IMG/VR virus record: IMGVR_UViG_3300049893_001295 | Coordinates: 1-30,337 of that record | Length of the DNA stretch: 30,337 nt | Origin: a virus | Strand: one strand, 5' to 3' | Shown here: one piece after another, positions 1-30,337 of the stretch | Position numbering within the stretch: the first letter of the stretch is position 1 | Layout of the letters: each line of letters starts with the position of its first letter | The notes under the pieces: generated by a model | What the model saw: the letters and a program-made list of their open reading frames with translations, nothing else | Databases searched by the model: none | Told to the model about the DNA's origin: nothing | Translations under genes and position numbers: made by a program

Positions 1-1
1 C

Positions 2-295
2 TCCAGCGCGGAAGCGCTGAAGATTGCAAGATTGTTCCGTAGAAAGCCTACAACCCCTTGGACATCGAAAGAGAAGAAAGCATTCCGAAACCTTTTACCG
101 ATTGATCCCGAAGAACTGGACCTTGTTTGCCGATACACCGAAGCAGAAAGAGCCAAGGGTGAAAACGGATTCCACAGAAGAGACTTGGGAACGTTCCTCA
201 ACAACTACGCCGGAGAGCTGGACAGAGCCAAGCTTGCCCTTGGAACCATCCCTCCAAAGCCGGAGCCCTCTCCTTCATTCGTTTACCTAGACTGA
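2..295 (+). CDS. C-terminal part of a probable phage replication initiator or helicase-loader protein (truncated by window start)
   Basis: The frame is open from the first complete codon to TGA at 293-295, so the 97 visible residues are the C-terminus of a gene that begins before the window; internal TTG codons at 24 and 32 are not convincing starts. The visible part is rich in charged residues and reads FRRKPTTPWTSKEKKAFR, then ERAKGENGFHRRDLGTFLNNY. This resembles the C-terminal tail that I associate with helix-turn-helix phage replication proteins. The DnaB-like helicase starts one base after its stop, which fits a loader or initiator role. That function is inferred from position and a weak family impression; no catalytic motif is visible in this fragment. 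Confidence 0.6.
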   Translation, partial: SSAEALKIARLFRRKPTTPWTSKEKKAFRNLLPIDPEELDLVCRYTEAERAKGENGFHRRDLGTFLNNYAGELDRAKLALGTIPPKPEPSPSFVYLD

Positions 296-296
296 C

Positions 297-1565
297 ATGG
301 ACCTCGACACCGTAGACCCATCCCCGCACGCATTGCTTTCCGAGAAGACTTTATTGTCTCTCATGTTCCGGAACCCTCGCAACATCGCGAGAGCCGCCGC
401 CGACGGGGTAGCGGAAGACTCTTTCCACATCCCTGCTCACCGCTGCCTGTTGCAACGCCTGGAAATTGCCTTCCGGGAAGGCAAGACCACGCAAGAAGGG
501 GAAATCGATTTGACTTTGCTTGTGCAAGACGCCGCCAAGGATGGATTGCTCGAACGTATGGGCGGAGCGGCGGAGCTTTACAGCTTGGCTACCTACGCAT
601 GGGACGATCATGGGTGGTTACACCACATTTCGGCCATTCGTGGCGCGCATGCGCTCAGGATCGCTCAGGATGCGTCGCAGTCCATTCTTGGCTCCATTGA
701 TGCGGAAGAAGCGTTACAACGCACCACGGAGGCTCTCAGCGCGATTAAAAGGGCGTCCCAGCCTAAGACGAGATCCAAGAACGCGAAACAATGCTGCGAC
801 GAGTTTGTGAAAATGTTTGTCTCGATCGCCCAGAGCGGCGACATACCAGGCAGCACTTCCGGCATCGACGAGATTGACGGCATCACCGGAGGGTTGCGTC
901 CGGGAGACCTTTGGGTTGTTTCGGGCCCCTCCTCGTCTGGCAAGTCTGCCCTCATGTATCAAATCGCATCGCAGTTTCTCGGGGACGCCCGCCGCGTGCC
1001 TATCTTTTCCGCCGAGCTATCCGCCGGCGAAGTGATCGGACGCCTAGCCGCTTTACACGCGAGAGTTCCTTACAGCTCCATCACCAACCCCCGATCCGCC
1101 CGCAAGGACGAGCTGAAGCGGATCCAGACGACCATCTCACAGCTTAGCGAAACCCTCTTACATGTCGATTCGTCCGCCGGTTTATCCATCGCCACCATCA
1201 CCGCCGAATGCGAAAGACTACACGACCTGTATGGGCAAATCGACCTGATTGTCGTGGACTACATCCAAATTGTGGGAGGTTGCCGCAAGAAGGGTGATAC
1301 ACGCGAGCAGGAAGTCGCCAGCATCTCCGGAGGTCTGAAACAGCTCGCCAAGCTTATGGGGTGCCCGGTTATCACGGGGAGCCAGCTCAATAAAAACGGA
1401 ACGACCCGAGAATCACAGGCGGTTGAACAAGACGCGGATGTTTTAATGGTGATCGAGCAGGACGCGGTGACCATGAAGAAAGTTAGAAACGGGCGGCGCG
1501 GGGATTCTGTTCCGATAAGGCTTGACGGGGAATCTCAGAGGTTTAGACATTACGCCATGCGGTAA
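297..1565 (+). CDS. dnaB: DnaB-like replicative DNA helicase
   Basis: This 422-residue protein has the two-domain layout of DnaB: an alpha-helical N-terminal domain (about residues 8-105), a linker, and a RecA-like ATPase from about residue 185. Walker A is GPSSSGKS at residues 210-217 and Walker B is LIVVDYIQI with Asp321. The following GSQLNKNGT segment matches the DnaB motif that senses nucleotide and DNA. It would form a hexameric ring that unwinds phage DNA on the lagging strand. It is slightly shorter than a bacterial DnaB (about 470 residues), as phage versions often are. It starts one base after the upstream initiator-like gene, suggesting one operon. The ATG at 297 has no Shine-Dalgarno before it. 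Confidence 0.93.
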   Translation: MDLDTVDPSPHALLSEKTLLSLMFRNPRNIARAAADGVAEDSFHIPAHRCLLQRLEIAFREGKTTQEGEIDLTLLVQDAAKDGLLERMGGAAELYSLATYAWDDHGWLHHISAIRGAHALRIAQDASQSILGSIDAEEALQRTTEALSAIKRASQPKTRSKNAKQCCDEFVKMFVSIAQSGDIPGSTSGIDEIDGITGGLRPGDLWVVSGPSSSGKSALMYQIASQFLGDARRVPIFSAELSAGEVIGRLAALHARVPYSSITNPRSARKDELKRIQTTISQLSETLLHVDSSAGLSIATITAECERLHDLYGQIDLIVVDYIQIVGGCRKKGDTREQEVASISGGLKQLAKLMGCPVITGSQLNKNGTTRESQAVEQDADVLMVIEQDAVTMKKVRNGRRGDSVPIRLDGESQRFRHYAMR

Positions 1566-1580
1566 TTTACACATAAAACA

Positions 1581-1853
1581 ATGACACCACTTTCATTTTT
1601 AAAGCGTAAATTCCGCATTGGATATTCGGACGCAGAAGCCATGGCTTTGCTTTACCTTGCCAACTTTGGGGCAAGCAATTTGACCCAGATTTCCGAGGAA
1701 TGTTTCCTTCCCGTTTCCTCCGGACTCAATGCCATCCAGACACTCGAAACGCGATCCTTGGCCAAGGTTGTCTTTACAATCCGCAAAAGGGAAAAATACT
1801 ACGGACTCACCGACGAGGGCGAGGCGGCGGTGAAGGAATTGCTGAAGAAATGA
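1581..1853 (+). CDS. Small winged helix-turn-helix protein (MarR-like fold), function unknown
   Basis: A 90-residue basic protein whose pattern is that of a winged helix: a helix (DAEAMALLYLANFG), a turn, a recognition-helix-like stretch (SSGLNAIQTLETRSL), then a beta wing rich in basic residues (FTIRKREKYYGLTDEGE). The end YYGLTDEGEAAVKELL is typical of MarR/PadR-type DNA-binding domains. Its stop overlaps the terminase start by ATGA, so it is translationally coupled to terL. It could regulate late genes or bind DNA during packaging or replication. It is not the obvious small terminase, because a better candidate lies just after terL. The fold assignment is by pattern only. Confidence 0.75.
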   Translation: MTPLSFLKRKFRIGYSDAEAMALLYLANFGASNLTQISEECFLPVSSGLNAIQTLETRSLAKVVFTIRKREKYYGLTDEGEAAVKELLKK

Positions 1854-3382
1854 CAGAAGCGCAATACATCCTAGGCGAACCGATGCGAAGGCTAAAAAGG
1901 CTTTATTCCTGTAGGGAAGAAGGCACTGGACGAGTCAGGCCTTTCGTTCCTCGCCCGGAACAGCTTGAGGTATTCCGCCTCCTGGAGGAGAAGCCGACGG
2001 AGCCAGTGTACATCATCAAGTCTAGGCGGCTCGGCCTTTCCACCGCGCTTTGCACCTACCAAGTTGACAAAGCCGTCTTTTCCCGAGGCTGGCGCGGAAT
2101 CTTGATTGACCAAACGCAAGCTGACGCGACCAAGAAAATGGAAGAAATCATTAGGTTCTCGGTAGACAACTTACCTCCTGAAATCTTGGACTGCTACGAG
2201 TTTCCAAAGAAAAACGATACCCAGATACGCCTACGCATCGCCGGAGAAGAGAATGACACCCAGGACTCGGTGATCTATGCCACCACTTCAGGACGTGGTG
2301 GGGATTGCTCCATGTTACACGTTTCCGAATGGGGGCCGATCCAAGCCACCGACGCCAAACGCTCCGCCGAGATTCGATCCGGTTCCTTCCCCGCTGCCCG
2401 TATGGGACGCCGTGCCGTGGAAACGACTTGGATGGGAGGGAAAGCCGGAGATTTGTGGGAGCTGATTGAACCCATCCTTGAAAACAATCCGCACGCCTCC
2501 GGAACTTTGCTCTTTTTCCCGTGGCACTCGGACCCCGCCGCAATCCAGCTCACGGGACAAGTCCCCGCCGCCGTCGAAGACTACTTCTTTGCGCTAGCCT
2601 CCCGCCTTGGGAAAACCTTTTCCCAAGAGCAGAAACTATGGTGGACAAGCAAGAAGCTTGAACAAGGGCTGTTCATGTCGCGAGAATACCCTTCCACGCT
2701 GGAAGAGGCTTTCCAAGCCCCGATTGAGGGAGCCGTTTACGCCAAGCTTATCGACGATGCACGCACCGAGAAGAGAGTTACCCCGCTTCCTCACGACAAC
2801 TCCCACCTCACCTGGACTTTCTGGGACATAGGTTCCCCCCGAAACACGAGATTGATTTACGTTCAATTCATCGGGCATACCATCCACATCATTGACCATG
2901 ACGACGGAACCCTTGAAATGACTCCCGGCCAAAGGGTCTCCCACATGCTGGGCAAAGGCTACAATTACGCCGGGCATTTCCTTCCGCACGACGGAGACAA
3001 CACAACCGCCGCGGGTTCCTCTTTCCGCCAACAACTTGCGGCAGCAGGTCTTCCTTCCGTGCGATGCCTCCCGAGATGCCGCAGGGAATGGGACGGTGTG
3101 AACAAAGCCGCCGAAATCCTCCCCCGGTGCTGGTTTGACGAAGCCAAGACCAAGCAGCTTCTCGATAGCCTTTCTTACTACCACACCAAGAAAGATATGC
3201 GAGATGGGGCGCAAACGGATATTCTTGTGGACGACTGGTCCGCGCACGATGCCGACGCTTTCCGAATGCTGGCTGAAGCGTTGCTCAATAATCGAATCCC
3301 GTCCACTTCGCCAGTGGTGCAGCAGCTCCGCCCCTCTCTCCTGCGCCAAAAGACCGCAACGCGCGGGCGATTCAAGCCATAA
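1850..3382 (+). CDS. terL: Terminase large subunit (packaging ATPase-nuclease)
   Basis: The 510-residue product combines an N-terminal ATPase and a C-terminal RNase H-like nuclease. The Walker A-like segment is KSRRLGLST at residues 57-65 and the Walker B-like segment is MLHVSE ending in Glu160. The nuclease half shows FWDIGS with Asp326, then HDGD near residue 382, and DDWSAHDAD with Asp461, Asp462 and Asp469. It would translocate phage DNA through the portal and cut it. I start it at ATG 1850, which overlaps the previous stop (ATGA) and begins MTEAQYILG; an in-frame open stretch upstream is only shadow. terL here precedes terS, the reverse of the commonest order. Confidence 0.93.
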   Translation: MTEAQYILGEPMRRLKRLYSCREEGTGRVRPFVPRPEQLEVFRLLEEKPTEPVYIIKSRRLGLSTALCTYQVDKAVFSRGWRGILIDQTQADATKKMEEIIRFSVDNLPPEILDCYEFPKKNDTQIRLRIAGEENDTQDSVIYATTSGRGGDCSMLHVSEWGPIQATDAKRSAEIRSGSFPAARMGRRAVETTWMGGKAGDLWELIEPILENNPHASGTLLFFPWHSDPAAIQLTGQVPAAVEDYFFALASRLGKTFSQEQKLWWTSKKLEQGLFMSREYPSTLEEAFQAPIEGAVYAKLIDDARTEKRVTPLPHDNSHLTWTFWDIGSPRNTRLIYVQFIGHTIHIIDHDDGTLEMTPGQRVSHMLGKGYNYAGHFLPHDGDNTTAAGSSFRQQLAAAGLPSVRCLPRCRREWDGVNKAAEILPRCWFDEAKTKQLLDSLSYYHTKKDMRDGAQTDILVDDWSAHDADAFRMLAEALLNNRIPSTSPVVQQLRPSLLRQKTATRGRFKP

Positions 3383-3388
3383 CTTGCC

Positions 3389-3895
3389 ATGAAATCCTTA
3401 GATCCCGACGGCCTCACCATCCGCGAACGCAAATTCCTAGAAAATATCATGCTTGGCATGAAGAGGCCCGACGCATACCTTGCCGCAGGCTACAACGTAG
3501 CGAGCCGAAACAAGGTTCGCGCATCGGCCGCTAATCTCTTAGCCCGCCCGAAAGTCCGCGCAGCACTCGACAAGATGCAAAAGAACCACCGCGAATACAC
3601 CGACGTTACCAAGGAGGAGATCATTCGATACCTCACGGACGTTTTGCGTTCCGCTCCGGGCCATGTCGACAGCGATTCCCCCTTGGCTCAGGAATACAGC
3701 ATCACCGAAAACGCACACAGCAGCAACGTAAGAATCAAAATGGTAAGCAAGATTGATGCGATCAAACATCTGACACTGCTTCTAGGCTTCGACCCTCCGC
3801 AAAAAGTTCAACACGACGCCGCTGACCCGTTGAAGAGCCTTCTCTTGCGCTTACGTGGCGCAGAATCAAAAACGACCGAACAAACAGAACAATGA
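3389..3895 (+). CDS. terS: Probable terminase small subunit
   Basis: A 168-residue protein with the N-terminal layout of the Terminase_2 family: LTIRERKFLENIMLG, then RPDAYLAAGYN, then a helical stretch ASAANLLARPKVRAALD. That arrangement is a homeodomain-like HTH used to recognise the packaging site. The middle (YTDVTKEEIIRYLTDVL) and KIDAIKHLTLLLGF are also typical of this family. It would oligomerise and bring the large subunit to phage DNA. It lies six bases after terL and its stop overlaps the next start by ATGA. The C-terminal tail is charged and probably flexible. Confidence 0.85.
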   Translation: MKSLDPDGLTIRERKFLENIMLGMKRPDAYLAAGYNVASRNKVRASAANLLARPKVRAALDKMQKNHREYTDVTKEEIIRYLTDVLRSAPGHVDSDSPLAQEYSITENAHSSNVRIKMVSKIDAIKHLTLLLGFDPPQKVQHDAADPLKSLLLRLRGAESKTTEQTEQ

Positions 3896-4179
3896 AAGCA
3901 GCAAGAATAGACGTCTCCAAGATCGACAAATCGGCAATCCATGTCGGCAAAATGGGGAAATACCTCAACGTAACTCTGATCGAAAACCGCAACGGGAAAG
4001 ACCAATACGGCTACGATGGATTCATCGCCCAAGACATAGGCGCAGAACGACGCATCGCAGGAGAGAAGGGCCCAATCATTGGCAACTGGAAGAATATCGA
4101 CAAGCAGCCACAGCCCTCAGCCGCCGCAAGTTACGGGACGAACGCCAGCCAATTGGCGGATGATGACATCATGTTCTGA
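3892..4179 (+). CDS. Small phage protein with SSB-like acidic C-terminal tip
   Basis: A 95-residue protein that overlaps terS by ATGA. The N-terminal two-thirds (GKMGKYLNVTLIENRNG, then DQYGYDGFIAQD and GPIIGNWKNI) looks like a compact beta-rich domain that I recall as a recurrent hypothetical protein of phages. After a Gln/Ser/Ala linker it ends DDDIMF, very close to the DDDIPF tip by which bacterial SSB recruits partners. This suggests a small single-strand DNA-binding or SSB-mimic protein, but the canonical SSB OB-fold motifs are not obvious. Function is therefore inferred only from the tail and from closeness to the replication genes. Confidence 0.7.
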   Translation: MKAARIDVSKIDKSAIHVGKMGKYLNVTLIENRNGKDQYGYDGFIAQDIGAERRIAGEKGPIIGNWKNIDKQPQPSAAASYGTNASQLADDDIMF

Positions 4180-4525
4180 CCTTCCGCATGTCGTGGCGCA
4201 CCGCTGGCATTCCCAACGGTGCACCGAAACTCCATTCGATTTCATCGTGGAAGCGCACGCGCAAGGCATCATTCTTTCCACCCCTTCTCTTTTCTTTCTC
4301 GCTCGCAGGTTGTCCCACTTACGGCCGCATTCCACATTCTCCGATGTCACCGTCACAGACCCCCACGGCTCGATTCTTCACGTTTGGCTTGCCGCCGGAA
4401 AGCTGGACAGGGCCTTGATTCGCAACCTCATTCCCGACGGTGTTCGCTTTTTGTCGTGGCACAGAGGGGACAGGCTATCCTTCTATCCTCTTTTCCAACC
4501 TCGCAATGGCAAGGCCGCTGAATAG
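4160..4525 (+). CDS. Hypothetical phage protein
   Basis: I do not recognise this 121-residue protein. I start it at ATG 4160 (or the adjacent ATG 4163), overlapping the end of the SSB-tail protein by 20 bases; the frame is open further upstream but there it is a shadow of the previous gene. The product has an alternating hydrophobic pattern (FDFIVEAHAQGIILS, then FSDVTVTDPHGSILHVWL) and ends FLSWHRGDRLSFYPLFQ, which looks like a small mixed alpha/beta domain. It sits between packaging genes and the portal, so a role in head or connector assembly is possible. Of the three forward frames in this stretch this one has the most protein-like composition. Confidence 0.6.
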   Translation: MMTSCSDLPHVVAHRWHSQRCTETPFDFIVEAHAQGIILSTPSLFFLARRLSHLRPHSTFSDVTVTDPHGSILHVWLAAGKLDRALIRNLIPDGVRFLSWHRGDRLSFYPLFQPRNGKAAE

Positions 4526-4541
4526 CTGAAACTTTCCCGTC

Positions 4542-4760
4542 ATGGGCTCCATGTTTTCCAAGCCAAAGGCTCCACCACCACCTCCACCCCCGGCGGCCAT
4601 CCCTAAATCTGCCGACACGTCCGCCGCAGGAGCTTCTGCCATGCAAGACGCCGCAAAAGGATCTTCCTACCTATCCAGCTTTCTGGACCCGGAAGACGCA
4701 AAGAAAAAAGAAGATGACAAGCTTGGCACCCCTGGCGGAGGCAATTCCTACTTAGGCTGA
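4542..4760 (+). CDS. Small proline-rich pre-portal protein, T7 gp7.3/tail-assembly-like
   Basis: A 72-residue, largely disordered protein starting MGSMFSKPKA followed by a run of seven prolines, then small residues and a charged stretch (DPEDAKKKEDDK), ending GGGNSYLG. Short, low-complexity proteins of this shape with a conserved MG-FSKPK start sit just upstream of the portal in many T7-type podoviruses, where they are linked to tail assembly (T7 gp7.3). The stop is four bases before the portal start. Assignment rests on position, size and the N- and C-terminal look, not on a catalytic signature. Confidence 0.65.
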   Translation: MGSMFSKPKAPPPPPPPAAIPKSADTSAAGASAMQDAAKGSSYLSSFLDPEDAKKKEDDKLGTPGGGNSYLG

Positions 4761-4764
4761 CCGA

Positions 4765-6426
4765 ATGAAAGGGATTGAGATTATTGCGTTAAAGAACGCC
4801 CTTGCCGTTCAAAGAACGCCTTTGGAAGGCCACTGGGATGACCTTTCCTCTCATTTCATGCCCTTTCGCTTAGCCGGAGGCAACTTGCCAGACATCCCTT
4901 CCGCTTCAGAACTTGCCGATTCGGAAGGCCGCCGCTCCGCTTTGATCTTGGCTAACGGTCTAGCATCCCTGATCTTCCCCCGAGAATCGGTCTGGTTTGA
5001 ATACCAGCCGCCGGGCGAACTGGCGGACGACTTTGAGGCCGTCGCGTGGTATCGCAACGCATCCGCCACCGCCCGCGAATACCTCGAGCATTCCAACTTC
5101 TACGAGGAGATACAGGAAGCATTGATCGAGTCTCCCGTATACGGCACCGCCGCCTTGTATCTGGGCGAACTGGGCGACAGCGATGACATTCATTTCCGCC
5201 ATTGCCCCGTCAAATCCTACTACATCGGCGAGGATGCACGCGGCCGTGTGAATCGATTTGTACGCTGTTTGCATCTCACCGCATCACAAGCCGCTGGAGA
5301 ATTCGGCGTGGACCGCATCCCCGGCCAAGTCCGAGACCTCCTTTCAAAGCCTGATGGAGATTCTACCACGGAAGAATACATCCACGCGGTATTGCCTCGC
5401 ACCATTGCCCCGGACCGAGACGCCCCCGAAAACCAAAAAAAACCTTGGATTTCTTGCGTGGTCCACGCTTCCTCCGCACACATTTGCCAAGAGCTAGGTT
5501 TCGACGAATTCCCTTTCGCAGTGCATCGCTATCGGCGATTTGGCCGGACGGTGTGGGGATTTGGTCCGGGAACGACCGCGCTCGGCGACGCTAGGCAGCT
5601 CCAATACTTGAACGACCTTGCGGACGCCGCCGCAGAAAAATCCGTGTATCCTCCGGTGGTAGCTCCTTCCTCGATGGACGGGGAAATTGGCCTTGGTTCA
5701 GGGGAGATCACCTACGTGGACTCACAGAACGATCCGAATTCCGCATCCATCTTGCGCGAATGGGCCACGGTTTCCCGTTACGACATCGCCAAGGATCGGC
5801 TTCAGGACAAAAAGCAGGCTATCAATTCCGCTTTCCACGTCGACCTATTCCAGCTTTTCAGCAGCCGCGCCATGGAACGCCAGCCCATGACCGCGACGGA
5901 AGCTTCCCTTATTTCGGGAGAAAAGCTCACGCAGTTCTCCCCGGTGTTTGGGCGACTGGTTTCTGAATTTGCCACGCCCATTCTGACGAGACTGTTTGCC
6001 GTCCTTTTCCGTGGTGGCAGGTTTGGTCAACCTCCGCCAGGCGTTCTTTCGCCGGACGGGAAAGGCATCGCATCCCCCTCCCTTCTTTACAAAAACAGGA
6101 TCTTGCTGGCCATGCAGGAGCGTGCCAACAACTCGCTTGCCGCGTGGGTTCAGCTTGTTTCTCCTTTCCTTCAAGCCGATCCAAGCTTTATTGACACAAT
6201 CGACACGGGCCGCCTTGCTATTGACTCCGCACGATTTGCGGGCCTTCCTGAAAAATGGATACGCTCGCCGAAACAAGTGGCCGCCATCGAACAAGCAAGA
6301 GCTCAAGCCGCCCAAGCAGCTCAGGCCGCAGCCGTTGCAGAGCAAGCGACCAATGCCGCCGCCAATCTTTCGCAAGCACCGCCAAGCCTACGCGCTGCCG
6401 CTGAATCATCACTCCTTGACCAATGA
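4765..6426 (+). CDS. Portal protein (T7 gp8-type head-tail connector)
   Basis: The 553-residue product begins with the pattern of podovirus connectors: a helical region with WDDLSSHFMPFR, then RRSALILANGLASLIFPRESVWF near residues 55-80. Further along come YGTAALYLGE (around residue 128), a long middle domain including FGRTVWGFGPG and LNDLADAAAEKS, and GEKLTQFSPVFGRLVSEFATPIL. It would form the dodecameric vertex through which DNA is packaged and ejected. The last 50 residues are Ala/Gln-rich and probably a helical barrel or coiled coil. Length matches T7 gp8 (536). Its stop overlaps the following gene by ATGA. Confidence 0.92.
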   Translation: MKGIEIIALKNALAVQRTPLEGHWDDLSSHFMPFRLAGGNLPDIPSASELADSEGRRSALILANGLASLIFPRESVWFEYQPPGELADDFEAVAWYRNASATAREYLEHSNFYEEIQEALIESPVYGTAALYLGELGDSDDIHFRHCPVKSYYIGEDARGRVNRFVRCLHLTASQAAGEFGVDRIPGQVRDLLSKPDGDSTTEEYIHAVLPRTIAPDRDAPENQKKPWISCVVHASSAHICQELGFDEFPFAVHRYRRFGRTVWGFGPGTTALGDARQLQYLNDLADAAAEKSVYPPVVAPSSMDGEIGLGSGEITYVDSQNDPNSASILREWATVSRYDIAKDRLQDKKQAINSAFHVDLFQLFSSRAMERQPMTATEASLISGEKLTQFSPVFGRLVSEFATPILTRLFAVLFRGGRFGQPPPGVLSPDGKGIASPSLLYKNRILLAMQERANNSLAAWVQLVSPFLQADPSFIDTIDTGRLAIDSARFAGLPEKWIRSPKQVAAIEQARAQAAQAAQAAAVAEQATNAAANLSQAPPSLRAAAESSLLDQ

Positions 6427-6692
6427 CCCCAAATGATGCTTGGCCCGATATTGCTTCTTCCGTTTTTGCTTCGCCAGATGGTAAAGCGCTCTTGTCTCAC
6501 TTGGATTCCCGTTTTGGCCTTTGCGAGCGCGTATTTATTCCAGCCCAAACTGGTTCCATATGCCCCTACCGAGCCGCCATCCGTGACGGAGAGCGTGCCG
6601 CTATTGCCTACTTGCACTCCCTGATCAACTCCGCAACCAATGGACAAACCGCAAAAAAACGCACCTATAAAAGGACGCAAGCCAAAGGATAA
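6423..6692 (+). CDS. Bbp19-like small structural protein
   Basis: An 89-residue protein with the recognisable pattern of the Bbp19 family named after Bordetella phage BPP-1: FASPDGKALLSHLDSRFG, then ERVFIPAQTG, then YRAAIRDGERAAIAYLHSLIN. Such proteins lie between portal and capsid genes in several podoviruses and are predicted virion or assembly components. The N-terminus overlaps the portal stop by ATGA; the C-terminus is a lysine/arginine-rich tail that runs 53 bases into the next gene. An A7 run lies in the overlap, but the -1 frame closes at once, so no frameshift product is evident. Confidence 0.8.
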   Translation: MTPNDAWPDIASSVFASPDGKALLSHLDSRFGLCERVFIPAQTGSICPYRAAIRDGERAAIAYLHSLINSATNGQTAKKRTYKRTQAKG

Positions 6693-6912
6693 ATCCTTGC
6701 CCGCTCCTGCTTGCGCAACCTCGCAAGAGGAGAAGCCGCCAACTGCCCCCGCTCGATGCCCGGTTGGTTCGCCTTTGCTCGGGATGAAAGATGCGAATGT
6801 GGTGCGTTGGAATTTGGCCAATCGCCCCGCTCAGATGGCCTCCATATACGGCGCATGGGACTGGCGCAAGTTCTTGGCTACTCAGCCAGGTTGCGACAAT
6901 CTTGACTTGTAA
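6640..6912 (+). CDS. Hypothetical protein between Bbp19-like protein and scaffold
   Basis: I do not recognise this 90-residue product. The first 45 residues are Lys/Pro/Ala-rich and look disordered; the last 40 (MKDANVVRWNLANRPAQM, then YGAWDWRKFLA) look folded and contain several tryptophans. It overlaps the Bbp19-like gene by 53 bases if the ATG at 6640 is used. An internal ATG at 6784 would remove the overlap and still encode the folded part. Without it, 260 bases before the scaffold would be empty, which is unusual in this compact region. A minor head protein is possible. Confidence 0.55.
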   Translation: MDKPQKNAPIKGRKPKDKSLPAPACATSQEEKPPTAPARCPVGSPLLGMKDANVVRWNLANRPAQMASIYGAWDWRKFLATQPGCDNLDL

Positions 6913-6952
6913 TAGATCGCGCATTGTGTAAAAGGGGCTGAACCTATCCACC

Positions 6953-7870
6953 ATGTCAGAAACTGTAAGCACCCCTGCCCCCTCCGAATCCGTTCCTGCT
7001 GGCATCCTAGACGCGGGCGCACCCGCGCAAACCCCTGCCTCTGCGCCGGACCAATTTTTCGGGCAACACATCTCAAAAGGAGGTAAATTCCAAGAAGGCT
7101 GGACAGAATCATTGAGAGCTAAAGGCTTTGAGAGGCTCGCCAACAAGGCCCAGACAGCAGGAGACGAATCGACTTTATTCCGCATCCTCGACGAAACCAT
7201 TGCCTTTACAGGGAAGAAGACGATCCCGACATACCCAGGCCCAGACGCGGATGACGCATCTCTTGCCGCTTATCGGAAATCCGCTGGTGTTCCCGACACC
7301 CCCGAAGCCTACAATATCAAGCCAAGAGAGCTTCCGCCGGGCGTAGAATGGGACGACGCATTGCAAGGATCCATTGCTCAAATCTTCCACAAGCACCACG
7401 TCCCCGAAGCAGCCGCAAAGGAACTCATACAAGCCCATGTTGCTTCACTTGCCGAGAAGTCAAAAGCGGCTGGAGACAGCTACGCCCAGCACATTACAAC
7501 CCTTGTTCAGCAAGCGGAACAAACCTTCCGCCAAGAATGGGGAGGCGACTACGAGCAGCGACTGGAAGCAAACAAGACGTTTGTTCAATCTCGATTCAAA
7601 CCGGAAGAGCTTTCCGATCCGACTTTGAGAGCAGCTCTTTCTCACCCTCAGATTGTTCGCGTGATCGACGAGGCCCGCCGATCTTTGCGTGAGTCTCCTT
7701 TGCCTGGTATTTCCGCGGAACACACCGGCGGATCTATGTCTCCCCGTCAGCAGGCGCAGGCTATCATGAAGGCTGATCCGCGCTGGGCCAAGAACCCAGA
7801 AGCGGCATCTAAGGTGAAGCAGCTTTACGAGCTGGAAGCCGCCCAAACACGCAGACAAGGGAGGCGATAA
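6953..7870 (+). CDS. Capsid assembly scaffolding protein
   Basis: The 305-residue product precedes the major capsid gene and has scaffold character: a low-complexity Pro/Ala/Ser N-terminus, then acidic, mostly helical sequence with few aromatic residues. It carries a stretch common in podovirus scaffolds, KTIPTYPGPDADDASLAAYR followed by GVPDTPEAYNIKP, and a long helix with HKHHVPEAAAKELIQAHV. The C-terminus (MSPRQQAQAIMKADPRWAK and ARG/LYS-rich end) resembles the capsid-binding helix of gp9-type proteins. It would template procapsid formation and then leave. A hairpin terminator follows at once. Confidence 0.88.
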   Translation: MSETVSTPAPSESVPAGILDAGAPAQTPASAPDQFFGQHISKGGKFQEGWTESLRAKGFERLANKAQTAGDESTLFRILDETIAFTGKKTIPTYPGPDADDASLAAYRKSAGVPDTPEAYNIKPRELPPGVEWDDALQGSIAQIFHKHHVPEAAAKELIQAHVASLAEKSKAAGDSYAQHITTLVQQAEQTFRQEWGGDYEQRLEANKTFVQSRFKPEELSDPTLRAALSHPQIVRVIDEARRSLRESPLPGISAEHTGGSMSPRQQAQAIMKADPRWAKNPEAASKVKQLYELEAAQTRRQGRR

Positions 7871-7884
7871 CCTTCCCGGCCCGA

Positions 7885-7917
7885 ACGCCTCACCGACTCG
7901 CCCGGTGGGGCGTTCCT
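7885..7917 (+). terminator. Terminator-like hairpin after scaffold gene
   Basis: ACGCCTCACC (7885-7894) pairs with GGTGGGGCGT (7904-7913) with one G-T pair across a nine-base loop, and TCCTGTTTTC follows. The U-tract is short and interrupted, so read-through into the capsid gene is likely. It lies 15 bases after the scaffold stop. Confidence 0.7.
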
Positions 7918-8096
7918 GTTTTCATGATTCGGACTAGCGCGAAAGCTTGCTCGCTCGCACGGTTTTCCCGTCATCACGGGACAACCAATAGGCCCCGGCG
8001 AAAGGTGATCCCGTCTCAGGCACGGAGCAGACCCGCACAAGCGGACAATCGGAAAGCCCCCGCATTCGATCAACTCCAAACACCACACCCACCCCC
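7918..8096 (+). other. Leader region upstream of major capsid gene, no gene seen
   Basis: This 179-base stretch is one of the largest gaps in the plus-strand cluster. It contains a second small hairpin (TCCCGT 7966-7971 with ACGGGA 7976-7981) and a pyrimidine- and C-rich run up to the capsid ATG with no Shine-Dalgarno. An open frame of 78 codons crosses it but runs into the capsid gene in another frame and looks like chance. I expect a promoter or long untranslated leader for the capsid gene but cannot point to convincing -35/-10 boxes. Confidence 0.4.
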
Positions 8097-9017
8097 ATGC
8101 CTTACGACTCCATCATTCCAGACGCTTTCCCGACGCTTTATAGCGACATGTGGAAGCTAGAACTTCAGCAACTAACTTCACGCCTTGAATCTTTCGTCAA
8201 TACGGAAGTAGTTCACGGAGAAAGCAAGCGGTTTCAAAAGCTCCCCAAAGTGGTGGCGCGCGAAATCACAAGCCGATTTGGCGACACCGACCCGGATGAC
8301 ATCGATATCGAATTTCGCCATTTGTTTGTCGGATTTAAGGATTCTGCACACCGTGTCGACCGCCGCGAAGCAATGCAGCTTGGTAGCATCGGCGGGCCTC
8401 ACAGCCAGATCCTAAAACTACAACTTGCCGCCGCCTTACGAGACCGCGACAAGACCCTGATCGACGGCATTCGAGGAACCGCATCTACTGGCAAAACTGG
8501 CAATGTCCCAGTGGCTCTTCCAGCTGGCCAAAAAATCGCAGTCGACTTTGGAAGCACTGGCACGAACAACAACCTTACTTTCAAGAAAATCTTGGAAGTC
8601 ATGCGATTGATGGGCGTGAACGAAGTAGCCGGACAAGACGTTGACTCCGCTAGCCCTGTCACTTTGATCATCTCTCACAATCAGATTGCCAGCTTGCTGA
8701 AGCAGCCTGAATTCACCTCGGCAGATTATTCCGAGATCCGCCGCCTTCACAGCGGAACCGTGATCAACCTGATGGGAATGGCTATTCGCGCAGTTTCTCC
8801 CGCGTTGCTCCCATTCGCCAGCGGCACCAACGTGCGTTCTTGCTATGCGTTTGCCCGTGAGTCGGTGGTTTTCGGCATCGCTGAAAACCCACAAGCATGG
8901 GTTGATGAGCTGCCAACCAAGCGCCACGACATCCAGCTCCGAACAGAATGGGGCTGGGGATGCACCCGCCTCGACGAGGAAGGCGTCATTGAAATCGCTT
9001 GCGACGAAGACTTCTAA
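8097..9017 (+). CDS. Major capsid protein
   Basis: The 306-residue product follows the scaffold and has the size and feel of a HK97-fold capsid protein of podoviruses: a helical N-terminus (YSDMWKLELQQLTSRLESFV), then KRFQKLPKVVAREITSRFGDT, where the scaffold-capsid proteins of this group turn to beta structure. Further in comes HRVDRREAMQL and RDRDKTLIDGIRG, typical of the spine-helix region of T7-like and BPP-1-like capsid proteins. The C-terminal part (LRTEWGWGCTRLDEEGVIEIACDEDF) is characteristic of this family. It would be the most abundant virion protein. The ATG at 8097 follows a C-rich leader without SD. Confidence 0.93.
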   Translation: MPYDSIIPDAFPTLYSDMWKLELQQLTSRLESFVNTEVVHGESKRFQKLPKVVAREITSRFGDTDPDDIDIEFRHLFVGFKDSAHRVDRREAMQLGSIGGPHSQILKLQLAAALRDRDKTLIDGIRGTASTGKTGNVPVALPAGQKIAVDFGSTGTNNNLTFKKILEVMRLMGVNEVAGQDVDSASPVTLIISHNQIASLLKQPEFTSADYSEIRRLHSGTVINLMGMAIRAVSPALLPFASGTNVRSCYAFARESVVFGIAENPQAWVDELPTKRHDIQLRTEWGWGCTRLDEEGVIEIACDEDF

Positions 9018-9024
9018 CCACCGC

Positions 9025-9049
9025 GCCGGGGGCTCGCAAGCCCCCCGGC
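9025..9049 (+). terminator. GC-rich hairpin after major capsid gene, no U-tract
   Basis: GCCGGGGGCT (9025-9034) pairs with AGCCCCCCGGC (9039-9049), one C bulged, with a four-base loop. The following sequence (ATAACCCCTT) has no run of T, so this is more likely a partial attenuator or an mRNA-stabilising structure that raises capsid messenger relative to the next gene. Confidence 0.6.
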
Positions 9050-9076
9050 ATAACCCCTTAAAGAAAGATTCCGATC

Positions 9077-9538
9077 ATGCCAAAGACCACCCAATCCAAC
9101 CAACGCCAAGCCGAAGTCGCTGGCGCCGCTAACTACGCAAACGTTACCCTAGAGGATAAATCAGAAGTCCGCTACAAGCGATTTGATTGCGTTCTTGACG
9201 GCAGCAACGTAGCGGCCGATGTCATCGAGCTTGGTACGCTGCCTCCCGGTGCTGTTGTGCTTCCGTCCCTGTCCAACATTGTCGTCACCGACGACATGAC
9301 ATCGGGAGCCCTCACGATCGACATTGGCGACGCGACCGACCCAGACCGCTATTGTGACGGAGCAAACTGCGCCGCCGTAGGTTCCGTGAACTTCCTAAAC
9401 CCCGCGATCCCCGCAGGATTCACGACTCCTTACAGCGTCGCAGGCGCCGACACGCTCATCACCGCCACGCTGGCAACGTTTACCGCGACTATCGAGGCCG
9501 GAGCGTTCTCTGTCCTTGTGGCCTACCGCGTAATCTAA
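9077..9538 (+). CDS. Probable capsid-associated (decoration-like) virion protein
   Basis: A 153-residue, mostly beta-strand protein directly after the major capsid gene. The pattern (RYKRFDCVLDGSNVAADVIELGTLPPGAVV and TSGALTIDIGDATDPDRYCDG, then TATIEAGAFSVLVAYRV) is that of a small beta-sandwich, often annotated as a head decoration or structural protein. It has no transmembrane segment. The region ends in a strong terminator, so this gene closes the capsid transcription unit. I infer the decoration role from position and fold only; a tail-tube or minor head role is possible. Confidence 0.65.
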   Translation: MPKTTQSNQRQAEVAGAANYANVTLEDKSEVRYKRFDCVLDGSNVAADVIELGTLPPGAVVLPSLSNIVVTDDMTSGALTIDIGDATDPDRYCDGANCAAVGSVNFLNPAIPAGFTTPYSVAGADTLITATLATFTATIEAGAFSVLVAYRVI

Positions 9539-9557
9539 AAACAGCGACCAACTACCT

Positions 9558-9597
9558 AAGGGCCCGCCCGTGTTTGCGGGTGGGCCCTTTCGTTTTT
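9558..9597 (+). terminator. Strong rho-independent terminator after capsid unit
   Basis: AAGGGCCCGCCC (9558-9569) pairs with GGGTGGGCCCTT (9578-9589) with one G-T pair and an eight-base loop, followed by TTTCGTTTTT to 9597. It is the clearest terminator in the late region. It ends the capsid unit just before the tail-tube gene at 9612, which therefore needs read-through or its own promoter. Confidence 0.9.
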
Positions 9598-9611
9598 CCC
9601 CTTCTCTTACG

Positions 9612-12434
9612 ATGCCCGCCATTGTCAATAATCTCGACCTTGCCAACCAAGCCCTTGCCCTTCTCGGGGAAATGTCCATTTCCGCGCTAGGCACTGCCGG
9701 TGACAAGCCTTCCTTGTATGCCGAGCAATTCGTAGACCAAGCGATCGCTGAAACGCTAGGCATGCACGAATGGCGGGAAGCCATCGCAAGAGCTTCGATT
9801 TCCGCCGGTGCTGCCCCGACCTACGGTGCTTCCGCCACCTTTTCTCTTCCCGCTGGATGCTTGCGCGTGTTGGAAGTGAACGATTCCACCGCAGCCGATA
9901 GCACTTTGCCCTTCCACATTGAAGGATCCAAGATTGTCGCCACGGCCTCGCAGATCTTCGTGCGCTATATTTCCACAGTCGCTATCTCTGCCGCTGGCCC
10001 ACTCCTTCAACAAGCTTGCGCCGCCCGCCTCGCCACAAAGCTTGCCCTTCCTATTACTGGATCGAAAGAGCGCATGGCCGTCATGGAGGCGCTGTTCACC
10101 AAGACGCTGGCGGAAGCCAAGGCAAAGGACATAGACGAATCGCCGCTTGTCCGCATTGTGTCCGAACGTTTAGGAATCCAGCCGGCTACCATCTCCCCCG
10201 ATTTGCTCCGCAGGCTCCGCACGTTCGCCGAAGACGCACGCAAAGAGGTTTGCCGCATGATTTACATAGCAGACTCAACCCCTCTCTCCTCGCTCGATTC
10301 ATTGGCGCGGGAGGCTGTAGAGATCCGCTATTCTACAAAAGTCGCCACCGCCCTTTCCCTCCCATCCGCCAGCTTTCTGGAGGAGCTTTTCACTCGCAGA
10401 TTGAATGAGGCCCGGCTCCGCTCCTTGAAGACGTCCGTATTGAATAACCGCGTTCTATCGATGACCGGCGCTGACTTGGCCACCAAGGACTTGCCGGAAA
10501 CCACCATCACCGAGCTTGCGACATTTCCGGACGAAGCCCGCAAAGAGGTTTGCCGCATGATCTACGTGGACGAAACGACTTCGCTGGCTTCTATGGATAC
10601 GCTGGCGCAGGAATGCGTGGATATCCTCACGGCTCGCAAGATCGCAACGTTTTTTTCTCTTCCATCGCTTTCTGAGTTTGAATCTCTTTTCACGAAGAAG
10701 ATTCAAGAGGCGCGGGTCCGTGCCTTGCAAACGTCCGTTCTGAACGGGCGAGTCCTAGCCATGATTGGAAACGACCTTTCCACCAAAGAACTTTCCACGC
10801 TTATCTTGTCCGAATTTGCCGCCATGGCCACGGACGCGAAAAACGAAGTCTGCCGCATGATTTACGTGGATGAAACCACCTCACTGGCTTCGCTGGACTC
10901 CCTAGCGCAGGAGTGCGTGGACGTAAATCACGCCCGCAAGATTGCAACGTTCCTCTCTCTTCCCACGCTTTCTGAGTTCGAGTCCCTTTTCACGAAGAAA
11001 ATCCAGGAAGCGAAAGCCCGCAAGCTCCAATCGTCCGCGCTGAATAGCCGAGTCCTGTCCATGATTGGAGCCGACTTAACTAGGCACGACATATCCGACA
11101 CCGCCTTGACCGAGCTTGCCACCTACGCCGCCGAGGCCCGCAATGAAATCCTTAGAACCGGACTTTTTTCTTCTTCGCTGGCAATCGTTCGTTTGACTTC
11201 CTCGCTTGGGGCACTTGGTGGGAAGCCTTTCTCCTATACTTTGCCCGCCAACTGCATGGCGGTTGTAGAAGTCTCCGCCGATTCCGCTGGCGACACCTTG
11301 CTTGATTACGAGATATTCCAAAACGTCATCGCGGTGTCAGACCCCGGAAGCCCTTGGATCAGATACATCTCAAGCGTCGACACACACCTTGATCCCCTCG
11401 TTCAGTCCGCCATTGACGCGAGGATCGCCGCTAAGGCGTCAGCGTTCTTCTCGCTTCCATCCGCCCCGCAGATGGAAGAGCTGTCAGCACGGCGCATGAT
11501 GGAGGCGCGCAAGGCGGCGCTGAATGAATCCGACCTCTCCACCCAGATCCTTGCTCTTGTCGGCGACGATTTGGCGCGCGGTGAGCTCTCCCGCCATCAG
11601 ATTCGTCAATTCCGATCTTTCGGCGACGAGGCCCGCCGCGAGGTATTGAGTATGACTTACTCTCCGGAGGAAACCGAGCTTGTTGATATGGACGTGCTTT
11701 CCCAGGCGGCACAAGAAGCGCGACACGCTCAAAAGATAGCGGCGGCCCGCGCCCTCCCCTCCGCGTCAGCATTTGAAGAGCTGTTTCAACGGCGAATCAT
11801 GGAAGCCAAGACTCGCAAACTTCAAACCTCCGCAATCAACGGCAGGATTCTTGCACTTATCGGCGCGGATTTAATCACCCGCGATATCTCGTTCACCACC
11901 TTGACCGAACTTGCCGTCAATCTTGCCGAAGACGCAAAGAAAGAAATACTGCTCGCCCATCGTTGGAATTCCGCAACCAAGCGTGACGACCTCACTGCAA
12001 CCCAGCTTCCAGCAGTAGACGCCGCCTATCCTTACACCTATGCCATTCCGTCAGACTGCCTCCGCGTGATGGAGGTGAACGGGGAGGCATACGAAGCAGG
12101 GGAATCGCTTTACGATTTGGAAGGCGGCTTGATCTATGCCCATTCCCCCACTTGCTGGATCCGCTACGTGTCGGACGTTCCGCTTTCTTCGCTCGATCCT
12201 CTCATCCAGAATGCCGTCGACGCGAGGCACGCCGCCAAGATTTGCGCGTTTCTTGGTCTTCCGTCCTTGTCCGCCATGGAAGACCTGGCTCGCAAACGGC
12301 TTGCCGAGGCTCGCCAAGCTAATTCCGCCCCGCGTTCCGCCGATAATAACACAATTCACCGCGCCCTCGCTCGTTCCCGCATACTTTCCTCCCGAGGATA
12401 CCGCCGGAACCCGCTACGCATGGAAGACTACTAA
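9612..12434 (+). CDS. Tandemly multiplied tail tubular protein A (gp11-like gatekeeper)
   Basis: T7 gp11 is about 196 residues; this product is 940 and is a linear array of about seven gp11-like units. Unit 1 (residues 1-180) and unit 7 (745-940) carry the complete pattern: LANQALALLG-like start, W-R, a beta domain around the Leu-Pro-x-Cys-Leu-Arg-Val-x-Glu-Val segment, then Arg-Tyr-Ile-Ser and the C-terminal helical half with LPxxxxxEELFxRRxxEA. Unit 5 (480-644) keeps the beta domain, whereas units 2, 3, 4 and 6 (about 100 residues each) lack it. The protein should occupy the gp11 place between portal and nozzle, where T7 gp11 forms a 12-subunit ring. I start at ATG 9612 because the upstream extension would begin inside the terminator. 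How an array of seven folds into or around that ring is unknown. Confidence 0.88.
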   Translation: MPAIVNNLDLANQALALLGEMSISALGTAGDKPSLYAEQFVDQAIAETLGMHEWREAIARASISAGAAPTYGASATFSLPAGCLRVLEVNDSTAADSTLPFHIEGSKIVATASQIFVRYISTVAISAAGPLLQQACAARLATKLALPITGSKERMAVMEALFTKTLAEAKAKDIDESPLVRIVSERLGIQPATISPDLLRRLRTFAEDARKEVCRMIYIADSTPLSSLDSLAREAVEIRYSTKVATALSLPSASFLEELFTRRLNEARLRSLKTSVLNNRVLSMTGADLATKDLPETTITELATFPDEARKEVCRMIYVDETTSLASMDTLAQECVDILTARKIATFFSLPSLSEFESLFTKKIQEARVRALQTSVLNGRVLAMIGNDLSTKELSTLILSEFAAMATDAKNEVCRMIYVDETTSLASLDSLAQECVDVNHARKIATFLSLPTLSEFESLFTKKIQEAKARKLQSSALNSRVLSMIGADLTRHDISDTALTELATYAAEARNEILRTGLFSSSLAIVRLTSSLGALGGKPFSYTLPANCMAVVEVSADSAGDTLLDYEIFQNVIAVSDPGSPWIRYISSVDTHLDPLVQSAIDARIAAKASAFFSLPSAPQMEELSARRMMEARKAALNESDLSTQILALVGDDLARGELSRHQIRQFRSFGDEARREVLSMTYSPEETELVDMDVLSQAAQEARHAQKIAAARALPSASAFEELFQRRIMEAKTRKLQTSAINGRILALIGADLITRDISFTTLTELAVNLAEDAKKEILLAHRWNSATKRDDLTATQLPAVDAAYPYTYAIPSDCLRVMEVNGEAYEAGESLYDLEGGLIYAHSPTCWIRYVSDVPLSSLDPLIQNAVDARHAAKICAFLGLPSLSAMEDLARKRLAEARQANSAPRSADNNTIHRALARSRILSSRGYRRNPLRMEDY
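10152..11048 (+). repeat. Three tandem ~300-bp repeats within the gp11-like gene
   Basis: Units start at 10152, 10449 and 10749 and have lengths 297, 300 and 300 bases. Each encodes a block with CRMIY-(V/I), a Leu-Ala-x-(M/L)-Asp segment, then LSLP and (F)TKKIQEA or its equivalent. Short identical DNA words such as CTTTCTGAGTT and TTTTCACGAAGAA recur at the same place in the second and third copies, while many synonymous positions differ, so these are old, in-frame duplications. A fourth short copy is at 11544-11843, separated by a full-length unit at 11049-11543. Confidence 0.85.
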
Positions 12435-12445
12435 CTTCTCAAACA

Positions 12446-15040
12446 ATGCCTGAACTTATTGACCGAAGGATTTCCTTCAACGCGGGGGAGTTTTCCCCGT
12501 GGACCGACCCGCGTATTGATCTTGAAAAGTATCATTCCGCAGCGCGCACCCTCCTGAATATGGAGATCCTACCGTATGGTGGTGTTTTCCGCCGTCCGGG
12601 CACGGTGCTTTTCGGGGCGATCCACGACCAAACGGAAACGGCTCGCCTTGTTCCCTTTGTCTCAGGGGACGGAACCGCCTACGTATTGGAGTTTGGCCAC
12701 CAATGCTTGCGGATATGGACCACGGGAGATGCCCCCGCGCTTGTCATGGACGGCGCTTCCCCGTTGCTTATTGATACCCCGTATGAAGCCGGAGAACTTC
12801 GCGCGCTTTCCTTCTCTCAGTTAAATGATATCTTGTTCATTGCTCACGTAAATCACTCGCCAAAGAACTTGGCCTACTATTCGGCCACCTCGTGGCGTTT
12901 GTTCCCCTTCTCGCCCGACTACCCGGCATTGCTCCCCATCAATGAGACGGACATCAAACTGACGATTCCTCTTTCTTCCCCACCTTCTGGCTCTGCTTGG
13001 TCTTCCTCCACCACCTATGCGGCAGGCGACCAAGTAGAGTATACCACCGGAGGCGTGACCTACACCTTTGCCAGCCGATTCGGCAGCAATAAGAACAACC
13101 CGCCCGGAAGCTCTTTCAATCGGCTTATTCCTTTGGGTGGCGGGTATAGGTGGCTCACCAAGACCGTAAAAGAGCAATGGTGGCAAAACCTTGGCCCGTC
13201 CGCTTCCCTTGGCTCGTCCGCAGACTACGCCATCGGCAAACGCATCACGCTCACCGCATCGAACCCGCTTTTCTCCTCGAACATGGTGGATCAAACGTGG
13301 GCGCTCCAATACCCGCAAGACATCCTCACCCAATCTCTCCCAATCAATACGACGGCGGCGGGTGGAGTCTCTCCTGATTTGTTCGTTTCTGGGGCATGGT
13401 CCGCGCAGCTTACCGCAACCACATCGGGCAGCGGAACGTGGGAAACCCGCTTATTGGTCCAGAGATCATATGATCAGCTCAACTGGGACACCATCGCGGA
13501 GCTGCAGGCCAATAATTCCGACATTCAACAGCTCACGACAGGCAGCGAGTCATTCCCATGCTTCATCCGCCTGAAGCTGGCCGCCAAGTCCGGAACGATC
13601 CCTACCGACTTCACCGGCAGGCTCGACACCACGACGCCCGCCCGCATCGGCTTGGTTCGCATCATCGACTATCTGACCACCACGACCGTGCGGGCCATCG
13701 TAGAATTCCCCCTGCCGTCCGGAGCAGGTGCAACCTTGGACTGGTATGAAGGCGCGTGGGGAGGAAAGAACGGCCAGCCCACTTGCGTTTCTATCCATCA
13801 AGGCCGCTTGTTTTTCGCTGGGACAAAGACATCCCCTACCACTGTATGGGGTTCCCGCGTCGATCGATTTGGGGATTTCCGCATCGACACCGAGGCTGAC
13901 GCTGCGGTTTCCTACCAGCTCGCCTCCGACAATACTGGGCGTATACGGTGGATGATTTCCTCCAACGACCTCATCATCGGCACGGCTAACTCGGAATGGG
14001 CTATTGGCGTCAAAGGAAGCGAATCCATTATTCGCGCGTATCGCCACAGCAACATTGGAACAACTCGCGTTCAGCCCGTGCTTGTGGACGACTCCGTTCT
14101 ATTTATCCAAAAATCGCGCCGGAAGCTCAGAGAAATGGCGTGGAGCGGCCAGCTTGGTAGGTACGCCTCCGTGGACCTCACCATCTTGGCCGAACACGTA
14201 GGGGATAGCATGTTCAACGGCATTTCAGTACAAAGGAACCCCAACACCAACGTTTACATAGTCCTCAGCAACGGGAAGGCGGCTGTCATGAACTACGACC
14301 GCTCGCAGAACATCACAGGATGGTCGATCTACGACACCGGAAGCGATGAGTTCGAGTCCATCGCCGCCGTTGTCACAGGGTCGGAATCGGATGAGCTCTG
14401 GGCGGTGGTGAAGCGCACCATCGACGGCAATACGGCGCGCTACGTCGAGCGATTCAAAACCGAAAACTTGGCCAACTTGAAAACAGTCGACACCATGCAA
14501 GATGCGCTTGTTTACGTAGATGCCGCAGTTCAAGCCACGGTGCATGCTTCCGGCAATAAGATTGTGGGCGTATTCTCTTCCCTCGACTACTTGGAAGGCC
14601 GCACGGTTTCCATTGTGAAAGAAGGGGAACACCTTGGGAACTTCCCGGTATCTGGCGGAGAGATTGACGTTTCTTCAATCGGCCCTGTTTCGATAGGCTT
14701 GGTGACAGTCGGCTTGCCGTATGATTCCATCGTAGAACCGACATACCTGGAAAGAGACGACCCAAGGCTTCCCACGAAAGCCGGAAAGAAACGACTCCAT
14801 CGCGCCGTCATCGAACTTTACAAGTCGCGCGGAATCAAAGTCACCACCCTAGGCCCCTTCCAATTTACCAATTTGGACGTTGGCGCGTCCTTAGCTCCCA
14901 CCGAGCTATTTTCAGGGCTGGTGGAGCACTACGTTCAAGGCCGGACTTCGCGGCAGGAATCTCTACGGATGAAACAAGAAACCCCCTATCCATTCAACTT
15001 GCTATCCATCACCATGCGCTACAACGTGGAAATCGATTGA
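12446..15040 (+). CDS. Tail tubular protein B (gp12-like nozzle)
   Basis: An 864-residue protein with the classic start FNAGEFSPWTDPRIDLEKYH and GGVFRRPGT (residues 45-53), which is characteristic of gp12-type nozzle proteins. The C-terminal half shows RLFFAGTKTSPTTVWGSR, then GSESIIRAYRH and FIQKSRRKLREM, again the conserved core of this family. It would form the tapered tip of the short tail below the gp11-like ring. A CBM5/12-like stretch (W-S-S-S-T-T-Y-A-A-G-D-Q-V-E-Y, near residues 184-225) is inserted between conserved parts and could bind surface glycans. It starts 11 bases after the gp11-like gene. Confidence 0.92.
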   Translation: MPELIDRRISFNAGEFSPWTDPRIDLEKYHSAARTLLNMEILPYGGVFRRPGTVLFGAIHDQTETARLVPFVSGDGTAYVLEFGHQCLRIWTTGDAPALVMDGASPLLIDTPYEAGELRALSFSQLNDILFIAHVNHSPKNLAYYSATSWRLFPFSPDYPALLPINETDIKLTIPLSSPPSGSAWSSSTTYAAGDQVEYTTGGVTYTFASRFGSNKNNPPGSSFNRLIPLGGGYRWLTKTVKEQWWQNLGPSASLGSSADYAIGKRITLTASNPLFSSNMVDQTWALQYPQDILTQSLPINTTAAGGVSPDLFVSGAWSAQLTATTSGSGTWETRLLVQRSYDQLNWDTIAELQANNSDIQQLTTGSESFPCFIRLKLAAKSGTIPTDFTGRLDTTTPARIGLVRIIDYLTTTTVRAIVEFPLPSGAGATLDWYEGAWGGKNGQPTCVSIHQGRLFFAGTKTSPTTVWGSRVDRFGDFRIDTEADAAVSYQLASDNTGRIRWMISSNDLIIGTANSEWAIGVKGSESIIRAYRHSNIGTTRVQPVLVDDSVLFIQKSRRKLREMAWSGQLGRYASVDLTILAEHVGDSMFNGISVQRNPNTNVYIVLSNGKAAVMNYDRSQNITGWSIYDTGSDEFESIAAVVTGSESDELWAVVKRTIDGNTARYVERFKTENLANLKTVDTMQDALVYVDAAVQATVHASGNKIVGVFSSLDYLEGRTVSIVKEGEHLGNFPVSGGEIDVSSIGPVSIGLVTVGLPYDSIVEPTYLERDDPRLPTKAGKKRLHRAVIELYKSRGIKVTTLGPFQFTNLDVGASLAPTELFSGLVEHYVQGRTSRQESLRMKQETPYPFNLLSITMRYNVEID

Positions 15041-15041
15041 A

Positions 15042-15440
15042 ATGCTTTCCATTTCTCCATACTCGCAAGAGCAACACTACCCGCAGATTTGCGAATGGTG
15101 GAAATCTCACAACGTCCCCGCGGTCCCTCCGCAATGCTTGCCGAAACTTGGCGTCATGGTCAGCCATGGAAGCCATGACATCTTGATTGCGTGGGCCTCA
15201 ATGGACAACTCCACAGGACTGGCGTTCTATTTGTGGCCGACAGGAAACCCCCTTGCACCCAAAAGGCACATCCGGCAGGCAGTGAGCCACTCGTCCGCCT
15301 ATTTGCAGGGTGTGCTGAAGTCATTTGGTTACCACACCATCTTGTATGCGACCCACCGCCCATCACTTTCCCGGTGCTTTTCAAATCTTGGATTAGTGAC
15401 GGACGGCCGCCCTTTGTATCTACACCTTGCCCACATTTAG
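15042..15440 (+). CDS. GNAT-like small internal protein (T7 gp13-position)
   Basis: A 132-residue protein starting two bases after the nozzle stop. The arrangement GVMVSHGSHDILIAWASMDN, then LAFYLWPTGNP, then SSAYLQGVLKSFGYHTIL and FSNLGLVTDG follows the GNAT acyltransferase fold in short form and is typical of the small protein found between gp12-like and gp14-like genes in many podoviruses. T7 gp13 at this place is an internal virion protein needed for core assembly. Whether an acetyl-CoA site is preserved is unclear, since no clear Q/RxxGxG/A pyrophosphate loop is seen. Confidence 0.7.
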   Translation: MLSISPYSQEQHYPQICEWWKSHNVPAVPPQCLPKLGVMVSHGSHDILIAWASMDNSTGLAFYLWPTGNPLAPKRHIRQAVSHSSAYLQGVLKSFGYHTILYATHRPSLSRCFSNLGLVTDGRPLYLHLAHI

Positions 15441-15443
15441 ACC

Positions 15444-15965
15444 ATGCCATTCATTGCCGTTCCACTGGTTGCAGCCGCCAGCTCCGCCGCCACCGCCGCC
15501 GCCGTCGCAGGTGCGGGAATGTCATTTTTCGGGCAGCGTCAGCAAGCCGCAGCGGCCAAGCAATCCGCCGCCTACAATTCCAAGATCGCTCTCGACCAGG
15601 CAAAATATGAATCATCCATTGCGGGAGAAAACGCACGCCGCAGGCAAACCGCCAACGATGAAATCATTGCTCAACAACGCGCCGCAATCGCAACTTCCGG
15701 GTTTGCCCCCACTGGCACACCACTTGCCCAACTCGGGGATTCCGCTTCCAAGCTCCAACAAGAAATCTTTGATCTAGGACACGCCGCCGCCGTTCGTTCT
15801 CGCCAGCTCATCTCTGAATCCAGTATGACCTTGTGGCAAGGGGCGCAGCAGTCCAAGGCTCTGAACGACGCAGCGTGGGCTGGCTTGCTTTCCGACGCAG
15901 GGAAAACCGCCGGTTCATTCATCGGGGCGAAAGGACTGGCCGCCCCCACACAAGACTCACCATGA
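15444..15965 (+). CDS. Internal virion protein, gp14-like (core/ejection protein)
   Basis: The 173-residue product has a small hydrophobic Ala/Val N-terminus (MPFIAVPLVAAASSAATAAA) followed by a long Gln/Ala-rich helix, and then QQRAAIATSGFAPTGTPLAQLGDSASKLQQEIF. That middle stretch is a familiar signature of gp14-type proteins, which insert into the outer membrane when the core is ejected. The remaining C-terminus is helical. Its stop overlaps the gp15-like start by ATGA, so the two are translationally coupled. Order 13-14-15-16 is the same as in T7. Confidence 0.8.
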   Translation: MPFIAVPLVAAASSAATAAAVAGAGMSFFGQRQQAAAAKQSAAYNSKIALDQAKYESSIAGENARRRQTANDEIIAQQRAAIATSGFAPTGTPLAQLGDSASKLQQEIFDLGHAAAVRSRQLISESSMTLWQGAQQSKALNDAAWAGLLSDAGKTAGSFIGAKGLAAPTQDSP

Positions 15966-17677
15966 ACGTTCCGATACGCTATATTTCCGCCGGTCCCGCT
16001 CCCGCCGCCGTATCCCCGCAAGCCGCAATGACTTCAGGCGCAGCGATGGCTCAAATGGGAAAAACCCTTTCAGCCGTAGGAGAACAAGGCTTCGTTCTTG
16101 CCGAAAAGATCCGCCGAATCGATGAAGCGTCCAAGATGGAGGAAGCGTTCGCACAGATGGAACTGAAAGCCGCAGACTTCTCAATCGGCCTGATGAGGAG
16201 GGAAGACACGGAAAACTGGCCGAAGGAATGGGCAACCCTCTCGCAATCGTTCCAAAACGAATTGCCTGAATTATCGCCGGAAGGGAAGGCGAAATTCCGC
16301 AGCCGCTTCACCGACTGGAACACTAGACGCACGATCCATCTTGAGACGCTGGCCGCAAACAAGACCCTTGAGCTTGCCAACGCCCGATCCCAACACGCCT
16401 TGAACGTCTACAAGAAAAGCGGCGACTATGAAGGCATGCGGCAGGTCCGGCTCGGACAACTAGAGTCGGGGGAAATTTCCACCCCGGAATATGAAGAAGC
16501 AATTTTCGAGATCGCTTCAGAAGAAGAACACAACGCAGTGTTGAAAGAAATCGACCGAGACGCCAGAACATGGCTACAACATAACGTTGACGCTCCGCCA
16601 GGTTACGACCAGCCGCGATTCGCCCAGCTCCGCTCCTATGCCAAGGGACGCGCCCGTGAACAAAACTACAACCAATCGCAAACCGTCATGGGTGATATGG
16701 TTTCGGGGAAAATCGCCACCCTCGAAGAAATGGACGCTGCCACCGCTGGCTTGCCTGTAGACGCACGCATCGAGCACCTGAACTCGTTTGACCGATGGGA
16801 CAAGGAGAGAGCGGAGAGAGAAGCCGCCAAGCCGGAAAACATCAACCGCAACGTGGGCGAGTTCTACAAACTTTTGCGCGACTACAACCCGGACGACGAA
16901 ACCGCAGACCCTACAGCAATCCGTTTGGGATTCTTAATGGACTCGGTCCCGGCTAGCCCCATACGCGATCAAATGACTAGATCATTTTCCGCCGTAAGAT
17001 CCAGAAACAAGCAAGAAATCGAATACTCAAAAAGAGCTGCCTCCGACGCATTGGACGCAGCCTTCGAGGAAAGGCTTAAAGAACCAGAAGGCGAGAACAT
17101 ATCCCTTGCCGCCGCTCTGAAGTCGGGCTGGCTCAAGGACGCCAAAAAGCTAGAACTCGCCGGGTTCAACCCGTCCAAAGCGTACGACATCGCCCAGAAA
17201 GCCAAAAACGAAGGGGACGCCAAAGCCGCCGCCATGCTGAAAGCCAACTGGAAAGACCGCACGGAAACATCTGTAGGGCTTTCCCCTTTTGATGTGGCCG
17301 TGGCTGATGCTATCCGCAGCGAAGACGCAGCGATCAAATGGAAAGGCGATCCATCCCCCGAGAAAATGGACGCCTACCGCAAGGCCCTTGAGGAATATGG
17401 CAAGACCAGAACCAAGCTCTACGAATGGCTTGACGCCAACTCGAAAGCGGATGAAAACGCCATCTCGAAAAAGCTTGGAGAATTGGCAGGTCAGGCCGTT
17501 CGCTCAAAATTCCTTTCCGGCCTTGTCACTCCTCGACCAGTAAGGGAAACCGCCCCGCCCATAGAAGAATCAGATCCGCTCACCCCTAAGCTTCCGGACT
17601 GGCAACAAGACAAGATTGACGAAGAAATGGGCTCCCCGATCGATGATTCTCTCCTTCCCCCAATTCCCGAACAGTAA
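15962..17677 (+). CDS. Internal virion protein, gp15-like
   Basis: A 571-residue, highly charged, almost entirely helical protein between gp14- and gp16-like genes. I use ATG 15962 (MNVPIRYISAG), which overlaps the gp14-like stop by ATGA; an upstream in-frame extension would lie inside that gene. There is no transmembrane segment or known enzymatic motif; the length is shorter than T7 gp15 (747). Helical regions such as KIRRIDEASKMEEAFAQME and the acidic Pro-rich C-terminus fit a core protein. It would line the DNA ejection channel in the periplasm together with the gp16-like protein. Confidence 0.78.
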   Translation: MNVPIRYISAGPAPAAVSPQAAMTSGAAMAQMGKTLSAVGEQGFVLAEKIRRIDEASKMEEAFAQMELKAADFSIGLMRREDTENWPKEWATLSQSFQNELPELSPEGKAKFRSRFTDWNTRRTIHLETLAANKTLELANARSQHALNVYKKSGDYEGMRQVRLGQLESGEISTPEYEEAIFEIASEEEHNAVLKEIDRDARTWLQHNVDAPPGYDQPRFAQLRSYAKGRAREQNYNQSQTVMGDMVSGKIATLEEMDAATAGLPVDARIEHLNSFDRWDKERAEREAAKPENINRNVGEFYKLLRDYNPDDETADPTAIRLGFLMDSVPASPIRDQMTRSFSAVRSRNKQEIEYSKRAASDALDAAFEERLKEPEGENISLAAALKSGWLKDAKKLELAGFNPSKAYDIAQKAKNEGDAKAAAMLKANWKDRTETSVGLSPFDVAVADAIRSEDAAIKWKGDPSPEKMDAYRKALEEYGKTRTKLYEWLDANSKADENAISKKLGELAGQAVRSKFLSGLVTPRPVRETAPPIEESDPLTPKLPDWQQDKIDEEMGSPIDDSLLPPIPEQ

Positions 17678-17681
17678 AACG

Positions 17682-20600
17682 ATGATTCCGACAAGCCCCG
17701 CGCCCTCAGACCCGATAGACTTTGCCGCCGGAATCCCACAATCGTCTGCGCCCCCGGCGTGGATGCAGTCGCAACCCGTGGTTTCCCCCGTTAATCCATA
17801 CGACCAGCAGATTGCGGACTGGAGAAACCAGAACCTTGCCGGCATTTACAAGAAGGCATTGGGCCCTGCGCCCGCGTTTGAGCCGGAAGACATAGCCGTT
17901 TCCCCGTCCGTATCGGTGTCTCCCGAGGAATTGCACCAGTATTCCACCAATGACGCCCTGTTGTCCCTTTACTTGCAAGAGGGAGAGGAACTGCCCATGG
18001 ACGGAATGAAGCGCGCGGTGCTGCGCTCCACCGTCTCAAATCGCCTTTATGGACAAGACGCGCCGGACGAGTCCGCCTTGTTTTCTCTGGTCCAGAAAGA
18101 CGCACAAAGGCGCGTAGACCAATCGGAAATCACCCGACAAATCCAGTCCGCCGCCTACCTCAACGCCGCAGAAGCCACCCCCGACAACTGGACGCAAACC
18201 CGCGAGGCAATACGCCAGCTCCCAGGATATGATCCAACCAAGGATTCCGACTACTTGGAATCCTACTTATCGGCGCAAGACGAAATCGGCGAGAAAATAG
18301 ACCCGATCCGTGAGCAGGTAAGGGAGATGTTTGGCGAGATGAAAACTGGCAAGCTCGAAAACGTAGTTCTTGCTGCCTTCCGCCTCAATTCGTCAATCCC
18401 GCCGGAGTCGAAAGAAGCCTTTCGCGAAGCACTCGCCGCACGCATTGACGCAATGCCCGAAGCGGAGCGCCGAAGCTTTGGCCAGCTCGTCAAAGACACC
18501 ACTGCCCGCCATCTCATCGAAATGGCGGGAAAGGTAGGGCAAGAAGCTCTATCCGTCACCACAAATGCCGACCCGGACACAGGCGACGCATTGCAGGCCA
18601 TTGGCGCGGCCGCGGCTGGAGGAATGGGGGGTGTCTACGTGGCTCCCCCTGCTGTCCGCGAGGCACAAGAACAACGCGCCAAAGAATACCGGGAGGCGAA
18701 GCTCTTCGCCCGCGAAATGTCCGACATGTTTCAGCGGGACGTAGACCCTTTCAAATCCGCATTCAACGAAAGCGGAGAAATGGGCATCTTGGAATCAGCG
18801 GCGACCAACGCGCCCGGCGTATTACTCAACAGCCTTTCTATGGGCGTTCCCCTTGTCGGATTAGGGTATACCTTCCTTGGTGCTAAAGGTTACGCTTTTG
18901 ACAATCTTTCCCGACGATTCCAAGAATCGAAAATGTCTGAAGAGGATTCGGCCAAATACGCCGACTCTCTTTCCCTTCCCGTCGCTCTATTCCAGACTGC
19001 GCTTGAAAAAGTGGGCTTTGACTTATGGACCAACAAGATCCCCGCCGCTTCCGCTTTGCTACGCAAGTTCGACGATGCCATTGCCAATGTCCCGGCTCGC
19101 CTTGCCGCTAAAACCGCCGCTATCACCGCCGCGGAAACTGGCGTGGAATTTTTGCAAGACGTTTCGGAATTGGCTGTCCAAGACGTTGCTGCCGCCCTTG
19201 AACGAGATTTGCCATCCGTCGATTGGCAGAAAGAACTGAAAGGATCCTTCCGCAAGTATGGAGAAGTGGCAATCACCATGCTGCCTTTGGCTATCATCGG
19301 CGCGGCTGGTGGGCTATCGCGCGAAGCCCAAGCGTCAGCGTTTAAGCAAGCCACGCGTGACCAGAGGCTCGCCCTAGGCATCACTCCGGAAGATAGCGAC
19401 GCCATCGAATCAGCCCCGGGCCCCGTCTCGCTATTGCGCGCAGTGCAGCGAGCGATGGCCGCCGCAGATAAAAATTCGGCCACGGCAATGGAAGCCGCCG
19501 CCAGAGAGCAGCAGCGACTCACCTCGCTACGCCAAGCCGAAGAGGTGGGGACCCCCCTAGATTACCGCTGGCCCATCTTTCGCGCGGAAACGGACGGCAC
19601 GTTCTCAGTCCTCGACCCGACAACGCGCGAAACAGTAGCCGTTGCCCCAACGTATTCCAAGGCTATCCAAGCCGCCGAGGCTCATACTACCGCCCTCGAC
19701 CAACTCAGAGGAGACTTGTTCGTAAGGACCGCAGCTCTTCTCTCCGCCGGTGAACGAGTGGCCAAGCGGTCCGGAATGGCATCGGAAATCGATTTCACGC
19801 GAGTCTTCACCGACGAAGACGCCAAAGAGCTATCACCGCAAGCCGCGGAACGATACGCCGCAGAGAATGAGATTCTGGACCAAGCCGAAGGAGGAAGCGG
19901 GGACGCGGCTAGGGTGGTGTTTGGATACAACGCGACGGAAATCAGAAACAACCACCGCCAAGCAGTCATCAAACTTTTCTCAGGAGCCACGCTTGGAACC
20001 GTATTTCACGAGGAGTGGCACAAGCTCCGAGCCCGCGCCATGGCCGCAGGAGTCAGCACCCGCGACCACGACTTGCAACTTCTGCGCGCCTTTGACCAAG
20101 CCTATGGAGAGCACCGCATGAGGACGGGAGAAGGCAAACAAAAAGGCCGGAAGATCAAATTCGTGCCCGACAACTTTGCCGAGCAAACGCCACAACGACA
20201 AGAAGAGATACTCGACGAAGCAATTGCCGAAATCGCCGAGGTGGCCACCTACCTCTTCCCGGACCGAAAACTCAGCAAACACAACAAGCACGGACTCACC
20301 CGCGAATTCATATCGAAATACATTGGTGCAGTGGGAAGGATTGCCCCTGAGGCCACAAGAAACTTCCGCACCTTCATCCGCTCCATCCGCGACAGTCTGG
20401 GGCTAAGTCTCACGCGCGCCTATCAAGCCAAGAAAGCCATCAAGGAAGGGCGCTTAGACATTAGAGAGCTGGACAACTACATCGAAAGGTTGACATCCAC
20501 CCTTGACCAATCGACCCACGACAAAGCGGTGGACCAAATAGCCCAAGAACTCACAGAGTCGAACGTGGACACTCCATTTTCCCTTGGCTCCACCACCCCC

Positions 20601-23600
20601 GAACGAAGCGCACGCTACCTAGAGCTGGCCAAAGACCCCGAGGCTAACCGCGAAGATTTGCAGGCCGGAGCCACGCCGGAGGATGTCATGGCGAAATACA
20701 ACCTCACGCCCGAGCAGGATGCCGAATACCTTGCAGCCGTGGAACGCGGCGACTTGGAGACGGCGCAGCGGATGGTGGATGAGGCGGCGAAGGCGGCTGG
20801 GTATATCATGAGCCACAAACAACGTTCTCCACAGATCAATCCTCGCGGAGATGTTATTCTGTTTGTGGATGATGAAACCTCAAATGATTCATACGGTTCA
20901 TACACTTTTTCGGTCAAAGGGCTTCCTAAAGTTCCCGATTATGTGAAAGACTTTGCAAAATCCTACTTCGGAGAGGACGGCCAAACTGAGCCCGAAGACA
21001 TTATCGAAAGTGCGCAGGCGTGGGATGATAGGCAGTTTGTATCAGATTTGTGGCAAGAGTTTGGAGATAGGTTTGAGAACGAAGGAATTATCGGCTTCAA
21101 AACCCCAGATGGGGGCGTGGTATTCGACCGAGTAACCGCACTAGAAAACGGTCAAATCAAATCCGCCGACCCCGTAACCTACGACGAACAGGGCAACGTG
21201 ATCCCGCTCTCGCAGCGTTTCGCTGAGGCTAAAGACGCGATCAGCTTCTCTCTCGGCCGATCTACCGTCACTCCCACGGCGAACACCCGCGCATACCAAG
21301 GGGCGGAAGGCTCGCCCAGCGTCATCGGACCGGCGTCTTTCTCCATCGGCGCATGGCACGCCACACCGCACAAGGTGGACAAGTTCGGCCTCGACAAGAT
21401 CGGCACTGGCGAGGGAGCGCAAGCGTATGGCTATGGGTTGTATTTTGCTGAGTCTGAAGCAGTGAGCGGACGAGGCGGAACTTATGATTCACAGTTCAGC
21501 AACTCGATCCGGTATAATGGAGAGACTTTGAATTGGGGCGATGAACCAACAGCCCGAAGCATTGCAGCTGAATTGATCGAAAGCTATCGCGGAGATCCAG
21601 ACGCTAAAAAGTTAGCGGCTTCCGACGCTGAGGGGTATGAAAACGCCAAGGAAATCAAAAAAGAGGTTCGCTCGCTAGATCCCTCCAAGATCGAAAGAGG
21701 GGCAAACATTTACAGGGTTAAATTAGATGTGAATGATTCGGACCTGCTGGATTGGGATAAGCCATTTAATGAGCAGCCCAAATCCATTCAAGAAATAATT
21801 AACAAACGACAATGGGAAAACCAAGGTATTGGCGGTTATTGGATGGACAAATCTTTAGAAAATCCTTCTTATAACGGCGGTGACCTTTATCAGCGTTTAT
21901 CAGGAACCCTCGGTTCTCCAGAAGCGGCAAGTGCTTATTTGCGAGAAGCAGGCATCCCCGGCATCCGCTACCTCGACGGAAATTCCCGCGCGGACGGCCA
22001 AGGCTCCTACAACTATGTCATCTTCGACGAGTCCAAGATCAAGATCACGGAAGAGAACGGAACGCCGGTGGCAATGGAGGAAGTCTCATTCTCCCTCGGA
22101 CGTGCCGGAGTAGCGCAGGAGATGGCGAACATGGCGTCCACGCTAAGCCGCGCCCCAATAAGGAGGTTGCGCGTCATGCGCCGAATCTCATCCGAATTTG
22201 CCATGATTTCCCAGCGGGCCCGGCAAATGGAGGCGCTGGAAGGCGTGCCGCTAGGAAAGGCAGAGCTAAAGCGGCAAGCGTCCCTAAAGGAAGAACTGTC
22301 GCTAGATGAAAAAGTCGCCGAGATCCACAGCAGGTTTGGAGACCTCCTCAACAACGACGACCTTACACGCCTGCGGGCCCAACCGATCCACGCATGGCTT
22401 GCACGTCCCGGCTCTCACCTCCACGGCGTCTTAATGTCCCGCAAGCAATACTTAGCTCATGCGTCCAATTTGGACGGCGTAGGCATGTACGACGGCAGCG
22501 AGTCAGTTTCGAGAACGCTATTTGGAGGGCAGCAAACCCCAGACATCGCCGCGCGAGGACTTTACGCGGAGGGGCTCATCCCTGACAGCACGCCGGAAAG
22601 CCTATGGGAGGCACTGGCAAAAGAAGCGAACTCGGTCTATCGCAACAAGGAACACCTTAAAAAGGCTCAGGAACAAATCCGCCAAGCCAAGATCGACGCC
22701 AAAAAAGAAGCAGCGGACTGGCTGGCCGCGCAAACAATGGGCGGCAAGAAGGTATACAATCCCAAGCGGGAGATCCTCGACGCCCTGAAGATGCTCGACG
22801 CCATTGACAAAGCGCTACCTCCATCGGCAAGGGTTGGCGGCCACACCCAAATAGCCAACATAAACGCGGCAAACAACAAAGCGTTGCTCAAGTTCCTCAA
22901 AGTCAAGATGGCAAAGGCATACACGAACCTCGAAGCGTTTTTGCGCGAAGAATACGGCAAGGAAATGCAAGACATCCTGAAGCGGATTGCCCCTAAAGGC
23001 GATAAGCCAGGAGAGAAGCCAACCGGAAATATACACCCGGACGCCTACCGCGTCTTGTCGCACGCCCAAAAATACTTGTCCAAAACATTTGAGGAGGCCG
23101 AAACCGAGGCCGACAGATTGCTTGCACTGGCGGACAAAGAGCAGACAAAGCCGGAGGATGCAGATATTTATCGTGCGCAGTCTCACATGGTGGGGCTCAT
23201 GGGCGCATGGATGTCGGCACCGGCAGAGCGCAGAGCCACAGCGGTAGAGGAGGCCACCAAGATTTACTTGCGCGGGCTGTCTCACCTCGCAATCAAGCGG
23301 GCAAGGCGAAAACTCCACCTCGACTACCTAGCCAGCTCGGCGGCTGGAGGAATCAAAAACTCAGGCGAGCGCATGGCGCGAATCGAAGCCAAGGACAAAG
23401 AGGCCGGAATTTTTGGCACCATAAAAGGTATTGCCTTCCGGGCGTTGTCCTTTGGGCAGGTTTCTAACGCGCTATTCGGGGAGGCCTCAGCATTTGCCAA
23501 ATGGGCAAACCGAAGCGAACTCTCGGCGTCAAACCTATTTACCGACAACTACGCCAAACACACGGACGGTTTCCAAGCTCTCATCCAAGAGTTGGCCGGA

Positions 23601-25361
23601 AGCCCTTACAAAGCAGAGAAATTACTGCACCGCATCCAGAATGAACGATCGCTTGAGGTTGTAGACGGCAGGAATAACCTCCAAAAATACACGGAGGCGG
23701 AAGCGATGGGCTACGTCATGACCTACCGACAAGAAGACGGAATGCGGCACATGCAAGGTACAGAGTCCTCATCGTGGGGCTGGACGGATGAATCAATGGA
23801 AGAGCTGGAAAGCAAGATGTCGCCGGAGGCAAAAGCCATCATGGAATGGATGTCGGCTAACTACGTTGCGGGGTACCCTCGCATCAATGAGGTTTACGAG
23901 CGAATCTGGGATTTCCCGCTGCCGTCGATCCGTAACTACAGCCCGCTTACCCTTATATCTGCCAACGCGCAAGACAACGCCGGGATTGTCGACCCTGTCA
24001 CCATGCAAGGCGTGGGCGCAGGCGTGACGCCTTCCTCTTTCCGAAATCGATCCGCCACCGCGATTGCAGAGCCGGAATCCACAGACGCGATTGCCCTATA
24101 TTTTCGGCACTGGCGACAAATGGAGCACTTTATCGCATACGGCGAGCTTGCACGCGACGCCATTGCGGTGACCGGGCGAGGGGAAATCCGCAAAAAGCTC
24201 CTTGGTATATCCAAGACAGCGCAAGGCACCCTTGGCGATTGGCTCGACTTTTTCCGGTCCGGAGGGGTGCGCGCAACATCCCGCGCCCCAATCGAGCAAG
24301 CGGTATTGCAACGCGCGCTTGGAAGGATGTCCGCCGCCGTGCTTGTCGGCAGGGTGTCGGTTATAGCGATGCAAAGCTTACAAATTGCCGCAGGGATCTA
24401 CAAAATGCCCATGGCGTCTTACCTTTCGAGGTTTGCAAGGCTAACTACAGGCCGCCTCAACTACTCGGAGGCGTTCCGCTCGGCCTACATCCAGCGCAGG
24501 ATGCACGAAATGCCCCCTGCTTTACGCGATAGCATCGCCGGATTGTCGTCATCCTCCCCTAACGTAGTGAGACACTACGCATCCCGGATGGCGTCTTACT
24601 CCATCCCGACCGCTGATGCCGTTTTTACCGCGGGGACATACGCTATACTTTACGACTACCACCTTGCCGACGCTAAAAAACAAGGGGTCCCAGAAGCAGA
24701 CAGAGCGGCTTACGCCCAAGACATGGCGGAGCTTGTTACCGACCAAATAGCCCAGCCTATGCGCCCAGGTGCTCGGTCGATGTGGGAGTTGCAAGGACAG
24801 GCAAACCCTTATTTTCGAGTTTTGCATAACTTCGCTTCGGACCTCCGCCAGAAGCTATCCATCCCGATCTACGAAATTGCAAGGACGGACAAAACGGCAT
24901 CAGAAAAAGTCATACCCGCCTTGCGGGCGTTGGCCGTCACATGGGCGGTTGGCGGAGTGCTCACTACCTTGGTGCGGGCCATCGTGCGCGACATGCGGGA
25001 CCCCGAAGACGACGAGCTGTTCGACGAAAAAAACTGGGACGTGCAAAGATTGGTTGCAATGGCAGCAACTGCACCGCTTGGCGGCATACCGGTATTTGGC
25101 GACATGGCGGAGGCGGCTTTGTTTTCGGCCCTCCGCATGTATCTCCCCGATGACAATATGCTCGACACGGTTCCCAAAGCCTACCGGGCGGCCATGTCAC
25201 TTGCGGCAGAGTCGGGAGACCCGATGAAAGACGTGCAAACGCTGATGACTGGCTTGGCATTTTTCTCGCCGTTCTTTGCCGGGGCTACCCCTTTTGCGAA
25301 CCTTATCAAGGATTCCATCGACCTGATCGACAACGCAACCGGCCCAGAATCCGAAGATTGA
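17682..25361 (+). CDS. Giant gp16-like internal virion/ejection protein with polyvalent domains (zincin-like and ADP-ribosyltransferase-like)
   Basis: At 2559 residues this is about twice T7 gp16 (1318). The N-terminal 750 residues are helical with hydrophobic patches (about 385-405 and 526-543). Then come an HEEWH zincin-like motif at 776-780 and a linker with the common polyvalent-protein phrase (EYLAAVERGDLETAQRMVD, near 1010-1030). Next are a domain ending QIKSADPVTYDEQGNVIPLS, an ADP-ribosyltransferase-like domain (about 1225-1455), a Lys/Glu-rich helical region, and a hydrophobic C-terminal domain (about 2210-2559) resembling large polyvalent protein-associated domains. No lytic transglycosylase signature like that of T7 gp16 is evident. 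Position after gp13/14/15-like genes indicates it is packaged and ejected with DNA. I start at ATG 17682, four bases after the gp15-like stop. Confidence 0.85.
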   Translation: MIPTSPAPSDPIDFAAGIPQSSAPPAWMQSQPVVSPVNPYDQQIADWRNQNLAGIYKKALGPAPAFEPEDIAVSPSVSVSPEELHQYSTNDALLSLYLQEGEELPMDGMKRAVLRSTVSNRLYGQDAPDESALFSLVQKDAQRRVDQSEITRQIQSAAYLNAAEATPDNWTQTREAIRQLPGYDPTKDSDYLESYLSAQDEIGEKIDPIREQVREMFGEMKTGKLENVVLAAFRLNSSIPPESKEAFREALAARIDAMPEAERRSFGQLVKDTTARHLIEMAGKVGQEALSVTTNADPDTGDALQAIGAAAAGGMGGVYVAPPAVREAQEQRAKEYREAKLFAREMSDMFQRDVDPFKSAFNESGEMGILESAATNAPGVLLNSLSMGVPLVGLGYTFLGAKGYAFDNLSRRFQESKMSEEDSAKYADSLSLPVALFQTALEKVGFDLWTNKIPAASALLRKFDDAIANVPARLAAKTAAITAAETGVEFLQDVSELAVQDVAAALERDLPSVDWQKELKGSFRKYGEVAITMLPLAIIGAAGGLSREAQASAFKQATRDQRLALGITPEDSDAIESAPGPVSLLRAVQRAMAAADKNSATAMEAAAREQQRLTSLRQAEEVGTPLDYRWPIFRAETDGTFSVLDPTTRETVAVAPTYSKAIQAAEAHTTALDQLRGDLFVRTAALLSAGERVAKRSGMASEIDFTRVFTDEDAKELSPQAAERYAAENEILDQAEGGSGDAARVVFGYNATEIRNNHRQAVIKLFSGATLGTVFHEEWHKLRARAMAAGVSTRDHDLQLLRAFDQAYGEHRMRTGEGKQKGRKIKFVPDNFAEQTPQRQEEILDEAIAEIAEVATYLFPDRKLSKHNKHGLTREFISKYIGAVGRIAPEATRNFRTFIRSIRDSLGLSLTRAYQAKKAIKEGRLDIRELDNYIERLTSTLDQSTHDKAVDQIAQELTESNVDTPFSLGSTTPERSARYLELAKDPEANREDLQAGATPEDVMAKYNLTPEQDAEYLAAVERGDLETAQRMVDEAAKAAGYIMSHKQRSPQINPRGDVILFVDDETSNDSYGSYTFSVKGLPKVPDYVKDFAKSYFGEDGQTEPEDIIESAQAWDDRQFVSDLWQEFGDRFENEGIIGFKTPDGGVVFDRVTALENGQIKSADPVTYDEQGNVIPLSQRFAEAKDAISFSLGRSTVTPTANTRAYQGAEGSPSVIGPASFSIGAWHATPHKVDKFGLDKIGTGEGAQAYGYGLYFAESEAVSGRGGTYDSQFSNSIRYNGETLNWGDEPTARSIAAELIESYRGDPDAKKLAASDAEGYENAKEIKKEVRSLDPSKIERGANIYRVKLDVNDSDLLDWDKPFNEQPKSIQEIINKRQWENQGIGGYWMDKSLENPSYNGGDLYQRLSGTLGSPEAASAYLREAGIPGIRYLDGNSRADGQGSYNYVIFDESKIKITEENGTPVAMEEVSFSLGRAGVAQEMANMASTLSRAPIRRLRVMRRISSEFAMISQRARQMEALEGVPLGKAELKRQASLKEELSLDEKVAEIHSRFGDLLNNDDLTRLRAQPIHAWLARPGSHLHGVLMSRKQYLAHASNLDGVGMYDGSESVSRTLFGGQQTPDIAARGLYAEGLIPDSTPESLWEALAKEANSVYRNKEHLKKAQEQIRQAKIDAKKEAADWLAAQTMGGKKVYNPKREILDALKMLDAIDKALPPSARVGGHTQIANINAANNKALLKFLKVKMAKAYTNLEAFLREEYGKEMQDILKRIAPKGDKPGEKPTGNIHPDAYRVLSHAQKYLSKTFEEAETEADRLLALADKEQTKPEDADIYRAQSHMVGLMGAWMSAPAERRATAVEEATKIYLRGLSHLAIKRARRKLHLDYLASSAAGGIKNSGERMARIEAKDKEAGIFGTIKGIAFRALSFGQVSNALFGEASAFAKWANRSELSASNLFTDNYAKHTDGFQALIQELAGSPYKAEKLLHRIQNERSLEVVDGRNNLQKYTEAEAMGYVMTYRQEDGMRHMQGTESSSWGWTDESMEELESKMSPEAKAIMEWMSANYVAGYPRINEVYERIWDFPLPSIRNYSPLTLISANAQDNAGIVDPVTMQGVGAGVTPSSFRNRSATAIAEPESTDAIALYFRHWRQMEHFIAYGELARDAIAVTGRGEIRKKLLGISKTAQGTLGDWLDFFRSGGVRATSRAPIEQAVLQRALGRMSAAVLVGRVSVIAMQSLQIAAGIYKMPMASYLSRFARLTTGRLNYSEAFRSAYIQRRMHEMPPALRDSIAGLSSSSPNVVRHYASRMASYSIPTADAVFTAGTYAILYDYHLADAKKQGVPEADRAAYAQDMAELVTDQIAQPMRPGARSMWELQGQANPYFRVLHNFASDLRQKLSIPIYEIARTDKTASEKVIPALRALAVTWAVGGVLTTLVRAIVRDMRDPEDDELFDEKNWDVQRLVAMAATAPLGGIPVFGDMAEAALFSALRMYLPDDNMLDTVPKAYRAAMSLAAESGDPMKDVQTLMTGLAFFSPFFAGATPFANLIKDSIDLIDNATGPESED
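20007..20021 (+). other. HEEWH zinc-metalloprotease-like motif in gp16-like protein
   Basis: Residues 776-780 read HEEWH in the context LGTVFHEEWHKLRARA, which fits the HExxH signature of zincins. A downstream helix with ILDEAIAEIAEVATYLF supplies possible third ligands (Glu). If active, it could process the polyprotein or peptides in the host. Only the motif is seen; activity is inferred. Confidence 0.6.
21351..22050 (+). other. ADP-ribosyltransferase-like domain (ART-PolyVal type) in gp16-like protein
   Basis: This section (about residues 1224-1456) starts AWHATPHKVDKFGLDKIGTG, continues AYGYGLYFAESEAVSG, and ends YLREAGIPGIRYLDGNSR plus YNYVIFDESKIKI. These blocks follow the ADP-ribosyltransferase domain known from phage polyvalent proteins, with the H of motif 1, the GYGLYF strand of motif 2, and the terminal IFDE strand. 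Codons here are more A/T-rich than in the flanking gene, consistent with a module acquired from elsewhere. Substrate unknown. Confidence 0.75.
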
Positions 25362-25398
25362 ACTAGCAAGCGCACCCCCCCGAAACGAACATGCCCGC

Positions 25399-25674
25399 AT
25401 GAGCGAGCTAAACGAACGCATCCAAGAAGGCATTGAAAACATAGGGCAGGCTGGCGTCCGCTACGAAACGGTTGACTTGTCATCCACCAACTACACGCCC
25501 GCCGGCCCATTCCGCGCTATCTATGTCGGAGGCGCGGGTAATGTAATCATCACGGGGCTGGATGGAGTCGCCGCCACCCTTGTTGGCGTCGCCGCCGGCA
25601 CACTCCTCCCCTTTGCCGGATCGGCCATCACTCGAACGGGCACAACCGCGACAAACCTTGTCGCTATCAGATAA
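25399..25674 (+). CDS. Spike base-like small virion protein
   Basis: A 91-residue beta-rich protein with AIYVGGAGNVIITGLDGVAA followed by GVAAGTLLPFAGSAI and TGTTATNLVAIR. That arrangement matches the family named spike base protein (RCAP_Rcc01079 type) that I recognise from other phage annotations. It would attach receptor-binding spikes to the tail or provide a platform for them. A three-codon frame (ATG CCC GCA TGA, 25391-25402) ends on this gene's ATG and could couple translation. The stop overlaps the next tiny gene by TAATG. Confidence 0.78.
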   Translation: MSELNERIQEGIENIGQAGVRYETVDLSSTNYTPAGPFRAIYVGGAGNVIITGLDGVAATLVGVAAGTLLPFAGSAITRTGTTATNLVAIR

Positions 25675-25802
25675 TGCAAATCAACCTGTCAATATCCCTT
25701 GTAACTGGCACCGGATCGGCCTCCGAACTGCCGGGTGCCATCCTCACATACAACAGTGAGCCCATCACTTACCAATCCGAGCCCCTCACCTACTCACCAT
25801 AA
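25674..25802 (+). CDS. 42-residue protein in the spike cassette
   Basis: This short frame starts at ATG 25674, overlapping the previous stop (TAATG), and ends at TAA 25800-25802, overlapping the spike ATG at 25802 in the same way. The product begins MQINLSISLVTGTGSAS and ends in two near-repeats, ITYQSEPLTYSP after TYNSEPITYQ. It looks like a short beta hairpin or virion peptide. The double TAATG coupling argues strongly that it is translated. Function unknown; a spike adaptor or chaperone is possible. Confidence 0.7.
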   Translation: MQINLSISLVTGTGSASELPGAILTYNSEPITYQSEPLTYSP

Positions 25803-27451
25803 TGGCTATCGAGCTTACCACCGCCAACGCCGCCACCCTCACAGGCATCCGCGCAAGTCTAGGCTATTCCCGCGCAGCGGCTTCGGGGGCGTTGACGACG
25901 CTCGGCGCGATCAGTTTCGCACGCGTGAAGGCGGATCGTGAGATCAACCCGATTCCCGACGAGTTTGTTTTCTTTGACACGCAGTTTCAGACTTCCGCTG
26001 ATCTAACCTTGAGCACGGGCGCAACGGTCACCCCCGGCACGGGACTGACGATCACAAAAAAGACGGGCACCACGATCAGCTCGTTTTGCGTCGTCACATC
26101 AAACAAGTTTCTCGCGCCAGTGCTCGCCGTGGAAATCACGGTCAACACGCCCTCGTCTGCCAGCGGGACTATGCGCTACATCGCAGCAGGAATCACGCCG
26201 AGGAATCTAGATTACGAAAACAACTACATCGTCGGTTACTACGACGCTCAAGCTGGGGTAGTGGGTGTGGACATCAGGCGCGCCGGTGTTCAAACGACGA
26301 TTCCCGGTTCCGCGATTGCAGTTCCGACTGCTCCTTTCCGTTTGTTGACTGTCATCTACGGTAACAACGTGTCGATCTTTATCAATCGCGGAGCGGGATG
26401 GGTTCTTGCTCATGTGTTCCAGGATGTTCTCGTCACCCTGTGGAATCTTCGGTCACTGTGGGGAACAAACGACTGGGCTCCCGTATGCTTCGGCCACGCT
26501 CAAACCGGATCGTATGTGGTGACCCGCATGCGTGCCGGTTACGCTGGTTACGTCGGTTTGCAGTCTCTTTGCTACATGAAATATGAGGACGGCTCGCCGA
26601 TCATCGGGCCGTCTGGCGAGTATTACATGCACGCGATGGCGAACCTACCCTACACCACGGCGGGATCGTGGACCAAGGCGTGGGCACACACTCACGGCAT
26701 GGCATTTGCCGTGGACCCGACCACCTACAAAATCACGCCGATTGCTCAATACATCCCGTTCCGTGATGGTCAGTATCGTCCGGATGACGGTTTCGGACCT
26801 TTGATCCTAGACCGTGACACCGGACGGTGGAACTGGCTTACGCAGAACGCGTCTCAACTCGGCGACGTGAACGCGAAAATCCTGAACTACTACTCTCACG
26901 CGAACATGCTTCGCGGTGTCCATGTCTTGTCTGACTGGCACGAGATCGTTGTCACTGGCACCAAACCCCGATGGGATGCCGATGCCGTAAAGATCGGTGG
27001 AACATGGCACTTGAGCTACACGCTGCGGACTGAGGACTTAGCTGCGGGCACGTTATATCCAGCTCTTGCAACGTCTAGCAGCTTGACCGAGCCGTTCACG
27101 ATTGTCGGAAGCGACCCGACACAGACCACCGCCGAAGGCACACACTTGGGCAAGATCGGCGGAACCTGGTATGTGCTGTCATCCAACGATGCGGGCTTGC
27201 TCGCCTACAATCTGTCGATGGTCTTGCAACGCACCATCGTCCCGACCGGGTTTGTGTTGGGGGCTGCTCCGCATCCGCACTTCAATCTCGTGGCCTTGCC
27301 TGTTGGTAACCGCACGAAATACATCATCGACACGTTCAGCCGTACGACCGGCCTCGGTGGTGGAAACGGCACCTATGGCAACCGCGAGATTTACGAGTCG
27401 CCGCTCTACGAGGGCAACGAGTTCCCAATCGACTCGGTGATCCCCCGGTGA
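25802..27451 (+). CDS. Tail spike/receptor-binding protein with GH43/32-like propeller, possible depolymerase
   Basis: The 549-residue product has an N-terminal attachment region (1-55), a beta-sandwich of LamG/concanavalin-like appearance (about 56-250: FFDTQFQTSADLTLS, then YIVGYYDAQAGVVGVDIRR), and a C-terminal region of repeated blades. Blade-like motifs are WDADAVKIGGTWHLSYT (391-407), AEGTHLGKIGGTWYVLSS (444-461) and HPHFN (491-495), reminiscent of GH43 or GH32 five-bladed beta-propellers that use Asp/Glu residues on these strands. It would bind, and perhaps cut, a surface polysaccharide. The start follows TAATG coupling. Substrate and activity are not proven. Confidence 0.72.
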   Translation: MAIELTTANAATLTGIRASLGYSRAAASGALTTLGAISFARVKADREINPIPDEFVFFDTQFQTSADLTLSTGATVTPGTGLTITKKTGTTISSFCVVTSNKFLAPVLAVEITVNTPSSASGTMRYIAAGITPRNLDYENNYIVGYYDAQAGVVGVDIRRAGVQTTIPGSAIAVPTAPFRLLTVIYGNNVSIFINRGAGWVLAHVFQDVLVTLWNLRSLWGTNDWAPVCFGHAQTGSYVVTRMRAGYAGYVGLQSLCYMKYEDGSPIIGPSGEYYMHAMANLPYTTAGSWTKAWAHTHGMAFAVDPTTYKITPIAQYIPFRDGQYRPDDGFGPLILDRDTGRWNWLTQNASQLGDVNAKILNYYSHANMLRGVHVLSDWHEIVVTGTKPRWDADAVKIGGTWHLSYTLRTEDLAAGTLYPALATSSSLTEPFTIVGSDPTQTTAEGTHLGKIGGTWYVLSSNDAGLLAYNLSMVLQRTIVPTGFVLGAAPHPHFNLVALPVGNRTKYIIDTFSRTTGLGGGNGTYGNREIYESPLYEGNEFPIDSVIPR

Positions 27452-27508
27452 CTCTTCGACAAAACCACACTCGACCCTTTGCGCCCCACCCGCCTACCTT
27501 CGCCCGCA

Positions 27509-27714
27509 ATGAGGCCCCGCCCGTTCATCACCGCAGGAATGATCCTCACCCGTGACGGATCGGGTGTGGCTCCGCGCATCGCTGCCGACGGGCAGGCGTG
27601 CTCAACTCACAGACGAGCGTATTCGGGAGTGCGTTGCCGCTTGATGTCAAAGTCACCGGCACGGCGGTTGGTGACGTGACGATTTTCCAGTACACAACTG
27701 TACTCCTATACTAG
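27509..27714 (+). pseudogene. Small gene apparently split by a one-base frameshift
   Basis: From ATG 27509 one frame reads MRPRPFITAGMILTRDGSG and APRIAADGQ, then loses protein-like character. From about 27595 the next frame reads VLNSQTSVFGSALPLDVKV, then TGTAVGDVTIFQYTTVLLY and stops at TAG 27712-27714, one base before the holin ATG at 27716, as a genuine gene end would. Adding a single G in the GGCAGGCGTG stretch would join both into one protein of about 67 residues. It may be a frameshifted gene, a sequencing error, or less likely programmed shifting. Unrecognised function; the tail could belong to the spike cassette. Confidence 0.55.
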
Positions 27715-27715
27715 C

Positions 27716-28039
27716 ATGAGCAGAGCAGAGATACACCAAGCAGCAGAGCAGAGCACACCCGCAGGCGTAACCGTCCCCAATACGTGGTGGGGCTTGTTTA
27801 TATGGGCCGTTGGCGAGTGGGGCACGGGAGCCGTCTTTTTGTGCATGCTGATCCCCGTATACATGGACTTGCGCCAATCCAATGAGCGATTTGCCTCCAT
27901 TGCCGGACATGCCGCCACAGCCTCGCAGGCCGCCGCTAAAGCAGTAGACGCACTTGCCGCCCGGGTCGAATCATCCAATACGGCCATCATCCGCCTAGAT
28001 GACGCAATCCGCCGACTAGAAGCTTATCCCAAACGATAA
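27716..28039 (+). CDS. Small membrane protein, likely holin or spanin-like lysis protein
   Basis: The 107-residue product has one hydrophobic segment (about residues 24-49: WWGLFIWAVGEWGTGAVFLC) followed by MLIPVYM and then a polar, Ala-rich heptad helix (SIAGHAATASQAAAKAVDAL, then DDAIRRLE). One membrane helix plus a coiled coil is shared by several holin classes and by inner-membrane spanins. It begins one base after the stop at 27712 and leads a lysis cassette that ends in the amidase. I cannot tell holin from spanin. Confidence 0.65.
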   Translation: MSRAEIHQAAEQSTPAGVTVPNTWWGLFIWAVGEWGTGAVFLCMLIPVYMDLRQSNERFASIAGHAATASQAAAKAVDALAARVESSNTAIIRLDDAIRRLEAYPKR

Positions 28040-28042
28040 CCC

Positions 28043-28669
28043 ATGGCCCGCAAGCCCTACGTGTCAGGCCCGCCGTATGTGTTTCGCAATAAGCGATTTG
28101 ACGGCCCCCCCCTGCCGGACCCGATCTACGGGAGCCTATGGTGGGAGACTGTATTGGATGAGATTGGCAACCCGCAACCATACCGCGCTTGGCCTGCCAT
28201 GGGCTTGCCAGCCGACCACCCTCCGATCATAGCCCCTCCTGAGTGGGGCCGCGTGCCAGTCCCAGGCGCAATCTATGGAGTCGGCAACGGATGGTTCCCG
28301 GACTCCGTGCCGGGCAACCCCGGCGGCGTTAGCTACGAGCTTTTTACGCGGCCTAACGAGCACCACATGGAGTGGGACATCTTTTACTACCGCCCCCCGT
28401 TTTTAAATCCGGAGCAGTTACCGACTACCATCTTGCTCTACCTCGTCGCAATCGGAGCCCCTCCCGGCAGCCCCGCTATATCCTACGCCAACTCCGAGGT
28501 TTACAGATACACAGGCAACAACCAAGACCCGCCGCTGGACGCCGTTTTTACCGCGACATCAAGGGGCAGGTATTACGACGGCGCTCTCCATGACGTCGCC
28601 CCAATCGCGTCCATCGACGTGCAAAAATGCATCTACTCCGACCCAACCTTTTTGACCCTACTCCCATGA
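28043..28669 (+). CDS. Hypothetical Pro/Tyr/Trp-rich protein in lysis cassette
   Basis: I do not recognise this 208-residue protein. It is rich in proline, tyrosine, tryptophan and glycine (for example MARKPYVSGPPYVF, then DPIYGSLWWETVLDE and DIFYYRPPFLNPEQL) and lacks a signal peptide. One weakly hydrophobic stretch (TTILLYLVAIGAPPGSP) is probably a strand, not a membrane helix. Its stop overlaps the amidase ATG, so both are co-translated. It could be a virion, host-modifying or lysis-accessory protein. Start at ATG 28043, three bases after the holin-like stop. Confidence 0.65.
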   Translation: MARKPYVSGPPYVFRNKRFDGPPLPDPIYGSLWWETVLDEIGNPQPYRAWPAMGLPADHPPIIAPPEWGRVPVPGAIYGVGNGWFPDSVPGNPGGVSYELFTRPNEHHMEWDIFYYRPPFLNPEQLPTTILLYLVAIGAPPGSPAISYANSEVYRYTGNNQDPPLDAVFTATSRGRYYDGALHDVAPIASIDVQKCIYSDPTFLTLLP

Positions 28670-29313
28670 GCTACTCCGCAACAGGCACCCGATACGACAT
28701 CCACGGCTTTAGGCGCTTTTTATCCTCGATCCCCGCGGCTGATTTGCGGTGGATCAAGGGCGTGTGCCTGCATCACACGGCATCCCCTACGCTGGCGCAA
28801 AGGCCAACAGGGTGGACGTTGCAACACATGGACAACCTCAAACACTACTATGGCACAGAGCTTGGATGGAGTGCTGGCCCCCACTACTTTACCGACGAGA
28901 CCCAAATCATGGGCTTGTCACCCATTACAGCTCCGGGGACTCATGCCAAGAGCTACAACGCCTCACACGTGGGCATCGAGTGCCTTGGGGACTACGATAC
29001 GGAGGACCCGCTAACGGGCCGAGGCGAGAGGGCGTGGGCTACCACCATCGCAGCCGCAGCCGCCATCCTAGAGCGGCTCGGGCTGCCTTGTGATGACGAC
29101 ACCCTAAAATTTCATCGCGACGACCCGAAAACGGATAAAACCTGCCCAGGGCGCAAGGTAAACAAGGTAGAGGTAATGCTCATGGTAAGATTTGCCATGG
29201 GAGCGGATGACGCGCCAACCCCATCCGCTCCCGTAGTTGATACTGCGCAAATCATCGAGCGCATCGAGTCGATCGAGTGGCAGTGTAAGCAAATACGCGG
29301 TCTTTTACCATAA
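28666..29313 (+). CDS. N-acetylmuramoyl-L-alanine amidase (PGRP/T7 lysozyme-type endolysin)
   Basis: The 215-residue product carries the Amidase_2/PGRP fold. Zinc ligands are likely His36 in CLHHTAS, His150 in LKFHRDD and Cys160 in KTCPG; Lys158, two residues before the cysteine, matches the catalytic lysine of T7 lysozyme. GPHYFTDETQIMG and SHVGIECLGDY are conserved core strands. It would hydrolyse the bond between the glycan strand and the peptide, acting as endolysin. After residue 180 a Pro-rich linker leads to a short coiled coil (IIERIESIEWQCKQIRG). The ATG at 28666 overlaps the previous stop (ATGA); an in-frame extension to 28627 would lie inside that gene. No signal peptide is present. 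Confidence 0.9.
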   Translation: MSYSATGTRYDIHGFRRFLSSIPAADLRWIKGVCLHHTASPTLAQRPTGWTLQHMDNLKHYYGTELGWSAGPHYFTDETQIMGLSPITAPGTHAKSYNASHVGIECLGDYDTEDPLTGRGERAWATTIAAAAAILERLGLPCDDDTLKFHRDDPKTDKTCPGRKVNKVEVMLMVRFAMGADDAPTPSAPVVDTAQIIERIESIEWQCKQIRGLLP

Positions 29314-29421
29314 TTGCACCGGCTACCACCTAGGCTTTCTTTTTGCAATCTTGGTGTTAGCTGATTTTTCGTTGGTTTCTCAAGGATTTCGGACTCGCGG
29401 GCATTACGAATACTGCTGTTA

Positions 29422-29453
29422 GCCGGACACAGAGCACGCGCCCCGTGTCCGGC
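29422..29453. terminator. Perfect hairpin between convergent genes
   Basis: GCCGGACAC (29422-29430) pairs perfectly with GTGTCCGGC (29445-29453) around a 14-base loop. It lies between the amidase (+) and the convergent gene (-), so it could stop transcription from both sides, though neither side has a clear T-run. The stretch from 29314 to 29421 is AT-richer and has no convincing gene. Confidence 0.5.
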
Positions 29454-29461
29454 GATGTCGG

Positions 29462-29887
29462 TCAGATGCGGGTGTATCCCTCCTCGAATGCCTCGGCGGG
29501 GGACCATGACTTGTAGCCGTCTGCGTAGACGACGTAGTATCCGCCCGCTTGCGGGTTGTGCTTGCGGACATATTCGTGATCCACGCGGAAAGGCGCATAG
29601 CCTTCTTCCTCCGGGGTGATGGTGGCGCTTCCGTCAGTCTCGCGGTTCTCGGCCTGCGCTTTCACGCTGTCCAGTTCCACGGTTTTGATTTTGAGCGCCC
29701 ATACTTCTTTGTGTGAGCGATACCGTGGCATTTCACGGCTTGCTTGCGGTTCGGTGTCTTTTTGCATGTTGTCTTTCTTGGTTGCGGGAGCTACCGGCCC
29801 CAACGGCGAACAAGGCGCTGGTGATCGACGGGAGCCCGCCGCGTCGGCGGTTTCAGTGATTGCGGAGTCTGTTGTCGCGGTGGTCAT
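29462..29887 (-). CDS. Conserved phage protein of unknown function (MPRYRSHKEVWAL family)
   Basis: On the minus strand, a 141-residue frame. Its last 89 residues (starting MPRYRSHKEVWALKIKTVE, then GYAPFRVDHEYVRKHNPQAGG and YKSWSPAEAFEEGY) form a conserved small domain that I recognise from many phages, found with no known function. The N-terminal 50 residues are low in complexity (Thr/Ala/Pro/Ser). The true start may be ATG 29887, or 29767 (MQKDTEP), or 29731, giving 141, 101 or 89 residues. It is the only clear minus-strand gene and converges on the amidase. Possibly an early protein of a neighbouring transcription unit. Confidence 0.75.
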   Translation of the reverse strand: MTTATTDSAITETADAAGSRRSPAPCSPLGPVAPATKKDNMQKDTEPQASREMPRYRSHKEVWALKIKTVELDSVKAQAENRETDGSATITPEEEGYAPFRVDHEYVRKHNPQAGGYYVVYADGYKSWSPAEAFEEGYTRI

Positions 29888-29939
29888 AGGTCAGCTTGTG
29901 CGTTCCGGCAATAAAATGCGTCCAGCGTGAAAATAGTCC

Positions 29940-29973
29940 TTGCATAACCCAACGTTGGGTTTATTGTAGCGCC
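29940..29973 (+). promoter_or_regulatory. Promoter with palindromic operator for a leaderless mRNA
   Basis: A sigma70-like -35 (TTGCAT, 29940-29945) and -10 (TATTGT, 29962-29967) are separated by exactly 16 bases that form one perfect palindrome AACCCAACGTTGGGTT (29946-29961). Seven bases after the -10 comes the ATG at 29974, so transcription would start about at the start codon (leaderless). A symmetric repressor or activator filling the spacer could shut off this promoter. The boxes and spacing are seen; the regulator is unknown. Confidence 0.65.
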
Positions 29974-30273
29974 ATGAAAGCAATTACGCCTTCTCAAGCC
30001 GGTGCGGCCCTTGGCCGCGTGTCCTCCCCATCCAAATCCACCGCCGCCCGCGCCAATGGCGCGAAGGGCGGCCGCCCACGCGAATACGCGGTGCGGGCCG
30101 GCGTGGTCCGCATATTCGACGCGGACAAGCCCGTCACTTCGGTGACGGTCGTCCCGTCCGTTGACGGATTCCCAGGTCCCTCCGACGAGGTGACTCTCCA
30201 GCCCGGGCAATGGCTGGAGATTGTCCGCCACGGCTCGCCTGAGTCTTGGAGCAAGGCCGTCATCCGACCGTGA
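29974..30273 (+). CDS. Small basic protein with AARANGAKGGRPRE motif, possible DNA-binding regulator
   Basis: A 99-residue product that starts MKAITPSQAGAALGRVSSPS and has KSTAARANGAKGGRPREY, a basic pattern often seen in short phage or plasmid regulatory proteins. The second half (VRIFDADKPVTSVTVVPSVD, then QPGQWLEIVRHGSPE) looks like strands of a small beta domain. I start at ATG 29974, because it sits directly under the palindromic promoter; an in-frame run to 29896 contains the promoter itself. It might be autoregulated through the palindrome, which is my inference. A strong terminator follows. Function unknown. Confidence 0.72.
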   Translation: MKAITPSQAGAALGRVSSPSKSTAARANGAKGGRPREYAVRAGVVRIFDADKPVTSVTVVPSVDGFPGPSDEVTLQPGQWLEIVRHGSPESWSKAVIRP

Positions 30274-30295
30274 CGGCGAACAAGACGGTCCATCC

Positions 30296-30334
30296 AACCC
30301 CGCCCCGCTCCGAGTTGAGCGCGGCGGGGTTTTT
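30296..30334 (+). terminator. Rho-independent terminator at right edge
   Basis: AACCCCGCC (30296-30304) pairs with GGCGGGGTT (30323-30331), with CGCTC and GAGCG pairing further within the loop, followed by TTTTTC to about 30334. It ends the single-gene transcript starting at 29974. Confidence 0.88.
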
Positions 30335-30337
30335 CGT

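Follow-up and report, generated by a model that had tools for sequence, protein, structure and literature searches.

The window, that is, the whole stretch of 30,337 bases that was analysed, is a podovirus record (IMG/VR IMGVR_UViG_3300049893_001295) with the usual gene order: DnaB helicase, terminase, portal, protease-like head protein, capsid, adaptor, nozzle and internal-virion genes. The adaptor gene is flanked by those for capsid and nozzle, as are the genes for T7 gp11-like adaptors (PHROG_394). The features at and around this locus, with full (F) and short (S) units of the adaptor numbered U1 to U7, are as follows.

4765–6426, + strand: portal (head-tail connector), PF12236, 1e-87
6953–7870: protease-like head protein, phrog_458, 1.6e-5
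8097–9017, + strand: major capsid protein, upstream of the adaptor gene, PF19821, 1e-46; phrog_3437
9558–9589, + strand: intrinsic-terminator-like hairpin just 5′ of the adaptor gene, 14-pair stem and T run
9612–12434, + strand: seven-unit gp11-like adaptor gene, 940 codons, 940 aa
9612–10157, + strand: U1, F, canonical N-terminus, PHROG_394 5e-28
10158–10451, + strand: U2, S, without the beta dock; unit alignments, predicted helices, gp11 profile
10452–10751, + strand: U3, S, 68% identity to U4; predicted helices, gp11 profile
10752–11051, + strand: U4, S; unit alignments, predicted helices, gp11 profile
11052–11546, + strand: U5, F, PHROG_394 3.7e-9; structure model
11547–11846, + strand: U6, S; unit alignments, model with four helices and no strands
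11847–12431, + strand: U7, F, C-terminal tail, PHROG_394 8e-23; structure model
12446–15040, + strand: nozzle, gp12-like, directly 3′ of the adaptor gene, phrog_376, 2e-149

The adaptor frame is open from the ATG at 9612 to the stop ending at 12434, and with its capsid and nozzle flanks it bears out the initial annotation, which had placed a protein of 940 residues at the gp11 position. The ATG is the likelier start, because the alternative, a GTG at 9570 giving a longer ORF, sits within the terminator hairpin. This hairpin (9558–9589) is strong, lies between head and tail genes 22 bases upstream of the adaptor start, and recalls the terminator found between genes 10 and 11 of T7. A Shine-Dalgarno sequence is not clear at 9590–9611, 5′ of the ATG. 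Further downstream, the nozzle protein (12446–15040) carries a weak chitin-binding-like CBM_5_12 motif at residues 184–207 (1.7e-4, under the cut-off), and a 2581-aa ORF in the internal-virion region (17616–25361) has an endolysin-like part at residues 1362–1513 (phrog_873).

Seven homologous units, arranged F-S-S-S-F-S-F, make up the adaptor; they start at residues 1, 183, 281, 381, 481, 646 and 746. This confirms the number, order and coordinates of the units as first proposed, the boundaries given then being within a few residues of the computed starts. U1, U5 and U7 each match PHROG_394 on their own and possess the beta "fibre dock". U2, U3, U4 and U6 (98–100 aa) lack this dock and keep the helical part, and they belong by homology to the multiplied gp11-like adaptor that the initial annotation had claimed; an NCBIfam search gave only matches far under the cut-off. 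Protein identity among the units is 32–68% overall, being 44–68% between S units (for example, 55% over 82 residues for U2 and U3), 47% over 152 residues for U5 and U7, and 38% over 128 for U1 and U7. In local alignments of unit against unit, scored as z against 100 shuffles, values reach 49: they are 31–49 among the S units, 43 for U5 and U7, 29 for U1 and U7, and 12–20 for S units against U5 and U7, where the N-terminal part of the S units aligns to the matching part of these two F units. The weakest pairs are those of U1 with U2, U3, U4 and U6 (z 3.5–8.3). On a gp11 profile built without the window sequences, U2, U3 and U4 outscore all their shuffles and U6 by itself does not; the S alignment matches this profile (hhalign) with E = 3.8e-5 over 62 columns, which are the last two helices.

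For the structure of U5-U6-U7 (F-S-F), AlphaFold2 was given an alignment with the other window units and three-unit relatives. The model has a mean pLDDT of 75 and a pTM of 0.40, and informs on the folds within units, not on their mutual placement. U5 and U7 are composed of helices and a six-stranded beta region, U6 has four helices and no strands, the final 33 residues are of low confidence, and the linkers between units are only 3–4 residues long. An up-down four-helix bundle is predicted for U5 to U7, and Foldseek against the PDB returns adaptor or connector proteins of podophages (Carin-1, LME-1, PhiM1, HRP29, T7, KP32) together with a ring protein of phicrAss001 (9efk at TMt 0.69; also 8ck1, 7qog, 8vb4 and 6r21). 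The U2-U3-U4 (S-S-S) model (pLDDT 72) repeats the helix pattern. A T7-type beta fibre dock is absent in P22, Sf6, HK97 and SPP1, and the S-S-S model gave no significant fold match in the PDB, solved dock-less adaptors (HK97 gp6, SPP1 gp15) included. Of the gp11-like fold expected for residues 181–744, the part in U6 is therefore recovered, but U2 to U4 are predicted to be gp11-like on the grounds of sequence homology and predicted helices.

Relatives of the exact 940-aa protein or of its S units were found neither in viral_contigs nor in genome_contigs, but long multi-unit adaptors do occur in uncultured phages. One adaptor unit was present at all of the 80 loci of a nozzle-protein survey and in each of the isolates examined. 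A capsid survey yielded few multi-unit cases among 72 loci with an adaptor, namely L090 (F-F-F), L107 (F-F followed by a fibre-like region), L098, L099, L101 and L102, and a follow-up scan with the kind represented by the last four collected 66 loci. Most of these have three consecutive genes with 2 + 3 + 1 = 6 units, a type absent from genome_contigs; L220 has 3 + 1 units, L178 4 + 1, and L175 3 + 3 + 1, its last unit being cut at the contig end. L223–L230 have a two-unit gene, which the nozzle gene follows directly in every case where the contig extends far enough, and several records of 38–40 kb give six adaptor matches as well. The multi-unit loci thus comprise L090, L107, L174, L175, L178, L220–L230 and the three-gene group, and relatives hold 2, 3, 4, 5, 6 or 7 units. 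Arrays of two and six are the commonest in an automatic tally, which miscounts truncated or broken loci (L180, L174, L019); the counts stated here were read by hand. No clear S units are seen in the multi-unit adaptors of these other uncultured phages.

Between consecutive adaptor ORFs of the relatives, stop and start overlap as ATGA at 72 of 96 junctions. The gene breaks fall inside a unit, 5′ of its last helix, and this missing helix stands at the N-terminus of the next protein (L098–L219, e.g. L194:10993 and L194:12654). Such overlaps and breaks keep the order of units without a single covalent chain, and the split genes look like a case of split-unit complementation between chains. Several phages have their second and third genes in one frame with a single stop between them, which suggests fission of a longer chain. 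Some chains continue from adaptor units into a fibre-like C-terminal region matching tail fibre PHROGs (L107:3485-5686, L194:12654-14129), and the last-unit dock of L223:8228-9511 contains a CBM_5_12 chitin-binding-like stretch at residues 297–325 (8e-7, above the cut-off).

Long adaptors are not always multi-unit. Those of L004:5150-5980 (ct3Et533), L042, L081, L151, L152 and L166 are single units lengthened to about 280–340 aa, and the ct3Et533 protein (276 aa) was rejected as a two-unit candidate because it has an insertion near the dock start, not a second unit. PHROG_9239 (741 positions, "tail tubular protein") was also rejected, since no match extends beyond its first 190 positions; it is exactly as long as a Vibrio VP2 protein that contains Ig-like domains. 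Isolates with apparent two-unit tblastn coverage span one unit length among the matches listed, and inspection of one of them, Klebsiella phage BUCT711, showed a single unit. Foldseek against BFVD found unannotated long viral proteins (583, 512 and 1139 aa) that align along the whole F-S-F model. Judging from this structural match, by which A0A6J5LSM0 and A0A516L4P3 are likened to it, relatives appear to have been deposited in UniProt/BFVD already, without description.

As hmmalign truncated the S units, their placement in the large tree is unreliable, and a separate core tree was used for them. In the core tree the S units group together (support 98.8/92) within a clade consisting of window units only (99.3/100). 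The S clade lies inside U2–U7 and therefore fits a single loss of the beta domain, or dock, before the S units multiplied, in line with the stepwise duplication and beta-domain loss proposed earlier. In the large tree the window units form one clade, apart from the large group of relatives and from L090, which is placed as a neighbour of the window clade with weak support. Since the three are separate, the trees indicate that unit multiplication arose at least twice, and probably three times. Within the large group, the first units of different phages are orthologues of one another, as are the last units, and inner units are gained or lost one at a time. Median omega in this group is 0.10–0.20 for units 1–6, so that purifying selection is similar at all six positions, with no relaxation in the inner units relative to the end units. 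Orthologous end units with inner units that come and go are the pattern predicted if inner rings can be stacked between a pair of specialised end rings.

The 940-aa product is a tail adaptor of the T7 gp11 or podovirus ring-protein type with its units fused in tandem. Our preferred reading, held tentatively, is that it forms a multi-ring barrel with covalently joined rings; a tail tube lengthened by the extra units is the leading idea. Each unit would help to form a ring around the DNA channel, and copies of the chain would build a barrel of several rings from portal to nozzle. Crassviruses make such a barrel, of five rings, from separate paralogues; here the rings would be linked covalently. 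Fibres or other appendages would attach to the docks of the F rings, and the S rings would act as plain spacers. U7 may be nearest to the portal, because it alone has a C-terminal tail, at the place of the T7 helix that embraces the portal. Stacking is supported by the finding that in the large group inner units are under as much constraint as end units. Somewhat more doubtful is the stricter form, in which a single polypeptide spans seven successive rings and fixes their order and number genetically, the 2–7 units of the relatives tuning barrel length and dock pattern. The main difficulty is the predicted linkers: 3–4 residues are awkward for simple stacking and would leave room for lateral arms. 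Moreover, an up-down four-helix bundle has both ends on the same side, and side-by-side packing would therefore suit it better than end-to-end packing.

The strongest competitor, which we regard as unlikely, takes up this point. In this arrangement each chain would contribute a single unit, probably its first or last, to an ordinary 12-fold ring, and its remaining units would make up arms or a collar around the tail, which hold fibres or spread binding modules. Besides the short linkers, which suit a lateral row of bundles, it can draw on the relatives with fibre-like C-terminal regions or with a chitin-binding-like insert in the last-unit dock, and on the very large size of an assembly of 12 × 7 stacked units. 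However, four S units lack the dock and yet keep the ring-forming helical part, and inner units are no less constrained than end units. Less probable still is a pseudo-symmetric single ring, in which fewer chains each occupy several neighbouring positions (2 units × 6 chains, 3 × 4, 4 × 3 or 6 × 2). The short linkers would allow it, 2, 3, 4 and 6 divide 12, two of these numbers being the commonest in the automatic tally, and the three F units of the window would give 4 × 3 F positions. A rule that the unit number divides 12 is nevertheless rejected by the 5-unit (L178) and 7-unit (window, L175) arrays, near relatives differ by single units, and the spacing of F units along the window protein is irregular; the ring of fewer, longer subunits envisaged in the initial annotation is accordingly disfavoured. 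That a polyprotein is cut into single adaptors, which form ordinary rings in larger amounts, is improbable: the phage does encode a protease-like head protein (6953–7870), but the genes of relatives break inside units, before the last helix, and not between them, the products would not be equivalent as the units differ and those of the S type have no dock, and no cleavage site is known.

The age of the copies bears on the last alternative. U3 and U4, the most similar pair, share 21 of 35 fourfold sites and have a dS of 1.9 and a dN of 0.25 (omega 0.13). For the other pairs in the window, synonymous divergence is near or at saturation, and omega is 0.13–0.22 where measurable. By these measures, the duplications are old, and purifying selection acts on the copies. 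Even though this is a single metagenomic record with no close relative of exactly this protein, it is therefore highly improbable that an assembly artefact made the repeats, because misassembly would yield near-identical copies, U3 and U4 differ at 14 of 35 fourfold sites, the units are only 32–68% identical, and multi-unit adaptors recur across many contigs.

The sequences suggest that a ring module has been multiplied in some phages, and it perhaps builds a longer or more heavily decorated tail. If so, a repeatedly evolved multi-unit adaptor that gains and loses units and docks would show phages varying tail length and appendage number by duplication of one ring module, and tail length could be predictable from sequence. 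Such an adaptor is also a natural test of the matching between the 12-fold portal and the 6-fold nozzle.

The gp11 protein of T7 assembles into a 12-fold ring on the portal clip, with the beta domain serving as fibre dock and the C-terminal helix wrapped around the portal (PMC6702177). "Adaptor" is a better name than the "gatekeeper" used initially, since the DNA gates of T7 sit in the nozzle protein gp12 (PMC6702177). The window protein resembles T7 gp11 (PDB 6R21; PMC6702177) and PHROG_394 in the sequence family of its F units, the gene position between capsid and nozzle, the helical bundle with a beta dock and the C-terminal tail. It differs in having 940 aa and seven units, four of them dock-less, instead of one unit of about 190–200 aa per chain.

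The form had been thought undescribed. In the open-access literature no account of tandem gp11 was found, and the only paper in which the terms occur together deals with gene 74, a different crAss gene that is duplicated; but uncultured phages have 2–7 units, and crassviruses stack paralogous gp11-like rings. When the multi-ring barrel of crassviruses was described, other podoviruses were known with a single adaptor ring only (PMC10172136). The closest precedent for the tandem adaptor is the 23-nm barrel of phicrAss001, in which four paralogous gp11-like proteins supply five dodecamers stacked on one another; the authors connect it with a longer tail, with fibre hubs and with the storage of cargo (PMC10172136). 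Its rings R1–R5 (PMC10172136; PDB 7QOG/7QOI) share with the window several gp11-like units per phage and a fold match to the F-S-F model. They are encoded by separate paralogous genes with 15–31% identity and a beta domain in each, whereas the window has one ORF, hence one chain, with dock-less units, and its relatives have partly separate genes. The multi-unit adaptors of uncultured phages also have gp11-like units in tandem, encoded at the corresponding place in the gene order; unlike the window adaptor, they are mostly split over two or three genes, and their units are phylogenetically separate from those of the window.
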